Source: Secundilactobacillus kimchicus JCM 15530 (GTDB lineage Bacteria > Bacillota > Bacilli > Lactobacillales > Lactobacillaceae). Taken from it: DNA of 64,000 bases. Positions 1 to 64,000 of the stretch are shown here, one piece after another. Where the stretch lies: NCBI RefSeq assembly GCF_001433995.1, contig NZ_AZCX01000005.1:85427-149426 (forward strand), given 5' to 3'. The notes below the pieces were generated by a model that was not told the origin of the DNA, searched no databases, and saw nothing but the letters and a program-made list of their open reading frames with translations. The stretch's first letter is position 1. The number at the start of each line of letters is the position of its first letter. The position numbers and the translations under genes were made by a program.

Positions 1-2
1 CA

Positions 3-332
3 GTTCACATCTTGGCCCATCGCGACCAAGTTTTAGCCCGTAATCGGCGCTTGGTGACGGAGAACCTGGCCATTTATAAGGATTGGATTGCCGCTGAGCC
101 CAAGGCGAGTGTGGTGTTGCCAGAAGGGGTGTCCACCTCGTTTCCGAAACTAGAGATTCCAGCCGATCAAACGGAAGCCTTCTGCATTAAGATTCTGCAG
201 GAAAAAGGTGTCCTTTTGGTCCCTGGCAACCGGTTTGATATGCCTGGGCATGTTCGACTAGGCTATTGTGCACCCAAAGCGACCCTTGAACGGGGGCTGT
301 CGCTCCTATCTGACGCCCTCCATGACGTTTAA
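3..332 (+). CDS. PLP-dependent aminotransferase, class I/II (C-terminal part, cut by window edge)
   Basis: The reading frame is open from the first bases of the window, so the gene starts upstream. About 110 C-terminal residues are visible. The segment reading LVPGNRFDMPGHVRLGYC matches the small-domain end of fold-type I aminotransferases, where the Arg in the VRLGY stretch normally binds the substrate carboxylate. The PLP lysine lies outside the window, so the substrate cannot be judged; aspartate-type or MalY/PatB-like enzymes are both possible. It is the last gene of its unit: a strong terminator follows within 10 bases. Family call is confident, specific function is not. Confidence 0.75.
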   Translation, partial: VHILAHRDQVLARNRRLVTENLAIYKDWIAAEPKASVVLPEGVSTSFPKLEIPADQTEAFCIKILQEKGVLLVPGNRFDMPGHVRLGYCAPKATLERGLSLLSDALHDV

Positions 333-340
333 ACTGATTT

Positions 341-375
341 AAGCCACATCACAGCGGGTGATGTGGGCTTTTTTT
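341..375 (+). terminator. Rho-independent terminator after aminotransferase
   Basis: GCCACATCAC and GGTGATGTGGGC form a stem with a short loop, followed by seven T. It separates the aminotransferase from the lacLM leader. Confidence 0.85.
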
Positions 376-480
376 CGGACATTTTAGTTTATTTGTCCCG
401 TGTTTGTCTAAAAGCCTGTTCATTTGTTGATAAAAGTGTACTCTAAACTTGGGTGAATCTTCCTGGAGAAATGACGCTAT

Positions 481-500
481 CCAGTGGCGGGGGGCACTGG
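481..500 (+). other. Small hairpin in the lacL leader
   Basis: CCAGTG and CACTGG flank a GC-rich loop about 40 bases before the lacL start. It has no T-run, so it is not a terminator; it may affect mRNA stability or be chance. Confidence 0.35.
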
Positions 501-540
501 TGGCGGTCAATGCGTGAGCATGTCCAAGGGAGGTAACGAA

Positions 541-2430
541 ATGGAACCATCAATTAACTGGTTGGACGATCCCCAAGTTTTTCGGGTGGGAACTCTACCA
601 GCACACAGTGATCATCGTGCTTACCGTAGCGGTGAAGAAATTGAACGCGGTGTTAGCAGCTACATACAATCGTTGGATGGTGATTGGCAATTTCAATACG
701 CTAAAAATCCAGCAGAACGACCGGTGGGCTTTTTTGAGCCGGACTATGACCGAGACCATTTTTTCACGATTCAGGTCCCTGGCCACATCGAGTTAGAGAA
801 TTTCTCACAGATTCATTACATCAATACCCTGTACCCGTGGGAGGGGAAAGTCTACCGACGGCCAGCATATGTGTTAAGCGATGCTGATACGGGTGCCGGG
901 ATGTTTAGTGCGGCCGACAATAACTGTGTCGGCGCCTACGCCAAACGTTTTGACTTAGAAGAACCGCTGCGAAACAACCGCGTCACCGTTCAATTTGATG
1001 GGGTGGAGCAGGCCATGTACCTTTGGTTGAACGGGCACTTTGTTGGCTATGCCGAAGACAGTTTTTCCCAGTCAGAGTTTGATTTAACACCCTATATTCA
1101 AGATACTGATAACGTGATTGCTGTTGAAGTTTTTAAGCAGAGTACGGCCGCCTTTCTTGAAGATCAGGACATGTTCCGGTTTTCTGGTATTTTTCGGAGT
1201 GTCCGGTTGACTGCCCAGCCTGAGATTCACGTCAATGATTTGGCCATTCACTCAACGGTGACAGCTGATCTGACGACCGGTCACTTAGCGGTGACACTTC
1301 AGCTTAACGACCATCCAGCCGCAGGAACGGTGAGTCTGACCGTGACCGATGACCAGGGTGAAATGGTGGCTGAAGCTAGCGAAAAAGCGACAGAACAGGT
1401 GCATTTTGGTGACTTTGAAGTGGCTAACGTCCGTTTATGGTGCCATTCTGATCCATACCGCTACCACTTGCAGCTCACGGTTCGCGATGCTGATGGCGCC
1501 GTTCTTGAAGTTGTTCCCTACGACTTTGGTTTCCGGCGGTTTGAGCTGGTCGATAAGGTCATGATGCTGAACGGTCAACGGTTGATTCTAAATGGTGTGA
1601 ACCGTCACGAATGGAATCCGGACCGTGGTCGGGCGATTACCCAGGCTGACATGGTCGCTGATTTGCAGGTTTTCAAGGAAAACAATATTAATGCGGTGCG
1701 CACCTGTCACTATCCCGACCAAATTCCGTGGTACACAATGTGCGATGAGGCGGGCATCTACATGATGGCTGAAACTAACTTGGAAACGCATGGTAGCTGG
1801 CAAAAAATGGGAGCCGTTGAGCCATCATATAACGTCCCTGGCAGCGTTTCACAGTGGCGTGACGCCGTTCTTGACCGGGCTAAAAATAACTACGAGGTTT
1901 TTAAGAATCATCCATCAATTTTATTTTGGTCGCTTGGTAATGAGTCCTATGCCGGTGAGGTGTTGGCTGAGATGAACGCTTATTACAAGCGCGTTGATTC
2001 AACCCGGTTAACCCACTATGAAGGGGTTTACCGAAACCGCGCGTACGCGGACCGAATCTCTGACGTTGAAAGTCGGATGTATGAAACGCCCGAAAATATT
2101 AAAGCCTATCTGGATGACCACCCGGAAAAGCCGTTTCTTAATTGTGAGTACATGCATGATATGGGGAACTCACTCGGGGGAATGGCCAGTTACGTCAACT
2201 TGATTAATCAGTACCCAATGTATCAAGGGGGCTTCATTTGGGACTACATCGATCAGGCCTTGTATGTGACTGACGAAGTGACTGGTAACCGGGTTTTACG
2301 CTACGGGGGCGACTTCGATGATCGCCACTCCGATTACGATTTTTCCGGTGACGGGCTGATGTTTGCCAACCGGCAACCAAAGCCAGCAATGCAGGAGGTG
2401 CGCTACTACTATGGCCAATACAACAACTAA
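541..2430 (+). CDS. lacL: Beta-galactosidase large subunit LacL
   Basis: Large subunit of the heterodimeric GH2 beta-galactosidase of lactobacilli, which hydrolyses lactose and other beta-galactosides in the cytoplasm. The 629-residue length fits the family (about 626). Visible marks are the N-terminal jelly-roll region ([10 protein letters not shown]), the GH2 acid/base region [10 protein letters not shown] around residue 460, and the nucleophile region [16 protein letters not shown] around residue 530. An upstream in-frame start at 484 exists, but the ATG at 541 has the good ribosome site AGGAGG-like GGGAGGT seven bases ahead and gives the family N-terminus ([14 protein letters not shown]). 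The stop codon lies inside lacM, which supports translational coupling and a 1:1 dimer. No convincing cre box was seen ahead of it. Confidence 0.95.
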
Positions 2431-3367
2431 CTTACGCGTCATTTTTGGCGACGGGACGCTTGGAGTTGCCGGCCCTGCCTGTCACTATATTTTTAGTTAT
2501 GAACGAGGCGGCCTTGAGTCTCTCGTGCAGCATGGTAAAGAATGGTTGTACCGGACGCCGATGCCGACTTTTTGGCGGGCAACGACCGATAATGATCGGG
2601 GTAACGGCTTCTCACAGGACAGCGCCATGTGGTTAGGCGCCGACTTGTTCAGTCATTGTGTAGCCGTAGCGATTAACGTCGATGACCAAGACTTAGGCTG
2701 GCCAATTGCGCCAGAAACGAACCGGTTTAGCAATCACGAGTGGGCGGAAAAGGTTCAAATTGCTTTTACGTACCAGACGACCACCGTCCCAAAAACAAAC
2801 GTTACGGTGACCTATCAGGTGTTTAATGATGGTCATCTTGGGGTGACAGTGCACTATGACGGTCAGCCAGGATTGCCGGAGTTACCAGCACTTGGACTGC
2901 GGTTTATCATGCCGACGCCGGCCGTCGGATTCGACTATACCGGACTATCTGGTGAGACGTATCCGGATCGGATGGCTGGCGCGGTTGCTGGGACTTACCA
3001 CGTGGTGGGCCTTCCGGTGACACCATACCTGCGACCACAGGAAAACGGGATGCACATGGCGACGGAAGCAGTGACGGTGACTCGTCATACAACGCTCAAT
3101 AACACGGATGTGGATGCCACTGATTTTAGCTTGTCCGTGGTTCAAACGACTGCACCATTTGCGTTTAGTTGCCTGCCTTACACCGCCGAACAGCTCGAGG
3201 CCGCTGACCACATTGAAGAGCTTCCTGCCGTTCGAAGAACCGTCTTAGGGGTGTACGGCGCTGTTCGTGGCGTTGGTGGCATTGATAGCTGGGGCGCGGA
3301 TGTCGAGCCGGCTTACCACATTTCTGCGGAAGTGGATCACGAGTTTAGTTTTGAGATCCGTGGCTAG
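2411..3367 (+). CDS. lacM: Beta-galactosidase small subunit LacM
   Basis: Small subunit (318 residues) of the LacLM beta-galactosidase, corresponding to the C-terminal beta-sandwich (domain 5) of single-chain GH2 enzymes such as E. coli LacZ. It contributes to the active site and is required for activity. The motif [16 protein letters not shown] near residue 55 is typical of this domain. The ATG at 2411 is preferred because GCAGGAGG lies 12 bases ahead and it gives the usual N-terminus; it overlaps the end of lacL by 20 bases. A further in-frame start at 2363 would add residues out of line with the family. Confidence 0.95.
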
Positions 3368-3453
3368 TTTTAATCGGGCCAACACTTGTTTAACGGTGCT
3401 TTGACAAAAATATCACGATGCAGACTGTTTTTTGACGGTTTCGCTTGAAGATG

Positions 3454-3488
3454 AAAACCAATTGGCACAAGAGCCAGTTGGTTTTTTA
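3454..3488 (+). terminator. Rho-independent terminator after lacLM
   Basis: AAAACCAATTGGC pairs with GCCAGTTGGTTTT (one G-T pair), followed by a T-run. Confidence 0.85.
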
Positions 3489-3490
3489 CT

Positions 3491-3520
3491 TTGGTCTATT
3501 GACCGTGGTTCGGCTATAAT
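3491..3520 (+). promoter_or_regulatory. Likely promoter of the ABC exporter pair
   Basis: A perfect TATAAT -10 (3515-3520) with a weak -35 TTGGTC (3491-3496) at 18-base spacing, placed right after the terminator and about 30 bases before the ATPase start. Confidence 0.5.
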
Positions 3521-3552
3521 TAAAGACAAGTGTGAACGGGAGGAAAACGGGC

Positions 3553-4254
3553 ATGAGTTATATCAAAGTTGAAAACGAAACGAAGCAGTATCAAATGGGC
3601 GAGACGACCATTACGGCAAATCACCAGGTTTCTTTTGAGGTGGAAAGGGGGCAACTCACCGTGATTTTGGGTCCCAGCGGCGCAGGAAAATCCACGGTAT
3701 TAAACATCCTGGGTGGCATGGATTCGCCAACCAGTGGGCAAGTCATTGTGGACGGTGTTGATATTGCGACGTTTAACGACCGCCAATTAACAGCCTACCG
3801 GCGAACGTCAATCGGCTTTATTTTTCAATTTTATAACTTGATCCCTAACTTGACAGCAAAGGAAAACGTTGAATTGGCATCGTCCATTGTGCCAGACGCG
3901 TTGGCGGCGACGACGGTGCTTGAGGCAGTGGGACTGGGTAATCGGATTGATAATTTTCCCTCCCAATTATCGGGTGGTGAGCAGCAGCGGGTTGCGATTG
4001 CACGAGCCCTAGCAAAGAATCCGGATATCTTACTGTGCAACGAGCCCACCGGTGCACTTGATTTTAAAACCGGTAAGCAGGTTTTGAAGTTGCTAGAGCG
4101 GGCTGGTCGCAAAGATGGCAAGACTGTGATTATCATCACGCATAACTCGGCGTTGGCCGCGATGGGCGACCGGGTGATCCACATCAATGACGCGCAGGTT
4201 CGTGATGTCGTAGATAATCCGGCGCCAACACCCGTTGATGAGATTGAATGGTAG
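3553..4254 (+). CDS. MacB/LolD-type ABC transporter ATP-binding protein
   Basis: ATPase of 233 residues that powers the FtsX-type permease encoded next. Walker A is GPSGAGKS (about residue 40), the signature is LSGGEQQR and the H-loop is IITHN. The Walker B segment reads ILLCNEPTGALD: the usual aspartate before the catalytic glutamate is asparagine (codon AAC at 4039-4041, residue 163), while the glutamate is kept. The start at 3553 has GGGAGG ten bases upstream; a GTG at 3532 is possible but lacks a ribosome site. The exporter class includes antimicrobial-peptide and lipoprotein-release pumps. Substrate is unknown and no two-component system is adjacent. Confidence 0.9.
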   Translation: MSYIKVENETKQYQMGETTITANHQVSFEVERGQLTVILGPSGAGKSTVLNILGGMDSPTSGQVIVDGVDIATFNDRQLTAYRRTSIGFIFQFYNLIPNLTAKENVELASSIVPDALAATTVLEAVGLGNRIDNFPSQLSGGEQQRVAIARALAKNPDILLCNEPTGALDFKTGKQVLKLLERAGRKDGKTVIIITHNSALAAMGDRVIHINDAQVRDVVDNPAPTPVDEIEW

Positions 4255-4263
4255 GTGACTGAT

Positions 4264-6819
4264 ATGAAGCCGTTAACAAAGAATATGTGGCGGGAAATTG
4301 GTCAGTCAAAGGGCCGATTTATCGCCATCGTGTTGATTATTATGCTTGGCGTCTTGATCTTTGTTGGGGTTAAAGCGGCTGGTCCCGCCCTCAATGATTC
4401 GGCGTCTAAGACCGTCACGGATGCCCATTTAAGCGATGTGCAGGTGCTGTCAACGACGGGGTTCACGCAGCAAGATGTTGCTGCTGTCAAACAGGTGCCC
4501 GGCGCTCAAGTGGAAGCCGTTAACTTTAAATACGCCGTTGGGGGAAAAACGGACGACACAGTTGCCGTGTATGGTGACGACCGGACATTGTCACAAAATC
4601 AATTGACCATCGTTAGTGGTCATCGGCCGCGGCATGCAAACGAAATCGTTTTGGATAATCAAGCCAAAACCCAGTACCACTATCGACTAGGCCAATTGTA
4701 CCGGTTCAGTCGGGAGGCGGGGCTGAAGCAGCGACAGTATAAAATCGTTGGGTTTGCCAATTCACCAAGGTATCTTGATAATACTCAGCGGGGCTCTGCC
4801 AACGTTGGCGACGGCACTGTTCGGTATTTTGCGGTTGTCCCCAAGCAGCAAATGGGCCTCAAGGTCGCAACAATGCTGACGATCCGATTTAAAGCCCTCC
4901 AAAATAAGCAGACCTTTAGTCGGGCGTATCGGCACGCGGTCGCAGATAAGTTGGCAGCGTTAAAACGGCAACTTGCACCCCAAGCAAAGCGCCGTGAAAC
5001 CGCGCTGCTACGGCCGATTGAAGCACGGTTGAATCAGATGCAAGCAAAGCTAAAGGCGGCGGCTGTGACCGGTGCGATGCCGGCTTCGGTGATTGCGCGG
5101 CAGCAATCTCGTTTGGCCGCCCAACGCAGGGTAGCGAAGGCCAAAGCGACCACAACGTACACGTGGCAAACCCGCGATGATTTACCGGGACTTCAAGCTT
5201 ATGGTGAGAGCTCCGAACGAATCGCTGCGATTGCAAACGTGTTCCCCGTCTTCTTTTTCCTAATCGCCGCCTTAATTACGTTTACGACAATTACGCGAAT
5301 GGTCGAAGAAGCCAGGAGCCAGATTGGGACGTTCAAGGCCCTGGGTTATACGCGTTGGGCGATTGCCCGTAATTACCTGCTGTATGCTCTAACAGCCGGT
5401 GTTTTGGGAACCGTCTTGGGCGTGATGATTGGAAATATCACTTTGCCCCGGATTGTATTGAGTTTATATAAAATGTACATTCCGTTAACCGTCGTTGATG
5501 ATTTTCAGTGGGGCGTTATTTTACTAGCCGCACTTTTTTCGCTACTGGCCACGGTTGGCGCGGCCGCGCTAGTGGTTCGACGACAGCTATCTGAAGGGCC
5601 GGCGACGTTGATGCGGCCAAAATCCCCGAAATCAGCTAACCGGATTCTGATGGAACGTATCACGCCATTGTGGCAGCGACTGAGTTTCAACCAGAAGGTG
5701 AGTTATCGTAACTTGTTTCGGTTTAAGTCCCGAATGTTGATGACGATTATTGGGATTGCGGGCGGCACCGCGTTGATTTTAACGGGATTTGGGATTCGTG
5801 ATTCAATCAACGCCACGAGCCGCTTGCAGTACAGCCGGGTCAGCCACTATCAAGCCGTGGTACGTCTGAATAGTGAGGCCGGCTCGAAAGCGGCAACAAA
5901 AACGCTAGCACAGCACGCGCAATACAAGCGGCGGGCGCTGGTCGCAATGGATACCGCAAAGGTATCAGCCCACCAGCAACAGGTGACAGACGTTAGTGTG
6001 ACGGTTCCCAAATCGGTTCGCTCGTTCAACGACTACGTTAAGTTAACCGGTCGAGACGTGGCCAACCGGGGAACGTTGCCTACCAACGGGGTGTTATTGA
6101 CAAGTAAAATGGCCAAGCTACTACGCGTTAGCCGTGGTGACCGCGTGACAATTCGGTTGGCGGCAGGCACCACTCGGCGCGTAAGAGTAGCGGGTGTCGC
6201 GGAGAATTACGTGGCGCACACCGTTTATTTGACGCCCAGTGTCTTTCGCTCAACCTTTCAGCAAGCGCCCGTTTACAATACGTTACTGGTTCAGTTAAGA
6301 CCCCAAACGGCAGCGCAACAAAAGCAGTTGGCGAACGACCTGTTGAAGAGTGGCACAGTTGCGGGAACGAGTTATACCAAAGACCAGGAAAAGACAATCC
6401 AGACTATGTCAGCAAGTTTGACCGGCGTTGTGGCAATCTTTGTGTTATTATCAGGTGTTTTGTCCTTTGTTGTTTTGTATAACTTAACCAACATCAATGT
6501 TTCGGAGCGGATTCGGGAGCTGTCCACAATCAAGGTGCTCGGCTTTTTTGACCGGGAAGTGACGATGTATATTGTCAGGGAAAACGTCGTGATGACCCTC
6601 CTAGGCATCGTCGTGGGGTATGGACTCGGCTGGCTGTTAACCCTGTATATTATGCAGCAAGCGGCGACCGCGTTGGTCATCTTTCCCGTGACCATTCACT
6701 GGCCTGGGTTTGCAGCAGCCACCGGTTTGATGCTGTTATTTACGGCAGTCGTCATGGCCGTTACCCACCGGCGCTTGAAACGGATCGACATGATTGGGGC
6801 GCTTAGTGCCAAGGAATAA
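4264..6819 (+). CDS. ABC transporter permease, duplicated FtsX domains
   Basis: Large permease of 851 residues with one N-terminal membrane helix (about residues 20-40), a long extracellular region, an FtsX domain (about 330-450), a second N-terminal-like helix near 495 and a second extracellular plus FtsX block at the C-terminus (about 720-845). This is the duplicated layout of MacB-like and BceB/YtrF-like exporters in Firmicutes. The first extracellular segment (about residues 215-300) is rich in Ala, Lys, Arg and Gln and looks helical or coiled coil. The start codon at 4264 has AGGTG six bases ahead; GTG at 4255 is an alternative. It begins about 9 bases after the ATPase stop, so the two form one operon. 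Substrate unknown. Confidence 0.9.
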   Translation: MKPLTKNMWREIGQSKGRFIAIVLIIMLGVLIFVGVKAAGPALNDSASKTVTDAHLSDVQVLSTTGFTQQDVAAVKQVPGAQVEAVNFKYAVGGKTDDTVAVYGDDRTLSQNQLTIVSGHRPRHANEIVLDNQAKTQYHYRLGQLYRFSREAGLKQRQYKIVGFANSPRYLDNTQRGSANVGDGTVRYFAVVPKQQMGLKVATMLTIRFKALQNKQTFSRAYRHAVADKLAALKRQLAPQAKRRETALLRPIEARLNQMQAKLKAAAVTGAMPASVIARQQSRLAAQRRVAKAKATTTYTWQTRDDLPGLQAYGESSERIAAIANVFPVFFFLIAALITFTTITRMVEEARSQIGTFKALGYTRWAIARNYLLYALTAGVLGTVLGVMIGNITLPRIVLSLYKMYIPLTVVDDFQWGVILLAALFSLLATVGAAALVVRRQLSEGPATLMRPKSPKSANRILMERITPLWQRLSFNQKVSYRNLFRFKSRMLMTIIGIAGGTALILTGFGIRDSINATSRLQYSRVSHYQAVVRLNSEAGSKAATKTLAQHAQYKRRALVAMDTAKVSAHQQQVTDVSVTVPKSVRSFNDYVKLTGRDVANRGTLPTNGVLLTSKMAKLLRVSRGDRVTIRLAAGTTRRVRVAGVAENYVAHTVYLTPSVFRSTFQQAPVYNTLLVQLRPQTAAQQKQLANDLLKSGTVAGTSYTKDQEKTIQTMSASLTGVVAIFVLLSGVLSFVVLYNLTNINVSERIRELSTIKVLGFFDREVTMYIVRENVVMTLLGIVVGYGLGWLLTLYIMQQAATALVIFPVTIHWPGFAAATGLMLLFTAVVMAVTHRRLKRIDMIGALSAKE

Positions 6820-6913
6820 AATGAAAAACTGGCGCACAATGGGCGACGCTGGGTCACCACCTCGCTCCGAGCACTGTCCAGTTGGCCGATCACCGTTGAA
6901 AATTAAGCATTAA

Positions 6914-6952
6914 AAAACCAGCGACGCGTTAAAAAGCGGTCGCTGGTTTTTA
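6914..6952. terminator. Bidirectional terminator between exporter and metalloprotease genes
   Basis: AAAACCAGCGAC pairs perfectly with GTCGCTGGTTTT. A-run on one side and T-run on the other serve both converging genes. Confidence 0.9.
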
Positions 6953-6994
6953 ACGTTTTCCCCCTTAAACGTCGGGTTGGGGCCGACGAATGGG

Positions 6995-7699
6995 TTATTC
7001 CGTCATAAAAATAGACGAAGCAGTCCACGGAACAAAGGTCCGGTGCATCAAAACAAAGTGCGGTGGCCAGCCAAACTCACCTAGTCCACAAATGGTGGTG
7101 TGGAAGCCAGTGGCCTGCGCCGCAAGGGTCCGGGTTGGTCCAAGTGGTAACGGTGTCCGGTAGTGTTCCCTGACACTTTGGGTGTCAACGGCTTGGATAC
7201 CAACGTACCGGTTTTGAAAGTACATGACGCTGTTTTTGCTGGGATTGTGTTGTAAGCCAATCACGTGGCCGAGTTCGTGCTCAGCCACAATGGCCCACGA
7301 GCTTTTACTGTAACGATAAAACTTTAAAACCGCCGTGTTAATGCCGGTGACAGCTGAATCAATGGTCACGCCGTTGTTCGATGAGAGTTGCGTGAGCCCG
7401 GCAACGTTCTTATCGGTTGTGAGATTCGACCATGAATCAGCTTTAATTTGGGCCTTTCCAGTAACTTTGGTGAAGGTAAAGACGCCGGTTTTATTCCACG
7501 CCTTAATCGCGGTATTCCAAGCGGTCAGCGTTGCCGCTGGACCGGAAACGTTGATGGTGGCTGTGGGTTGAGGGAAACGGAGCGAACCGAATGGCGTGAC
7601 CGCAGCGCGCGCTTGTTGCGGTATCAGGAACGAACTAATCAGGATTAGTGAAGTGAGCATAATTCGGGTTATCCAACGGCCTAAGCAAAAGTGTAACAT
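6995..7699 (-). CDS. Secreted matrixin-like zinc metalloprotease (M10/metzincin type)
   Basis: A 234-residue exported protein. Residues 1-32 form a signal peptide with a hydrophobic core and an ARA-A cleavage site. The zinc site HELGHVIGLQH (His141, Glu142, His145, His151) fits the metzincin consensus HExxHxxGxxH, and NSVMYF supplies the Met-turn (Met159). The domain is small, as in the matrixin-like proteins of lactobacilli, and has no visible propeptide cysteine switch or wall anchor. The ribosome site AAAGGGAGTG precedes the ATG on the minus strand. It stands alone between terminators. Its protein target is unknown. The last about 45 residues show no clear motif. Confidence 0.88.
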   Translation of the reverse strand: MLHFCLGRWITRIMLTSLILISSFLIPQQARAAVTPFGSLRFPQPTATINVSGPAATLTAWNTAIKAWNKTGVFTFTKVTGKAQIKADSWSNLTTDKNVAGLTQLSSNNGVTIDSAVTGINTAVLKFYRYSKSSWAIVAEHELGHVIGLQHNPSKNSVMYFQNRYVGIQAVDTQSVREHYRTPLPLGPTRTLAAQATGFHTTICGLGEFGWPPHFVLMHRTFVPWTASSIFMTE

Positions 7700-7723
7700 T
7701 GGTCACACTCCCTTTCCGAATTG

Positions 7724-7765
7724 TATTACCTCCCAAACGTTATATTAACAGAATGTTTGGTAATA
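7724..7765. repeat. Inverted repeat upstream of the metalloprotease gene
   Basis: TATTACC-N4-AAAC faces GTTTGGTAATA, giving 11 paired bases with a bulge. It sits just upstream of the protease start, so it may be an operator or leader structure. Function is inferred only from position. Confidence 0.4.
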
Positions 7766-7934
7766 GCTAATGAAATGTACGATATTTCAAAACTTGTGGA
7801 ATGTTTGCTAAATCAAGAAATGAAATCGCTTACGTGACTAAGTCGCCACGATGTTTGACCAAATGGACAGTTTTAAAGGGAGACTGTTGACCGTTGAAAT
7901 AGTTCGCCACGTTGCCAATTGATCCTAACGCCGG

Positions 7935-8249
7935 TTAAGCAGTGAACTTAATGCCCAAAATGCCGACAAGTAACATCACAATAAAGACCCAGGTTAGTGG
8001 CGAAATAACATCTTTAAAGAAAAAGACGCCGACAACAATGCTACCAACGGCACCAATTCCCGTCCAGATCGGATAGGCCAAGCTGAAGGGGAGTTGTTTT
8101 GTTGCTAGCGATAAAAAGTAAAAACTAAGGGCCATCCCAACGAGGGTCGCAATGGAGAAGCCAAGCTGTGAAAACCCGTGACTAAGCTTCATCATTGTCG
8201 CCCAGAAAACCTCAAAAAGTCCTGCGATAACTAGATCAAACCATACCAT
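7935..8249 (-). CDS. sugE: SMR-family exporter, SugE/Gdx type
   Basis: A 104-residue small multidrug resistance protein with four membrane helices. The essential glutamate is Glu13 in GLFEVFWATMMK. The segment AYPIWTGIGAVGSIVVG matches the SugE/Gdx branch (guanidinium exporters) rather than EmrE, whose segment reads IWSGVGIV. The ATG at 8249 is chosen because AGGAG lies eight bases ahead and the length fits; the frame extends to 8291, but that part is the 5' leader. It is a single gene, whereas paired SMRs have two. A promoter and a terminator-like hairpin lie immediately upstream on the minus strand, suggesting control by attenuation. Guanidinium export is inferred from family features. Confidence 0.88.
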   Translation of the reverse strand: MVWFDLVIAGLFEVFWATMMKLSHGFSQLGFSIATLVGMALSFYFLSLATKQLPFSLAYPIWTGIGAVGSIVVGVFFFKDVISPLTWVFIVMLLVGILGIKFTA

Positions 8250-8260
8250 GTCATCATCTC

Positions 8261-8316
8261 CTAAAAATAAAGCGCACCCCTGAACCTCCAAAGACCTAAC
8301 GAAGTTCAGCGATGCG
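8261..8316 (-). promoter_or_regulatory. Terminator-like attenuator hairpin in the sugE leader
   Basis: On the minus strand CGCATCGCTGAAC (8316-8304) can pair with GTTCAGGGGTGCG (8286-8274 region), followed at once by TTTATTTTT, and only then the AGGAG site of sugE. A smaller hairpin (AACGCC/GGGCGT, near 8323-8336) precedes it. The layout, promoter then structured leader then terminator touching the ribosome site, suggests regulated termination. I could not match it to the guanidine-I, -II or -III consensus. Confidence 0.5.
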
Positions 8317-8352
8317 TGTTGACGCCCGGTGGCGTTTTGTTTAATTAATTTA

Positions 8353-8381
8353 AGTCTAGCACAACTTAGAAGCTAGGACAA
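8353..8381 (-). promoter_or_regulatory. Promoter of sugE
   Basis: Minus-strand TTGTCC (8381-8376), 17-base spacer, TAGACT (8358-8353). The transcript would start near 8345 and carry a leader of about 95 bases. Confidence 0.55.
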
Positions 8382-8424
8382 ATCAGCTCAATTTGAATTT
8401 GCTGAAATGAAACGTTGTATTTAA

Positions 8425-8433
8425 TGCTATAAT
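8425..8433 (+). promoter_or_regulatory. Extended -10 promoter of ccpN
   Basis: TGCTATAAT fits the extended -10 consensus TGnTATAAT and lies about 30 bases before the gene, divergent from the sugE promoter. No good -35 is visible, which extended -10 promoters tolerate. Confidence 0.6.
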
Positions 8434-8465
8434 CAAGTGGAATACTTACAAACGAGGTCGATATG

Positions 8466-9080
8466 ATGGATTTTACCAAACGCCAAACGACAATTATTGA
8501 GATGCTAAAGCAAACTAGCCCGATGACAGGCGACGCCATTGCGCATCGTCTCGGCCTTAGTGTCCCCACGATTCGGGCTGATTTGCGATTACTGACCGCC
8601 GTTGACGTGTTGGCAGCCCGGCCCAAGGTTGGGTATGTTTATCAAGGTGATCAACTCATTAACGTCGATTATGACGATCTTTACGAAAAACCGATTAAAG
8701 ACATCATGTTGCCCGTCACCGAAATCAGTGACGATGCGGCGATGCAGGAGGCGGTTAGTAAGTTGTTTCTGAAGGATGTGGGCTCGCTGTATGTGACGGA
8801 TGCCAACCATCAATTGGTGGGCTTGATTTCGCGAAAGGACCTACTACGGGCAAGCTTTTCGAGTCCCAATCCAGAGACAATGTTGGCCAGTATTGTCATG
8901 ACCAGAATGCCCAACATCGTGACGGCCACGCCTGAGACCACCGTCCGGGAAGCTGGCGACCTGCTGTTGAAGCACAAGGTGGACTCACTACCGGTCGTTG
9001 CGGCCAAGGGCAGTCATGAAGCCATTGGTAAAATTACGAAAAACAGAATTTTTCAACACTTTATGGAAAGTGCGAAGTAA
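8466..9080 (+). CDS. ccpN: CcpN-type transcriptional regulator (HTH plus two CBS domains)
   Basis: A 204-residue regulator with an N-terminal winged helix (about residues 3-60: KRQTTIIEMLK...RADLRLL) and two CBS domains (about 75-130 and 140-200) that sense adenine nucleotides. Stretches such as ARPKVGYVYQG, SRKDLLRAS and VMTRMPNI closely follow B. subtilis CcpN, the repressor of gluconeogenic genes under glycolytic conditions. Here it sits directly ahead of pyruvate phosphate dikinase, the obvious target. In B. subtilis ccpN is paired with yqfL, the PPDK regulatory kinase/phosphatase; no such gene is present here. Two ATGs (8463, 8466) are possible; 8466 has the better spacing from GAGG. Confidence 0.9.
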   Translation: MDFTKRQTTIIEMLKQTSPMTGDAIAHRLGLSVPTIRADLRLLTAVDVLAARPKVGYVYQGDQLINVDYDDLYEKPIKDIMLPVTEISDDAAMQEAVSKLFLKDVGSLYVTDANHQLVGLISRKDLLRASFSSPNPETMLASIVMTRMPNIVTATPETTVREAGDLLLKHKVDSLPVVAAKGSHEAIGKITKNRIFQHFMESAK

Positions 9081-9132
9081 CGGGATGGTTTTGTTCAAGG
9101 TGGCCCACTATCAAGACTAGGACCATCACACA

Positions 9133-9167
9133 CAAGCTGCTGAGGGATTGCCTCAGGGGCTTTTTTT
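9133..9167 (+). terminator. Rho-independent terminator after ccpN
   Basis: AAGCTGCTGAGG pairs with CCTCAGGGGCTT, then a T-run. So ppdK has its own promoter. Confidence 0.85.
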
Positions 9168-9291
9168 GTGATGACGTCATTAAGACGTCACAATTGATCG
9201 TGCCGATTAACACAAGATAGATTAAATGTAACCGATTACAATAAAAGGGTTGTTTTTTAAATTGATTTAAGATACATTATTAATCGGGTAA

Positions 9292-9302
9292 TGTGATGTA
9301 TT
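9292..9302 (+). promoter_or_regulatory. Candidate CcpN operator ahead of ppdK
   Basis: TGTGATGTATT matches 10 of 11 positions of the B. subtilis CcpN consensus TRTGHYATAYW as I remember it, and lies about 24 bases before the ppdK start, overlapping the expected promoter. No clean -35/-10 pair could be assigned here. Just upstream, TGACGTCA-type inverted repeats occur at about 9172-9190. Confidence 0.35.
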
Positions 9303-9325
9303 ATTTATAGGAAAGAGTGACTAAT

Positions 9326-11968
9326 ATGACAAAACAAATCTATTCATTTTCCGAAGGTAACATGACAATGCGCGACTTATTAGGTGGCAAGGGGGCGAAT
9401 TTGGCAGAAATGACCCACTTGGGGCTCCCCGTACCGCCTGGGTTTACGATCACAACTGCGGCTTGTCATGAGTATCAACAAACGGGCAAGTTAAGTGACG
9501 CGCTTTTAGCAGAATTGAATCAGGCACTGATGGCGCTAAGCCAACAGACCGAAAAACGGTTCGGCGGCACCTCACACCCGCTGTTGGTCTCGGTCCGGTC
9601 TGGGGCCGCCATTTCAATGCCCGGTATGATGGATACGATCCTCAATATTGGTTTAAACGATGAGACGGTCGCCGCACTGGCCGCCTTTACGCATAATGAA
9701 CGGTTTGCTTTGGACAGTTACCGGCGATTGTTGGCCATGTTTGGTAACGTGGTTTACGGAATTGATGAGGCTGCGTTTGACCAAGTGTTGACAACGGTCA
9801 AGACTCAAAATGGGTACCATTCCGATTTATCGCTCACGGTAAACGATTTACAGTCAATTATTACGGCATTCAAGCAACTCTATCTAGAATCGGGCCGAGG
9901 CGCCTTTCCTCAGGATCCAAGCGACCAGTTGTTGGCGGCCATCAACGCCGTTTTTGAATCGTGGCATAATCACCGGGCTCAGGTTTATCGCCGCCAAAAC
10001 AATATTTCAGAATCGTTAGGAACTGCGGTCAACGTTCAGGAGATGGTGTTTGGCAACGCTGGGGCAGATTCGGGGACTGGAGTGGCCTTTACCCGAAACC
10101 CAGCGACCGGGGAACCGGCCCTTTTCGGCGAATATTTGTTGAATGCCCAGGGCGAAGATGTTGTTGCGGGGATTCGAACGCCGCAACCGGTTGCGGTTTT
10201 ACAGGAAGATATGCCAGCGTTATACGAGCAATTAGTCGAAACGGCGGCCGTTCTTGAGACCCACTATCATGACATGCAAGACCTTGAATTTACGATCGAA
10301 AAAGGCCAGATGTTCCTATTGCAAGCAAGAAGTGGAAAACGAACCCCCACTGCGGCGGTCAAAATTGCAGTTGATCAGGTGGCGGAGGGGTTAATCTCAA
10401 AAGAAACGGCGCTGCTTCGGGTCAAACCAGAGTCGGTGTCAGAAATGCTTCATCCAGAATTTGACACTGCTGACTTAGCCCGTCAGACGCCCTTAACCAA
10501 GGGACTCCCTGCTTCGCCAGGGGCGGCAACCGGTCAAGTCTACTTCTCAGCAGCGGCCGCCAAGCAAGCAGCTGAGAATGGACAAAAAGTCGTGCTGATG
10601 CGCCAGGACACGTCACCTGAAGATATTGAGGGCATGATTGTGAGTCAAGCCATCGTCACGTCGCGGGGGGGGATGACGTCGCACGCAGCCGTTGTGGCCC
10701 GCGGGATGGGAGCGACCGGCGTCGTCGGGACTCACGACCTCGTCGTTGATGCGCCTAACCAGTGCGCACGAGTCAACCAGCAAGAAATTCATGAAGGAGA
10801 CTGGGTTTCCGTCGATGGGACTTCGGGTGCTTTGATGCTGGGGCAAATCAAAACCACGCCAGCCGCGGTTAAAGGCGAGTTATCCACCCTATTGAATTGG
10901 GCCAAGGATATCGCTGACATGGGGGTCTATACGAATGCCGATACGCCAAGCGATTTTCAACGGGCCCTGGATTTTGATGCGGACGGGATTGGACTGACCC
11001 GAACCGAGCACATGTTTTTTAAGCCGGAGCGCCTCTTACAGATGCGCCGGTTAATCCTCGCCACTGATGCGGCCGACCGGAAGGATCCGTTATCCAAGTT
11101 ATTAACGATGCAACAGGCTGACTTTTACGAGCTATACCAATTAGCGCAAACCAAAGAAGTGACGATTCGACTACTCGACCCACCACTCCATGAATTTTTA
11201 CCCCATGATGAAAAAGAAATTCAGCTTGTTGCAACGCAGATTGGGGTTTCCCCTGACGAGCTTCGTGATCGCGTGGCCGCGTTAAAGGAGCTTAACCCAA
11301 TGTTAGGTCATCGGGGGGACCGGTTAGCCGTGACGTTCCCTGATATTTATGAGATGCAAGTTCAAGCTATTATGACGGCCGTGTTGAGACATCGAAAACA
11401 GGGGCTTGAGGTCCAGCCGCACATTATGATTCCGTTGACGGATTCCAGGGCAGAAATGGCCTGGGTCCGGGCTCTGGTTGAAGGTCAAATTCAGCGGATG
11501 CAGCCTGAAACGGGGGCGAAAGTTAGCTATACCATTGGTACTATGATGGAGATGCCGCGGGCCTGTGTGACGGCTGATCAAGTGGCCAGGGAGTCGGACT
11601 TTTTCAGTTTTGGGACGAACGATTTGACGCAACTGACGTTTGGTTACTCCCGTGACGACGTGGGCGCCTTTCTGCCAGAGTACCTTCGACAGGGAATTTT
11701 ACCGGCTGATCCGTTTCAGACCATTGATACGCAAGGCGTTGGTGAGTTAATGAAAATGGCCGTCAATAAGGGTCGACAGACTAAGCCCGACTTACCAATT
11801 GGGGTCTGCGGAGAGGTCGGAGGTGACCCCGCCTCAATCGCGTTCTTCGAAGAAATCGGCGTCACGTACGTGTCCTGTTCTCCATTCCGGGTACCCGTCG
11901 CAAGGCTGGCGGCGGCAAGGGCAAAATTAAACAAAGTGCGGACCCAAACGGGTGACCACGGCGGATAA
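9326..11968 (+). CDS. ppdK: Pyruvate, phosphate dikinase
   Basis: PPDK (880 residues) interconverts pyruvate, ATP and phosphate with phosphoenolpyruvate, AMP and pyrophosphate, a cytosolic route to PEP for gluconeogenesis. Domains in order are the ATP-grasp nucleotide-binding domain (GGKGANLAEM near residue 21; SVRSGAAISMPGMMDT near 93), the phosphohistidine domain (SRGGMTSHAAVVARGMG, catalytic His453), and the PEP/pyruvate TIM barrel (GTNDLTQ; CGEVGGDP with Cys828). ATG at 9326 has AGGAAAG about ten bases ahead; GTG at 9317 is less likely. The last about 12 residues (from NKVRTQT on) lie beyond the usual family end and are encoded by the first copy of a duplicated 110-bp repeat. No PPDK regulatory protein gene is adjacent. 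Confidence 0.96.
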   Translation: MTKQIYSFSEGNMTMRDLLGGKGANLAEMTHLGLPVPPGFTITTAACHEYQQTGKLSDALLAELNQALMALSQQTEKRFGGTSHPLLVSVRSGAAISMPGMMDTILNIGLNDETVAALAAFTHNERFALDSYRRLLAMFGNVVYGIDEAAFDQVLTTVKTQNGYHSDLSLTVNDLQSIITAFKQLYLESGRGAFPQDPSDQLLAAINAVFESWHNHRAQVYRRQNNISESLGTAVNVQEMVFGNAGADSGTGVAFTRNPATGEPALFGEYLLNAQGEDVVAGIRTPQPVAVLQEDMPALYEQLVETAAVLETHYHDMQDLEFTIEKGQMFLLQARSGKRTPTAAVKIAVDQVAEGLISKETALLRVKPESVSEMLHPEFDTADLARQTPLTKGLPASPGAATGQVYFSAAAAKQAAENGQKVVLMRQDTSPEDIEGMIVSQAIVTSRGGMTSHAAVVARGMGATGVVGTHDLVVDAPNQCARVNQQEIHEGDWVSVDGTSGALMLGQIKTTPAAVKGELSTLLNWAKDIADMGVYTNADTPSDFQRALDFDADGIGLTRTEHMFFKPERLLQMRRLILATDAADRKDPLSKLLTMQQADFYELYQLAQTKEVTIRLLDPPLHEFLPHDEKEIQLVATQIGVSPDELRDRVAALKELNPMLGHRGDRLAVTFPDIYEMQVQAIMTAVLRHRKQGLEVQPHIMIPLTDSRAEMAWVRALVEGQIQRMQPETGAKVSYTIGTMMEMPRACVTADQVARESDFFSFGTNDLTQLTFGYSRDDVGAFLPEYLRQGILPADPFQTIDTQGVGELMKMAVNKGRQTKPDLPIGVCGEVGGDPASIAFFEEIGVTYVSCSPFRVPVARLAAARAKLNKVRTQTGDHGG

Positions 11969-12035
11969 GGCAGGAGCTCAAAAAATCCCGGGTTTGGATT
12001 TTATGAGCTGATGACTTATCCAGGAGTGGACAGTT
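11926..12035 (+). repeat. 110-bp direct repeat, copy 1 (encodes the ppdK C-terminus)
   Basis: This unit begins inside ppdK, supplies its last codons and stop, and recurs 122 bases downstream with a single difference (C at 11939, T at 12061). Inside it, GGATAAG/CTTATCC (11963-11969 and 12015-12021) enclose AGCTCAAAAAATCC/GGATTTTATGAGCT, forming a long imperfect stem-loop around CGGGTTT. CCAC and GTGG extend the outer ends. There is no T-run, so it is not an ordinary terminator. Confidence 0.95.
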
Positions 12036-12047
12036 TGGGGGAGCCGG

Positions 12048-12157
12048 ATTAAACAAAGTGTGGACCCAAACGGGTGACCACGGCGGATAAGGCAGGAGCT
12101 CAAAAAATCCCGGGTTTGGATTTTATGAGCTGATGACTTATCCAGGAGTGGACAGTT
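12048..12157 (+). repeat. 110-bp direct repeat, copy 2
   Basis: Second copy of the unit, separated from copy 1 by 12 bases (12036-12047). It repeats the 3' coding end of ppdK, out of any gene, together with the whole stem-loop. Period 122. Confidence 0.95.
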
Positions 12158-12198
12158 ACACGGATCGAATGAGGTTGGTCTCGGCCCTCGATTGCCCC

Positions 12199-12228
12199 TT
12201 GTTTTCACCACGGCCGTTAAGGCATAAT
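12199..12228 (+). promoter_or_regulatory. Promoter of the GNAT gene
   Basis: TTGTTT (12199-12204), 18-base spacer, CATAAT (12223-12228), about 30 bases before the start codon. Confidence 0.45.
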
Positions 12229-12259
12229 GGTCCTAGTGAACAGGATGGAGGGCGTTAAA

Positions 12260-12721
12260 TTGATTATCCGAAACGATCAACTTACCGAAGCGGATTACAA
12301 TCAAATAGCCGATATTTGGCTGGCTGATAACCTTAAGAGTCACCAATTTATTGAAGCCAGTTATTGGCAAGAGCATCTTGAGACGGCGGTTGCGGCTTTT
12401 CCCAAGGCTAATTTGTATGTGGAAAAAACTGATGGTCAGGTGCGCGGTTTTCTCGGCATGACCGGGGATGCGATCGAAGGGCTGTTTGTTGCTCAGACGG
12501 ATCAGCGCCAAGGGGTCGGTCAAGCGCTGATGGAGGCGGCGAAAGCTGAACACGACGTCTTGACGTTACAGGTTTATTGGAAAAATCATGCTGCACTGAA
12601 GTTTTACCTAGCCCAAGAATTTAAGGTGGATGACGACCATGTCGAGGAAGCGACGAAACAAGCGGTTTATGACATGGTGTGGCGGAAAAATAAGGATAAC
12701 CTGCATGGCTTTGACGCTTAG
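12260..12721 (+). CDS. GNAT-family N-acetyltransferase
   Basis: A 153-residue acetyltransferase using acetyl-CoA. The acetyl-CoA loop is QRQGVGQAL (R/Q-x-x-G-x-G), in strand-loop-helix context GLFVAQTDQRQGVGQALMEA around residues 80-100. The TTG at 12260 is the best start: GGAGGG sits eight bases ahead and gives MIIRNDQLTEADYNQI; ATGs at 12227 and 12245 lie upstream but the latter is inside the ribosome site. The sequence resembles YjaB-like small acetyltransferases; substrate unknown. Single-gene unit between the repeat region and a terminator. Confidence 0.85.
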   Translation: MIIRNDQLTEADYNQIADIWLADNLKSHQFIEASYWQEHLETAVAAFPKANLYVEKTDGQVRGFLGMTGDAIEGLFVAQTDQRQGVGQALMEAAKAEHDVLTLQVYWKNHAALKFYLAQEFKVDDDHVEEATKQAVYDMVWRKNKDNLHGFDA

Positions 12722-12752
12722 AAATGGTTGAAGTAGGGTGGAAAGTGAAGTG

Positions 12753-12796
12753 CCCCATAATCGTTAGCTCAAGTGGCCAACGGTTGTGGGGTTTTT
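12753..12796 (+). terminator. Rho-independent terminator after GNAT gene
   Basis: CCCCATAATCGTTAGCT pairs imperfectly with GGCCAACGGTTGTGGGG, then TTTTT. Confidence 0.75.
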
Positions 12797-12886
12797 AGAT
12801 AGCCAAAGCAAAAGCATTGAAAAATAAGCCTCGAAACGATACACTGCTTGTTGAAAGCGGTAACAAAATGGATCGGAGGGCTTAAG

Positions 12887-13621
12887 ATGGGACAATTAGA
12901 TGGTAAAGTAGCGATTATCACGGGTGCCTCCCAAGGAATGGGGGCAGCACACGCTAAGTTATTTGTAGCGGAAGGTGCTAAGGTGGTCATTACGGATATT
13001 AACGCGGAAAAGGGCGAAGCCTATGCCGATGAATTAGGTGAAAATGCTATTTTTGTGAAGCAGGATGTCGCGAGCGAGCAAGATTGGCAAACGGTTGTGG
13101 CAGCGACCCTTGAGAAGTGGGGGCAAATTGATATTTTAGTCAATAATGCCGGTATTACGTACTCTAAGTCGCTGTTTGACGTGTCACTGGCTGATTATCA
13201 AAAAATCGTCAATATTAATCAGGTCAGCGTCTTTCTTGGTATGAAGACGGTCGCGGCTAAGATGAAAGAAGCGGGTCGTGGTAGCATTGTTAATGTTAGT
13301 TCTCTAAATGGTTTAGTGGGTGGTGCAATTGGGTATACTGATACCAAGTTCGCCGTTCGGGGCATGACTAAAGCGGCTGCACTAGAACTCGCCCATTACG
13401 GGATTCGGGTCAACTCGGTGCACCCAGGGGTCATTTCGACGCCGATGATCCACCAAGGGGATACGGATGCAGCTGTGGCTGAATTTGCAAAGTCAATTCC
13501 ACTAGGCCGCATTGCGGAACCCGAGGAAGTATCTAAGATGGTCCTGTTCCTGGCCTCTGATAATTCAAGTTATTCCACTGGTTCTGAGTTTGTGATTGAT
13601 GGCGGCATATCGGCCCAATGA
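12887..13621 (+). CDS. Short-chain dehydrogenase/reductase
   Basis: Classical SDR of 244 residues with a Rossmann fold. TGASQGMG (12-19) binds the cofactor, NNAG (86-89) is the structural motif, and Ser139, Tyr150 and Lys154 (YTDTK) form the catalytic triad. Asp37 after beta-2 (VVITDIN) suggests NAD(H) rather than NADP(H). It resembles the secondary-alcohol and hydroxysteroid dehydrogenases of lactobacilli, including L. brevis R-specific ADH, and shares its C-terminal ending in Ala-Gln. The ATG at 12887 follows GGAGGG at good spacing; upstream in-frame codons lack one. Substrate unknown. Confidence 0.9.
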   Translation: MGQLDGKVAIITGASQGMGAAHAKLFVAEGAKVVITDINAEKGEAYADELGENAIFVKQDVASEQDWQTVVAATLEKWGQIDILVNNAGITYSKSLFDVSLADYQKIVNINQVSVFLGMKTVAAKMKEAGRGSIVNVSSLNGLVGGAIGYTDTKFAVRGMTKAAALELAHYGIRVNSVHPGVISTPMIHQGDTDAAVAEFAKSIPLGRIAEPEEVSKMVLFLASDNSSYSTGSEFVIDGGISAQ

Positions 13622-13651
13622 CTGGTTCGCAAAAATAAGTATCAGAAAGAC

Positions 13652-13700
13652 AAAAAGGTGTTAGCCGCTTGAAAGTTTCAAGTAGCTGACACCTTTTTTT
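13652..13700. terminator. Terminator between SDR and aldo/keto reductase genes
   Basis: AAAAAGGTGT..AGC pairs with GCT..ACACCTTTTT around an inner CTTGAAA/TTTCAAG hairpin. Works for both convergent genes. Confidence 0.85.
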
Positions 13701-13743
13701 GAGGGTCAGTGTTTCAATTTTGACCTTGATAGCCGCACCGATG

Positions 13744-14748
13744 TTACCGGGACCAGTCAATCTGGGTTTGACGGTCCAAAATTCGGTCAATTTCGGCGAG
13801 TTCGTCGGTCGTGAAGTCGAGGTGGGCGAGTGCTTTGACGTTGTCGTCAAGTTGGCCTGGTCGACTGGCCCCAATTAAGACGCTCACTAATTCGGGCTCC
13901 CGCAGGTTCCAGGCCAGGGCCATTTCAGCCAGTGTCTGGTGGCGACTGTGGGCGAGGTCGTTGAGCGCCTGAACAGTTTTGATTGTTGAGGCCACCTGCT
14001 TGGGTTGTAAGAACGGACTGGATGAGCGAGACGCTCTGGAGTTGGCTGGAATGCCGTTGAGGTATTTATCCGTCAACAGTCCCTGTGACAGGGGACTAAA
14101 GCCAATTGCTGCCTTACCAGCGCTTTTAAGAACGGGGAATAAGTCGGTTTCAGGTTGGCGGTTAAACATGTTATAGCGTACTTGGTGGATGATAAACGGG
14201 GTCCTCAATTTCTCGAATTCAGCCATCATGGCCGCCGTTTGCGCGCCATCGTAGTTTGAAATGCCAATGTAGAGGGCCTTACCTTGGCGCACCAAATCGT
14301 CCAGGGCACCAGCTGTCTCAGCTAAGTCGGTCTGGGGATCAAAGCGGTGACTGTAAAAAATATCAACGTAATCTAACCCCATCCGTTGCAGGCTCTGATT
14401 AGCACTCGCAATAATGCTTTTACGAGAGCCAAACGAGCCATACGGTCCCGGCCACATATCATAGCCGGCCTTGCTAGCAATCACAAGTTCATCCCGGTGG
14501 CCAGCTAGGTCGTTACGCAGGATGCGGCCGAAATTCTCCTCAGCGCTGCCGGGGATTGGCCCGTAGTTATTAGCGAGGTCAAAGTAGGTGATGCCAAGGT
14601 CAAAGGCTCGCTTGATGAGGGCGCGTTGGCTTGCCATGGGGTCCACGCTGCCAAAGTTGTGCCAGAGGCCAAGAGAAAAGGCGGGTAGCCGTAAGCCGCT
14701 TTTGCCCACGTGGCGGTAAATCATCTGATCATATCTTGAGCTTGTCAT
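13744..14748 (-). CDS. Aldo/keto reductase, YghZ/GPR type
   Basis: A 334-residue NADPH-dependent aldo/keto reductase on the minus strand. The catalytic tetrad is Asp57, Tyr62 (FDLANNYG), Lys93 (SKAGYDMWPG) and His134 (YSHRFDPQTDL). The stretch NNYGPIPGSAEENFGRIL is characteristic of the YghZ/Gpr subgroup (L-glyceraldehyde 3-phosphate reductase, methylglyoxal detoxification). The ribosome site AGGAGGT lies nine bases before the ATG. It is divergent from azlC. Substrate preference is inferred from subgroup similarity only. Confidence 0.9.
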   Translation of the reverse strand: MTSSRYDQMIYRHVGKSGLRLPAFSLGLWHNFGSVDPMASQRALIKRAFDLGITYFDLANNYGPIPGSAEENFGRILRNDLAGHRDELVIASKAGYDMWPGPYGSFGSRKSIIASANQSLQRMGLDYVDIFYSHRFDPQTDLAETAGALDDLVRQGKALYIGISNYDGAQTAAMMAEFEKLRTPFIIHQVRYNMFNRQPETDLFPVLKSAGKAAIGFSPLSQGLLTDKYLNGIPANSRASRSSSPFLQPKQVASTIKTVQALNDLAHSRHQTLAEMALAWNLREPELVSVLIGASRPGQLDDNVKALAHLDFTTDELAEIDRILDRQTQIDWSR

Positions 14749-14883
14749 TGAATAACCTCCTGATGTTTCATGCCATTATTATACGTCCATTAAACAAACT
14801 TAACCGAATTATTTTGAAGTCGTTGACTTTAGCGAGCGCCATCGTTAACATGAGACTATTAGAAAAATGAGGGGATGATGAGA

Positions 14884-15591
14884 ATGACGGATGACCTATC
14901 ACCACGGGCTGGGGTGATGGAAGCCGTCCCGACGGCGTTTGGCTACATTGGTGTTGGGATAGCCTTTGGCATTATTGCAAAGGCGAACGGCTTTAGTTTG
15001 TTAGAAATCTTGTTACTGTCAATGGTTACATATGGGGGCTCCGCTCAGTTTATTATGGTGAGCATGATGGCGGTACACGCTAGCTTGCTGGCCATTTTAC
15101 TCTCCGTCTTTCTGGTCAATTCACGGATGATTTTAATGAGCACAGTGGTGGCGCCCTATTTTAAATCGGAATCTATGATGCGAAATATCGTTATCGGGTC
15201 CCTGATTACTGATGAAACATTCGCGTTGGGCATGAATAAGTTGAATTATACGGACCACACCTTACGATTCGGGTGGTACAACGCCGCTAATTTATTCGCG
15301 TATCTCATCTGGGCTGTGGCGACGGTGGTCGGTGGGGCATTAGGGACTTTGATTGTTGATCCCCAGAAATTTGGGATGGATTTTGCGATTGTGGCCATGT
15401 TCATCGGATTGTTGTACCTGCAAGTCATTGCCGATAAGACGATTCGGCTAACGATTCAACTGGCTGTCATTGGCTTTGTCATCGTCATTATGGTGGTCGG
15501 CCTGATTTTTATTCCCAAAAATGCACTCTTGTTGTTAGCCGCTATTTTGGGATGTTCATTTGGGGTGGTGTTAAAACATGGCGCTCGATAG
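14884..15591 (+). CDS. azlC: AzlC-family branched-chain amino acid exporter, large subunit
   Basis: Integral membrane protein (235 residues, about seven helices) of the AzlC/YgaZ family. With the small AzlD partner it exports branched-chain amino acids. Typical segments are GVMEAVPTAFGYIGVGIAFG at the N-terminus and YGGSAQFIMVSMMA near residue 52. ATG 14884 is selected because TGAGGGG lies nine bases upstream; ATGs at 14875 and 14878 are too close to it. It overlaps azlD by 14 bases. The location directly before the liv import operon puts exporter and importer of the same amino acids side by side. Confidence 0.92.
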   Translation: MTDDLSPRAGVMEAVPTAFGYIGVGIAFGIIAKANGFSLLEILLLSMVTYGGSAQFIMVSMMAVHASLLAILLSVFLVNSRMILMSTVVAPYFKSESMMRNIVIGSLITDETFALGMNKLNYTDHTLRFGWYNAANLFAYLIWAVATVVGGALGTLIVDPQKFGMDFAIVAMFIGLLYLQVIADKTIRLTIQLAVIGFVIVIMVVGLIFIPKNALLLLAAILGCSFGVVLKHGAR

Positions 15592-15904
15592 TTACGTTTT
15601 GGGGGTTATTTTAGTTAGTGGGTTAGTCACTTGGTTATCGCGAATTTTCCCTTTTGTCTTATTGAAACACTTTAGTTTACCAGCAGTGGTGATTAATTTT
15701 TTGAGCTTTGTGCCCATTAGTATTATGACCGCACTGTGGATTAATAGCTTGTTTATTCAACACTTGGGGCACTTTCCAGCAGTGGATTGGCCTAACTTTT
15801 TAGCGAGTGGGCCGACCATTTTAAGTGCCATGATTTCTAAGAACTTGATGGTAATCGTGGTTGTTGGCGTGATTTCTTTAGCAGTCATAAAGGCTGTCAT
15901 GTAA
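15578..15904 (+). CDS. azlD: AzlD-family branched-chain amino acid exporter, small subunit
   Basis: A 108-residue membrane protein with about four helices. The segment WLSRIFPFVLL near residue 20 is typical of the AzlD/YgaH family. The start codon lies inside the end of azlC, so the two are translationally coupled and presumably form the exporter complex. No clear terminator follows; the promoter of the liv leader starts about 40 bases downstream, so read-through into the liv leader is possible. Confidence 0.92.
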   Translation: MALDSYVLGVILVSGLVTWLSRIFPFVLLKHFSLPAVVINFLSFVPISIMTALWINSLFIQHLGHFPAVDWPNFLASGPTILSAMISKNLMVIVVVGVISLAVIKAVM

Positions 15905-15944
15905 GGGTTTTGAATATAATAGTGTGAATAATATTAAAAAAACG

Positions 15945-15974
15945 TTGACGTTTTCTCATTCGTATGGGTATACT
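15945..15974 (+). promoter_or_regulatory. livJ: Promoter of the liv operon leader
   Basis: TTGACG (15945-15950), 18-base spacer, TATACT (15969-15974). The transcript would start near 15981 and carry a leader of about 300 bases before livJ. Confidence 0.75.
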
Positions 15975-16015
15975 CTAATCATTAAATCAAGCAATCTTAA
16001 CGGGAGGTTACCAAC

Positions 16016-16111
16016 ATGTCAGCTCAATACACCATCATCGCGGTAACCACTACCGTTCAAGATTTAGTCTTATTATTAAAAACCAAGGACCCGACATTGA
16101 CTGCGTTGTAG
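16016..16111 (+). CDS. liv operon leader peptide (31 residues, rich in Leu/Ile/Val)
   Basis: A small frame with a strong ribosome site, GGGAGG at 16002-16007, eight bases before ATG. The peptide begins MSAQYTIIAV and contains 11 Leu/Ile/Val and 7 Thr in 31 residues. Its core codons are TTA GTC TTA TTA TTA (16064-16078), preceded by ATC ATC and GTA. It ends at TAG, about 80 bases before a strong terminator and 180 before livJ. This is the classical layout of a ribosome-sensing attenuation leader for branched-chain amino acid genes. It is too short for homology calls; the evidence is codon content, ribosome site and the structures that follow. Confidence 0.8.
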   Translation: MSAQYTIIAVTTTVQDLVLLLKTKDPTLTAL

Positions 16112-16224
16112 GACACGCCTACACCACATCAACAAGTTGAGCCCTTATTTATGTTTTTAATGATGAGGGCTTGATCAATATCAGCGGATTTCAAACCTCA
16201 TTCATTAAAGAATGAGGTTTTTTT
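16107..16224 (+). promoter_or_regulatory. Transcription attenuator of the liv operon
   Basis: Mutually exclusive pairings are visible. A hairpin TGTAGG/CCTACA (16107-16123) spans the leader stop codon. AGCCCT (16140-16145) can pair with AGGGCT (16166-16171). AATGATGAGG (16159-16168) can instead pair with CCTCA-T-TCATT (16196-16206), which is the 5' arm of the terminator. The terminator is AAACCTCATTC (16193-16203) with GAATGAGGTTT (16210-16220) and a T-run. The second pairing would be the antiterminator. Which pairing forms when ribosomes stall is inference. Confidence 0.75.
16193..16224 (+). terminator. Intrinsic terminator in the liv leader
   Basis: Perfect 11-bp stem with a six-base loop and eight T, located between leader peptide and livJ rather than after a gene. 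Confidence 0.92.
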
Positions 16225-16288
16225 ATTGCCTGACACCAAGGGAGGTCAGTTTGTCAGACAAGCTAATTACAGAAAGTGGGATGGAATA

Positions 16289-17488
16289 ATGATGAAGAAA
16301 AGTATGATGAAGAAATTGACTGGGTTTGCCACAATTGCTGCAACAGCAATGATTTTTGCAGGATGTAGTACCGCTTCAACGACCGGTTCTGGGAATAAGC
16401 AAACCGGCAATACAATTAAAATTGGCGTCAACATGGAACTTTCTGGAGCTGCCGGGGGATATGGAAATCAACAAAAGCAAGGCATCCAGATGGCAGTTGA
16501 TGAAATCAACGATGCTGGTGGGATAAACGTCAATGGCAAGAAAAAGAAAATTGATTTGATTATCAAGGATAATAAAACGGCGACGAGTACCAGTGCCTCG
16601 GTTGCTGCTCAGTTGGCTAACAACGATAAGGTTTCAGCCATCATTGGACCGGCGACGACCAATGCCGGGACCGCGCAGACGCCTAACATTACTAAGGCCG
16701 CTGTGCCAGCCTTGAGCCCATCAGCGACTGATCCTGACTATACGTTGCAAAAGAACGGCAAAGTTCAGCCCTATGTCTTTCGGGCCTGTTACCAAAACAA
16801 CTTCCAGGGAGGCACAGCCGCTAAGTTTACATACAATAATTTGAAAGCTCGTCGGGTGGCCATTTTGGGAGATAACTCAACCGATTATGGGACTGGTTTG
16901 GCGAAGGCCTTTAAGAATCAGTTTAAGGGTAAGATCGTCGCCAACCAGACGTTTGCTGCGGGGGATAAAGATTTCAACGCTGTGTTGACCTCGTTTAAGA
17001 GCAAAAAAGCGGATGCCATTTTTGTCCCTGGTTACTACTCAGAAGTTGGACTGATCATTAACCAAGCTCGTCAAGCTGGCATCAACGTCCCAATTGTGGG
17101 GACTGACGGGATGGCCGATCCTCAGTTGGTCAAAATTGCGGGTGCCAAGAACGCGACTAACGTGTACTACACCACACCATTTTCAACAATGGCCTCGAAG
17201 AAAAACCCAACGGCCGCTAAGTTTATGAAGGCTTACCAAGCTAAATATCATCAAGTCGCCCCAACCTTCTCAGCTCTGGCTTACGATTCCGTCAACATGG
17301 TGAAACAAGCCATTGAAAACGAAAAGTCAGCAGACTCGAAGAAAGTGGCGGCCGGTCTGGCAAAAATTAAGAACTTTGACGGTGTCACTGGGACCATTAC
17401 GATTGATAAGGATCACAACGCTCAAAAGCCAATTGCCATCGAAACTTTGAAGAATGGTAAGGTCGTTAACTCAGTTTCAATTAAGTAG
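16289..17488 (+). CDS. livJ: Branched-chain amino acid ABC transporter, substrate-binding lipoprotein
   Basis: A 399-residue type I periplasmic-binding-fold protein that delivers branched-chain amino acids to LivHM. Residues 1-26 form a lipoprotein signal (MMKKSMMKKL..., lipobox FAGC, lipidated Cys26). The mature part shows IKIGVNMELSGAAGGYG, typical of LivJ/LivK. The start at 16289 gives the correct signal peptide; the frame extends back to 16226 without support. Its own ribosome site (GGGATGG) is modest. A mini-frame from TTG 16251, with AAGGGAGGT close ahead, ends at TAA 16287-16289 overlapping this ATG, so translational coupling is possible. Transcription is probably governed by the upstream attenuator. 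Confidence 0.93.
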   Translation: MMKKSMMKKLTGFATIAATAMIFAGCSTASTTGSGNKQTGNTIKIGVNMELSGAAGGYGNQQKQGIQMAVDEINDAGGINVNGKKKKIDLIIKDNKTATSTSASVAAQLANNDKVSAIIGPATTNAGTAQTPNITKAAVPALSPSATDPDYTLQKNGKVQPYVFRACYQNNFQGGTAAKFTYNNLKARRVAILGDNSTDYGTGLAKAFKNQFKGKIVANQTFAAGDKDFNAVLTSFKSKKADAIFVPGYYSEVGLIINQARQAGINVPIVGTDGMADPQLVKIAGAKNATNVYYTTPFSTMASKKNPTAAKFMKAYQAKYHQVAPTFSALAYDSVNMVKQAIENEKSADSKKVAAGLAKIKNFDGVTGTITIDKDHNAQKPIAIETLKNGKVVNSVSIK

Positions 17489-17510
17489 GCTATGAATGGA
17501 GGCCAGTACA

Positions 17511-18389
17511 TTGCAAACATTTTTCCAACAACTGATTAACGGCCTCTCCCTAGGTAGCATATACGCCCTTTTGGCGTTGGGCTATACGATGGTGTACGGC
17601 ATTATCAAGTTGATCAACTTCGCACACGGGGACATTTACATGCTGGGTGCGTTTTGGGGCTATTACGTCATTAACTTTTGGCACTTTAACTTCCTGTTTG
17701 CCCTCCTTTCTGCGATGCTGGTGGGGGCTGTTGCTGGGGTGATTATTGAATACTTCGCTTATCGCCCATTACGCCACGCGCCACGGATTACCGCGTTGAT
17801 TACCGCGATTGGCGTCTCATTTCTCTTGGAAAACGGGATGTCGTACCTATACGGGTCAACGCCTAGGGACTTCCCGCAAATTATCGAGCCCGTGAACTAT
17901 CACGTTTTCGGAGTCCTGATTTCCAACATTCAGATCCTGATTCTGGTCACCGCCTGCCTGCTCATGGTGATCCTACAAGTGATCATTAAGAAAACCAAGA
18001 TGGGAAAGGCCATGCGGGCCGTTTCTGTCGACCCGGATGCTGCCGAATTGGTGGGGATTAACCTGAATCGCACGATTTCATTTACCTTCGCATTGGGCTC
18101 TTCAATGGCCGGTGCCGCTGGGGTGCTGATTGGCTTGTACTACAACTCAATCGACCCATTGATGGGGATGACGCCAGGGATTAAGGCTTTCGTGGCGGCC
18201 GTCGTTGGCGGGATTGGATCCGTACCAGGGGCGTCAATCGGCGGCTTTTTGATTGGCCTTTTGGAAACGCTCGTTCAATCGGTCGGCCTGTCGGCATATA
18301 AGGATGCCGCAGTCTACTTCGTCTTAATTGTGATTTTGCTGGTTTTGCCGGCTGGAATCTTTGGCAAAAATATCAAAGAGAAAGTGTAG
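17511..18389 (+). CDS. livH: Branched-chain amino acid ABC transporter permease LivH
   Basis: A 292-residue permease with about eight membrane helices. NGLSLGSIYALLALGYTMVYGI and INFAHGDIYMLGAF are hallmark LivH stretches, and the cytoplasmic loop MRAVSVDPDAAELVGIN contacts the ATPase. TTG at 17511 is the likely start because GGAGG lies eight bases ahead; the ATG at 17496 sits upstream of that site. The gap from livJ is about 20 bases and the gene nearly abuts livM, so the five liv genes form one operon. Confidence 0.93.
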   Translation: MQTFFQQLINGLSLGSIYALLALGYTMVYGIIKLINFAHGDIYMLGAFWGYYVINFWHFNFLFALLSAMLVGAVAGVIIEYFAYRPLRHAPRITALITAIGVSFLLENGMSYLYGSTPRDFPQIIEPVNYHVFGVLISNIQILILVTACLLMVILQVIIKKTKMGKAMRAVSVDPDAAELVGINLNRTISFTFALGSSMAGAAGVLIGLYYNSIDPLMGMTPGIKAFVAAVVGGIGSVPGASIGGFLIGLLETLVQSVGLSAYKDAAVYFVLIVILLVLPAGIFGKNIKEKV

Positions 18390-18398
18390 GTGACGATT

Positions 18399-19358
18399 TT
18401 GAAGGCCAATTTTAAATACAATGTGAGCTGGCTTATCATCATGGTCGCTGGCTTTTATCTGATGAACACTCTGATGTTGATGGGCATTATTGATTCCTTC
18501 ATTGAAAATATGTTGGTTGTGATTGGCATCAACATTATTCTGGCGACCGGGTTGAATCTGGTCATCGGTTTTGCGGGGCAGTTTTCGTTGGGACACGCTG
18601 GATTTATGGCCATTGGGGCGTACGCGACGGCCATTATCACGACTAATTCTGCCACGGCCGGTGGGTTTTATACTTCCATCGTGGTCGGTGTCATCATTGC
18701 GATTATCGCCGCTATTATCGTTGGTGTCCCAACGTTGCGGCTTCGAGGGGATTACTTAGCCATTGCGACGATGGGCGCCGCTGAAATTATCCGAATTATC
18801 ATTAATAATCTACAGATCACCAACGGACCGTCTGGGATGTTTAATATCCCACAATTCGCCACTTGGCCGGTTGTGTACATCATGGTTTGCGTCACGACAA
18901 TTTTAATCGCAAACTTTGTCCGGAGTCGGGCTGGTCGCGCGATTAAATCAGTTCGGGAAGATGAAATTGCGGCTGAGTCTGCCGGAATTAACACGACCAA
19001 TTGGAAGCTGGCTGCCTTTGTCTTTGGGGCCGCGACTGCCGCTATTGCGGGGTCGTTAGACGCCTCGTACCTCCAAACGATTGCCCCAACCAACTTTGGC
19101 ATTATGGAATCCATTTCCATTTTGATTATTGTGGTCTTAGGTGGGGTTGGTAGCCTGACCGGAAGCGTTGTGGCCGCCGTTGTTCTGGGGATCTTGGATA
19201 CGGCCTTGCAAAATTTTGGGACGTTGCGGATGGTGATTTATGCGGCTGCCTTGATCTTGATTATGATTTTTAAACCAACCGGATTACTGGGGAGTCATGA
19301 ATTGTCATTTAAACACCTATTTTCTGGCACTAAGCGAAAGGGGCGTGTCCGCTCGTGA
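18399..19358 (+). CDS. livM: Branched-chain amino acid ABC transporter permease LivM
   Basis: A 319-residue second permease with about ten helices. GLNLVIGFAGQFSLGHAGFMAIGAYA near residue 55 is the LivM signature and SVREDEIAAESAGIN is the coupling loop. TTG 18399 has AGGTG six bases ahead; GTG 18390, directly after the livH stop, is an alternative without a site. The stop overlaps the livG start. It pairs with LivH to form the channel. Confidence 0.93.
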   Translation: MKANFKYNVSWLIIMVAGFYLMNTLMLMGIIDSFIENMLVVIGINIILATGLNLVIGFAGQFSLGHAGFMAIGAYATAIITTNSATAGGFYTSIVVGVIIAIIAAIIVGVPTLRLRGDYLAIATMGAAEIIRIIINNLQITNGPSGMFNIPQFATWPVVYIMVCVTTILIANFVRSRAGRAIKSVREDEIAAESAGINTTNWKLAAFVFGAATAAIAGSLDASYLQTIAPTNFGIMESISILIIVVLGGVGSLTGSVVAAVVLGILDTALQNFGTLRMVIYAAALILIMIFKPTGLLGSHELSFKHLFSGTKRKGRVRS

Positions 19359-20137
19359 GTACGATTTTAAAAGTTGATGATTTGGTCAAGAATTTCGGCG
19401 GACTCACGGCCGTCTCAGACGTGTCGATGACCCTTAATGACGATGAACTCGTGGCCCTAATTGGCCCAAATGGCGCGGGAAAGACGACGCTGTTCAACCT
19501 GTTAACGGGCGTGATTACGCCTAGTTCTGGTGCCATTAGTTTTCGCGGTCCCAAGGGAACGGTGACGTTAAACGGCAAAAAGGCGTACCAAATCGCCAAC
19601 CTTGGACTGGCCCGCACCTTTCAAAATATTCGGTTGTTTAAGGATCTGACCGTTTTGGATAACGTGCTCGTTGCCATGACAAGTCAGTACAAGGAGGGCT
19701 TGCTATCGACGTTATTCCGCCTGCCAAGCTACTATAAAAAAGAGGCTAAAATTGCCAAAGAAGCGACGGAACTGCTCGCAATCTTTGATCTACAAGAATC
19801 GGTCGATGTTTTAGCCAAAAACTTGCCGTATGGGATTCAACGACGGCTAGAAATTGTTCGAGCCTTGGCGATGAAACCGCAAATCCTGTTCTTAGACGAA
19901 CCCGCCGCCGGGATGAATCCGGAAGAGACCGCTGATTTGACACGGTTGATTAAAAAAGTCCAACGGGAATTCCATATCACAGTGGTGTTGATTGAACACG
20001 ATATGTCGCTGGTCATGAACTTGGCCGAACGGATCTACGTGCTCGATCATGGCGCCATGCTGGCTCAGGGAACCCCAACTGAAATTAAGCAAAATCCGGC
20101 TGTTATTAAGGCCTATCTTGGGGAGGAGGTATCTTGA
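19355..20137 (+). CDS. livG: Branched-chain amino acid ABC transporter ATPase LivG
   Basis: A 260-residue ATPase of the Liv importer. Walker A is GPNGAGKTTLFN (about 37-46), the family insertion after it is long as in LivG, the signature region reads LPYGIQRRLEI, Walker B is LFLDEPAAGMNP and the H-loop is LIEHDM. GTG at 19355 overlaps the livM stop by four bases and follows AAAGGGG. It overlaps livF by one base. LivG and LivF form the nucleotide-binding heterodimer. Confidence 0.93.
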   Translation: MSTILKVDDLVKNFGGLTAVSDVSMTLNDDELVALIGPNGAGKTTLFNLLTGVITPSSGAISFRGPKGTVTLNGKKAYQIANLGLARTFQNIRLFKDLTVLDNVLVAMTSQYKEGLLSTLFRLPSYYKKEAKIAKEATELLAIFDLQESVDVLAKNLPYGIQRRLEIVRALAMKPQILFLDEPAAGMNPEETADLTRLIKKVQREFHITVVLIEHDMSLVMNLAERIYVLDHGAMLAQGTPTEIKQNPAVIKAYLGEEVS

Positions 20138-20841
20138 TGCTGAGCGTTGATCAATTAGTTGTAAACTACGGTGTCATTAACGCTGTTAAAGGCGTTAGTT
20201 TCGACATTAACGAAGGTGAAATCGTGTCGTTGATTGGCGCGAACGGCGCTGGAAAAACCACCATTCTCAAGACTGTTTCCGGCCTCTTACGGCCAGCGTC
20301 AGGAACAGTGACGTACGAGGGTCATGAGATTCAACGGGAAAAGGCGCCGAAAATTGTGGCCCAAGGAATCTCTCAAGTGCCAGAGGGGCGGCATATTTTT
20401 GCGGGCTTGACGGTGAAGGAAAACCTCCAAATGGGGGCGTTTCTCCAGAGCGATCGCGCAAATATTGCCACCACTTTTCAAACCGTGTACGACCGGTTCC
20501 CGGTGTTAAAGGAACGCCAAAATCAGGATGCGGCGACACTATCCGGTGGGGAACAGCAAATGTTGGCGATGGGGCGGGCGCTGATGTCACGGCCGAAGCT
20601 GCTGTTGCTTGACGAACCGTCAATGGGGCTTGCTCCCATTTTCATTAACGAAATTTTTGATATTATTACGGCCATTAAAGAACAGGGGACAACAGTGCTC
20701 CTCATTGAACAAAACGCCAAAAAGGCCTTGTCGATTTCTGATCGGGGTTACGTTCTCGCATCAGGTGAAGTCAAGATGAGTGGTACGGGCTCGGAGTTGC
20801 TGGCTAATGCGGATGTTCAAAAGGCCTATCTAGGAGGGTAA
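20137..20841 (+). CDS. livF: Branched-chain amino acid ABC transporter ATPase LivF
   Basis: A 234-residue second ATPase. It has Walker A GANGAGKTT, the LivF motif VPEGRHIFAGLTVKENL, signature LSGGEQQM, Walker B LLLDEPSMGLAP and H-loop LIEQNAKKAL with Gln in place of His as is usual in LivF. The start is ATG 20137 in TGATG, overlapping the livG stop, with AGGAGG seven bases upstream. Two bases after its stop comes the CBS/ACT gene. Confidence 0.94.
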   Translation: MLSVDQLVVNYGVINAVKGVSFDINEGEIVSLIGANGAGKTTILKTVSGLLRPASGTVTYEGHEIQREKAPKIVAQGISQVPEGRHIFAGLTVKENLQMGAFLQSDRANIATTFQTVYDRFPVLKERQNQDAATLSGGEQQMLAMGRALMSRPKLLLLDEPSMGLAPIFINEIFDIITAIKEQGTTVLLIEQNAKKALSISDRGYVLASGEVKMSGTGSELLANADVQKAYLGG

Positions 20842-20843
20842 AA

Positions 20844-21467
20844 ATGACGGTTGCAGATTACATGACAGATAAAGTGATTACCGTTAATCCAGACACGTTA
20901 GTCAGCGTGGCGGTTTCGATGATGAAGGACAACCAGATTCATCGGTTACCCGTCATTGAAACTGGGAAGTTAGTGGGGCTGGTTACGGCTGGCATCGTGG
21001 AAGCCGCGTCACCGTCAGCAGCCACTAGTTTGTCGATTTACGAGGTCAACTATATTTTCAACAAAATGACCGTGGGTGAAATCATGGAAAAAGAAGTCCA
21101 AACGATTTCTTACGACGCCATTTTGGAAGATGGAATTTACAAAATGCGCCAACACGATATTGGCGTCCTCCCCGTTATGGACGGGGAACAGGTTGTCGGT
21201 ATTTTGACGACAAACGACATCTTAGATGCGTTTTTGGACATCACTGATTACCAACAGAAAGACACGGTGGTGCAAATTGTCATCGAGCAGGACAGCACTG
21301 GTATTATTTTTAAAATTGGGCAACTCATGGCGGACAATGATCTCAACATTCAAACGTTAATGGTGACCCGGCACATGGGCGAGATTGTGATTGAAATGCA
21401 CGTTGATCCGTCTGATCAAATTTCGGTTCGAGCCGTCCTTGAATCAGCTGGGTTCACCGTCCGGTAG
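20844..21467 (+). CDS. AcuB-like protein with two CBS domains and an ACT domain
   Basis: A 207-residue cytosolic protein. CBS1 covers about residues 1-55 (VADYMTDKVITV, HRLPVIE), CBS2 about 75-130 (MEKEVQTISYDA, VLPVMDGEQVVGILTTNDIL), and an ACT-like fold about 142-205 (VVQIVIEQDSTGIIFKIGQLMAD). CBS pairs bind adenine nucleotides and ACT domains bind amino acids, so this is a good candidate sensor acting on the transporter or on transcription. It follows livF by two bases with AGGAGGG ahead of its ATG and is surely the last gene of the liv operon. Its action has not been inferred from more than context. Confidence 0.85.
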   Translation: MTVADYMTDKVITVNPDTLVSVAVSMMKDNQIHRLPVIETGKLVGLVTAGIVEAASPSAATSLSIYEVNYIFNKMTVGEIMEKEVQTISYDAILEDGIYKMRQHDIGVLPVMDGEQVVGILTTNDILDAFLDITDYQQKDTVVQIVIEQDSTGIIFKIGQLMADNDLNIQTLMVTRHMGEIVIEMHVDPSDQISVRAVLESAGFTVR

Positions 21468-21470
21468 TTC

Positions 21471-21499
21471 TTGACGGGACTGCTGGGTTCTTCTATGAT
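21471..21499 (+). promoter_or_regulatory. Promoter of the DUF975 gene
   Basis: TTGACG (21471-21476), 17-base spacer, TATGAT (21494-21499), starting four bases after the previous stop codon. Confidence 0.75.
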
Positions 21500-21525
21500 A
21501 GTTCTGGTATCATCACTATCAAAAG

Positions 21526-21551
21526 TTGCCCCCGGTTTATTGGGGGCCAAA
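21526..21551 (+). other. GC-rich hairpin just before the DUF975 ribosome site
   Basis: TTGCCCCC and GGGGGCCAA flank an eight-base loop directly before AAAGGAGA. It may modulate translation of the gene; there is no T-run. Confidence 0.45.
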
Positions 21552-21560
21552 GGAGAACAG

Positions 21561-22247
21561 ATGACTTTTTCAGAGTTAAAGCGGCAGGCAAGGGAGTCGC
21601 TGAACCAGCATTTTCTTTATTACGTGATTTTATTCTTACCCACGCTTATCTTACAGATTGCGACGGGCACCTTCTATGCGATGTCAGAAAATAATATCAA
21701 CTACAGTTATCCGGATTACACTGTAAATTGGTCCGTCACTATTTTGGCGTGGGCAGCTAGCTTACTACTCACAGGGGTTATGTTTGTCCTGATTGACCAC
21801 GGTCGGCATTTACGGAACTATGAGCAACCGGTGAGCCGCTCCTTTACGATTTTTAATCGTGGCGACTATTTTATTGGGACCATTGGGTTAAGTGTTCTAA
21901 TGTTTATTTACACCTTTTTATGGTCACTGTTGTTGCTGATTCCAGGGATTATCAAGGCGTTGAGTTATTCTCAGGCCTATTATATTTATCGTGATCACTT
22001 GGATCAGGGAACTAAGATCAGCCTTAATCAAGCCATTACCGAAAGCCGCCAGATGATGGTTGGCCACAAGTGGGAGTATTTTTTTCTGAATTTAAGTTTT
22101 TTGGGCTGGTATATCGCTTGTATCTTTGTGTTACCCGCCATTTGGGTGATGCCTTATGCTCAACAAACGTTGGCTAACTATTACGTGGTGTTGAGTGCTC
22201 CCGCAAAAGATGATCAACAAGATGATTTAATGACAATTGCCAAATGA
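21561..22247 (+). CDS. DUF975 family membrane protein
   Basis: A 228-residue integral membrane protein with about five helices. The N-terminus FSELKRQARESLNQHFLYYV and the central LLLIPGIIKALSYSQAYYIYRD are typical of the DUF975 family common in Firmicutes. The family has no assigned function; the family members lie in the cytoplasmic membrane and are often stress or envelope related. The start at 21561 has AAAGGAGA ahead. It is a single-gene unit with its own promoter and terminator. Confidence 0.85.
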   Translation: MTFSELKRQARESLNQHFLYYVILFLPTLILQIATGTFYAMSENNINYSYPDYTVNWSVTILAWAASLLLTGVMFVLIDHGRHLRNYEQPVSRSFTIFNRGDYFIGTIGLSVLMFIYTFLWSLLLLIPGIIKALSYSQAYYIYRDHLDQGTKISLNQAITESRQMMVGHKWEYFFLNLSFLGWYIACIFVLPAIWVMPYAQQTLANYYVVLSAPAKDDQQDDLMTIAK

Positions 22248-22261
22248 TTGATTGGCCTCAG

Positions 22262-22296
22262 CCAGCAAGCCCGTTTATAGGACCTGCTGGTTTTTT
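22262..22296 (+). terminator. Rho-independent terminator after DUF975 gene
   Basis: CCAGCA..CC pairs with GG..TGCTGG, followed by six T. Confidence 0.8.
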
Positions 22297-22367
22297 GATG
22301 GTCTGCTTTAGCTGGGATGGAATATGTTGCTAAATTTGAATTTTGTCCTTTTATTTAGCGTAAAAAC

Positions 22368-22397
22368 TTGAAAGTCAAGCTTCTTTTCCTATATACT
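22368..22397 (+). promoter_or_regulatory. Promoter and possible operator of the TetR-family gene
   Basis: TTGAAA (22368-22373), 18 bases, TATACT (22392-22397). The palindrome CTTGA-AAG-TCAAG (22367-22379) overlaps the -35, a position suited to self-repression. Confidence 0.55.
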
Positions 22398-22480
22398 AAG
22401 ACTAAGTCAAGTGTTCGACGTGGGGGTCGTTCACGGACAAAGTTATTTTGGGTGAATCGCCGGAAAGCAGGTAATTTAAT

Positions 22481-23026
22481 ATGGGGAGAATTCAGGAACG
22501 TACGCGAATGCAAATCATTACCGCGTTCTTGGAGCTTTTGAGTCGGGATTATTTTGATAAAATCTCGGTTTCACAAGTGGCCAAGAAAAGTTTCGTTACA
22601 CGTAGTACATTCTATCGGTATTTTGATGATAAGAATGACCTACTGTTACAAGCAGCGCTGGAGACCCTTGATGGTAGTGAATCAGACGAACCGTTACTGG
22701 TTCAGTTTGCCACTTACGTTGAGAGTCACGCTGGGTTTTTGAAACATCTGTCACCGAGTCGGCAGAGTCGGATGAACTTAACCGACGTTGTGAGTGGTGT
22801 AATTGGGAAAATGGTGACTGATAAGGTCCAGTACGATGGGGATCAAAGTAACGATCCATTTGTTAACCTGATTAAAGCAGCTGACAATTCACCGTTGATG
22901 GTCGACGCATTAGTTGGCCTACTAATGGGGATGTTGGACCACTATCATCACAACGGGTTCGAAGTTGATGAAGACGAATTGAACCGTACCATGCAGCTGT
23001 TATCAAGTCACATGACAGTGAATTAA
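22481..23026 (+). CDS. TetR/AcrR-family transcriptional regulator
   Basis: A 181-residue regulator. The HTH covers about residues 8-50, with KISVSQVAKKSFVTRSTFYRYF as the helix-turn-helix and recognition helix. The C-terminal ligand domain is not similar to any effector class I recognise. It is monocistronic, flanked by terminators, and its target is not obvious: neighbours are the DUF975 gene and the deo operon, which has its own regulator. AGCAGGT precedes the ATG. Confidence 0.88.
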   Translation: MGRIQERTRMQIITAFLELLSRDYFDKISVSQVAKKSFVTRSTFYRYFDDKNDLLLQAALETLDGSESDEPLLVQFATYVESHAGFLKHLSPSRQSRMNLTDVVSGVIGKMVTDKVQYDGDQSNDPFVNLIKAADNSPLMVDALVGLLMGMLDHYHHNGFEVDEDELNRTMQLLSSHMTVN

Positions 23027-23035
23027 TGCTTTTGG

Positions 23036-23063
23036 AACGAGCTAGGGAGCTCGTTTTTTTTTT
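23036..23063 (+). terminator. Rho-independent terminator after TetR gene
   Basis: AACGAGCT and AGCTCGTT form a perfect stem followed by nine or more T. Confidence 0.92.
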
Positions 23064-23094
23064 ACGGTTTTTTGGTGGTTTTACATTGTTTCAG

Positions 23095-23108
23095 TGGAAA
23101 CGTTTACA
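23095..23108 (+). promoter_or_regulatory. cre box 1 of the deo operon
   Basis: TGGAAACGTTTACA fits the CcpA consensus TGNAANCGNWNNCA at every fixed position. It overlaps the -35 of the deo promoter. Confidence 0.85.
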
Positions 23109-23131
23109 TATGTTCACACTCATGTTAAAAT
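23103..23131 (+). promoter_or_regulatory. Promoter of the deo operon
   Basis: TTTACA (23103-23108), 17-base spacer, TAAAAT (23126-23131). Both ends overlap cre boxes. Confidence 0.7.
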
Positions 23132-23144
23132 GAAAGCGTTATCA
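23131..23144 (+). promoter_or_regulatory. cre box 2 of the deo operon
   Basis: TGAAAGCGTTATCA is a perfect cre, located at the -10 end and transcription start. CcpA bound here would block initiation when sugar is plentiful. Confidence 0.88.
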
Positions 23145-23175
23145 AAAGAACGATTATTAGAGGAGTGTTGACGTC

Positions 23176-23826
23176 ATGGAATTAGCAAAATATATCGACC
23201 ACACATTACTGAAGCCGGAAGCCACTCAAGATCAGGTGACGCAAGTCATCAATGAAGCTAAGCAATACGGATTTGCATCAGTTTGTATCAACCCGTACTG
23301 GGTCAGATTAACGGCTCAAGCCTTGGCTGGGACGGGGGTGAATACCTGCACCGTGATCGGGTTCCCACTGGGGGCGACCTCAACGGCTAGCAAGGTGTTT
23401 GAGGCCCAACAGGCCATGAAAGATGGCGCGAATGAACTGGATATGGTTATCAATATTGGCGAGCTGAAAGCCAAGCATGACACGGCTGTGTTGACTGACA
23501 TCCAAGCCCTAGCAGACGCGATTCACGCGGCGGGACAACATTTGAAGGTGATAATTGAAACCGCTTTATTAACTGAAGAAGAAAAGGTCCGGGCCTGTGA
23601 ACTATCCGAAAAAGCCGGCGCTGATTTTGTCAAAACGTCCACTGGATTCTCCACGGCTGGTGCCACGGTTGAAGATGTGAAACTCATGCGTGCGACGGTT
23701 GGAGATCGGTTAGGCGTTAAAGCGTCAGGTGGTATCCACACTCGAGCTGAAGCTGAAGCCATGATTGCTGCGGGGGCAAGCCGCTTAGGCGTCAGTGCTA
23801 GTGTTGCGATTATGAACGAGAAATAG
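23176..23826 (+). CDS. deoC: Deoxyribose-phosphate aldolase
   Basis: DeoC (216 residues) splits 2-deoxyribose 5-phosphate into glyceraldehyde 3-phosphate and acetaldehyde, the last step of deoxynucleoside catabolism. It is a class I TIM-barrel aldolase: Lys153 in [10 protein letters not shown] forms the Schiff base, and Lys182 in KASGGI assists. The start has AGAGGAG upstream. First gene of a deoC-deoB-deoD-deoR-pdp operon with gaps of 9 to 25 bases, expressed from a promoter bracketed by two cre boxes. Confidence 0.96.
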
Positions 23827-23835
23827 GAGGAACCC

Positions 23836-25032
23836 ATGATGGCTTTCAAACGAGTATTTGGCATTGTGTTAGATTCTGTCGGTATCGGTGAGGCTGAAGA
23901 TGCTGCTAAGTTTGATGACGTGGGTAGCGATACCCTTGGCCATGTTGGGGCGTTCTGGAAGGGGGATTTGCAGCTGCCCAACCTGCAAAAGCTTGGATTA
24001 TCCAATATTCGAGTAACCGCTCCGATTGAAGGGGTCCCAGTTACCGAGCAACCACTTGCGTACTACGGCAAAATGCACGAAATGTCGGTCGGCAAAGATA
24101 GTATGGACGGTCACTGGGAGATGATGGGGTTACCGGTCACAGAACCGCTTGGCTTTTTCCCGAACGGATTCCCGCAAGCGCTCCTCGATCAAATTACCGC
24201 TTTTAGCGGGCGCAAGTGTCTTGTCAATAAACCCTATTCTGGAACCGACGTCATTCACGACTATGGTGAAACGCAGATGCAAACGGGTGATTTAATCGTC
24301 TATACATCGGGAGATTCAGTTCTCCAGATTGCGGCCCACGAAGACGTGATTCCACTAGATGAACTGTATAAGATCTGCGAGTACACTCGGTCGATAACCA
24401 TCGACCAACCTTACCGAATTGGTCGTATCATTGCGCGGCCGTACGTGGGACCAGATAAGGATCACTTTACCCGAACCGCCAACCGGCATGATTTTGCATT
24501 AAAACCAACGGGCACGACGGACCTAGACCTTTTAAAGGCGGCGGGGCTGGATGTTTTAGCGGTTGGTAAAATTAACGACATTTTTTCTGGTGTTGGGATT
24601 ACCGACGGGGTGCACACTACCAGCAACGCAGATGGGATGACTAAAACAATTGAAAATGCTAAGCGTGATTTCCACGGGTTTAGCTTTACCAACCTCGTCG
24701 ATTTCGATGCGATGTACGGTCATCGCCGAAATCCAGAAGGGTTTGGAGAGGCGCTAATGGCGTTTGACCAACAGCTTGGTGAGTTGCTGACGACCCTAAA
24801 TGATGATGATTTACTGGTTCTAACGGCTGATCACGGAAATGACCCAGGCTTTAAGGGCACCGACCACACCCGCGAATACGTGCCGTTGCTCGTGTACTCC
24901 CCAAACTTCAAGACTGGGGGCCGCACGCTGGGCACTCGGGAGACATTTGGTGATTTTGGGGCCACGGTGCTAGCAAACTTTGATGTTGCTCAAACAACGC
25001 AGGGCCAGTCATTTTTGGATGACCTTAAATAG
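23836..25032 (+). CDS. deoB: Phosphopentomutase
   Basis: DeoB (398 residues) converts (deoxy)ribose 1-phosphate to the 5-phosphate, linking the nucleoside phosphorylases to DeoC. It belongs to the alkaline-phosphatase-like metalloenzymes and needs manganese. Metal and active-site segments are [13 protein letters not shown] (N-terminus), [13 protein letters not shown] near residue 90, TADHGNDP near 335 and [11 protein letters not shown] second ATG at 23839 is equally possible given AGGAGG at 23825-23830. Nine bases separate it from deoC. Confidence 0.96.
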
Positions 25033-25044
25033 GAGGGTTAAACG

Positions 25045-25761
25045 ATGAGTACACACATTGGTGCAGAAATGGGCGACATCGCCCCAACCGTTTTAATGCC
25101 AGGAGACCCGCTCCGGGCAAAGTACATTGCGGAAACTTTTTTGGATGATGTCGTTCAGTACAATGCCGTGCGAAATGCACTGGGCTTTACTGGAACTTAT
25201 AAAGGCCATCGGGTGTCTGTTCAGGGCACTGGTATGGGGATCCCATCAATCTCAATTTATACCAACGAACTGATTAAATTTTTTGGCGTTAAGCACCTCA
25301 TGCGGGTGGGTAGCATCGGTGGGTTTGGCGAAACCATTAAAATTCGCGATATTCTAATTGCCAGTTCGGCCAGCACTGATTCGGCCATTATTCAAAATAC
25401 CTTTGATCACGGTGTTATCTATGCGCCAACGGCTGATTTTTCGATGTTACTGAAGGCCTACCAATCGGCCCAGGAAGCCAACGTTGAAGTGAAGGTCGGT
25501 AACATCTTCAGTGCAGACCGGTTTTATAATGACGAACTAGACATTCAGCAATTGATTGATTATGGTTGTTTAGGGACGGAAATGGAAACGGCAGCCCTGT
25601 ATATGTTGGCTGCAAAATACGGCGTATCGGCGCTTTCTATCAACACGGTGAGTGACAATCTCACAACCGGGGAAGCTCTTTCTGCCCAGGACCGTCAGTC
25701 GTCGTTTGCTGACATGGCAACCGTTGCGTTAGAAACGGCCATTAAGTGTGACGAGGACTAA
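25045..25761 (+). CDS. deoD: Purine-nucleoside phosphorylase, DeoD type
   Basis: A 238-residue hexameric-type phosphorylase that splits purine (deoxy)nucleosides with phosphate into base and (deoxy)ribose 1-phosphate. The phosphate site begins at VLMPGDPLRAKYIAE, the family motif GTGMGIPSISIY is near residue 64, and LGTEMETAALYMLA near 180 holds the ribose-binding Glu-Met-Glu. The conserved active-site Asp is in INTVSDN. AGGAGGG precedes the ATG. Third gene of the operon. Confidence 0.96.
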   Translation: MSTHIGAEMGDIAPTVLMPGDPLRAKYIAETFLDDVVQYNAVRNALGFTGTYKGHRVSVQGTGMGIPSISIYTNELIKFFGVKHLMRVGSIGGFGETIKIRDILIASSASTDSAIIQNTFDHGVIYAPTADFSMLLKAYQSAQEANVEVKVGNIFSADRFYNDELDIQQLIDYGCLGTEMETAALYMLAAKYGVSALSINTVSDNLTTGEALSAQDRQSSFADMATVALETAIKCDED

Positions 25762-25786
25762 TCAATAGCGAAGGTCGGATAGGTAT

Positions 25787-26743
25787 ATGGAAAAAGAACC
25801 CAATGAAAAGCGTATTTTCGATAGCATCAAGGTTGCTCGGCTCTACTATGAATCAGGGCTTGGCCAGGCAGAGATTGCGAGTCAGTTAGCCATCTCACGC
25901 CCGACGGTTTCTCGATTATTGCAGTTTGCTCAAGACCAAGGTTACGTGCAAATTAAGATTGTTGATCCGTACGCTAGCGTTCAAAACCTCGAACGCGCAC
26001 TTGAAAAACGGTACGGGTTATCGTCCGCCCACGTGGTTTATACGAGCAGTAAGGACTATACCGAGTTAACGACGGCGTTAGGTAAATACGCGGCGGAGTA
26101 TTTGAGTCAGACGGTTAAAGATAACGACATTATTGGGGTTAGCTGGGGTAAGACGATGTATCAAGTCGCGCGTCACCTTGGTGCGCAAACGGCTCAAAAT
26201 GTTGCGTTAGTTGAACTAAAGGGTAGCGTGACCTACACCCCAACGCCGGTGTATGCCGAAGAAATTCTGATGACTTTTAGTCAGGCGTTTCACACTGCAC
26301 CAAACGTCTTACCCTTACCCGTGATTTTTGGGACTCAAACCACCCACGACATTGTGGTTCAAGACCGGCATATTCATAAAATGATTGAGCTAGGACAGCG
26401 GGCTAACATTGCAATTTACACGGTTGGGACGGTTCGCGACGATGCGTTACTATTTCAAACGGGGTATTTTTCAGAGACTGAACAGGCGGGAATTCAAGCA
26501 CATGCGGTCGGTGACATTTGTTCTCGGTTTTACGATGCTGCCGGAAACGTGGCCTGCCCCGAAATTGACCGCCGAACTGTCGGGGTTCAACTCGCCGACC
26601 TAGCTAAAAAAGAACACTCGATATTGGTGGCGGGTGGTGAACGAAAATTTGACGCAATTAAAGGTGCTTTGGCAGGGGGGTATCCCAACTGCCTCATTAC
26701 CGATATTGGCACCGCTCACCGCCTCATAGACGAAGCAGATTAG
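25787..26743 (+). CDS. deoR: SorC/DeoR-type regulator of the deoxynucleoside operon
   Basis: A 318-residue regulator of the SorC family, as B. subtilis DeoR is (not the E. coli DeoR fold). The N-terminal HTH covers about residues 12-55 ([30 protein letters not shown]). The C-terminal sugar-phosphate-binding domain contains [12 protein letters not shown] near residue 123, and [18 protein letters not shown] near the end. The probable inducer is deoxyribose 5-phosphate, by family. It lies inside the operon it presumably represses, between deoD and pdp. Confidence 0.9.
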
Positions 26744-26765
26744 AACGGGTCAGGAGGAACGAATG

Positions 26766-28064
26766 ATGAGAATGGTCGACGTGATTGATCATAAGCGAAA
26801 CGGTGGGACCTTAACAGCCGAGGAAATTCAGTTTTTTGTCGGCGGAGTTACTGATGGTAGCATCCCGGACTACCAGACCAGTGCGTTGTTAATGGCGGTT
26901 TACTTCAACGGCATGACCGATTCGGAACAGGCAGAACTAGCGATGCAGATGTTGAAGTCAGGGGACCAATTGGACTTGTCCGACATTCCGGGGATCAAGG
27001 TCGATAAACATTCGACTGGTGGTGTTGGTGATAAAACGAGTATCCCGTTAGCGCCAATGATTGCCGCTCTAGGGATTCCAATCCCCATGATATCGGGGCG
27101 TGGGCTAGGTCATACTGGTGGCACGCTTGATAAGTTAGAGGCCATTCCAGGGTTTAACGTGGAGTTGACAGAAAGCCAGTTCAAGCATCAGGTTAAGGCC
27201 ATCAAAGTGGCAATTGTTGGGGCAACGGGAAATATTGCGCCGGCGGATAAAAAGATTTACGCACTACGAGACGTCACGGACACGGTTGACTCGATTCCGT
27301 TAATTGCGGGTTCCATTATGAGTAAAAAGATTGCTTCGGGAACCGATGCCTTAGTGCTAGATGTTAAGACCGGGTCGGGGGCTTTTATGAAGAGTGAAGC
27401 AGATGCAAAAGCCTTAGCGACCGCTCTGGTTTCAATCGGCCAAAACGTTGGGTTGCAGTGCATGGCGGTTATTTCGGACATGAATCAGCCCCTTGGCAAC
27501 ATGATTGGCAACGCCTTAGAAATTCAAGAATCAATTGATATTTTAAAGGGGCATGGCCCAGCAGACATTACTGATCTGGTCTTGACAATTGGAAGTCAAA
27601 TGGTCGTGTTGGCTAAGCAAGCAGCAGACTTAGACGAAGCTCGCGGGCGACTGCAAGCAGTCATTGATGATGGTTCCGCGTTGGCGGTCTTTCGGCAAAT
27701 GATTGAAGCTCAGGGCGGTGATGGTCAGGTTGTCTCAGACCCTACCCGATTACCACAAGCTCGCTACAAGATTGAGTTGCCAGCTAAAACGGCTGGCGTG
27801 GTCGCAAAAATAACCGCGGATGAACTGGGGATTGCGAGCCTATTATTGGGCGGTGGTCGCCAGACTAAGGATGACGAACTGGACTACGCAGTTGGGTTGG
27901 AACTTCACAAAAAGGTTGGTGACCCGGTGGCGGCTGGTGACTCACTGCTGACGATTCATAGTAATCGAGAAGCGGTTGATGATATTAAACAACTGTTGTA
28001 TGACAACATTGAAATTGCGGACGATGCGCAGCCACTGACGTTAATTCACGAGATTATTAACTAA
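26766..28064 (+). CDS. pdp: Pyrimidine-nucleoside phosphorylase
   Basis: A 432-residue phosphorylase for thymidine, deoxyuridine and uridine, releasing (deoxy)ribose 1-phosphate. The sequence follows B. subtilis Pdp closely: [27 protein letters not shown] (about 80-92, phosphate/nucleoside binding), [21 protein letters not shown], and [26 protein letters not shown] 26766 is chosen from AGGAGG at 26752-26757 and the family N-terminus; ATG 26763 is three bases earlier. With DeoD it gives the operon both purine and pyrimidine range. A terminator follows. Confidence 0.95.
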
Positions 28065-28072
28065 TTAAAATG

Positions 28073-28112
28073 ACCGGATAACCAATCCAAGGGTTGGACT
28101 TATCCGGTTTTT
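28073..28112 (+). terminator. Rho-independent terminator after pdp
   Basis: ACCGGATAA pairs with TTATCCGGT with an inner CCAATCC/GGTTGG stem, then TTTT. Confidence 0.88.
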
Positions 28113-28135
28113 GATGACTGACAGCGGAATTTTTG

Positions 28136-28144
28136 TGCTATACT
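28136..28144 (+). promoter_or_regulatory. Extended -10 promoter of the DyP peroxidase gene
   Basis: TGCTATACT matches the extended -10 form, about 40 bases before the start codon. No clear -35. Confidence 0.5.
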
Positions 28145-28187
28145 TTATTTAGAATCACTACAAACTAGGTAATGGGAGGCGACTTAA

Positions 28188-29129
28188 ATGCCAATTGATT
28201 TAACTGATATTCAAGCGGTTTATAAGGACGCAGGAGAACATATTAACTTCACCACACTGGTTTTTAACCGGACTGACCAGGCCGCAGAACTGGCGGCTGT
28301 GCAGGCCTTTGCTGAGAGCTATCCCTCAATTGTCAACAGTATGAATATTCGCTATCCAGATGCCAAATTAGCGGTGGCAGTCGGTTTCAGTAACGCCGGT
28401 TGGACGTATTTGTTTCCCAATGCAGATAAGCCCAAGCAACTGGTTGACTTTGAACCCGTGGTCGGGCCAAAATACACGGCACCAGCAACGCCTGGCGATT
28501 TATTTTTCCATGTTCGAGCGGTGACCGAGGCCGTTGTTTACGAAATTATGGATCAGTTTAGTGAATTCTTCCGGGGCGTCACCACCGTTGAAGACGAAAC
28601 GCACGGTTTTCGGTATTTTGAGGGCCGGGCAATTATCGGGTTTATTGATGGCACCGAAAATCCCAGTGTGTTGCAGGCACCAGAATACGCTGTAATCGGT
28701 GATGAAGACCCAGCCTTCATTAACGGGTCATATGCGTTTGCCCAAAAGTACAACCACAACATGGACGCGTGGAAAGACTTACCTACGGACCAGCAAGAAA
28801 AGGCCATTGGCCGGCACAAGTTTTCCGACCGGGAGCTCCCCGACGAAGAAAAGGCGCCCAATGCGCACAACATTGCGTCGCAGGATAACGAGGGTGGTGT
28901 GGAACATAAAATCGTGCGGATGAACGTGCCGTTTTCCGACCCTGCTTCAAACGTGACGGGGACCTACTTTATCGGTTATTCCCGTGAGTATGCCGTTGTT
29001 CGCCGGATGCTTGAAAACATGTTTTCTCAAAGCGACCGGTTATTAGATTTTAGTACCCCTGTGACGGGCAATTTATTTTATATTCCCTCCCTCTCAATGA
29101 TTGACAGAATTGCTGACGGCGACCTGTAA
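28188..29129 (+). CDS. DyP-type haem peroxidase (YfeX-like, class B)
   Basis: A 313-residue dye-decolourising peroxidase, using haem and hydrogen peroxide. The GxxDG motif is GFIDGTENP near residue 150 (catalytic Asp). The proximal haem histidine is likely that in APNAHN near residue 225, after SDRELPDEEK. The distal Arg is in the IVRMNVPF stretch. There is no Tat or Sec signal, so it is cytoplasmic. Since lactobacilli rarely make haem, it presumably uses imported haem; a haem-uptake operon lies 20 kb away in this window. GGGAGG precedes the ATG. Monocistronic. Confidence 0.92.
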   Translation: MPIDLTDIQAVYKDAGEHINFTTLVFNRTDQAAELAAVQAFAESYPSIVNSMNIRYPDAKLAVAVGFSNAGWTYLFPNADKPKQLVDFEPVVGPKYTAPATPGDLFFHVRAVTEAVVYEIMDQFSEFFRGVTTVEDETHGFRYFEGRAIIGFIDGTENPSVLQAPEYAVIGDEDPAFINGSYAFAQKYNHNMDAWKDLPTDQQEKAIGRHKFSDRELPDEEKAPNAHNIASQDNEGGVEHKIVRMNVPFSDPASNVTGTYFIGYSREYAVVRRMLENMFSQSDRLLDFSTPVTGNLFYIPSLSMIDRIADGDL

Positions 29130-29228
29130 CGCCCAGCAGTTGTGTCGGGAATGCGTTGACAGGCCCACCCACATTCGCTACATTAAAAGTATTGTGAACA
29201 AATTTTGAATTTTGAGAGGTTGAAAACT

Positions 29229-30353
29229 GTGGGGGTCTATTTCTACGACATTAAACTAGCGGTGGTTTTCTTTCCGCTAGTGGCGATTTTAATTACGTTT
29301 CCGTTTTTACTAGTTCACTATCACCGGTTTGGGGCCATTTCTCGGTGGTCGATTTTAATGCTTTACAGCTTTGTGTTTTATATGATGTGCGCTTATTTCT
29401 TGATTGTTTTTCCACTGCCGTCCGTCGCAGCCGTGGCGAAGCTAACAACGCCAGAGTATAATTTGCGGCCGCTGTTATTTATCCATGAATTTATGGCGTA
29501 CAACCCATTTCGACTGAGTGATCCGGCAACCTGGTTGGCGGCAATCAAGGCCCCGACGTTGATTCAACCGTTATTTAATATTTTTCTGACGGTGCCATTT
29601 GGCGTCTTCTTGCGCGTGTATTTTAGGCGGCCATGGTGGCAAGTGGTCCTGCTATCATTTACGCTATCGCTGTTCTTTGAGTTGACCCAGCTGTCTGGCC
29701 TCTACGGCATTTATCCGCGGCCTTATCGGTTGTTTGACGTGGACGATTTACTGCTAAATACCACTGGGGGTTGGCTGGGCTTTGGCCTTGGACGACTTGT
29801 TTTGCCACTGCTACCATCGTCAGCTCATACGATGGCCAAGTTGCAACGCCGGTCACACGTGGTTTCATCTTTTCGACACGCTACGGCGGCGGTGGTCGAC
29901 TGGATCTTTGTTTTGGTGGCCACGATTTTGCTGCAGTTAGCCTTGGGTGTGATGCATGTGGAATTGGGCAACTTGTCACCCGTCTTGTGGCCGGTTGCTG
30001 TTGGTCTGGTTATTTTACTGCCAGAATTAATCTGGCATCAAACCATTGGCCAACGGGCCGTTCACATTAAGCTAGTAGCAAGCAATCCCCAAGAGCGATT
30101 AGCTGCTAAGAACGTGGTGTTACGGACCCTCATTGGGTTTTCATTGGTCGGCGTTTGGACCATCGTCGAAGTCGTGTTGGCCGAATTAAAATTACCACTG
30201 GTCCTCTCTGACCGGGTAGCGTTTGGGTTACTGGCCTACACCGGACTTAATTTTCTCGTGATGGGTCTGGATGTGTTGGTCGATATTTTTCGGCCCAGTC
30301 ACGATTTATTTTTCGAACGGTGGAGCGGGACGCGCCTGGTTTCCACTTATTAG
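29229..30353 (+). CDS. VanZ-RDD fusion membrane protein
   Basis: A 374-residue membrane protein. The N-terminal half (about residues 1-205) has five helices and reads as a VanZ domain: NIFLTVPFGVFLRVYFRR, SLFFELTQLSGLYGIYPRPYRLFDVDDLLLNTTGGWLGFGLG. The C-terminal half (about 220-365) resembles an RDD domain with three helices (FRHATAAVVDWIFVLVA, HQTIGQRAVHIKLV). VanZ relatives confer low-level teicoplanin resistance or affect envelope stress; function here is unknown. GTG 29229 follows GAGAGGT by eight bases and is preferred over the upstream TTG 29205. Confidence 0.82.
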   Translation: MGVYFYDIKLAVVFFPLVAILITFPFLLVHYHRFGAISRWSILMLYSFVFYMMCAYFLIVFPLPSVAAVAKLTTPEYNLRPLLFIHEFMAYNPFRLSDPATWLAAIKAPTLIQPLFNIFLTVPFGVFLRVYFRRPWWQVVLLSFTLSLFFELTQLSGLYGIYPRPYRLFDVDDLLLNTTGGWLGFGLGRLVLPLLPSSAHTMAKLQRRSHVVSSFRHATAAVVDWIFVLVATILLQLALGVMHVELGNLSPVLWPVAVGLVILLPELIWHQTIGQRAVHIKLVASNPQERLAAKNVVLRTLIGFSLVGVWTIVEVVLAELKLPLVLSDRVAFGLLAYTGLNFLVMGLDVLVDIFRPSHDLFFERWSGTRLVSTY

Positions 30354-30390
30354 GTAGAACGACGCGATTCGGTTAGCTTCAAAGTTGGAT

Positions 30391-30424
30391 AAAAAACCCA
30401 CTTCATTTTTGAAGTGGGTTTTTA
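30391..30424. terminator. Bidirectional terminator between VanZ-RDD and NAD(P)-binding genes
   Basis: AAACCCACTTC and GAAGTGGGTTT form a perfect 11-bp stem with A-run and T-run on opposite sides. Confidence 0.92.
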
Positions 30425-30471
30425 GTATGCCGTTAGCCGGTACAACGAGGCTAATCAGTTGCCGTTAACCA

Positions 30472-31113
30472 TCAGTAAAAAGCGGGTTTGTCGCCATCGG
30501 TGTTGGGTTGATTGACCCCGAGCGAGGCCCCAATGTGAGTGGTTGGGTCGTTAATGATTGAAACGACAAGGTCGGCGACACTCTTACGTGAGACCTCGGT
30601 ACCCTTGAAGGAATCGTTGCGTTGAGTGAGTTCGTAGTTAACCGTGTCGTCGTTGGACAACCAAGCGGGCCGGATAATGGTGGTGGCTAATCCGCTGGTT
30701 TCAATTACGTGGGCCGCTGCGGTATAGGGTTCCAGGTAGCCGCCGTCTAACATTTGGTGATTCCACTCACCGAATTTTCCTGGGACTTCGTCGTAGATTC
30801 CCAGCGTTGAAATCCAGATGAGGCGCTTAACGTCGCTGTTTTTCATAGCTGATACGACGGCTTGAGCCTGTGCTTCGATATTACTACCAGCCAGATTGGC
30901 GTAAACAATGTCTTGACCGGTCATGGCGCGACTGAGTTGGGCGACATCGGTCGCATCGCCTTCGATGACGCGCTCGCGACTGGGATCACTGACACTCAAG
31001 CGGTCGGCGTGTCGTAAAAAGAGCGTCAGCGAATGCTGGGTCTCGGTTAACAACTGGTGGGTTGCCAACCGCGCAATTTTACCATTAGCACCTAAAATTA
31101 AAACAGAAGTCAT
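30472..31113 (-). CDS. NAD(P)-binding, NmrA/atypical-SDR-like protein
   Basis: A 213-residue atypical SDR. The N-terminal Rossmann motif is LILGANGKIAR (degenerate GxxGxxG), and RLIWISTLGIYDEVPG near residue 95 plus the following segment are typical of NmrA/YwnB-like oxidoreductases or sensors. The usual YxxxK catalytic pair is not evident, which fits this group. The gene is 56 bases downstream of a TetR regulator on the same strand and probably shares its transcript. Such pairs often respond to electrophiles or redox changes; that is inference. Confidence 0.85.
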   Translation of the reverse strand: MTSVLILGANGKIARLATHQLLTETQHSLTLFLRHADRLSVSDPSRERVIEGDATDVAQLSRAMTGQDIVYANLAGSNIEAQAQAVVSAMKNSDVKRLIWISTLGIYDEVPGKFGEWNHQMLDGGYLEPYTAAAHVIETSGLATTIIRPAWLSNDDTVNYELTQRNDSFKGTEVSRKSVADLVVSIINDPTTHIGASLGVNQPNTDGDKPAFY

Positions 31114-31169
31114 TTAAACCACTCCTCAATGTTTGGATAAGCCAAGTATAACGATCTCAGCTGATCTTT

Positions 31170-31751
31170 TTAACGGACAACTGATGAATGACTGTCCGGA
31201 TGCTGTCGCTCAGTTAGGCCGTCGATACCGTCTTGTAGGTAATTGCAGATAAACTGACGTTCTTCGGTTAACGGTAGTCGGTCCTGGTCGGTGAGCCAGT
31301 CGTTAATGGTGGCGTATAGGGCCGTACTTAACGCGGTTTGCAAGAACTGGGAGTAACGGTTGTCGACCGAAAAATGTTTTGTTTGAGCGAGGTCAGCGAG
31401 AATTTGTTTAATCATCGTTTTAAAGTGGGCCTTAATAATCGTCTCCGGGGCATTTTGCGTATCGAGCGCGAAAATTCGTTGGTAGAAGGTCTGATTATCC
31501 TGAAAGTAGTGGAGTAATTGGTCCACGGTTTGCGTCCAGTACCGAAACGTTTCACATTTGGTGGCGGCCGCACCGACTTCGGTTTGGTAGATCCAAGCTA
31601 AGACGTCGTACTTATCGCGGTAAAAATCATAGAATGTTTGGCGTCGCAATTGGGCTTGCTTCATGATAGCGGTTACGGAAACGGCGTCAAAGGGGACGCT
31701 GACCACAAGTTCTTTCGTGGCAGTCGCAATTTTCTGTTGGGTTTTTAGCAT
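31170..31751 (-). CDS. TetR-family regulator, DhaS-like
   Basis: A 193-residue regulator. The HTH is at about residues 8-48 (SVTAIMKQAQLRRQTFYDFYRDKYDVLAWIY), with a C-terminal domain like that of the DhaS/TetR_C_8 group. ATG at 31751 has GGAGGTG ahead on the minus strand; an upstream start at 31781 is not needed. It is divergent from the EF-G-binding-protein gene and directly precedes the NAD(P)-binding protein gene, its likely target. Confidence 0.88.
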   Translation of the reverse strand: MLKTQQKIATATKELVVSVPFDAVSVTAIMKQAQLRRQTFYDFYRDKYDVLAWIYQTEVGAAATKCETFRYWTQTVDQLLHYFQDNQTFYQRIFALDTQNAPETIIKAHFKTMIKQILADLAQTKHFSVDNRYSQFLQTALSTALYATINDWLTDQDRLPLTEERQFICNYLQDGIDGLTERQHPDSHSSVVR

Positions 31752-31819
31752 TAAAACACCTCCAATAAATCCTATGCTCATTGTAACCCTTTTACCGTCA
31801 TAAATTGCAGCTTAACGCG

Positions 31820-31848
31820 TTGTTTGTCCCACAATGTTTGGGTATAAT
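31820..31848 (+). promoter_or_regulatory. Promoter of the FusB-like/VTC operon
   Basis: TTGTTT (31820-31825), 17 bases, TATAAT (31843-31848). Confidence 0.72.
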
Positions 31849-31898
31849 GAAAACCAGACAGCAGTTGACTTGATAGCTGCAGAAGGGCTTGGATAGGG

Positions 31899-32531
31899 AT
31901 GAAACCTTTTGAATTCACGGTCTTAAAAAACGGGGTGGCAAGACTTGTTGCGGGGTATTCCGCCAACCTTGACCCGGTTGTTTTAGACGTTTTAAAGGCC
32001 GACGCGATTGACTTAGCGAAGACTTTTTTGATTGCGGACGACGCGCTGACAACGAATTTTATTTTTGAGTTGACGAATCGACGATTGACCATCGAACAGG
32101 CGACCGAAGCGCTGACGACGTTGCGGCCACAGGTGACGGGATTCCCATCGGTGACGCCGGCCACTTTGGCGACGTTGTTTAAAAAGAGCCACCACTTGGT
32201 TGAACCGGATTGGCAACGGTTAGACCTTAGAATGCTGACGTATCTCGGCTGGAATGATATCGCCACCCATCAAAAATTTATCGTGGCCGTTCAAGCTGAT
32301 CGGCTCGTTGGCGTCCGTGGGACTTTATCAGCAGGGATCCACAACGGGGTTTGCGCGATTTGCCAAACGATGAGTCGCGTGTCGATGTTTACGGCAACAA
32401 CCGCCACCAATCACGTCGGCAATTATCGGACAAATGGGAACTACATTTGTCGTGATAGTGGTCAGTGTAACCGGCAATTCACTAGCGATGAGGGGTTGCA
32501 GGCATTTTTGGAAACGGTGCATCCTCACTAA
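31899..32531 (+). CDS. FusB-family elongation factor G-binding protein
   Basis: A 210-residue protein with the two-part layout of FusB/FusC: an N-terminal helical bundle (about 1-130) and a C-terminal treble-clef zinc finger. The four zinc ligands are Cys152 and Cys155 (CAIC) and Cys184 and Cys190 (ICRDSGQC). FusB binds EF-G on the ribosome and frees it when fusidic acid is present; chromosomal relatives in Firmicutes are called EF-G-binding or FBP-domain proteins and their normal role is unclear. It precedes the VTC gene by 31 bases without a terminator, so co-transcription is likely. Confidence 0.85.
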   Translation: MKPFEFTVLKNGVARLVAGYSANLDPVVLDVLKADAIDLAKTFLIADDALTTNFIFELTNRRLTIEQATEALTTLRPQVTGFPSVTPATLATLFKKSHHLVEPDWQRLDLRMLTYLGWNDIATHQKFIVAVQADRLVGVRGTLSAGIHNGVCAICQTMSRVSMFTATTATNHVGNYRTNGNYICRDSGQCNRQFTSDEGLQAFLETVHPH

Positions 32532-32562
32532 GGGGAGAAAAGCACACTAGGGGAGTGAGCAA

Positions 32563-33303
32563 ATGGCACTTAAGCGAGTTTTTGAGCGCCGCGAAATGAA
32601 GTACCTGTTAAGTATGGCGGATTATTTAGCGCTTCGCCGTTTAATGGGGTCTCATATGCAGGAAGATGAGTATGGTCGTACCGCTATCATGTCGTTGTAC
32701 TTCGATACACCCGACTATCAGATGATTCAGAGCAGTATGGCCGGTGGCGACTATAAGGAAAAGTTTCGGCTTCGAAGTTATGGCACGCCCGGCCCGGAAC
32801 AACCGATTTTTTTGGAACTCAAGAAAAAGATTGAGCGGGTGGTCTATAAGCGACGCATTAGCGTCCCGTACCGAACAATTCATCAGGTGATTTCACCCGG
32901 TCAAATCCGGGTGATGGACCGACCGTTAACGGCCAATGAAGCTCAGATTCAACGCGAGATTCAGTGGGTGTTTGACCGTTATCAACTGGAACCTAAGGTC
33001 TTGGTCGTTTACGACCGGATTGCGCTGTTTAAAGCCGATGACGCTGAATTTCGGGTCACGTTTGATTTCGATGTTCGTTATCGCACGGATGACATGACGA
33101 TGGCTGATGGCAGTTTTGGGCAGCCCATCACAGCCGACTTTGACGTGATTATGGAAGTCAAAGCGATGGGGGCTTATCCGATCTGGTTTTCCGATATTGT
33201 GAATAAGCTGCACCTCGTTCGGGGACGATTTTCAAAGTATGGTTACATTTATGAACACTACATTAGTCAGGGGGAGACAAATAATGTTACAGAACCTGTT
33301 TGA
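32563..33303 (+). CDS. VTC-domain polyphosphate polymerase
   Basis: A 246-residue VTC domain protein, related to the catalytic subunit of the yeast vacuolar polyphosphate polymerase. The basic and acidic residues of the tunnel fold are visible: RREMKYLL at the N-terminus, KEKFRLRSYG near residue 66, FLELKKK near 85, KVLVVYDRIAL near 145, FDFDVRYR near 168 and IMEVKA near 203. It should make polyphosphate from nucleoside triphosphates at the inner face of the membrane. GGGGAG precedes the ATG. Its end overlaps the DUF4956 gene by 20 bases. Confidence 0.9.
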   Translation: MALKRVFERREMKYLLSMADYLALRRLMGSHMQEDEYGRTAIMSLYFDTPDYQMIQSSMAGGDYKEKFRLRSYGTPGPEQPIFLELKKKIERVVYKRRISVPYRTIHQVISPGQIRVMDRPLTANEAQIQREIQWVFDRYQLEPKVLVVYDRIALFKADDAEFRVTFDFDVRYRTDDMTMADGSFGQPITADFDVIMEVKAMGAYPIWFSDIVNKLHLVRGRFSKYGYIYEHYISQGETNNVTEPV

Positions 33304-33970
33304 AACCGGTAAGACGGTGCAGTATACAATGCCAACAATTCTAGGCAGCATCATGGCGTCAATCGTGTTAGGACTTTTTATCGGGTGGGTGTACATGTTT
33401 CGAAACGCCTATTCCAAGAACTTTGTGGTGACACTGGCCACGTTGCCAGTTCTCGTGCAATTGGTTGTGATGCTCGTTAATATGAACGGGAGCGTGGGCA
33501 CTGGATTAGCTGTTCTTGGGGCATTTAGCCTGATTCGGTTCCGGTCTGTTGCTGGGAGTTCCCGCGACATTGCCACGATTTTTTGGTCAATGGGTACTGG
33601 ATTGGCGACGGGCATGGGATTCATTTTTTACGCCGTCTTTTTTGCCGTCATCGTTGGCTCGTTAATGCTGATCTTAAACCTGACTAAGTTTGGGACCCGA
33701 CAAGAAACGGGTGAGCGGGAGTTGCGAATTACCATTCCTGAGGAGTTGGACTATCCGAATTTGTTCGACGAGTTACTTAAAACGTTTACGTACGAGTATC
33801 AGTATGATTCGGTTAAAACGACGACGATGGGTTCGGTCTACGAGCTGTCGTATTACGTAAAGCTCAAGGATGTGAGTCAAGAAAAGCACCTGATTGATGA
33901 GGTCCGGGTGCGAAACGGTAATTTGCCAGTTGTGATGAGCAAAATTTCGTCACGAACGCAGGAACTATAA
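33284..33970 (+). CDS. DUF4956 membrane protein
   Basis: A 228-residue protein with about four helices in the first 145 residues and a soluble C-terminal domain (about 150-228). AFSLIRFRSVAGSSRDIATIFWSMGTGLATG is the typical DUF4956 core. The family almost always accompanies VTC polymerases and may be the membrane partner or conduit for polyphosphate; this is inferred from gene context. ATG 33284 has GGGGGAG at good spacing and starts inside the VTC gene, showing translational coupling. Confidence 0.88.
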   Translation: MLQNLFETGKTVQYTMPTILGSIMASIVLGLFIGWVYMFRNAYSKNFVVTLATLPVLVQLVVMLVNMNGSVGTGLAVLGAFSLIRFRSVAGSSRDIATIFWSMGTGLATGMGFIFYAVFFAVIVGSLMLILNLTKFGTRQETGERELRITIPEELDYPNLFDELLKTFTYEYQYDSVKTTTMGSVYELSYYVKLKDVSQEKHLIDEVRVRNGNLPVVMSKISSRTQEL

Positions 33971-34016
33971 AATTGGATTAAGAGAAGTAGTGAGTTTAAT
34001 TCTAGGGGGAATCATC

Positions 34017-36056
34017 ATGAGTCAAACTAAACAGACCGCTAAGTACGCAGTATTATTATGTACCGCCACACTTTCAATGCTGACCATTAATGCATATGGG
34101 ACGCACGCCCATGCGGCATCAACGGATTCAACTGTCCAAGCAACGCAGCCAGTGACATCAAATCAGGCGGCTAGCACGAGTTCAGCAACTGGTTCAAGCT
34201 CTGAAACCGCCAGTTCTGAGGCCGCCTCAACGCCCGCTTCGGTGGCGTCGACTGCGACGAGCACCGCCGCTGTTACGGTGGCCTCGTCTGGTTCGGTTGC
34301 TGAGTCGGTTGCGGCAAGCTCGGCAGCGCCGTCGAGTACCGCAATCAGTGAGGTGGCCTCAAGTTCTTCAGCTAGTGAGACCACTGATAGTGGGAGCACA
34401 CAATCAGTCGCGCCGAGCGCGGCAAGTTCAGCTGCAACCGCCACAAATTCGGGGTCAACCACGTTTTACCCGAACGAGAATACGGCTAGCTCAGCCAATG
34501 ATTCTCGTTCGAAGATTATTAATGGCAACATCAGTAACCTCAAGGCCGGAAAGTCTAACTTAGTTTGGGATCTAACTGGGGGTCTGTTTGGGACCCTTGA
34601 CGATATGTTCGGCAATTCCGGCACGACCCATAACTGGCTTCAGGATGCAGCACGTGGCACCACAGCCATCACCGACCAGTGGTCCCAACAAAACCTCCCG
34701 GCTAAACACTTATTTACGGCTTTTTGGCGGTTGGCTCAAGCTGTTGCGTACCCTCTGGGTAAATTTTTACCACTGAATTTTGCTGGGAACACGCCAAAAC
34801 CGTTTAAACCAGAAAGTGAACTAAGCACCGCCATTCCGACGATGCAACTTGATGGGAATCTTTTCATGGCGACGAAGAGTAATCCGTCAACCATGACCTT
34901 TACCTACTATGATCCGGTGGCGAAGGTGACAAAGACCGGCTATGCAAAGGTCAACTGGTCGGGAAGTTCAACGCAGATTTTGCCGAAGAAAAACTATAAG
35001 ATCAAGTTGTACGAAGATGCTGAGTTGACTAAGAAACTGAACCTCAAGCTCTTTGCAGATTTTAAGAAGGAAAACGTCTACCAATTGAAGGCCAATGCAA
35101 CTGATGTGACAATGTCACGCAATTTGGTGAACGCCGGGCTCTGGAGTCAAATCGTGCAAAGTGAAGATAACGTCCCCGTAGCTTTGAAATCAGCACCCAA
35201 CACGGGGTCGGTTGAAGGCTACCCACTCTTTGTCTATACCAACGGTAAGCTGCAAGGCCTTTACACGTTAAACGTGGATAAAGACGAAAAGCTCTGGGGC
35301 ATGGATAAGGATAATCCTGATGATATCGCCATTATGGGAAACACGAATAACGCTAAGGCGTTGATGTTTGAAGCAAATGAAGCCAAACTTGATGATACTG
35401 ATTTTTCAGTTGAATCAGGGCCGATATCGGATACGGGCCGCGCAAACTTTAACAAGTTACTGACCTTTGTGAATACGTCATCCGATGCCGAATTTAAAGC
35501 CCACATTGGTGATTATATGGACGTCCAAAGCGCTGTAGACTATTACCTCTTTGATAATTTAATTGGCGGCATGGATAACATTGCCAAGAATGCTACGTAC
35601 CTGTCATATGATGGTGGGAAAACTTGGCGCATGCAGATGTATGATATGGATTTAACCTGGGGAATGGGCCTGTTTGGTTTATACCTGACAAAGCCCGATG
35701 CTGATTATTTCAGTGCCTCGCGGACGACGAAGTTCCCATCACACAACAAACTGCTACAACGCATCGCCACGTTGTTCCCCGATGAGGTGGCTAGCCGTTA
35801 TGCCACGTTACGCCAGAAGGGCTTAATTGATGCAACTAACATCAAGGACGCCTTTCACGACTTCATGATTAAGCCAACGGAACAAGCATACGTGGTTGAC
35901 CAATTGGCGAACCCATCAGAAATGAATCAGTGGTTTACAAGTTACAAGCAGATTGCCGATACCGTTGATGTCCGGGTGAAATTACTGGACGATCACTTTG
36001 GTTACCAACCAACAACAGTGACGGCATCTCATTCAAATGCAACGGAAACTGTCTAA
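34017..36056 (+). CDS. Secreted CotH-family kinase with Ser/Thr/Ala-rich stalk
   Basis: A 679-residue exported protein. Residues 1-33 form a signal peptide ending AHA-A. Residues about 35-145 are a low-complexity Ser/Thr/Ala stalk. The rest (about 230-620) is a CotH domain, an atypical protein kinase family known from spore coats: NVYQLKANATDVTMSRNLVNAGLW, GLYTLNVDKDEKLWG, and the catalytic-region segments FDNLIGGMDNIAKN and MYDMDLTWGMG. There is no LPXTG anchor or C-terminal membrane helix. It follows DUF4956 and VTC in one operon with AGGGGGA ahead of ATG 34017. This organism does not sporulate, so the target must be another surface or secreted protein; that is unknown. Confidence 0.87.
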   Translation: MSQTKQTAKYAVLLCTATLSMLTINAYGTHAHAASTDSTVQATQPVTSNQAASTSSATGSSSETASSEAASTPASVASTATSTAAVTVASSGSVAESVAASSAAPSSTAISEVASSSSASETTDSGSTQSVAPSAASSAATATNSGSTTFYPNENTASSANDSRSKIINGNISNLKAGKSNLVWDLTGGLFGTLDDMFGNSGTTHNWLQDAARGTTAITDQWSQQNLPAKHLFTAFWRLAQAVAYPLGKFLPLNFAGNTPKPFKPESELSTAIPTMQLDGNLFMATKSNPSTMTFTYYDPVAKVTKTGYAKVNWSGSSTQILPKKNYKIKLYEDAELTKKLNLKLFADFKKENVYQLKANATDVTMSRNLVNAGLWSQIVQSEDNVPVALKSAPNTGSVEGYPLFVYTNGKLQGLYTLNVDKDEKLWGMDKDNPDDIAIMGNTNNAKALMFEANEAKLDDTDFSVESGPISDTGRANFNKLLTFVNTSSDAEFKAHIGDYMDVQSAVDYYLFDNLIGGMDNIAKNATYLSYDGGKTWRMQMYDMDLTWGMGLFGLYLTKPDADYFSASRTTKFPSHNKLLQRIATLFPDEVASRYATLRQKGLIDATNIKDAFHDFMIKPTEQAYVVDQLANPSEMNQWFTSYKQIADTVDVRVKLLDDHFGYQPTTVTASHSNATETV

Positions 36057-36109
36057 TAAAAACGCCACGACTCCAGGTCTAATAGTTAAGACCGGTCGTG
36101 GCGTTTTTA
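36057..36109 (+). terminator. Rho-independent terminator after CotH gene
   Basis: AAAAACGCCACGA pairs with TCGTGGCGTTTTT around an inner GGTCT/AGACC hairpin. Confidence 0.92.
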
Positions 36110-36431
36110 GCATGATTAAAGGGATAATCTCCCCCGCTATAGTTCGAACAAAAATCATCCGTCAGCATAAGTATTGCCGGCGGGATAGGACGATCCTCCG
36201 GCAAAATCTGAGTCGTCAGGGGGAGTTGACTGCGAAGAAAGGCGAACCCTTTCTTCAATTAATTAACTGACAGGGGGAGGTTGTGCAGTCGCAACGACTC
36301 AGATTCACTTGTGATTATAGCTAAAATCTGTCAGAATCATAGTATAGTGACTCGCGAATCGACCACTTTGAACAATAATCGGCAGCTATTGCTATTTAGG
36401 TCCGGTGTTCAACATCAAAGGAGTGGGTAAA
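36110..36431. other. Intergenic region with a complex palindromic element
   Basis: No gene is visible. A hairpin TTGCCGG/CCGGCAA (about 36175-36204) is followed by a nested structure. AATCTGAGTCGT (36205-36216) and ACGACTCAGATT (36294-36305) are exact inverted repeats of 12 bases. Inside them GACTGC/GCAGTC and GAAGAAAGG/CCTTTCTTC pair in turn. CAGGGGGAG occurs twice in the loops. The element lacks a T-run. It could be a small RNA, a remnant of a miniature mobile element, or a complex operator of the next gene. Confidence 0.6.
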
Positions 36432-37286
36432 ATGTCTGAAAAAACGGTTTTTCACGTTAACGGGTACCTTGGATTGATTGTGGCCATTATTTTGTTATTG
36501 GGCGGGGCATGGTGTCTCAAATTAGCGACGGTCACGATGATCATCGTCGGGGTTATTCTGATTTTAATTGCGCTGGTGGCAGGCAGCTCTCTGACCATTA
36601 TCGCGCCAAACGAAGCCAAAGCCCTCACGTTTTTTGGCCGTTACATCGGGACAATTCGGACGGCTGGTTTGTACATGACGGTGCCGCTCACTAATAAGCA
36701 AACGGTCTCGCTACGGGTCCGCAACTTTAATAGCAACCTGCTAAAGGTCAACGACCTTCGCGGCAATCCGGTTGAGATCGCGGCCGTGATCGTTTTCAAG
36801 GTTGTGGACACGAGCAAGGCGCTATTTGAAGTCGACGACTACGAAGCGTTCGTTGAGATTCAAAGTGAGTCAGCCATTCGCCACATGGCTTCTGAATTTC
36901 CGTATGATTCATTTAACGAGACGGAGACCACGACGCTACGAAGCAACCCAACTGAAGTCTCGGACCAACTGACTCAAGAGTTGCAATCGCGATTGGAGAT
37001 TGCAGGTGTGCAGGTCATTGAAACGCGACTGACCCACTTAGCCTACGCGACCGAGATTGCGAATGCCATGCTCCAGCGCCAGCAATCGTCAGCCATCTTA
37101 TCAGCCCGGAAGATAATCGTTGAAGGCGCCGTTTCCATTACGGAAGACGCCATTGCCAAGTTGGAGCAGGATACCGGCCTGCAATTGTCAGATGATCGCA
37201 AACTTCAGTTGATCAATAACGTCATGGTGACCATTATTTCCGAGCGTGGGACCCAACCGGTTATTAACACTACCAATACAAATTAA
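36432..37286 (+). CDS. SPFH (band 7/stomatin-like) membrane protein
   Basis: A 284-residue protein. Two adjacent N-terminal membrane helices (about residues 11-55) are followed by an SPFH domain (about 65-245: IIAPNEAKALTFFGRYIGTIRTAGLYMTVPL, then SESAIRHMASEFPYD and the Ala-rich helix VIETRLTHLAYATEIANAML). Such proteins form ring or raft-like scaffolds at the membrane and act with proteases or in stress. AAAGGAG precedes ATG 36432. Its end overlaps the convergent aldo/keto reductase gene by four bases. Confidence 0.9.
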   Translation: MSEKTVFHVNGYLGLIVAIILLLGGAWCLKLATVTMIIVGVILILIALVAGSSLTIIAPNEAKALTFFGRYIGTIRTAGLYMTVPLTNKQTVSLRVRNFNSNLLKVNDLRGNPVEIAAVIVFKVVDTSKALFEVDDYEAFVEIQSESAIRHMASEFPYDSFNETETTTLRSNPTEVSDQLTQELQSRLEIAGVQVIETRLTHLAYATEIANAMLQRQQSSAILSARKIIVEGAVSITEDAIAKLEQDTGLQLSDDRKLQLINNVMVTIISERGTQPVINTTNTN

Positions 37287-38131
37287 AGAATGGCCAACGG
37301 TGGTTCGCTCGTTGGCTTAGGAAAGGCTTGGTCGAGTTCGATCAGGTCTTTTTTTGTCAGCGTGAGGTTACCCGCTAACACGTTTGCTTCAGCGTGCGAG
37401 GGGTCACTTGTTTGTGGAATGACTAGAATGTTAGGGTTTCGAATCGCCCAAGCGAGTAGAACTTGGTAGGTTGAAACCTGATGGCGCTCAGCGACAGCCT
37501 GAACGGCAGGACTGGCCGTCATGTTAGCACCTAACGAATCACCAGCGCCAACCGGACTATACGCAATAAAGGGAATCTGATGGGCCTCTTGCCAGGCCTG
37601 AAGCCGGACTTCGGTGCCACGGCTGCCTAAGTTATAGAGGTCCTCGTTAGCTGCGACGTTTTGGCCGGCGGGCAGTTGTAGGAGTTCTTGCATATCAACG
37701 TAGTCGAAGTTTGAGACGCCCCAAGCCCGGATCTTGCCGGTGTGTGTCAGCCGATCTAATTCGGCGACAGTTTCGGCTAACGGGGTTGTGCCACGCCAGT
37801 GATAGAGATACAGGTCCAAGTAGTCGGTTTGTAGCCGCTTAAGGCTGGCATCTAGACTTTTTTCTAGCCGACCGATTGAGGCGTTTGAGGGGAGAACTTT
37901 TGAAATTAAGAATAACGTCTCTCGAGAATAATCTCGGATGGCTTCACCCACCAGTGATTCAGAGCGGCCGGCACCGTACATTTCAGCGGTATCAATGACG
38001 CGGGCCCCGGCGTTGAGGCCAGCTTGGATGGCTGAGATCTCGTTTTTTCGAGTCTGGGGGTTATCGCCCATGTGCCAAGTACCAAGTCCAATGGCCGGGA
38101 CGGATTGATGGTTAATGATCAGTTTTTTCAT
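37283..38131 (-). CDS. Aldo/keto reductase
   Basis: A 282-residue AKR with tetrad Asp47, Tyr52 (DTAEMYG), Lys78 (ISKVLP) and His111 (LYHWRG). AIGLGTWHMG and SNFDYVDM mark the family, close to the YqkF/diketogluconate reductase-like bacterial AKRs. It probably reduces small aldehydes or ketones with NADPH. GAAAGGAG precedes the ATG on the minus strand. It lies 13 bases after the Nudix gene and likely shares its transcript. Confidence 0.9.
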   Translation of the reverse strand: MKKLIINHQSVPAIGLGTWHMGDNPQTRKNEISAIQAGLNAGARVIDTAEMYGAGRSESLVGEAIRDYSRETLFLISKVLPSNASIGRLEKSLDASLKRLQTDYLDLYLYHWRGTTPLAETVAELDRLTHTGKIRAWGVSNFDYVDMQELLQLPAGQNVAANEDLYNLGSRGTEVRLQAWQEAHQIPFIAYSPVGAGDSLGANMTASPAVQAVAERHQVSTYQVLLAWAIRNPNILVIPQTSDPSHAEANVLAGNLTLTKKDLIELDQAFPKPTSEPPLAIL

Positions 38132-38144
38132 AAAAAAGCTCCTT

Positions 38145-38591
38145 TCAAAGCAGTGCGGCTCGTGCTAAAACACGACGAGTCAGCGGTGTTAACTCGGGTA
38201 ATGAGGACGGGGCAAAAAAACGGGCCTCTGAAGTCTCGCTCGGTTGAGGGGTCAGTGGTTGCTGTTGGGTGACTTGGGTGTCATAGACTGCAATAACGGC
38301 ATCAATTTGATCGCCGTTGGGATAAGTAAACTGGCAGTTGGGACCGCTTAAGGTGAACCGGGCGGTTAAATTCGAGAGGTGCAAGCCCGTTTCTTCACAA
38401 GCCTCTCGTTGGGCTGTAGTTTCCAAGGCCTCATTGAGTTCTTTCGAACCAGCTGGTAGTCCCCATGTCCGGGTATCCGTTCGGTGAACAAGCAAAAACT
38501 GGCCGGTTTCATTAAAAATAATCACCGCGGCACCCACCGAAATGAGTGGTTGGCTGCCGACTTTGGCTCGCAGGTCCAAAATATAGCTCAT
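38145..38591 (-). CDS. Nudix hydrolase
   Basis: A 148-residue Nudix protein. The box from Gly48 to Leu70 fits GX5EX7REUXEEXGU exactly, with Glu54, Arg62, Glu63, Glu66 and Glu67. It hydrolyses a nucleoside diphosphate linked to another group; the substrate cannot be told from the sequence. AAAGGAGG precedes the ATG. First gene of a two-gene unit with the aldo/keto reductase. Confidence 0.9.
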   Translation of the reverse strand: MSYILDLRAKVGSQPLISVGAAVIIFNETGQFLLVHRTDTRTWGLPAGSKELNEALETTAQREACEETGLHLSNLTARFTLSGPNCQFTYPNGDQIDAVIAVYDTQVTQQQPLTPQPSETSEARFFAPSSLPELTPLTRRVLARAALL

Positions 38592-38681
38592 AAATGACGC
38601 CTCCTTTCAGTCTTCATTGTACGCATTACCCACTACAACGCAAAATATTTGTGAGTGAAGCGGATTCATTGAGCTCACCTA

Positions 38682-38711
38682 TTGACTTAGCATTAAAAAG
38701 ATTGTTAAAAT
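38682..38711 (+). promoter_or_regulatory. Promoter of the permease/epimerase operon
   Basis: TTGACT (38682-38687), 18 bases, TAAAAT (38706-38711). An overlapping TATACT follows at 38711-38716. Confidence 0.6.
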
Positions 38712-38778
38712 ATACTCATTTATTTCTAATAATTTTGTTTTGCACTTTTTGGCGAATCAAAAACAGGAGGAACTTTGA

Positions 38779-40215
38779 ATGAGTTTTATGCATAACTTCT
38801 TACGACGAGAGGATCCAGCGGTCTATCAAGACAAGGATTCACATCTTGCGCGGGTTCTAGGAGTCAAGGATTTCCTAGCGTTGGGGGTTGGAACGATTGT
38901 ATCGACTTCAATCTTTACTTTGCCGGGGGTCGTTGCAGCTCAACATGCCGGTCCAGCGGTTGCCTTATCATTTTTAGCTGCCGCAATCGTAGCCGGACTT
39001 GTGGCCTTTGCCTACGCTGAAATGGCCGCGGCAATGCCGTTTGCTGGTTCTGCTTATTCGTGGATCAACGTGGTCTTTGGTGAAGGGTTTGGCTGGATCG
39101 CCGGCTGGGCACTGCTGGCGGAATACTTTATTGCTGTGGCTTTCGTGGCTTCGGGGCTGTCCGCTAACTTTAGAGGCTTGGTGCAACCGTTAGGCTTTAA
39201 TTTACCTAAGGCCCTGTCCAATCCGTTAGGGACCGACGGTGGCGTTATCGATATTACAGCCGTTGTGATCATTTTGTTAGTGGCCTTTCTACTCATGCGC
39301 GGTGTTTCTACAGCCGCTCGGGTCCAAAACATTTTGGTGGTGCTTAAAGTCTTGGCTGTTTTGGTCTTCATCGTGGTAGGGGCAACCGCCCTGCACGCTG
39401 AAAACTATGTGCCATTCATTCCAGCTCATCACGTTGGTGCGGATGGTAATCAGTTCGGGGGTTGGCAAGGCATTTACGCAGGGGTTTCGATGATTTTCTT
39501 GTCTTACATCGGGTTTGATTCGATTGCCGCGAACTCTGCAGAAGCGAAGAATCCACAAAAAACGATGCCCCGTGGTATTTTAGGTTCACTGGCCATCGCC
39601 GTCGTCCTGTTCGTTGCGGTAGCGCTTGTGCTCGTTGGGATGTTTCATTACAGCGATTATGCCAACAATGCGGAACCCGTTGGCTGGGCTTTACGTAAGA
39701 GTGGCCATGGCCTGGTAGCTAGTGTGGTCCAAGGGGTGGCTGTTATTGGGATGTTTACAGCATTGATTGGGATGATGCTGGCCGGTTCACGGCTCGTATA
39801 CTCATTTGGTCGTGACGGAATGTTACCAAAGTGGCTTGGTCAGTTGAACCAGAAAAACTTGCCGAACCACGCCTTAGCATTGATTACAATCGTGGCCGTT
39901 ATTATTGGGTCACTGTTCCCGTTTGCCTTTTTGTCACAGTTGATTTCAGCTGGGACGCTCATTGCGTTTATGTTTGTTTCTCTAGGAATCTACAAACTCC
40001 GCTCGCGTGAAGGAAAAGACATTCCGGAACCCTCATTTAAGATGCCATGGTACCCGGTTTTGCCGTTCATTGCGTTCTTAGGCGCGTTGGCCGTTTTCTG
40101 GGGACTTGATATTGATGCTAAAATCTACGCCCTTGGATGGTTCATTGTCGGTCTATTGGTTTACCTATTTTACGGGATGCACCATTCTTACTTGAATAAA
40201 AAAGAACCAAAATAA
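38779..40215 (+). CDS. APC-superfamily amino acid permease
   Basis: A 478-residue transporter with about 12 helices. The first helix LGVGTIVSTSIFTLPGVVA corresponds to the substrate-binding GxG region of APC carriers, and FAYAEMAAAMPFAGSAYSWINVVFGEGFGWIAGWAL is typical of the cationic amino acid transporter branch. AGGAGG lies eight bases before the ATG. The next gene, 21 bases on, encodes isoleucine 2-epimerase, which suggests uptake or exchange of isoleucine or its D-allo form. That specificity is inference. Confidence 0.9.
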   Translation: MSFMHNFLRREDPAVYQDKDSHLARVLGVKDFLALGVGTIVSTSIFTLPGVVAAQHAGPAVALSFLAAAIVAGLVAFAYAEMAAAMPFAGSAYSWINVVFGEGFGWIAGWALLAEYFIAVAFVASGLSANFRGLVQPLGFNLPKALSNPLGTDGGVIDITAVVIILLVAFLLMRGVSTAARVQNILVVLKVLAVLVFIVVGATALHAENYVPFIPAHHVGADGNQFGGWQGIYAGVSMIFLSYIGFDSIAANSAEAKNPQKTMPRGILGSLAIAVVLFVAVALVLVGMFHYSDYANNAEPVGWALRKSGHGLVASVVQGVAVIGMFTALIGMMLAGSRLVYSFGRDGMLPKWLGQLNQKNLPNHALALITIVAVIIGSLFPFAFLSQLISAGTLIAFMFVSLGIYKLRSREGKDIPEPSFKMPWYPVLPFIAFLGALAVFWGLDIDAKIYALGWFIVGLLVYLFYGMHHSYLNKKEPK

Positions 40216-40236
40216 GCGTCAGTTGGAGGGATCGCT

Positions 40237-41577
40237 ATGGGCAAAAACGAACGATTATTAGCAGATGAAGATGACGCGTTTGCGACGGCGGCGCGGGTCA
40301 AGTACTACAACATTGTGATTGACTCGGGGCAGGGCGCTGAGATCACGGATGTGGATGGGAACGCGTATATTGACTTGCTCGCGAGTGCCAGTGCGACGAA
40401 TACCGGGCATTCGCATCCTCACGTGGTTCAGGCTATTCAGGATCAAGCTGCAAAGTTGATCCAGTACACGCCCGCTTACTTTGCCAATACCAATGGTGCC
40501 GAGCTGGCGCCCAGATTGACCGCGCTAGCTCCCATTAGTGGACCCACCGAACTCGCTTGGGGGAACTCAGGCTCAGATGCCAATGACGCCATTATTAAGT
40601 TTGCCCGGGCGTATACTGGCCGGCAGTACATTGTGAGTTTTACGGGGGCCTATCATGGCTCAACCTATGGCTCACTGAGTCTGTCCGCTGTCAGTCTCAA
40701 TATGAGTCGAAAGATTGCCCCGTTATTACCCGGAATCGTGAAGGTGCCGTTTCCTGATCCTTGGCAACGGTTGGCGGGAGAGTCCGAAGACGCCTTTGTT
40801 GACCGGATGTTTAAGGCTTTTACGCTTCCGTTTGAGACCTATTTGCCGGCCGAAGAAGTTGCGGCAGTTGTGATTGAGCCCATTCAAGGGGATGGGGGCA
40901 TCATTAAAGCGCCTGACCGTTATTTGCGCCAAGTGGTGGACTTCGCTCACGATCATGGCATTTTGTTTGCCATCGATGAAGTAAATCAGGGAATGGGCCG
41001 AACGGGCAAGTGGTGGTCAATTCAAAACTTCCCGGGACTTGAACCGGACCTGATGTCGGTCGGCAAGTCGTTGGCCTCAGGGCTCCCGCTCAGTGCCGTT
41101 ATCGGCCGGCAAGAAATTATGGAATCACTTGGGGCACCAGCCCACGTCTTCACAACAGCGGGTAACCCTGTGACAGCGGCGGCTGCAATGGCGACAATTG
41201 ATGTGATTGAACAGGAGCACTTACTCGATCAAAGCCGAATTTTGGGTGAAAAAGCCAAAGCGTTCTTTGAGGCAGAGCAGCAGAAATACCCGTTTATTGG
41301 CGACGTTCGGATGTATGGATTGGACGGTGGCATCGACATTGTTGATCCGGAAACGAATGCGCCGGATCCGGTTGCCACAACCAAGCTGATCTATCGCGTC
41401 TTTGAACTTGGTGCCATTATTATCAGTCTCCGGGGCAATGTCTTAAGATTCCAGCCGCCACTGGTGATTACTGAAGAACAGCTCAATAAAGCCTTTGTCA
41501 TTTTGGCGCAAGCATTTTCCGAGTTGGCCGCTGGTCAGCTAAAATTACCTGCGAATGCTGATCAAATCGGCTGGTAG
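40237..41577 (+). CDS. Isoleucine 2-epimerase (class III aminotransferase fold)
   Basis: A 446-residue PLP enzyme. Lys277 (SVGKSLASG) is the PLP lysine, Asp247 (AIDEVNQG) contacts the pyridine nitrogen and GNSGSDANDAIIKFARAYTGRQYI near residue 110 is the cofactor phosphate region. The sequence follows the L. buchneri isoleucine 2-epimerase almost throughout, including LASASATNTGHSH and VIEPIQGDGGIIKAP, and not the GABA transaminases that annotation pipelines usually propose. It would interconvert L-isoleucine and D-allo-isoleucine and act on related hydrophobic amino acids. Operon with the permease upstream; terminator downstream. Confidence 0.88.
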   Translation: MGKNERLLADEDDAFATAARVKYYNIVIDSGQGAEITDVDGNAYIDLLASASATNTGHSHPHVVQAIQDQAAKLIQYTPAYFANTNGAELAPRLTALAPISGPTELAWGNSGSDANDAIIKFARAYTGRQYIVSFTGAYHGSTYGSLSLSAVSLNMSRKIAPLLPGIVKVPFPDPWQRLAGESEDAFVDRMFKAFTLPFETYLPAEEVAAVVIEPIQGDGGIIKAPDRYLRQVVDFAHDHGILFAIDEVNQGMGRTGKWWSIQNFPGLEPDLMSVGKSLASGLPLSAVIGRQEIMESLGAPAHVFTTAGNPVTAAAAMATIDVIEQEHLLDQSRILGEKAKAFFEAEQQKYPFIGDVRMYGLDGGIDIVDPETNAPDPVATTKLIYRVFELGAIIISLRGNVLRFQPPLVITEEQLNKAFVILAQAFSELAAGQLKLPANADQIGW

Positions 41578-41582
41578 GAAAG

Positions 41583-41607
41583 GGCGGTCTGCGGACCGTC
41601 TTTTTTT
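41583..41607 (+). terminator. Rho-independent terminator after epimerase gene
   Basis: GGCGGTC and GGACCGTC around TGC, followed by seven T. Confidence 0.82.
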
Positions 41608-41812
41608 GCAACTAAAAAATGGGGACCAACGTTTAGTTTTCATGAATTGTGAAAAGAATATCGAAGTGAAGTGGCCATGGTTTTAGATTAAAATTTACCG
41701 TCGTTTTTGTCTGTTATATCACCGTTTTTAAGTAATATGAGGAAAATTTTCAATCGAGTTTTACTAAAATTTACCCGTAAAATGTAAGCTGATTTCACAA
41801 TTAATTTCATTT

Positions 41813-41826
41813 TGTTAGCGCTTTCT
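41813..41826 (+). promoter_or_regulatory. cre-like box upstream of the GPH symporter promoter
   Basis: TGTTAGCGCTTTCT matches the CcpA consensus except for one A. It abuts the -35 hexamer. Confidence 0.55.
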
Positions 41827-41827
41827 A

Positions 41828-41856
41828 TTGATTTTTCAGGAAAGGTATTTTATTCT
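41828..41856 (+). promoter_or_regulatory. Promoter of the GPH symporter operon
   Basis: TTGATT (41828-41833), 17 bases, TATTCT (41851-41856). Confidence 0.55.
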
Positions 41857-41858
41857 TA

Positions 41859-41872
41859 GGTAAGCGGTTACA
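41859..41872 (-). promoter_or_regulatory. cre-like box at the GPH operon transcription start
   Basis: On the minus strand TGTAACCGCTTACC matches the cre consensus except for the last base. It would cover +1. Confidence 0.6.
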
Positions 41873-41971
41873 AGAATGGCTGATGATTACCGATTCAACT
41901 GTCAGGTATTAGCCGTTGATCCAATGGTTTAGCTATTATGCGTTAGATTTTATTTTGAGGAGGTATTGGTG

Positions 41972-42214
41972 ATGGCGGATAAAGATGAAAAGATCACCTT
42001 AGATCCGAAGTCTTTTGCAGAAGCCGTTTTGGGTGGTAATCCGAAGCGCGATGACGAGGAAGATAAGGTGTACATCAAGCGACAATTAACGCTGTACCTT
42101 GAGGCGATGTTACTTGCCCAAGACTTCAATGACTTGGAAGAGACGCGATTTGGGATTGCCAAATCAGAGCAACGGAATCAAATCTTACAAAAAATCATTG
42201 AGCGGCGTTACTAA
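41972..42214 (+). CDS. Small hypothetical protein ahead of the sugar symporter
   Basis: An 80-residue acidic, soluble protein (ADKDEKITLDPKSFAEAVLGG at the N-terminus, helical and charged after residue 25). I do not recognise the family. GAGGAGG lies eight bases ahead of ATG 41972, and the stop is 31 bases before the symporter start, so it belongs to the same operon. Real translation is supported by the ribosome site and operon position. It could be a regulator or accessory of the transporter; nothing in the sequence decides. Confidence 0.75.
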   Translation: MADKDEKITLDPKSFAEAVLGGNPKRDDEEDKVYIKRQLTLYLEAMLLAQDFNDLEETRFGIAKSEQRNQILQKIIERRY

Positions 42215-42245
42215 GCCGTTTTGAATTCTAAGGAGAACCTGGCTA

Positions 42246-43673
42246 ATGAAAAATGTTAAACAGTACACTTCGTATGCTTTAGGGGCCTTTGGTCATGACG
42301 CGTTTTATGCCACTTTATCGACTTACGTGATGATTTTTATCACTAGTCAGGTGTTTGATACGGCGGACAAAGCCTTTAACTCGAGAATGATTTATCTTGT
42401 CTCGACGATGATGGTGATTATCCGAATCGTCGAAATTGCCTTCGACCCGTTGATCGGTGGTGCGGTGGATAACACAGAGACCAGATGGGGGAAATTTAAG
42501 CCTTGGTTAATGATTGGGGCCGGCATTAGTTCCGTCATGCTGATCATTTTATTCACTGACTTTGGTGGTCTAACGACGTCTAATCCAGTTTTATACTTAG
42601 TTTTATTTGGAATCACTTATGTTATTCTTGATATTTTTTACTCGTTTAAAGATATTGCCTTTTGGTCAATGCTCCCCGCTTTGAGCACCGATGAAGGGGT
42701 GCGGGCCAAATTTGGGACGATTGGTCGGTTAGGATCAACAATTGGGGCCCAGGCGGTTCCAATCATCATCGTGCCATTAGTCGTTTGGTTTTCATCGCTA
42801 GTAGGCGCCAAAAATGGGGCTGAAAACCACACCGGTTGGTTGGGTTTTGCGATCGTCATCGGGGTTGTTTCCTTCCTTGGAGCCTTAGCAACCGCTGCTG
42901 GAACTAAGGAAAACAAGAGCTTGATCCGGTCAGACACTGAAAAGACCTCAGTGATCGGGATTTTTAAAGCGCTGGGTAAAAACGACCAACTCATGTGGTT
43001 GGCACTCTCCTACTTCTTGTTTGCCATGGGTTACGTGGTCACAAACTCGCTGTTACTTTACTACTTCACCTACGTCTTAGGAGCAGCTAAACAGTTCACG
43101 TATGCCGGTTGGATTATGGCCGTTCTTGGGGTTATCAGTGTGTCATTGTTCCCCGTGTTAGTTGCTAAAATTCACCGTGAAGCCATTTACATTGGTGGCA
43201 TTGGGATGATGATCATCGGCTATTTAATCTTCATGTTTGCGGGAACTGACAGCACCATGGTGATGATTGCCATTGCCGTTTTCTTCTTCCCATACCCAAT
43301 GATTTTCTTGGCCGCCCTCATGACCATTACTGACAGTGTGGAATATGGTCAGTGGAAGAACGGTCACCGAAACGAATCCGTCACACTCGCCGTTCGGCCA
43401 TTGATTGATAAGTTAGCCGGTGCCTTTGCGAACGGGATCGTGGCCTTTGCTGCCGTTCAATCAGGAATGATTGGGTCTGCTAAGCCAAGTGATATCTCGG
43501 CTCACCAGTTATTTATTTTTAAGTCCTTCATGTTTTACGCGCCAATCATTTTGATTGTGCTTGCGGCCATCGTCTACTTTACGAAAGTGAAGTTAACTGA
43601 AGACCGGCACAAACAGATTGTGACGGAGTTGGAACAAAAACTACGGGCTAAACAAAGTTCAAATAAGCAGTAA
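42246..43673 (+). CDS. GPH-family sugar:cation symporter
   Basis: A 475-residue transporter with 12 helices of the glycoside-pentoside-hexuronide:cation symporter family (MelB, XylP, LacS). KNVKQYTSYALGAFGHDAFYATLSTYVMIFI and DPLIGGAVDNTETRWGKFKPWLMIG are family marks; the second holds the acidic cation-site residues and the conserved loop. There is no C-terminal PTS IIA domain, unlike LacS, so control by HPr phosphorylation is absent. Substrate is likely a disaccharide or glycoside. CcpA control is suggested by two cre-like boxes upstream. AAGGAGA precedes the ATG. Confidence 0.9.
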   Translation: MKNVKQYTSYALGAFGHDAFYATLSTYVMIFITSQVFDTADKAFNSRMIYLVSTMMVIIRIVEIAFDPLIGGAVDNTETRWGKFKPWLMIGAGISSVMLIILFTDFGGLTTSNPVLYLVLFGITYVILDIFYSFKDIAFWSMLPALSTDEGVRAKFGTIGRLGSTIGAQAVPIIIVPLVVWFSSLVGAKNGAENHTGWLGFAIVIGVVSFLGALATAAGTKENKSLIRSDTEKTSVIGIFKALGKNDQLMWLALSYFLFAMGYVVTNSLLLYYFTYVLGAAKQFTYAGWIMAVLGVISVSLFPVLVAKIHREAIYIGGIGMMIIGYLIFMFAGTDSTMVMIAIAVFFFPYPMIFLAALMTITDSVEYGQWKNGHRNESVTLAVRPLIDKLAGAFANGIVAFAAVQSGMIGSAKPSDISAHQLFIFKSFMFYAPIILIVLAAIVYFTKVKLTEDRHKQIVTELEQKLRAKQSSNKQ

Positions 43674-43687
43674 GAGCATTATGCTGC

Positions 43688-43725
43688 AAAGATCGATTTG
43701 TCCAACCGACAAATCGATCTTTTTG
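43688..43725 (+). terminator. Rho-independent terminator after GPH symporter gene
   Basis: AAAGATCGATTTGTC and GACAAATCGATCTTT form a perfect 15-bp stem. Confidence 0.92.
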
Positions 43726-43789
43726 TGTGTTTAACGAGGCGGCGTTCTGTGTTAGAATATTGGAAAATGATGAGAAAAGAGTGGTTGAT

Positions 43790-44299
43790 TTGAGAACAAC
43801 ACGTCACCAATCAACTCGGGAAATTGTGGTTCTCGCGATGCTTATTGCGCTAACAGTGGCCATTGCCCGAATTTTGATTATTCCCGTTAGTTTCACCCAC
43901 GGTAATATTAACTTCTGCGACACGGGTATTTTTATTGCAGCTTTGGTTTTGGGGCGGCGCCAGGGGTTATATGTTGGCGCACTAAGTGGCTTTCTATTGG
44001 ATTTAATTTCGGGCTATGCGCAGTACATGATCTTCTCGTTGATTGTTCACGGTCTTGAAGGTTACGTTGCCGGATGGCTCGGCCATGATAAAGGTCACGC
44101 CCAAAAGGTTGTTGCGTTAGTGGTGGCCGCAGTGGTGATGGTGGTCGGCTACTTTGTGACGGACACCCTGTTATATGGAGCGGCAGCCGGAATAGCGGGT
44201 ATTGCGACTAATGCGATCCAAGGAGCGGTCACTATGATTGCGGCGGTTGTGATTGCGTTGCCGCTTGAAAACCGGTTACCGCATGTGTTGGGAGAATAG
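43790..44299 (+). CDS. ECF transporter S-component, probably for vitamin B6
   Basis: A 169-residue membrane protein with about six helices, of the ECF substrate-binding (DUF1393/PF07155) type: REIVVLAMLIALTVAIARIL, then GIFIAALVLGRRQGLYVGALSGFLLDLISGY. Short residues RE..ALMIAL at the N-terminus contact the EcfT subunit. The general ECF module must be encoded elsewhere. The next gene is a pyridoxal kinase one base away, which points to pyridoxal or pyridoxine (PdxU-like) as substrate; that is by context. TTG 43790 is chosen for spacing from AGAGTGG; GTG 43781 and an upstream ATG are alternatives. Confidence 0.8.
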   Translation: MRTTRHQSTREIVVLAMLIALTVAIARILIIPVSFTHGNINFCDTGIFIAALVLGRRQGLYVGALSGFLLDLISGYAQYMIFSLIVHGLEGYVAGWLGHDKGHAQKVVALVVAAVVMVVGYFVTDTLLYGAAAGIAGIATNAIQGAVTMIAAVVIALPLENRLPHVLGE

Positions 44300-44300
44300 G

Positions 44301-45146
44301 ATGGTACCGGTAACGCCACTCATTGTGGCGCAGGATCTGTCAGCGGTGGGGCGACTTTCTATGACGGCGGCACTGCCCGTTTATGCGGCTGCGCAGGTAC
44401 CGGTGGCGGCACTTCCGACGACGTTATTATCGACGCAGACTGAGGGGTTTGGTCAGCCCGTCAAGGTTGATTCTCAACAATGGCTGCGTGACTGTTTCGC
44501 CCATTGGCGACGTGCTAAATTATCATTTTCAGGAGCCGTTGTTGGCTACCTTGGGGATGAAAGGACCATTTCGGCGTTGAGTGCGCAACTTGAAATGTTG
44601 GCCTTACCGCAGGTGGTAATTGATCCGGTGATGGCGGATGGTGGCGGTCTGTACCCAGGGTTGCCAATGACTTATCCAGAGGCCTTAGTACCGTTGCTCA
44701 ATCAGGCGACTGTGATGACGCCAAATTGGACGGAGTTACAGTTTTTAACGGGCGGTTCTGCCAGCGCTCACCCAACGATTGCTGAGGTTATCGCGCGTAT
44801 TGACCGACTGAGAACGCGGTTTTCTAATGTGAACCAGGTGGTGATCACTGGTGTTCCAAATCAAAATCGGGTGTTGACGGTTTTTGATGATCATCATCGT
44901 TGGGACGTGGCGGCAACCGACAGAATCGCCGGCCATTACTACGGCGCCGGCGATGTTTTCACAGCGGTATTAGCCAGTGCGCTCTGGCATGGAAATACTC
45001 TGGCAGAGGCGGTTTTCACAGCTGTTGACGCCACGACAACGAGTATTTTGGCTACCCGTGATTCTGGTATTGAACCGCGCTTTGGGATGCAGTTGGGCGC
45101 TGCTTTGACCCAGGTGCAACAAAAAATCAAACCCAGTGACCGTTAA
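44301..45146 (+). CDS. pdxK: Pyridoxal kinase
   Basis: A 281-residue ribokinase-fold kinase that makes pyridoxal phosphate from pyridoxal and ATP. DPVMADGGGLYPG near residue 109 and the anion-hole motif GAGDVF with catalytic Asp218 are present; MTPNWTELQFLTG is also characteristic. The N-terminus QDLSAVGRLSMTAALPV matches the PdxK/PdxY group and not the ThiD group. ATG 44301 follows TTGGGAG. It nearly abuts the ECF S-component gene, giving an uptake-and-trap pair. The terminator begins within its last codons. Confidence 0.88.
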   Translation: MVPVTPLIVAQDLSAVGRLSMTAALPVYAAAQVPVAALPTTLLSTQTEGFGQPVKVDSQQWLRDCFAHWRRAKLSFSGAVVGYLGDERTISALSAQLEMLALPQVVIDPVMADGGGLYPGLPMTYPEALVPLLNQATVMTPNWTELQFLTGGSASAHPTIAEVIARIDRLRTRFSNVNQVVITGVPNQNRVLTVFDDHHRWDVAATDRIAGHYYGAGDVFTAVLASALWHGNTLAEAVFTAVDATTTSILATRDSGIEPRFGMQLGAALTQVQQKIKPSDR

Positions 45147-45167
45147 CTATTGCGGGACTGGGTTTTT
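45129..45167 (+). terminator. Rho-independent terminator overlapping the pdxK stop
   Basis: AAACCCAGT (inside the last codons) pairs with ACTGGGTTT, then T-run. Confidence 0.85.
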
Positions 45168-45268
45168 GATTGTTTTTGAATGAGATCACGCAAAAACATG
45201 TTCAACGACCTACAAAACTGGTTTAATTAAACTAAGGAAAGTCATTATATGAGAAAAGGGGAATTGCC

Positions 45269-46447
45269 ATGATCTTTAATCCGCACGTTAACCGAAAAAA
45301 TGGGCCCAGCGTTAAATGGGATATTGCCCGGGCGGCTGGAGACGACCGGATGCTGCCGATGACCATCGCTGATATGGATATTGCAACACCAGATTTCGTG
45401 TTGGATGCCATGCGGTCAGTGTTGGACGATCAGGTCTTGGGCTATGTTGCGCCTAGCCATGATTTTTATCAAGCCTTTATTCACTGGGAGGCGGTCCGCC
45501 ATTCCGTCCAATTAACGCGAGATCAGATTATTTTGGCGTCAGGCGTTGTCCCAGCGATGGCGTTTGCTATTCGCCATTTAACGGCGACCAACGACCGCAT
45601 TGTTGTAATGGCCCCGTATTACACGCCATATGAGAAGATCGTGACGGGGAATCATCGGCAGTTCGTGGCGTTTCCGCTAAAAGAGATCGATGGTCAATAC
45701 GCCATCGACTTTGAGGCCCTTGAAGACGTCCTTGCTGTGGCGAACACTACCGCGATGGTGATTTGTAATCCGCACAATCCGAGTGGTCGAGTTTGGACGT
45801 TACCCGAGCTACAACGACTGCAATCCTTAGCCAACAAGTACAACATTTTGGTGTTAGACGACGAAATTCATGATGATACAACCCCGCCGCAAAATTATCC
45901 TATTTCGATGCTTTCAAAATTGATGGCCCCGGATAAGGTGGCTAAAACAGTGATGTTTAAGGCACCCACTAAGGCATTTAACATGGCCGGCAGTAAAGTG
46001 TCCTTCATGGTGACCCGCCACCCGGAACTGTTAGCGACACTTAAGGATGCGGCTGCGGCAGAGGCCTTTGAAGAGCTCAATACAATGGGGCTGGTCGGCG
46101 CTCAGGCCGCCTATGAAAAGGGCGCTGAGTGGCTAGATGCGGTTAATGGCTACCTGGCAGAGAATTGTGAGCACTTGGTGACTACCCTGAAAGAGACGAC
46201 CAGGATTGTTCCAATGAGGCCCGAGGCCACGTATCTCGCTTGGTTGGATTTCCGGGCCTATGGCCTGTCAGAAGACCAACTGATTGATGAGTTAATGGGC
46301 CAGGACCATTTAGTTTTAAATGCTGGGAGTAGTTATGGTGATGAGGGTCTCGGTTTTATGCGGTTGAATTTTGCTGTGGATCTCAGCGTGCTTGACCAAG
46401 CCATCGAGCGGTTGCAGGCGTTTGACCAACGCCATCAGGGCGCGTAA
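45269..46447 (+). CDS. MalY/PatB-type PLP-dependent C-S lyase or aminotransferase
   Basis: A 392-residue fold-type I PLP enzyme. PLP lysine is Lys235 (APTKAFNMAGSK), the Asp of LVLDDEIHDD binds the pyridine nitrogen and CNPHNPSGRVWT is the ring-stacking and cofactor Asn region. The N-terminus VKWDIARAAGDDRMLPMTIADMDIATP marks the MalY/PatB group, which cleaves cystathionine or cysteine with beta-elimination and also transaminates. AAAAGGGG precedes the ATG. It is downstream of a PLP supply pair and is a single-gene unit. Confidence 0.88.
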   Translation: MIFNPHVNRKNGPSVKWDIARAAGDDRMLPMTIADMDIATPDFVLDAMRSVLDDQVLGYVAPSHDFYQAFIHWEAVRHSVQLTRDQIILASGVVPAMAFAIRHLTATNDRIVVMAPYYTPYEKIVTGNHRQFVAFPLKEIDGQYAIDFEALEDVLAVANTTAMVICNPHNPSGRVWTLPELQRLQSLANKYNILVLDDEIHDDTTPPQNYPISMLSKLMAPDKVAKTVMFKAPTKAFNMAGSKVSFMVTRHPELLATLKDAAAAEAFEELNTMGLVGAQAAYEKGAEWLDAVNGYLAENCEHLVTTLKETTRIVPMRPEATYLAWLDFRAYGLSEDQLIDELMGQDHLVLNAGSSYGDEGLGFMRLNFAVDLSVLDQAIERLQAFDQRHQGA

Positions 46448-46483
46448 GTTCGCCTGCCAAGCCGAGCGATATGGCAAAGTTAT

Positions 46484-46515
46484 TCACAAATTGACGATTC
46501 CGCGTCAATTTGTGA
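46484..46515. repeat. Perfect 13-bp inverted repeat
   Basis: TCACAAATTGACG (46484-46496) and CGTCAATTTGTGA (46503-46515) around ATTCCG. No T-run follows, so it looks more like an operator or recognition site than a terminator, although it is the only candidate terminator after the upstream gene. Confidence 0.85.
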
Positions 46516-46539
46516 TAATCTAGCGCCAATAAAATACGG

Positions 46540-46573
46540 TATACTAAAGCCATACCTTGTAGGAGGGGTATGG
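46540..46573 (+). promoter_or_regulatory. -10 box and start-site hairpin of the AP2-domain gene
   Basis: TATACT (46540-46545) is a likely -10. Immediately downstream CCATACC (46550-46556) can pair with GGTATGG (46567-46573). The loop exposes AGGAGG while the stem holds the ATG, so the mRNA would be nearly leaderless or translationally controlled. Confidence 0.5.
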
Positions 46574-47043
46574 TTTATGTGGGGAAACGAATAGATTTAA
46601 CTGGAAACCGGTATAGCCGATTAATGGTTGTGTCGTTTGTTGGAAATTCCAAAAATGGCAACGCACGTTGGCTTTGTGAATGCGACTGTGGTCGGTTCAT
46701 CGAAACGGACGGGTATCGGTTAAGAACGGGTCGCGTCCGGAGTTGCGGATGCTTACGGAGAGAAAAGAGTAGAGATCGGCTGTTAGGCTTTGCGGCAACT
46801 AAGCAAAACATAGGGGTCGCCGATAATTTACCAATTCATAACGGTACGGTGTTGCGGTTAACAGATAAGAATAACCAGTCTGGGGTGATTGGGGTTTCTT
46901 GGGACAAGCAAAGCCAGAAATGGGTTGCCCGATTAATGGTGCGAGGGAAATACGTCATTAATCGGAAGTTCCACAACTTTAACCAAGCCGTGTCATTCCG
47001 GCATCAAGCAGAACTTCAGTTTCGTGATCCACTACTTAGATAA
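46570..47043 (+). CDS. AP2-domain DNA-binding protein with zinc-ribbon-like N-terminus
   Basis: A 157-residue protein. A cysteine cluster WLCECDCG (Cys36, 38, 40) and SCGC (Cys59, 61) forms a probable zinc-binding motif, and residues about 104-150 read as an AP2 domain: SGVIGVSWDKQSQKWVARLMVRGKYVI..F..F..A. This combination is common in phage and mobile-element proteins, often beside HNH endonuclease genes, but no nuclease motif is seen here. The gene stands alone between a palindrome and a 22-bp terminator, with no prophage around it. ATG 46570 is only three bases after AGGAGG; GTG 46579 is an alternative. Confidence 0.8.
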   Translation: MVYVGKRIDLTGNRYSRLMVVSFVGNSKNGNARWLCECDCGRFIETDGYRLRTGRVRSCGCLRREKSRDRLLGFAATKQNIGVADNLPIHNGTVLRLTDKNNQSGVIGVSWDKQSQKWVARLMVRGKYVINRKFHNFNQAVSFRHQAELQFRDPLLR

Positions 47044-47057
47044 TTGGTAGGCCAGTT

Positions 47058-47106
47058 AAAAAGGCTGCCCACTCAGATGATGTGCATCTGAGTGGGCAGC
47101 CTTTTT
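47058..47106. terminator. Long bidirectional terminator
   Basis: A perfect 22-bp stem (47058-47079 with 47085-47106) around a five-base loop, with A-run and T-run. It serves the AP2 gene and the convergent Mga-type gene. Confidence 0.95.
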
Positions 47107-47110
47107 TGTA

Positions 47111-48661
47111 CTATGATACCCGGCTAAGCAGCGCTGTGGTGAGGTCATTGATTAGTTTATTAAAGTAACTGGTGTTTGTTAACTCTGTTAACGAATACAG
47201 GTGAAGCCGACGGTCATTGAGCAGGCTTTCAGGGTCTTTGACTGCTGATTCCTGGACCAGGTCAATAATGTTGTTCACCAAAACAATGTCAGCATCATTC
47301 ACGTTTTTTGAAAAGACGATCTTATCCTGGCCAAAAATTAGTTGTAGCTTGGCCTCAATCAGCTGCACGAGTTCGCGGTTATTCCCCTGCTGAATGAAAA
47401 TGCTAACGTGTGGCGGCTCTTGGGTCAGGGCGTAGTCCGACTTAATGGAACTCAACAGCAGAAAGATTGACCGACTAAAGAAGTCGATTTGTAACGTCCA
47501 GTCAGCACCGTTCAATTGATTAAAGCAGTGGGAAATAGCTGTTTTCAGGTGCTCGTAGTGGGCTTGCTCATCAGGCGTCGTGTAGAGTGGAATTTCGTGC
47601 TGGTCCAATAAATGAAACGTGTGTGGATTAATAAAGCCAAACTTGCAGATCAACATCAGTTTTGTGAACGTTTGGCGAATCAAGGCCCCATACCGCTGGT
47701 TTTCGTCGGTCCCAGCAGTGAAAAAAGGCTGGTATTCGGTAATGTGCTTTAATTCGTGTTGGGCGAGATCTAAGACGATTCGGTCAGAACCAATGACAGT
47801 TGCGAGTAAGCGGTCTTGTTCAGCGTCCGCAACTTGAAGAAGGCCAACGCGATAGAAGAAAAACGTCGTCAGGGCCTGAATATTGGCCAGTTCTAGGTGC
47901 CCCCATTTTCCAAAGGCCTCCGTGAAACAGGCAATTTCATCTAACGGTCCCGTCAAATAGGGCGTTAAATCAGGCAAACTGGTGGCTCCAGCGAACCGGC
48001 GACGCTTGAAGAGAACGTAGTGAAAGGCCACGACCCGTGAGTAATCTTGCCCATCAATGGCGGTTTTCGTAAATGGGGCCTGAGCAACAAACTGGGCGAC
48101 ACCTTGATAGTCGGGATTTGTTTGAGATAGTTAGCTGGTGTAGCCACTCTCGGTTAAAAGGGCCGTAAAAAACATGACAATTTGGGTCTCGTCACCCAGA
48201 ATGCTGTTTTGGCTGTTAAGCCCAAGGTAGTATTGATTCAGTAACTCGGTGACGCGGCGCCGATACCTTGAAAAGGTGGCCTGACTGATGAACATTTTAT
48301 CGCAAAAGGTCTGGCGGTCAACGGCGCCTTCGTTGAGCAAAGTGAGCAGCATGAAAAAAATCTTCGATTTGTTTAAATAACGCATCATAAGTTGTTGGTA
48401 CACAGTATTAGAGTAGGCGGTTTTAACGAGCGTTGTCCGCCCACTTTCCGTCAGTGTGATGAGTCCACTTTCGTTTTTGTGGATATCCAAGGCGTAGGGT
48501 TTTAAATCTTCGCGGAGCTGTTTAATTAACCCATTTGTTGTTCCCGGTGCCATGCTGAATTTCTCAGCCAGGGTTGGTATGGAAACGTTGGGTTGCTCGG
48601 TAATAATCGCTTTTAGTAGCTGTAGTAGGTGGACGTACTGCCCATCCAAAAAAGATTTCAT
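47111..48661 (-). pseudogene. Mga-family regulator interrupted by one in-frame stop
   Basis: Two open segments on the minus strand, 48661-48134 (176 residues) and 48130-47111 (about 339 residues), are in the same frame and are divided only by TAA at 48133-48131. Read through, they give about 515 residues, the normal size of Mga-type regulators. The first part has the N-terminal HTH (SIPTLAEKFSMAPGTTNGLIKQLRED) and a second HTH (DRQTFCDKMFISQATFSRYRRRV). The second part begins LSQTNPDYQGVAQF and contains the PRD-like and EIIB-like regions. No frameshift exists. The gene is probably inactivated, unless the stop is read through or is a sequence error. It is divergent from the haem-uptake operon. 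Confidence 0.82.
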
Positions 48662-48811
48662 ATCAATCCCCCCCGATTAAATGAATCGCTTCAAGCGACA
48701 ATGCTGACGGCTCAAACGATCTCATCAATAGATAGGCTCCTCCCCCTTTCAGGTTACCCTCTTGTGTAAAAGATTGCAATTGACAATGTATACCGGGTTG
48801 TCAGTCAAAAG

Positions 48812-48825
48812 TAATCAGGTGATTA
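48812..48825. promoter_or_regulatory. Palindrome in the NEAT operon control region
   Basis: TAATCA-GG-TGATTA is a perfect palindrome, followed by a third TGATTA half-site at 48827-48832. It lies about 100 bases before the first NEAT gene and is a good candidate operator, perhaps for an iron or haem regulator. It is not a canonical Fur box. Confidence 0.45.
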
Positions 48826-48860
48826 GTGATTAATAGTGGCCGAAAGCGCTTCATCAATGG

Positions 48861-48873
48861 TAAACTCAGTTTA
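48861..48873. promoter_or_regulatory. Second palindrome in the NEAT operon control region
   Basis: TAAACT-C-AGTTTA is a perfect 6-1-6 palindrome about 50 bases before the start codon. Confidence 0.4.
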
Positions 48874-48922
48874 GAGTTATTTTAAATTATTCTTTTTTTC
48901 ATCTTTAGGAGGAGGGGTATCT

Positions 48923-50008
48923 ATGAAGCATCAATCATGGATCAAATGGTTATTAGGGGTAGCCGCAATCGCAGCCATTGCGATGACGGCCGGCTTGTCA
49001 CAAAAGGCAAGTGCAGCAAGTTTAAGTGATGGGACTTATACGTTACCGGTTAAGTTGTTAAAGAAGGGCAGTACGTCAACTTCAATGGCTAATATGTATT
49101 TCGTTCAAACGGGAAAAGCCGTGGTTAGTGGGTCAAATGCGACGGTGACAGTCACAACTAATGGTGCTAATTACATTAAGAAGATGACAGCTAACGGGGC
49201 AGGCGTCACTGAGAGCAATCAAAGTGGTAATAATGCTGATTTAAGCTTTTATGTTAACGGTCAAGCAACTTTGGTGCCAGTCGGATTTGCCCTTCAGATC
49301 GGTCCTATGAGCATGAACCAAACAGCACAGTTTAAGCTTGATTGGGCTGATGCTAAACTGATCAGTCCAGCACCAGCATCAGCAACAGGAAATGCGACCA
49401 CTACTCAAGTGGGCACCGCAACCACCCAACCAACGCCGGTGCCGGTTGCAACACCAGAGCCCACCGCTGTGTCGACAACAACCGTTGCCAAACAACCAAC
49501 CCAGAAGGTGACCACTAAAAAAGTAACTAAAAAGGCCACTAAAAAGGCGCCTAAGATTGTCTGGCGTTACCGCGTAATTCAAGGTAGCAGTAACAAAACG
49601 TCTGAAGCTAACCGCTTCTACACCCATACCCCAAGTGTTAAAAAGTCGGGGAAATATTACCGGGTAGCCTTGAAAATTGCGTATAAGAAGAGTTTAAAGA
49701 TGGGGCCTAAAGGGGTTATTCCGCTGACGATGAACGGTAAAAAGATCAAGAAGTCAGCCATCAAATACGGTGCAACGAAGAACTATTACACCGTGGTTTA
49801 CTATTACCACATTAAGAGCCTCAACACGCTAAAGAAGCTAAACAAGGGAACGATTCACGTCAAAGTGCCAACGGTTGGCATTAGCCAGGCCTTTAAGATT
49901 CGCTTCAAGTTCTCAAAGACAGCGCACAAAGCTGCATCGGCTACTTCGTTAGCTCACCCCACGATTGTAGCAACCACCGGTAGCCAAGCTGCTGGGAGGG
50001 TTGCCTAG
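48923..50008 (+). CDS. Secreted haem-binding protein with two NEAT domains
   Basis: A 361-residue exported protein. The signal peptide (1-31) ends ASA-A. NEAT1 is about residues 35-147 (LSDGTYTLPVKLLKKGSTSTSMANMYFV) and NEAT2 about 212-330 (WRYRVIQGSSNKTSEANRFY, ending in the tyrosine-rich strand KNYYTVVYYYHIK). A Pro/Thr/Lys-rich linker joins them. There is no LPXTG motif and no C-terminal helix, so it is released or held non-covalently by basic residues. NEAT domains take haem from host or medium haemoproteins and pass it on. GGAGGAGGGG precedes the ATG. First gene of a five-gene operon. Confidence 0.88.
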   Translation: MKHQSWIKWLLGVAAIAAIAMTAGLSQKASAASLSDGTYTLPVKLLKKGSTSTSMANMYFVQTGKAVVSGSNATVTVTTNGANYIKKMTANGAGVTESNQSGNNADLSFYVNGQATLVPVGFALQIGPMSMNQTAQFKLDWADAKLISPAPASATGNATTTQVGTATTQPTPVPVATPEPTAVSTTTVAKQPTQKVTTKKVTKKATKKAPKIVWRYRVIQGSSNKTSEANRFYTHTPSVKKSGKYYRVALKIAYKKSLKMGPKGVIPLTMNGKKIKKSAIKYGATKNYYTVVYYYHIKSLNTLKKLNKGTIHVKVPTVGISQAFKIRFKFSKTAHKAASATSLAHPTIVATTGSQAAGRVA

Positions 50009-50796
50009 TGACACGGGTCATTAAACAAGGCCTATTCTTACTAACGGTCACTTGGTTGCTGGCGTTAATCGGAGTGGTTGGGCATGCGAAAAGCATTCAG
50101 TATCAAGCCCTGAAGTACGGGACTAATCAGACTTCAATGGCCAGCGGTTACTTTGTCCATCCGGCAAGTGTCAAAGTTAAACATGGCGCCTATGTCGTCA
50201 CAATGCGAATTAAGACGGCGAAGAGTTTATCATCATACCCGGTCAAGGTATTGTCCGTGAATGGCGGGGCCCCTCAAAACGTTCGGCGAATGAAAGATCG
50301 AAAAGGGAACTCCAACCTATACTACAGCTTTACCACGACTAACTTGAAGCAAGTCATTAATGCGGCGCTGGCGATTGACGTGCCAAACGTCTACAAGGCA
50401 CATCACAAGATATCGTTCAAGTTTCGGACAACAGGACTCCCGAGCTTGAAACAAACCGCAACCAAGCATACGACTGCGGCCAAAGCGGTTGGTCAGACGT
50501 CAATTAAGAAATTAACGCCTGACGCCGCAACACCTAAGCAGTCTAAACAAGCAAAAACCAAAACAAAGACAGGTCAATCGTCCAATAAGAAAAAGGCCAG
50601 CCCGACTGCTAGCTCGCGTTCAAGTGTTGCGAGTCAGTCAGTTCCGGCAGCCTCCTCAAGTGACAGCACCACGACGCAACGTCAATCCGCTGAACCTCAG
50701 CAGGGCAATCGGATGCCCGTTTTAATTGCGGGAATCGTTGTCATCGTCGTTGTTGTTGGCGGCGGGGCGCTGTGGCTCACTGGTCGAAAACGTTGA
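50008..50796 (+). CDS. Membrane-anchored NEAT-domain protein
   Basis: A 262-residue protein with a signal peptide (1-27), one NEAT domain (about 28-146, YQALKYGTNQTSMASGYFVHPASVKVKHGAYVV), a Ser/Lys/Thr-rich stalk (about 150-235) and a C-terminal membrane helix (PVLIAGIVVIVVVVGGGALWL) with a short basic tail. No sortase signal (LPXTG or NPQTN) is present, so it is anchored by the helix. It is the likely relay between the secreted NEAT protein and the ABC importer, analogous to IsdC. GTG 50008 overlaps the previous stop by one base and follows GGGAGGG. Confidence 0.88.
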   Translation: MTRVIKQGLFLLTVTWLLALIGVVGHAKSIQYQALKYGTNQTSMASGYFVHPASVKVKHGAYVVTMRIKTAKSLSSYPVKVLSVNGGAPQNVRRMKDRKGNSNLYYSFTTTNLKQVINAALAIDVPNVYKAHHKISFKFRTTGLPSLKQTATKHTTAAKAVGQTSIKKLTPDAATPKQSKQAKTKTKTGQSSNKKKASPTASSRSSVASQSVPAASSSDSTTTQRQSAEPQQGNRMPVLIAGIVVIVVVVGGGALWLTGRKR

Positions 50797-50809
50797 GGGG
50801 GAAACTCAT

Positions 50810-51700
50810 TTGAAATCACCACGTAAAACAGCCTTAATTGCGGTTATTGTGATTGCAATTATTGGCGTTTTGGGTGGTGTTTTTGCTGTTATGCAGCATC
50901 ACACTGCCCAGAAAAAAACGCCTCGCATTGTGGCGACCACTTACGCTGTCGTTCAGATGGCAGATAAGTTGAAGTTGCCATTGGTTGGGATTCCAAGCAC
51001 TGAAAATAAAATTCCTGCCCGTTATGCGCACGTGCAACGCGTCGGCAATCCGATGAATCCAAGCGCAGAAAAAATTGCGTCGCTGCATCCCACGGCCGTG
51101 TACTCAGTCACGACGCTCAAGGATCAATTCGACCGGTCGTTTAAACAACAACACATTGATCCCCACTTTTTGAATTTACAAAGTGTTAACGACTTGAAAA
51201 CAGCGGTTAGCGAAATGGGACGAACCTATGACCGCCAAAAGGAGGCCAAAGCGGCGACCACTGAAATCAATACCGCCATTGCAGCCGTTGAGAAACGGGC
51301 GGACCAAGCGACCACTAAGCCACGCGTTTTAATCTTAATGGGGCTACCCGGGGCCGGTTACATGATTGCGACGAATCGGTCTTATGTTGGTAATCTTGTG
51401 ACCATTGCCGGTGGAAAAAACGTCTTTTCGTCTAACACTCAAGAATTCATTCAGCCCAATGACGAAGCCATTAAAAAAGCCAATCCCCAGGTGATCTTAA
51501 GGTTAGCGCACGCAATGCCTAAGACCGTGATTCCTCAGTTTAATAGCGAGTTTAAGTCGAACCAGGTCTGGCGGGAGACGAGTGCGGTTAAACAGCACCG
51601 GGTCTATGACTTACAAGAACCAAACTTTGATGCAACGGCTAATATGCGTGCGGCCGAAGCCTTAAAACTTGTTTCTAATTGGCTTTATCCAAGGAGCTAG
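50810..51700 (+). CDS. isdE: Haem/iron ABC transporter substrate-binding protein, IsdE-like
   Basis: A 296-residue type III binding protein (helical backbone, FepB/IsdE class): RIVATTYAVVQMADKLKLPLVGIP, PMNPSAEKIASLHPTAVYS, and the C-terminal RVYDLQEPNFDATANMRAAEAL. The N-terminus KSPRKTALIAVIVIAIIGVLGGVFAV is an uncleaved-looking anchor, and there is no lipobox cysteine, unlike S. aureus IsdE. The TTG at 50810 is chosen for GAGGGGGA seven bases ahead. It follows the NEAT anchor gene by 13 bases. Haem rather than siderophore is inferred from the NEAT genes. Confidence 0.87.
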   Translation: MKSPRKTALIAVIVIAIIGVLGGVFAVMQHHTAQKKTPRIVATTYAVVQMADKLKLPLVGIPSTENKIPARYAHVQRVGNPMNPSAEKIASLHPTAVYSVTTLKDQFDRSFKQQHIDPHFLNLQSVNDLKTAVSEMGRTYDRQKEAKAATTEINTAIAAVEKRADQATTKPRVLILMGLPGAGYMIATNRSYVGNLVTIAGGKNVFSSNTQEFIQPNDEAIKKANPQVILRLAHAMPKTVIPQFNSEFKSNQVWRETSAVKQHRVYDLQEPNFDATANMRAAEALKLVSNWLYPRS

Positions 51701-51704
51701 GAGA

Positions 51705-52667
51705 ATGAAGAGAGAACGATTAGCCTATGCCGTGGTGATCATTGGACTACTGATGACCATTTTTGTGGCCCTGATGAGTGGGGTTGACTTTTATTCACCC
51801 GCCGAAGTATGGGGAGCGGTAACGGGGCAGAATAACACGGCGTTTAACACGGTCATGATGTTTCGGCTACCCCGAATCTTAGCAGCCCTTATTTGTGGTG
51901 GCATGTTGTCAGTTGCCGGTGCCTTCAGTCAGTCGGTTTTTCGCAATCAACTGGCGGACCCCAGTATTTTAGGAATGACCAGTGCTGGTGATTTTTTCAT
52001 TTTGATTGGTGGTCTATTATTGCCGAATTTTCCATTTCAAAAGGCGATTTTGGCGGTTTTGGGTGGGGTGATTGTCCTTCACATTCTGGCCAGACCAGCC
52101 TCAATCCGCCAACCACTGCGATTGATCATCGTAGGGGTCGCACTGAACTTGACGTTTGTTGGCTTCCAACAAGTATTGACCAGCGGCACAGTTGGCCTGG
52201 GAGGTCAGAGTTTTAACGGCATTACTTGGCAATCAACGCTGACGCTTTTAGGCGTTGGCACACTTGGCTTGATTGCCGCCTTAGTTGTTGCGCCCTGGGC
52301 GAATTATTTGAAGTTGGGCGATCAGCAACTGGCTGGGGTCGGTGTTCCGGTCACGGCCATGCGTTGGTGGTTGTTAGCGCTTGTCATCTACCTAACTTGT
52401 GGGGTGACAGCGGTCATTGGGACGATTCCGTTTATGGGAATTGTGATTCCCAACATCGGTCGTCGAGTAGTCGGGCATGATTATCAGACATTAATTCCGT
52501 TTTCAATGTTAAGTGGGGCTTGGTTATTGCTGATTGCCGACACGGTTGGGCGACTGGTGGTCCTGCCAAGCGAACTTGCCGCCGCAAGCATCATGACGGT
52601 GATTGGCGGGCCGTTCTTGGTCATCATGCTGCAAAGGGGGGCCATTCATGGAATTAAAGCGAGTTAG
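51705..52667 (+). CDS. isdF: Haem/iron ABC transporter permease, FecCD family (IsdF-like)
   Basis: A 320-residue permease with about nine to ten helices. FRLPRILAALICGGMLSVAGAFSQSVFRNQLADPSILGMTSAG near residue 45 is the FecCD family core, and GTIPFMGIVIPNIGRRVVGHDYQTLIPFS contains the ATPase-contact loop. ATG 51705 follows AAGGAG and CTAGGAG; an upstream in-frame ATG at 51669 lies inside isdE. It overlaps the ATPase gene by 20 bases. It would function as a homodimer. Confidence 0.9.
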   Translation: MKRERLAYAVVIIGLLMTIFVALMSGVDFYSPAEVWGAVTGQNNTAFNTVMMFRLPRILAALICGGMLSVAGAFSQSVFRNQLADPSILGMTSAGDFFILIGGLLLPNFPFQKAILAVLGGVIVLHILARPASIRQPLRLIIVGVALNLTFVGFQQVLTSGTVGLGGQSFNGITWQSTLTLLGVGTLGLIAALVVAPWANYLKLGDQQLAGVGVPVTAMRWWLLALVIYLTCGVTAVIGTIPFMGIVIPNIGRRVVGHDYQTLIPFSMLSGAWLLLIADTVGRLVVLPSELAAASIMTVIGGPFLVIMLQRGAIHGIKAS

Positions 52668-53442
52668 TTATAGTTATCCGGGTGGCCAGCCGTTAATAAA
52701 CGAGTTCACCGCTTCGATTCCTGAGACTGGCATTTTGGCGATTATTGGACCTAACGGTGCTGGAAAGTCAACAATCCTCAACTTGCTAAGCGGGGAGTTG
52801 ACGCCAACGAGTGGTCAGGTGTTGTTAAACGGGACGCCAGTCAGCGAGATGAGTACCAAAGCCCGGGCAAATCAGATAGCCGTGGTGCGCCAACATAATG
52901 AGGTCTACGACGACTTGGCCGTTAAGGATGTCGTTAAGATGGGCCGGTTAGCGTTTCATTCATTGTTTAGCGTGGTGTCAGATTCGGAGGTGGCCCCGTT
53001 TCTTGAGCAGACGCACCTGACTGATTTAGCGGATCGGCAATTATCAGAGTTGTCTGGTGGGCAACAGCAACGGGTTTGGATTGCCATGGCACTTGCTCAG
53101 GAACCAGCTGTCTTATTATTGGATGAACCGACAACGTATTTGGATATTCGATATCAAGTGGACCTAATGAATCTAGTGGTTCAGTTACAACAGGAAAAAC
53201 AAATTGCTGTTATTATGGTCTTGCATGACATGAATCAGGCCTTTCGGGTCAGTCATCGCATTTGGCTGATCAAAGCTGGTCAGTTGGTCAAACAAGGATC
53301 ACCAGAAACACTGTTAGACTCAGCATTATTAAGTCAAACATTTGACTTCCCCGTTAGAGTTGTCGACGTTGCCGATTACGGTCGCTATGTGATTCAGATG
53401 CCGAGCGGTCAAGAAACTGATAATTTGCGAAAGCTTATTTAA
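52648..53442 (+). CDS. Haem/iron ABC transporter ATP-binding protein (FepC type)
   Basis: A 264-residue ATPase. Walker A is GPNGAGKST near residue 34, signature LSGGQQQR, Walker B LLLDEPTTYLDI (the TTYLDI ending is typical of FepC/FhuC ATPases) and H-loop VLHDMNQA. ATG 52648 has AAAGGGGG ahead and lies within isdF, showing coupling. It completes the importer. No terminator is obvious after it; the next transcription start appears to be at about 53473. Confidence 0.92.
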   Translation: MELKRVSYSYPGGQPLINEFTASIPETGILAIIGPNGAGKSTILNLLSGELTPTSGQVLLNGTPVSEMSTKARANQIAVVRQHNEVYDDLAVKDVVKMGRLAFHSLFSVVSDSEVAPFLEQTHLTDLADRQLSELSGGQQQRVWIAMALAQEPAVLLLDEPTTYLDIRYQVDLMNLVVQLQQEKQIAVIMVLHDMNQAFRVSHRIWLIKAGQLVKQGSPETLLDSALLSQTFDFPVRVVDVADYGRYVIQMPSGQETDNLRKLI

Positions 53443-53457
53443 TCGATGAAACATGTC

Positions 53458-53466
53458 TGTTATAAT
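53458..53466 (+). promoter_or_regulatory. Extended -10 promoter of the coiled-coil protein gene
   Basis: TGTTATAAT matches TGnTATAAT. The leader is about 90 bases and includes a small hairpin (ACCATTC/GAGTGGT near 53513-53530). Confidence 0.6.
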
Positions 53467-53558
53467 ACGTGGTATGGATATTATTTTGCGATAATATGAA
53501 TTTCATAGGGGAACCATTCTTTTGAGTGGTAATAAAATGCAACGGTGGGTGATATCAA

Positions 53559-55523
53559 ATGAAACTATTTTCACTATTTGGTTCGGATGACAAGGATCAA
53601 GCCGAATCGAAGCAACAACAGCCAGTTACGGGGGATGCGACAGACAAGGAAACGACGCCAGACGACGGGAAGTCGCAGGTGGCTTCTGAAGCACCAAAGT
53701 CCAGTGCGGCACCAGCAAATCGCAGTCGACTCGCGGCCGAACCTAAGCGTTCTGCTGCTAAACCAGCATCGACGAGTCAGCGGGCAGCTCACTCAACGGC
53801 CTCGAATCAGGCAACGGGAAGCGACCCGCAACAGTCAAGACGTGTTCGTCAAGGGACCGACGGGTTGTCGAAGAACTCAATCCAAACCACAATTGCGCCG
53901 TTGACGGATAAGTTAGAAGCTGTCAGGGGGGAAATCAAGACGCAGTTGTTTGATTACAAAGACCAATTGAACGTCGCCTTCACGGCAGCTCAACGGCAAA
54001 TCGACGAAGCGCAAGCAACTCTAGCCAGCCATGAACAAGAAATGGCCAAGTTGGAGAAGCGTCGTCAAGTGATTGAGGAACAAATCGCGCCACACGTTAA
54101 AAAAATCGAAACGTTGAAAGCCGAACAAGACGATAATCGCAAACAAGTGATTAAGCTTAACGGCGACCTTGAAAAACTCAACACGCAAAAGACGACTTTG
54201 AGTCAGAAGAGTCAAAAACTTCTAACGAGCTCAGCCAAGTCGTCTAATGATGAAGACATTGATCAAGTTGGGCAACACTTAGCTGAATTGACTAAACAGC
54301 TGAGTGATCTCCGCGATCAAGTCGCTGAATTAGACAAACAAACGACCCCGATTGAAAAACAATTAAAGGAAGCCCGCCAAAAACGGGAATCCATTGATGG
54401 GGCGCTTAAAAAAGCACAGGAAACTTATGAAAAGATGGACCTCCGAAAGGATCGTCAGCAAACGGAATCCCGTTACAAACGGTTGACCCAAGAACTTGAC
54501 CGCCTCAAGGAAACTCGTGACGCAGCCAAGCAACGACAAGCAACCTTAAACGACTCGACTGGGTTTGTTGATGGGTACCTGAAGACTTACTTCAACTCAA
54601 CTCGGGTGATGCGCAAACTTCACTTTAATGATGGACGGCATTATGGCTTGTACGTGGACAGTTTGGCTGGCCTCGCTATCTCAAGCATTCAGACGCTGTT
54701 TACCCGAATTGATAAGGGGTTTGACGGTGACAAGATTCAAACGGTCGATACCGAGTTCAACATTTCATTGTTGACTGGGTGGGATCGTTTCAAGAAAGAC
54801 ACCGGGTTATCGAAGTTTGATAAGTTGATGAATCCGCACGTGGTTGCTTGGGCCGAAACCAGTAATGGTAAGCGCCAAAAGCAACAGACAATTTCGGCAT
54901 TGCTTGATAACTGGAAAGTTACCAAGGGTTCCCAAGACCGGCCAACCGAAGCGACTAGTCACGATGGTAAGTTAACCATGAAGATTGACTATTATGATGA
55001 TAACGGCGTATGGAAGGTCGATGTCTACCGGGGCAACGACGTGTATAAGACGGACTTGTACCTGAACCGGATGTTAGCCGTTTCTCGTTTCTGGGATGTT
55101 GGCAACGGGGCTAATGAGATTTACTATCGGCCAGATGGCGATATCTACATGCAGCGGTCATACCGCGGTGAAGATGTCACTACGGAATACCGGGTGAACG
55201 GGAGTACGGTCACCTTTGCTGATGACGCTTCGTTTGAAGAATGGTGGTTAACCAAGAGCGTGTTGACTGATAAGAACGATGTGTTACTGATCAGCGCAAC
55301 GTCGCCACTATTACCAATCTTGTTGAAGAACAAGGATCGGCAATTTGAAATCATTCCATATTTCTTGAGTGCTGAGGCACTAGAAAAGGTTGATTTGGAG
55401 AATCCGGATATTAAGAGCGCCATTGTTGAAAGCGAAGCGTTGCAGGAAACATTGGTGGCTAAGACGAAGCGGGACTTAAACCTCCTTGTTTTGCCAGGCA
55501 GTCATGCCAACTCATTGAAGTAA
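53559..55523 (+). CDS. Coiled-coil protein with a C-terminal domain resembling the TagE/GtfA N-terminal region
   Basis: A 654-residue cytoplasmic protein without signal peptide or membrane helix. Residues 1-110 are low-complexity (Lys, Ser, Ala, Gln, Asp). Residues about 115-350 are a long coiled coil with heptad spacing (KLEKRRQVIEEQIAPHVKK, LDKQTTPIEKQLKEARQ). Residues about 355-645 are globular; KIDYYDDNGVWKVDVYRG, YKTDLYLN and NEIYYRPDGDIYMQRSY recall the repeated-sheet (DUF1975-like) part of TagE/GtfA glycosyltransferases. The C-terminal GT-B catalytic half (EX7E) is absent. Function is unknown; scaffold or partner of an envelope glycosyltransferase is one idea. Position between the haem operon and the S-layer gene. 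Confidence 0.7.
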   Translation: MKLFSLFGSDDKDQAESKQQQPVTGDATDKETTPDDGKSQVASEAPKSSAAPANRSRLAAEPKRSAAKPASTSQRAAHSTASNQATGSDPQQSRRVRQGTDGLSKNSIQTTIAPLTDKLEAVRGEIKTQLFDYKDQLNVAFTAAQRQIDEAQATLASHEQEMAKLEKRRQVIEEQIAPHVKKIETLKAEQDDNRKQVIKLNGDLEKLNTQKTTLSQKSQKLLTSSAKSSNDEDIDQVGQHLAELTKQLSDLRDQVAELDKQTTPIEKQLKEARQKRESIDGALKKAQETYEKMDLRKDRQQTESRYKRLTQELDRLKETRDAAKQRQATLNDSTGFVDGYLKTYFNSTRVMRKLHFNDGRHYGLYVDSLAGLAISSIQTLFTRIDKGFDGDKIQTVDTEFNISLLTGWDRFKKDTGLSKFDKLMNPHVVAWAETSNGKRQKQQTISALLDNWKVTKGSQDRPTEATSHDGKLTMKIDYYDDNGVWKVDVYRGNDVYKTDLYLNRMLAVSRFWDVGNGANEIYYRPDGDIYMQRSYRGEDVTTEYRVNGSTVTFADDASFEEWWLTKSVLTDKNDVLLISATSPLLPILLKNKDRQFEIIPYFLSAEALEKVDLENPDIKSAIVESEALQETLVAKTKRDLNLLVLPGSHANSLK

Positions 55524-55525
55524 TC

Positions 55526-55563
55526 AAAAAAGGTCGAATTCCGCTGGGAACTCGACCTTTTTT
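55526..55563 (+). terminator. Rho-independent terminator after coiled-coil gene
   Basis: AAAAAAGGTCGA pairs perfectly with TCGACCTTTTTT. Confidence 0.92.
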
Positions 55564-55589
55564 AAATTAATTGGATTAGGAGGGACATC

Positions 55590-56231
55590 ATGGTTGACTG
55601 GCTAAAGCACCACCGATCTGTAGGGTTTATTGTAATTGGGCTCATCATTTGTGGGCTAGGCGTTGGCGGGTATCGAATGATGCGGTCGGTCAGTTTGGCG
55701 GATTCTGTGACGGCCTCAGATCGTCACTATTGGATCGTCTTGCCATCGGCTTCGGGAACGAATAGGGACTATGCGACTCAGACGTTACCCACAGCCATCC
55801 TTGAAACGCAGGCCGGACGAATTAAGATTTATCCGTTGAGTCAGGCAAGTGATCGCGCTGAAATTACGCTGGGGGCCTTAGTCAAATTGTCTGACAAGCA
55901 GTTAGCAAAAAAGTTGGCGGCCGGGGAGATCGTAAGTGTCCCAAGCCGTTGGCGACCACTGACTCTGCACACGATTAGTGACGGTCACGGTTCAACGGTC
56001 GGCGAGAGCTTGACTTGGCCAACCCGGTTAGTAGATAGTTCAGGCGTTCAACAGTTTGGGGGCCACTTGGACTTTTCACAACCGCTATTAAAAACCGGGC
56101 ATCCTATCAAAATTGCTGGTCATTCGGTTAATGGATACTTAAACCGGGATGGTACTGGCATAATCCGGTTAACGACTGCCAAAGTGACCCTTGATCGTTA
56201 CCGGGATAAACGTGTTAAACCTGGTTGGTAA
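55590..56231 (+). CDS. Hypothetical membrane-anchored extracellular protein
   Basis: A 213-residue protein with one N-terminal membrane helix (about residues 11-31, GFIVIGLIICGLGVGGYRM) and an outside domain of about 175 residues rich in beta-prone segments (HYWIVLPSASG, IKIYPLSQAS, KIAGHSVNGYLN). I recognise no domain. AGGAGGG precedes the ATG. It lies 27 bases after a strong terminator, so it has either its own unseen promoter or depends on read-through. Its position beside the S-layer gene suggests an envelope role, by context only. Confidence 0.7.
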   Translation: MVDWLKHHRSVGFIVIGLIICGLGVGGYRMMRSVSLADSVTASDRHYWIVLPSASGTNRDYATQTLPTAILETQAGRIKIYPLSQASDRAEITLGALVKLSDKQLAKKLAAGEIVSVPSRWRPLTLHTISDGHGSTVGESLTWPTRLVDSSGVQQFGGHLDFSQPLLKTGHPIKIAGHSVNGYLNRDGTGIIRLTTAKVTLDRYRDKRVKPGW

Positions 56232-56660
56232 ATTGTATAAAAAAAGACGATCCCGCGAAAGTGAGAACGTCTTTGGAACAAGTCAACAAAGCGAATCTTT
56301 TTAGAAATCTTTACAAGAATTCTAACACTTATTCAGCTGATTTAAAAGACAATTTTTCGATTTTTATTTCATTTTTGGGAGGCACTAATCAGCTTAAATT
56401 GTGGTTTAACACGATTTAAGATTGGGTTATTGATAAGAAAACTGATTGTAAGATAATGGATATATAGGCATTGTGTTTTGTTAATTTATAAAATCGAACA
56501 GTGTTTTTAAAGTGTCCGATGTTTTGAAAATGCCGTATATTTTCTTGCATAGGGTCGGTTTTATGTTAGAATATTAATTGAATCGTTGAGGGAGCATTCA
56601 TATACATATGCTTTGAGTACTTTTTCGACGAGTGAACTAATTTATGGGGAGTGAGTTTTA
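56232..56660. other. AT-rich intergenic region and S-layer leader
   Basis: No gene is visible. A weak hairpin AAAGACG/CGTCTTT (about 56241-56274) may end the upstream transcript. The rest is AT-rich, with the S-layer promoter at 56545-56572 and an untranslated leader of about 80 bases. In that leader AGCAT/ATGCT form a small hairpin. Long structured leaders are usual for highly expressed S-layer genes. Confidence 0.6.
56545..56572 (+). promoter_or_regulatory. Promoter of the S-layer gene
   Basis: TTGCAT (56545-56550), 16 bases, TAGAAT (56567-56572) with an extended TGT ahead of the -10. Confidence 0.65.
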
Positions 56661-57920
56661 ATGAAGAGTTCTTTGAAGAAATCTTTATTCATTAGCGCTG
56701 TTGCCCTGGGTGCAATTACTGCAGCTACCGCAACTAACGCATCAGCAAAAAGAACAACTGTTGTGACTAACACGACGTTAGACGCATCAAGTTCAAACAT
56801 CCGTAACTATACTGCAACTGGTTCAAACGCACTGTACACTAAGGCAGCTGGTTTGAAGTCAGCTCGCCAAGTTGTTTCTGGTTCTACTTTAGCTAACTAC
56901 AATGCTAAGCAAGGCCAAGGCTACTTGCGTGCATACCGTCTTGCTAAGTTGTCAAACGGCAACTACTACATGAAGGTTGTTACCTTTGACAAGACTTACC
57001 GTGGCTGGATCTACGTGGGTAAGACTAACCCATCTGCAGACTTCACCAAGGTATCTGGTGGCTTGACTAACACTGCAACGACTAAGGAATCTGCTCTTAC
57101 CGATACAGAAAAGACTCAAGCATACCAATTCAAGACTGTTGGTACAACTAACGACGGTACTCAATTAACTTACAAGGCCCCAATGTGGACCCAATACAAG
57201 TTAGGTCGTCAAGTGACTGACTCAACTGCCTACAAGGCTGACAAGTTAACTGTTACAAAGGCAGTTACTCGTACTCGTGAAGGCGATCGTTGGGTATACG
57301 TTGAAGACGCTAACCACCCAGAAGTATCAGGCTGGATTCTTGACTCAGCTTTGACTAAGTTTACTGGCGTGGACCCAGACAAGTCAGTTGGTAACGACCA
57401 AACGACTGTCGACAAAGTTTACGGTCGTATCCTTTACGATCCAACGACTGGTGGCAAGACTGCTGGTACTGAAAACTGGAAGTCAATCTTGGGTATCTTC
57501 CACTCAAACGACAAGTTTACTGCAGCCGTTAAGAAGTTTAACGCTGACGCAAACGTCAAGGGTAACAAGAAAGACGTCTTACCACAACAAACCCTTAAGG
57601 ATGCTTTGACTAAGGATGGTTTAGCAACTGTTTACATGAAGGTTTCTCCTACCATCTTGCCACGTATCCAAAACGGCTTTATTGACAGCTTGGGCTTGAC
57701 TGGTGTCTACATGAAGTTCACTTTGGACACTGACTCATTGCCATCTGTTGTTCACTACGGTGACAAAGTTCGTTTGAACTATCAATTAGCTGACAAGAGC
57801 CTCTACATGAACGCCAACTTCGGTATCGGCGCTAACGCAGACGGCATGATCGCATTGCCAAACGTCTTTGGTGATCTTGGTCACTTGGTAAACGCTGCTT
57901 GGGGTACTATCTTCAGCTAA
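56661..57920 (+). CDS. S-layer protein of the L. brevis SlpA type
   Basis: A 419-residue secreted protein. The signal peptide (MKSSLKKSLFISAVALGAITAATATNASA) ends at Ala29. The N-terminal part (about residues 30-140: NYTATGSNALYTK, YLRAYRLAKLSNGNYYMKVVTFDKTYRGWIYVGK) matches the cell-wall-binding region of L. brevis S-layer proteins; the rest should form the lattice. Codon use is strongly biased (AAC, TAC, CGT, ACT, GGT) and unlike its neighbours, as expected for very high expression. No cysteines are seen in the mature protein and the Lys/Thr/Asn content is high. GGGGAGTG precedes the ATG. Own promoter and terminator. Confidence 0.85.
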   Translation: MKSSLKKSLFISAVALGAITAATATNASAKRTTVVTNTTLDASSSNIRNYTATGSNALYTKAAGLKSARQVVSGSTLANYNAKQGQGYLRAYRLAKLSNGNYYMKVVTFDKTYRGWIYVGKTNPSADFTKVSGGLTNTATTKESALTDTEKTQAYQFKTVGTTNDGTQLTYKAPMWTQYKLGRQVTDSTAYKADKLTVTKAVTRTREGDRWVYVEDANHPEVSGWILDSALTKFTGVDPDKSVGNDQTTVDKVYGRILYDPTTGGKTAGTENWKSILGIFHSNDKFTAAVKKFNADANVKGNKKDVLPQQTLKDALTKDGLATVYMKVSPTILPRIQNGFIDSLGLTGVYMKFTLDTDSLPSVVHYGDKVRLNYQLADKSLYMNANFGIGANADGMIALPNVFGDLGHLVNAAWGTIFS

Positions 57921-57940
57921 ACCGTTTACTGAATTGATTT

Positions 57941-57971
57941 AAAAACACTCGCATTTGCGGGTGTTTTTTTT
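57941..57971 (+). terminator. Rho-independent terminator after S-layer gene
   Basis: AAACAC-CGC pairs with GCG-GTGTTT, then eight T. Confidence 0.9.
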
Positions 57972-58244
57972 GTGGCCTTTTAAAATCGGTCACTTGAAAT
58001 ACTGATGAGTAATTTCGACCTTGTCCCAGGCGGAAACTAATGGGATGCTGCGGTTTAATGAGTCCCTTCTAAATAAAAATAATTGGTCTAATTTATCAGA
58101 TTTGGCCGGCATCTGTGGCATACCGAGTCGACTGATTCGACCATTTACTAAAATATATGTATAAATTCGAAAAAAAGTCACACTTTCGTCTCAAACTCTT
58201 CTTAATGGTGTGATAATTTATTGACATAGAAGGAGGTGATATGG
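57972..58244. other. Intergenic region between S-layer and small paralogue genes
   Basis: No gene is supported; a minus-strand frame at 57990-58181 lacks a ribosome site. A likely extended -10 (TGTGATAAT, 58209-58217) lies about 30 bases before the next start. Confidence 0.55.
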
Positions 58245-58487
58245 ATGTTTGTTCAAAAAATCATGACGGGTGACTTCGTTAAATGTTCGCAAGATGATCA
58301 GTTTAAGCAACCGTTTTTCGGCCGCGTTTGCCGAGTTATTGGACAACAGGCTGTTGTGGAAGTGTTGAACTTTCATTTTACAGATCGTCAAATTGTGAGT
58401 ACGAACGACTTCTATGTCACTATTCCGACTAAAAATTTAAGACGGGTCAAAATCACTAAGTGTCAACGACCTGACCTGTCGAGTTGA
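58245..58487 (+). CDS. Small beta-rich protein, paralogue 1 (DUF2187-like)
   Basis: An 80-residue protein: FVQKIMTGDFVKCSQDDQFKQPFFGRVCRVIGQQAVVEVLN. The pattern of a short beta barrel with GRV..I...VVEV resembles the KOW-like DUF2187 family of Firmicutes. It shares the core KQPF.GRV...I with the next gene and they are only 17 bases apart, so they are tandem paralogues. AAGGAGG lies eight bases before ATG 58245; a GTG at 58236 overlaps it. Function unknown; RNA or DNA contact is possible by fold analogy only. Confidence 0.72.
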   Translation: MFVQKIMTGDFVKCSQDDQFKQPFFGRVCRVIGQQAVVEVLNFHFTDRQIVSTNDFYVTIPTKNLRRVKITKCQRPDLSS

Positions 58488-58503
58488 GAAGGGAGCCATT
58501 ATA

Positions 58504-58755
58504 ATGGTCAAGTTAAATGAAATTGTTTATTGCGAACCAAACGGAAATCTGAAACAACCCTTTGTTGGGCGGGTTGAGAAAATTTATGAGCGAACGGTCC
58601 TTGTTAAAGTCCTCGGTCATCATGATTGCGATCGCTGGAAGGTCATTGAGTTGACCGGCCGGGTGATTGTCGCTATTAAGAAGGTGAAATCAGCTGTCCT
58701 AACCACATCAGAAGAACAGTTGACTTCCGGTTTTTCACAACTAAACGAGGCATGA
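58504..58755 (+). CDS. Small beta-rich protein, paralogue 2 (DUF2187-like)
   Basis: An 83-residue protein: VKLNEIVYCEPNGNLKQPFVGRVEKIYERTVLVKVLGHHDCDRWKVIEL. VEKIYERTVLVKV resembles the NSVLV stretch of DUF2187 proteins. It aligns with the preceding gene over about 55 residues, including a shared DR-I/K-V segment, then has its own 20-residue tail. AGAAGGGAG precedes the ATG. A terminator follows at 58779. Confidence 0.72.
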   Translation: MVKLNEIVYCEPNGNLKQPFVGRVEKIYERTVLVKVLGHHDCDRWKVIELTGRVIVAIKKVKSAVLTTSEEQLTSGFSQLNEA

Positions 58756-58778
58756 GCATGAGGGTTTTCGACCACCAA

Positions 58779-58827
58779 AAAAATAGGTGTCACAGGCGCA
58801 ATTTAATTGCACTGTGGCACCTATTTA
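58779..58827. terminator. Bidirectional terminator
   Basis: AAATAGGTG-CACAG pairs with CTGTG-CACCTATTT around an inner GCAATT/AATTGC. It separates the small paralogues from the convergent phosphatase gene. Confidence 0.85.
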
Positions 58828-58841
58828 GCGTTTAAGCGTCA

Positions 58842-59507
58842 TTATTCAGCGGTGTAGTCAATCCGGTTGAAGAATTCAATTTCGATGTTATCGTCGGTAA
58901 TGGTTAGTTTAGTAATACTACCGTTAATTGTGGCCGCTCCCTTGTCTAACTCCGGGGCGTAGCGGTCAACGATTGAGCGAATCGTCATGCCGTGTGAGAC
59001 GACCAGGACGACATCGCCATCGCTGGAATTTGCTCGGAGCTTATTGAAACCACGATCCAATCGGTCCCAAAACATTCTGTTATTTTCTGCATCGCCGTAG
59101 AGGTCAGCTTTGTGGATGAGGTCGCGGGCCTTTTCAAGACCGTATTTGCCCAAAACAGCGGATTCCGACGTTAGCGCAACTTGCTCACCCACAAATTGCC
59201 ACATTTGGTTAAGATCATTTCCTTCGAAGTAGCCGTGACACTGCTCGCGGAACTCAGGGAATTGGTAGCTAATAATGTTCATGTTGTTCGGATTAGCCTT
59301 CAAAATGTGATGAGCTGTTTCGATGGCACGACCGGAGTCGCTGCTATAAGCAGCGGTAAAGTTGACAGCTTTTAACTGTTTACCAGCCCGGTTGGCATCG
59401 GCAATGCCCTTTTTGGTTAACGGCGAGTCAATCCAGCCTTGGACTTTGTTATAACGGTTCATCATCGTTTGGCCGTGACGAACAAAATATGCGGTAATGG
59501 TTTTCAT
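58842..59507 (-). CDS. Histidine phosphatase superfamily protein (phosphoglycerate-mutase-like)
   Basis: A 221-residue protein with the RHG motif FVRHGQT (nucleophile His11), the second-half motif VVSHGMT, and a Glu in the EFREQCHGYFEG region expected to be the acid. YSSDSGRAIETA is typical. It is a cofactor-independent-of-glycolysis type phosphatase such as the PhoE/GpmB group rather than the glycolytic dPGM, to judge from length and sequence. Substrate unknown. GTAGGAGG precedes the ATG; an extended -10 (TGCTATACT) lies upstream on the minus strand at about 59540-59548. Confidence 0.88.
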   Translation of the reverse strand: MKTITAYFVRHGQTMMNRYNKVQGWIDSPLTKKGIADANRAGKQLKAVNFTAAYSSDSGRAIETAHHILKANPNNMNIISYQFPEFREQCHGYFEGNDLNQMWQFVGEQVALTSESAVLGKYGLEKARDLIHKADLYGDAENNRMFWDRLDRGFNKLRANSSDGDVVLVVSHGMTIRSIVDRYAPELDKGAATINGSITKLTITDDNIEIEFFNRIDYTAE

Positions 59508-59547
59508 ACTCTGCCTCCTACGTTCTTGATTACCTCTAGTATAGCAG

Positions 59548-59588
59548 AAACCGCATTCAAGCCCTAGGGAATAAGGGTTGAATGCGGT
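59548..59588 (-). terminator. Terminator after yfhO
   Basis: ACCGCATTCAA pairs with TTGAATGCGGT around CCCT/AGGG. The T-run is short on the minus strand (GGTTTCTG), so it may terminate poorly or act mainly as a stabiliser. Confidence 0.6.
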
Positions 59589-59593
59589 CTAAT

Positions 59594-62500
59594 TTAGTGT
59601 TTTCGTTGGTGGGACTTCTTGGGTGTCATCAGATGGGGCCAAATGAGTTGGGCTAATCCGACGACTAAGAAGAAGGCTAATCCAAGCACCGTTAAAAAGA
59701 CACCAGATTGTAGTCCGGGTGTTTCGTACGTGAGCCGTATTTCATGTGAACCGGAGCCAATTTCGGCACCGACAAATCCTGAATTAACAAGGGTTGTCGG
59801 CGTTGGACGACCGTCGACGGTGAGTTTCCAACCATCGGAGTAGGGGATAGAAGTCGTCAAGATTCCAGTCTGAGAGTTGTCGACGTGGCCCGTCACGGTG
59901 TTGTTGGCCACTTGAAGCTTCGTGAGGCCTTGATTTTGCAACTTTTTAATCGCAGTGATAAATGATGAACCGAATGGGACGGCAATGAGTTTAACGTTCT
60001 TAAAATGGAGTTTTTGAAGCGTGTCAAATGTCAGCGAAACGGTTGATGGTGTCTTGGGATTGTACCCTAAATTAATCAATAAATGGTCAGCCGGTTCGTA
60101 ATCTGACATGTTGTTGACGCCTAATTGGCTGAAGCTGTTTTGATGACGGCCCGTTTTGACGGTTAACTGATAGTTGCCAAAGGTTGGGCTGTTATTAATA
60201 AAGCGTTGGTTGTTGATCTGCTCACCCTTAGGATAGGGGGTCCCAGCGAGAGTTGCGTTGTTTGCAAACGACTGCATTCGGTATGGCGTTGATTGCTGGG
60301 TGGTTTTGATTCCGTCGACGGCCAAGTACAATTCGCTGTTCCGATACTGACTAGGCTGCTTGATTTTAAGCTGGTAAGTCATCTGGTGACCGGTTACGTC
60401 ACTTGTCATTTCTGTTAGCCCGTTTTTGTTTTTAAGCGCGTTATCGGCTAAAATTTGTTGGTTTTTGGTCAACAAATTCTTCACCCCCTGGCTAGGTGTT
60501 TGCATGCCAGTAGCTGACCGGTAATTTTCGGCCGCCTTATCAGACAAGTTTGACCCGGGGACAGTTGCCGATTGTGACAGGGCCACGTTTTTTTTCAAAC
60601 GATAATTGATGACTTGCTGCTCAGTCGTCATGGGTTGGCTAAGGACTTTAACCGTATAGTCAACGTTTTGAGAGGTCTGTCGAGGGGTGACCGATTGGGT
60701 CTTTTTAACGGTATTGGCCACTTCAACTCCCTGTAGTAGCGCTTGCTCGCGATCTAACGCTGATAGTTTATCAAAGTCAGCTTGGTTGATCTGGCGGTAT
60801 TGCATGTACGCTAACGGCAAGGCATACTTCGATTTCATTAAAACGGTCCCGGTTCCATTGCCAAGGGTGTAAACGGGCTGATCTGGGAACGAAGCTTGTT
60901 TGCCACTTACGGTTTTAACTGGTGTAAAACCAAATGGAATGGCTTGGTGGTTGGCCAGTTCGTCCTGACGTGCAAACAGGTATTTAACGCCAAGTAGCGC
61001 GTTCATGGTGGTCCGATCATCCACTTCGCCGGTAGGGTTGTTCATTTTGTTTTGCAGGTTTTGTAACGCCTTATTAAACGTATTAATCTCACCGTTTTGA
61101 ACGGAATAATACGAACTAATGCTGTGGGTGTTTAACAACATTGGAATGTTGTTGCCGGCGGTCGGCGTGTTGTAATAATCGCTAGTGGTATTAGTCCGGT
61201 AAAAAGTCTTGTCGGCTTTATTCAGGTACCGGTCGGCGTAGTCATAAAACGTTTTTGTCCAGCGGGTTGGTTGGCCAGAGGCAATTTCGTCTTTGGCCGA
61301 ATGACTGTAGGTTGAACTGTATAGCCCAACTCCCGTACTAGCTGCGTTTAGCGCTACAACCGCGAGTAGTGTATACCGGAGAACCCGCTTGCGATGGGGG
61401 ACCAGAAGTCCATTTGCTAGAATCGCGACATACAAGAGTAAGAACCCATAGGCTAAGAAGTGGTGCGCTGGCATGTTAAAGGTTAGGTCATTCCCCAACC
61501 AAACTAGGAGCAGCAGCAGCGCACTGGCTAAAATAAACCAACGATAGTCCTTCACCGTCACTGTATGGAGATGGTCCACAAAAAGGGCTGCTGTCAGGGA
61601 GAAAACCAGGTGGGCCAATAAGACCCAGCGGTTAGAGGGCGTGCTGAGCACGTTGAGCGTTGCAGCGACCGCTGGAAATAATAGGCCTATCGCAATTAGA
61701 ATCAGTGTGATATTCAGCCACAAATAACGCGTAAAGCGGCGGAACGTCCAGACCATAGCCAGAAGCGTCAACCCACTAGTACCGAGGACGGCCCAGTAAT
61801 AGATGTTGCCACTGGTATTTAGCAGGGCGTTTGGTAGATTTGTATAATAGACGGGCGGATAGAACGATAAACCGTTCGCAAAGTCTGCCCCGCCGGTTCG
61901 AGAGGAATTAAGCATCGCCAAAATATTGGGTAACAGAATCGCGCCGGCCATCATCAGGGACATCATGATTGTGGCCGCAAAGTAGCCCAGTGATTTTGGA
62001 AACGAGCGGACAAGGGCGTGTTTGCGTCGCAAGTCAAAATAACGGATGAGCGCAAAAGCGAGCGCGCCTAGTCCGAGAACATACGCAAAGTACACGTTGC
62101 AAACCAGTGCAAGGGCCGTGACTAAGGCTAGTGGTAAAAATGACTTCCCCTTGTAAATTCGGTCGATACATAGGCATAATAATGGGAAAAAGATTAATGG
62201 AAGTAAGAAAAAGGGGTGGTGATAGCTCACGTAAAACGAGTAACCGTTAAACGTGTAGATTAAGGCCCCGATTAACATCCCTGGCCGCTTGAAGTGAAGC
62301 TGTTTTGCCAGTGCCAAAAAGGCTAATCCGACGACGTAAAGGCGTAGGATGGTCAGCAGTTGATAACCGAGTTCAAGTTGGTCGGCAGGGAACAAGGCAA
62401 TTAAATAGCTAAACGGATCACCGACAACATAGTAGGCAAAAGTCGTCATTTGGTCGGCGCCCAGGCCTAGATTCCAAGACCAACTGAACAACGATTGGCC

Positions 62501-62686
62501 ACCTTGCCCGTGTAAAATTCGGTAGAATTCCGTTAAAATTGGGTAGTGTTGGGCAATGCCGTCAAGGTCCCAGATGGTAGATTGGCCCATCACGCGCAAA
62601 ATGCCGAAACTGGCAGCGACAATCATCATAAACAAAATGGTGTAGGCAGCCCACACCGGTATTTTTTGATACATTTTCTTCAACAT
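59594..62686 (-). CDS. YfhO-family membrane protein (probable GT-C glycosyltransferase)
   Basis: A 1030-residue membrane protein with about 12 to 13 helices in the first 460 residues, a large extracellular region (about 465-985) and one final helix (about 1000-1020). The N-terminus after helix 1 reads WDLDGIAQHYPILTEFYRIL, the acidic DxD-like start of the GT-C fold, followed by WSWNLGLGADQMTTFAYYVVGDPFSYL, both typical of YfhO. Relatives add sugars to lipoteichoic or other surface polymers using lipid-linked donors. GGAG precedes the ATG. Near it lie acyltransferase and S-layer genes, fitting an envelope role. Confidence 0.9.
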   Translation of the reverse strand: MLKKMYQKIPVWAAYTILFMMIVAASFGILRVMGQSTIWDLDGIAQHYPILTEFYRILHGQGGQSLFSWSWNLGLGADQMTTFAYYVVGDPFSYLIALFPADQLELGYQLLTILRLYVVGLAFLALAKQLHFKRPGMLIGALIYTFNGYSFYVSYHHPFFLLPLIFFPLLCLCIDRIYKGKSFLPLALVTALALVCNVYFAYVLGLGALAFALIRYFDLRRKHALVRSFPKSLGYFAATIMMSLMMAGAILLPNILAMLNSSRTGGADFANGLSFYPPVYYTNLPNALLNTSGNIYYWAVLGTSGLTLLAMVWTFRRFTRYLWLNITLILIAIGLLFPAVAATLNVLSTPSNRWVLLAHLVFSLTAALFVDHLHTVTVKDYRWFILASALLLLLVWLGNDLTFNMPAHHFLAYGFLLLYVAILANGLLVPHRKRVLRYTLLAVVALNAASTGVGLYSSTYSHSAKDEIASGQPTRWTKTFYDYADRYLNKADKTFYRTNTTSDYYNTPTAGNNIPMLLNTHSISSYYSVQNGEINTFNKALQNLQNKMNNPTGEVDDRTTMNALLGVKYLFARQDELANHQAIPFGFTPVKTVSGKQASFPDQPVYTLGNGTGTVLMKSKYALPLAYMQYRQINQADFDKLSALDREQALLQGVEVANTVKKTQSVTPRQTSQNVDYTVKVLSQPMTTEQQVINYRLKKNVALSQSATVPGSNLSDKAAENYRSATGMQTPSQGVKNLLTKNQQILADNALKNKNGLTEMTSDVTGHQMTYQLKIKQPSQYRNSELYLAVDGIKTTQQSTPYRMQSFANNATLAGTPYPKGEQINNQRFINNSPTFGNYQLTVKTGRHQNSFSQLGVNNMSDYEPADHLLINLGYNPKTPSTVSLTFDTLQKLHFKNVKLIAVPFGSSFITAIKKLQNQGLTKLQVANNTVTGHVDNSQTGILTTSIPYSDGWKLTVDGRPTPTTLVNSGFVGAEIGSGSHEIRLTYETPGLQSGVFLTVLGLAFFLVVGLAQLIWPHLMTPKKSHQRKH

Positions 62687-62813
62687 AGCAACTCCATCTA
62701 TATGATATTGTTCAGTTCATTACCCTCCATTATGCCATAAAACGACGAGTGTGAAACGGGGGATAAAAAGTTCGCCTGTTACAGTGGGGTATGTCGGACC
62801 TGGTTGAATTGTT

Positions 62814-62842
62814 AAGGAGGGACAACAAAAATGCCGAATTAA
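62814..62842 (+). other. Ribosome site with a three-codon frame
   Basis: AAGGAGGG is followed after eight or nine bases by ATG CCG AAT TAA (62831-62842). A hairpin GTTAC/GTAAC follows. It may be a start-stop regulatory element or the remains of a lost gene. Confidence 0.3.
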
Positions 62843-62867
62843 GGTTACGTTTGTGTAACACTGATGT

Positions 62868-62896
62868 TTTTTGAATAAAAATCTGTAAAATAGAAT
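62868..62896 (+). promoter_or_regulatory. Promoter of the acyltransferase gene
   Basis: TTTTGA (62868-62873), 17 bases, TAGAAT (62891-62896), about 30 bases ahead of the start codon. Confidence 0.45.
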
Positions 62897-62928
62897 AAGG
62901 ATTAACGTGGTTGAAAGGATGAGGATTG

Positions 62929-63945
62929 ATGGGTAAAAGGGTCGAGTGGGTCGACATGGCCAAAGCTATCGGGATGATTGCGGTAGTTTTTGGTCATGCG
63001 ATTCACCCTATGACCGATGCACACCACTCGGTCAGTGTGCTCTTCGGGGTCTTATATTGGTGGCACATGCCACTATTCTTTATTATTGGTGGTTTCTTTT
63101 TGAAGCCAATTGAACAGAATTTGTCTGCATTTAAGCGGTTTTTCATGCACCGGGTCTGGCCAAACATCAAAATGTACTTTGGTGCTGGGACCATTTTGAT
63201 ACTACTGGCCCATTTCTTGAGAGGACATTCTTGGCATTACACTGCTTGGTATTTCTTGCGTCTCGTGTACGGAGGCCGGACGCTAAACAAAACGTTGACG
63301 ATTTTTTGGTTTATTACCGTCTACGTTTTGACGTTAATTGTCGTGGTTATTTTAATTAGCTACGTCAAATCAATCCCAGCGCAGTTTTTTATTGCGTTTA
63401 CAATGTTTGCGGCGGGCGTTTCCTATAAGCACATGCACTTCTTGGTATACAAGTACGTGCCCTGGGATGCGGATATTGTCCTCTTGACGACACTGTATAT
63501 GTTAGTCGGGTATTACGGGTTTAAACTCTACCCGCAGATTCCCCATAAGGGGTGGATCTTTTTATCAACGGCTGTGATGTTTATCGTGCTAGCCTTCCTT
63601 AAATATCAACGACTGTTAGTATTTAGTCTCTCGTTGAAGTCTCACAAGGTCCACAATTCATTTCTAGGGGCGTTTGTGCCAATTGCAATTTCACTAGCTA
63701 TTTTTATTTTATCCGACTGGATGACAAGCAGTCATTTCTTTGATTGGCTACTCCCGATCGGGTTATATTCCAACGCTATTATGTACATGCACCGGTTAGT
63801 GTTTGATGTTTTGGCGCACGTGCCGGGAATTGACAACTGGTTGATGCAGACGATTTTGGGGTTGGTGATTCCGGTCATCGTGGCCAGCTTGTACAAGCGA
63901 GGCAAGCACTGGTGGCATAACCGCCAATTACCAACAACAAGTTAA
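62929..63945 (+). CDS. Acyltransferase-3 family membrane protein
   Basis: A 338-residue protein with about ten helices. The N-terminus RVEWVDMAKAIGMIAVVFGHAIHP is the acyltransferase-3 signature including the catalytic His, and WWHMPLFFIIGGFFL gives the second motif. Members O-acetylate or otherwise acylate surface polysaccharides, teichoic acids or peptidoglycan, or are glucan-modifying enzymes. No SGNH domain is attached. ATG 62929 follows AAAGGATGAGG. It is divergent from yfhO, and the two may act on the same polymer; this is inference. Confidence 0.9.
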   Translation: MGKRVEWVDMAKAIGMIAVVFGHAIHPMTDAHHSVSVLFGVLYWWHMPLFFIIGGFFLKPIEQNLSAFKRFFMHRVWPNIKMYFGAGTILILLAHFLRGHSWHYTAWYFLRLVYGGRTLNKTLTIFWFITVYVLTLIVVVILISYVKSIPAQFFIAFTMFAAGVSYKHMHFLVYKYVPWDADIVLLTTLYMLVGYYGFKLYPQIPHKGWIFLSTAVMFIVLAFLKYQRLLVFSLSLKSHKVHNSFLGAFVPIAISLAIFILSDWMTSSHFFDWLLPIGLYSNAIMYMHRLVFDVLAHVPGIDNWLMQTILGLVIPVIVASLYKRGKHWWHNRQLPTTS

Positions 63946-63950
63946 CAACA

Positions 63951-63987
63951 AAAAAGGTATCGGACTTCAAAGTCCGATACCTTTTTA
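63951..63987. terminator. Rho-independent terminator after acyltransferase gene
   Basis: AAAAAGGTATCGGACTT pairs with AGTCCGATACCTTTTT. Confidence 0.92.
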
Positions 63988-64000
63988 AATTGCAGTTAAA

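Follow-up and report, generated by a model that had tools for sequence, protein, structure and literature searches.

The window examined here is a 64,000-nt stretch of contig NZ_AZCX01000005.1 from Secundilactobacillus kimchicus JCM 15530; the importer genes and leader features described below lie on its plus strand. A livJ-like gene for a branched-chain amino acid binding lipoprotein (16289..17488; Pfam PF13458, with NCBIfam PRK15404 below cut-off) is followed by livH (17496-18389), livM (18390-19358), livG (19355-20137) and livF (20134-20841), recognised by their reading frames and domain matches. Together, livJHMGF likely encode a branched-chain amino acid importer. The importer leader is immediately preceded by co-oriented azlC and azlD (14875-15904), likely branched-chain amino acid exporter genes. 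Close behind livF comes a protein (20844-21467) that carries two CBS repeats and matches ACT weakly, below the Pfam cut-off; it may serve the importer as a regulatory subunit.

Between azlCD and livJHMGF (16289-20841) sit a promoter-like site, a small reading frame and a terminator, which the original prediction took for a leader-peptide attenuator. Direct reading confirmed its inventory. An SD sequence, GGGAGG (16002-16007), precedes a frame of 31 codons and a stop (16016-16111) encoding MSAQYTIIAVTTTVQDLVLLLKTKDPTLTAL, in which 11 of 31 residues are Leu, Ile or Val and seven are Thr. The codons at 16064-16078 read TTA GTC TTA TTA TTA (L17 V18 L19 L20 L21). A 6-bp hairpin covers the stop codon (16107-16112 with 16118-16123), and a perfect 11-bp terminator (16193-16203/16210-16220) runs into seven T at 16218-16224. 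Terminator-like sites number two in 15600-16500 against 0.6 expected, and the fold of the leader as a whole is far from random (z = -7.9; equalled by 0 of 200 shuffles). The supposedly good promoter (TTGACG-18 nt-TATACT, 15945-15974) is present, scoring 10 of 12, and 34 of 42 related leaders match at 10-12 of 12 within 110 nt 5' of the leader start; by itself, however, such a site is not unusual, with three promoter-like sites observed versus 2.5 expected.

Folding and comparative tests point to a more elaborate architecture than a terminator with one competing segment. The 5' arm of a hairpin, P1 (15994-16012), contains the leader SD and pairs with 16042-16063, the codons immediately 5' of the Leu run. 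Strand A (16068-16083), made of the Leu codons, pairs with strand B (16153-16175), the Leu codons facing 16153-16168. Strand A'' (16085-16095) pairs with strand A' (16136-16149) through 16136-16146, with one A.C mismatch retained in 41 of 42 leaders. A' can alternatively pair with B, and B with A, A' or C. Strand C (16193-16206) includes the terminator 5' arm and forms the antiterminator with B, while strand D (16210-16224) comprises the terminator 3' arm and the T run. The pairing originally proposed, of 16159-16168 with the terminator 5' arm at 16196-16206, can form (10 pairs, one bulge), but with the terminator alone it is insufficient as the whole wiring: A' competes for the same strand and takes it whatever the Leu codons do, so A'' is needed to resolve the competition. 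The small hairpin over the stop codon (16107-16123) is likewise present and yet dispensable in the model, since related leaders before leuA stop right after their Leu run.

The ribosome's progress was modelled as a walk in which the transcript ends just before D and the ribosome masks it up to 12 nt beyond the first base of the A site. In the window, 12.4-13.9 B:C pairs are expected when the A site holds one of codons -2 to +3 relative to L17, and 0.6-4.0 pairs from +4 to the stop (2.5 at the fifth codon; 1.7 without a ribosome). The antiterminator is thus supported by the first four codons of the run and the two codons before it, and not by the fifth, L21. The difference between stalled and read-through states, 11.95 pairs, was reached by 0 of 500 dinucleotide shuffles. 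Minimum-energy states comprise P1, A:B, A'':A' and the terminator without a ribosome; A'':A' and B:C with a stalled ribosome before D is made; and A':B and the terminator with the ribosome at the stop. Competing-structure folding of the leader predicts a mutually exclusive terminator and antiterminator.

From these states, a mechanism can be proposed. Untranslated RNA would hide the leader SD in P1, form A:B and A'':A' and allow the terminator C:D to fold, leaving the importer off. A ribosome held up on a Leu codon would cover A while A'':A' holds A'; this pairing would free B, which could then capture C and switch the operon on. With sufficient leucine, the ribosome would move over A'' and release A', so that A':B and C:D form and transcription is again off. 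P1 would likely close behind the pioneer ribosome, limiting later loading.

The leader is retained in relatives. A LivJ scan of genome contigs listed 80 of 396 loci, 42 of them from Lactobacillaceae in eight genera; one of these (L029) was set aside, having only 36 nt 5' of livJ. Among the matches listed, a leader frame with SD and Leu run precedes livJ in all 41 named Lactobacillaceae loci with adequate upstream DNA, as it does in the window, giving a set of 42 leaders (that of L020 was identified by hand, outside the motif). Within the same genus, LivJ occurs in 12 of 15 genomes and the leader in all 12; in the family sample, LivJ is present in 113 of 397 genomes. In one genome (L014/L015, G013:C75), livJ is split in two matches, the second with internal TGA and TAA, and the leader before it is intact.

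A covariance model built from 36 of the 42 leaders (R1) was run on 18 further livJ loci with adequate upstream DNA and matched them all; 14 of these duplicate training records and four are new. Among 92 more distant or second-copy LivJ loci of the family (L116-L207), 50 exceeded 31 bits on the gene's strand, nine of these already being in the 42-leader alignment, and 42 scored 31 bits or less; about half are thus without the leader. Two loci at 27-28 bits (L143, L185) were not counted, because their scores were no better than the best wrong-strand scores of 30.0 and 29.9. In one other genus, five LivJ loci that R1 does not match (L199, L202-L205) carry a different leucine leader that ends in SSQALLLLLML and a stop and is accompanied by terminator-like hairpins. 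Outside Lactobacillaceae, none of 38 livJ-like loci (L059-L096) scored above 19.9 bits with R1. Spread of the leader by plasmid was considered and rejected, as 15940-16300 had no match in the plasmid collection.

What the peptide senses can be narrowed by comparing these leaders. Three consecutive leucines occur in 42 of 42, encoded as TTA TTA TTA (29), TTG TTG TTG (7), CTA CTA CTA (4) or CTC CTA CTC (2). Residues flanking them are well kept among livJ leaders and the N-terminal parts vary; in a count over 41 peptides, L020 excluded, the lowest values for any one peptide are four Leu, one Thr, and no Ile or Val. The leucine triplet is constant, whereas conservation is lacking for Ile, Val and Thr, which makes leucine the likely signal, most likely on its own. 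The suggestion that the Thr codons hint at a second sensed amino acid falls on the same ground, and sensing of Ile or Val was rejected with it.

The pairings were assessed in the same alignment. A:B is kept in 88.9% of cells (best slid control 60.3%), A'':A' in 80.9% (44.7%), A':B in 93.7% (at most 58.6%), B:C in 93.0% (at most 58.3%) and C:D in 97.4% (at most 54.3%). Arms from the same leader pair more strongly than arms drawn from other genera in 42 of 42 leaders for A'':A', 41 for A:B, 38 for C:D, and 36 each for A':B and B:C. For A'':A', 28 cells changed on both sides versus a shuffle mean of 7.4. Pairs altered in both arms were no more numerous than in shuffles for A'':A', A':B, A:B or B:C, so support comes from the cell counts, the slid controls and the comparison of own with cross-genus arms. 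Positions 16137 (A'), 16094 (A'') and 16174 (B) covary, reading A-T-A in 29 leaders, G-C-G in six and otherwise in seven. On this comparative evidence, the small frame and the competing stems appear conserved, with covariation, across eight genera, contrary to the lack of conservation that would have refuted the original prediction. Spacing between the final Leu-run codon and AGGAC in A'' is also constrained, at 7 nt in 30 livJ leaders, 6 nt in nine and 4 nt in three.

These observations bear on the possibility that a ligand riboswitch or T-box senses leucine or tRNA-Leu directly and that the small frame plays no part. Such a sensor would fit a leader with strong structure ahead of an amino acid gene, and T-boxes control histidine transporters in Lactobacillales (PMC9413887). 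Against it, no Rfam family reached the gathering score in the window or in 19 related loci, and a relaxed search of the leader returned five weak, unrelated names with no T-box among them. The leucine triplet is constant in 42 of 42 leaders despite codon changes, and the spacing between the Leu codons and A'' is constrained; a sensor independent of the frame would require neither. We therefore consider direct sensing very improbable.

Ribosome-mediated attenuation of the importer also gains from the walk over all 42 livJ leaders, with limits. In 28 leaders at least three B:C pairs are lost as the ribosome advances, while 14 change by fewer than three, seven of these by less than one; in two (L030, L057) B:C hardly forms at all. 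The simple energy model thus leaves some species unexplained.

The same leader occurs before other genes. R1 finds a second place in the S. kimchicus genome itself (leader at G000:C23:282840-282969); leuA and leuB follow, then the start of a frame identified by eye as leuC-like. The leader encodes MTTAQQQHQSTNFETALLALLL and a stop, and its walk from 13.4 to 0.6 pairs is cleaner than that of the livJ leader. Across 17 leaders not associated with livJ, 15 lose at least five B:C pairs as the ribosome advances, and L242 and L257 show no switch. RNAalifold applied to 13 leuA/leuB-type leaders recovered A:B, A'':A' and C:D unprompted. A second covariance model built from these 13 (R2) matches 107 of 397 family genomes and gives the window leader 39.6 bits. 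Away from livJ leaders, the gene next to 70 R2 places (some weaker places left out) is leuA-like in 51, leuB-like in 11, an MFS carrier in three, and other or unclear in five. In single cases the next gene encodes an Opp4A-like peptide-binding protein (L244) or an iron-type dehydrogenase (L248, L254). Since the same leader precedes leucine-synthesis genes in its own genome and in relatives, branched-chain uptake and leucine synthesis are likely tuned together.

Several of these places carry features of their own. The LeuA-like protein at G000:C23 (L238:561-1721) has 387 aa, matches about the first 380 of the 494-523 positions of leuA profiles, and contains the Pfam catalytic and HCS_D2 domains only. 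The C-terminal domain of LeuA is the leucine-feedback domain; if the protein is without it, leucine control there could rest mainly on the leader. MFS carriers with a leucine leader were seen at L241/L259, L302 and L319, the latter two 58.5-76% identical to L259 over the compared stretch. Their best NCBIfam name is aromatic acid/H+ symport-like, below cut-off, and the substrate may be leucine-related. Among the variant leaders at L313, L320 and L322, MDKVIVVNSTLAILAVILI and a stop lie about 210 nt upstream of a gene for a polar amino acid binding protein, and MTKVSKLAQTSATVVVVLLLS and a stop precede a frame without an NCBIfam match, possibly reflecting a change of sensed amino acid.

The leucine-synthesis leaders help to judge whether the peptide might instead act as an arrest peptide, its conserved Q-D/N-L-A/V-LLL-K-x-K-D end stalling the ribosome as a nascent chain in response to leucine or a drug rather than at empty Leu codons. 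Within livJ leaders, the residues around the leucines are indeed well kept. However, leuA and leuB peptides end at the leucine triplet with a stop, Lactobacillus livJ peptides continue with ERRT and a stop, and N-terminal parts vary. The conserved DNA around AGGAC lies in different frames and fits the A'':A' pairing; of the 17 leaders before other genes, 15 have it 5-8 nt from the Leu run, L248 and L254 counting 13 because an ATG splits their Leu run. Nascent-chain arrest thus seems about as improbable as direct sensing by the RNA. That the terminator merely ends azlCD transcription, the small frame being there by chance, is hardly credible: azlCD does end at 15904, 289 nt 5' of the terminator on the same strand, but azlD and the leader are separated by a conserved promoter-like site, and the leader is kept before livJ in eight genera and recurs before leuA and leuB.

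The reading of the leader as a leucine-sensing, ribosome-mediated transcription attenuator of livJHMGF is accordingly the one preferred here, with a probability of about 90% as a prediction from modelling; we infer its pairings from sequence, covariation and folding. The locus combines an SD and a frame with a run of codons for the pathway's amino acid, a mutually exclusive terminator and antiterminator, and a fold that, in the model, depends on ribosome position in the window and 28 of 42 leaders (seven of 42 show no switch). Both the comparative and the folding tests thus agree with the original prediction of ribosome-sensing attenuation of a branched-chain amino acid importer.

P1 may add a further layer to this attenuator by occluding the leader's own SD. 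It shows the largest difference between own and cross-genus arms of any pairing (-19.95 versus -11.82 kcal/mol; own arms stronger in 41 of 42). Predicted mean access to the SD falls from 0.49 before the P1 3' arm is made to 0.15 after, with a drop of more than 0.2 in 32 of 42 leaders; in the window, P1 lowers it little, from 0.42 to 0.31. In leaders of other genes, own arms exceed the cross mean in 13 of 16, and P1 is weak in L242, L243, L251 and L256.

Beyond Lactobacillaceae, related leaders mostly stand before synthesis genes. R2 matches 114 of 385 Lactobacillales genomes, Lactobacillaceae included, and an IlvD-like frame follows 12 of 15 loci outside that family (L336 and L331 were checked with NCBIfam). 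One leader (L343) precedes a LivJ-like protein with 34% identity to that of the window. Of 14 related loci in other families of Lactobacillales, Rfam assigns four to rli60; the window has no match to rli60 (RF02414) at the gathering score or in the relaxed leader search. R2 gives the four rli60 loci 44.4-50.2 bits. R1 alone is marginal there (16.1-21.6 bits), and the likely common descent of the livJ leader and rli60, argued from sequence models, therefore rests on R2. In the two rli60 loci computed (L330, L336), A'':A' and a switch from B:C to A':B are predicted, together with a P1-like pairing of -10.4 and -12.6 kcal/mol. Two other leaders, L337 and L342, show no switch in the walk.

Lactobacillaceae are known for amino acid auxotrophy, and a single RNA design shared by liv, leu and individual other operons would provide them with a repressor-free leucine regulon, through which unnamed carriers could be tied to leucine by their leaders. 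Evenly balanced, in our judgement, is the broader proposal that these leaders and Rli60 form one Lactobacillales-wide class of leucine or branched-chain amino acid attenuators. It would unite the five-strand switch (A, A'', A', B, and C with D) with an SD-hiding hairpin, strongest in Lactobacillaceae and predicted in two rli60 loci, so that mainly the pioneer ribosome reads each transcript, and its regulon, free of a regulator protein, would join uptake (livJHMGF, the oligopeptide-binding protein, the MFS carrier) to synthesis (leuA, leuB, ilvD).

A literature search, not exhaustive and covering parts of the sources, found no description of a leader-peptide attenuator before liv or leu genes of Lactobacillaceae. 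In the literature surveyed, Gram-positive leader-peptide control of branched-chain genes is described for biosynthesis. For streptococcal livKHMGF, CcpA and CodY are listed (PMC3616900). The 'livJ motif' SRC-36-2, a riboswitch candidate found 5' of LIVBP-like genes mostly in Streptomyces (PMC11109978), appears unrelated to the window leader, judged by its description.

The closest described system is Rli60, the ilv-leu leader of Listeria monocytogenes, for which reporter and mutant data support ribosome-mediated attenuation (PMC5864092). It shares with the predicted livJ attenuator a short leader peptide and branched-chain target genes, the Rfam-called rli60 loci encoding VITILLL and a stop; unlike the livJ leader, Rli60 controls synthesis (ilvD) rather than an importer, and its peptide has Val and Ile besides Leu. 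The leucine-rich attenuator of Staphylococcus aureus ilvD, where expression rises on Leu depletion and with leader mutations (PMC5794164), is also a Gram-positive leader peptide with Leu codons, likened here by description. It serves a synthesis operon, and its antiterminator differs in retaining the terminator stem and pairing with its U tail. Leader peptides rich in branched-chain amino acids, with terminators, are predicted in Lactococcus lactis and Streptococcus (PMC5794164, PMC6123439); these, again likened by description, differ in standing before biosynthesis genes. Histidine leader-peptide attenuators are predicted in Firmicutes, in some genomes acting on the his operon, a histidine transporter or both (PMC2965389, PMC9413887). 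An importer target therefore has some precedent, although those leaders use histidine codons and belong to other lineages. As far as the literature search shows, what is new here is the liv importer target in Lactobacillaceae, the wiring with an SD-covering hairpin and the sharing of the leader with leu genes; the kind of attenuator is already known.
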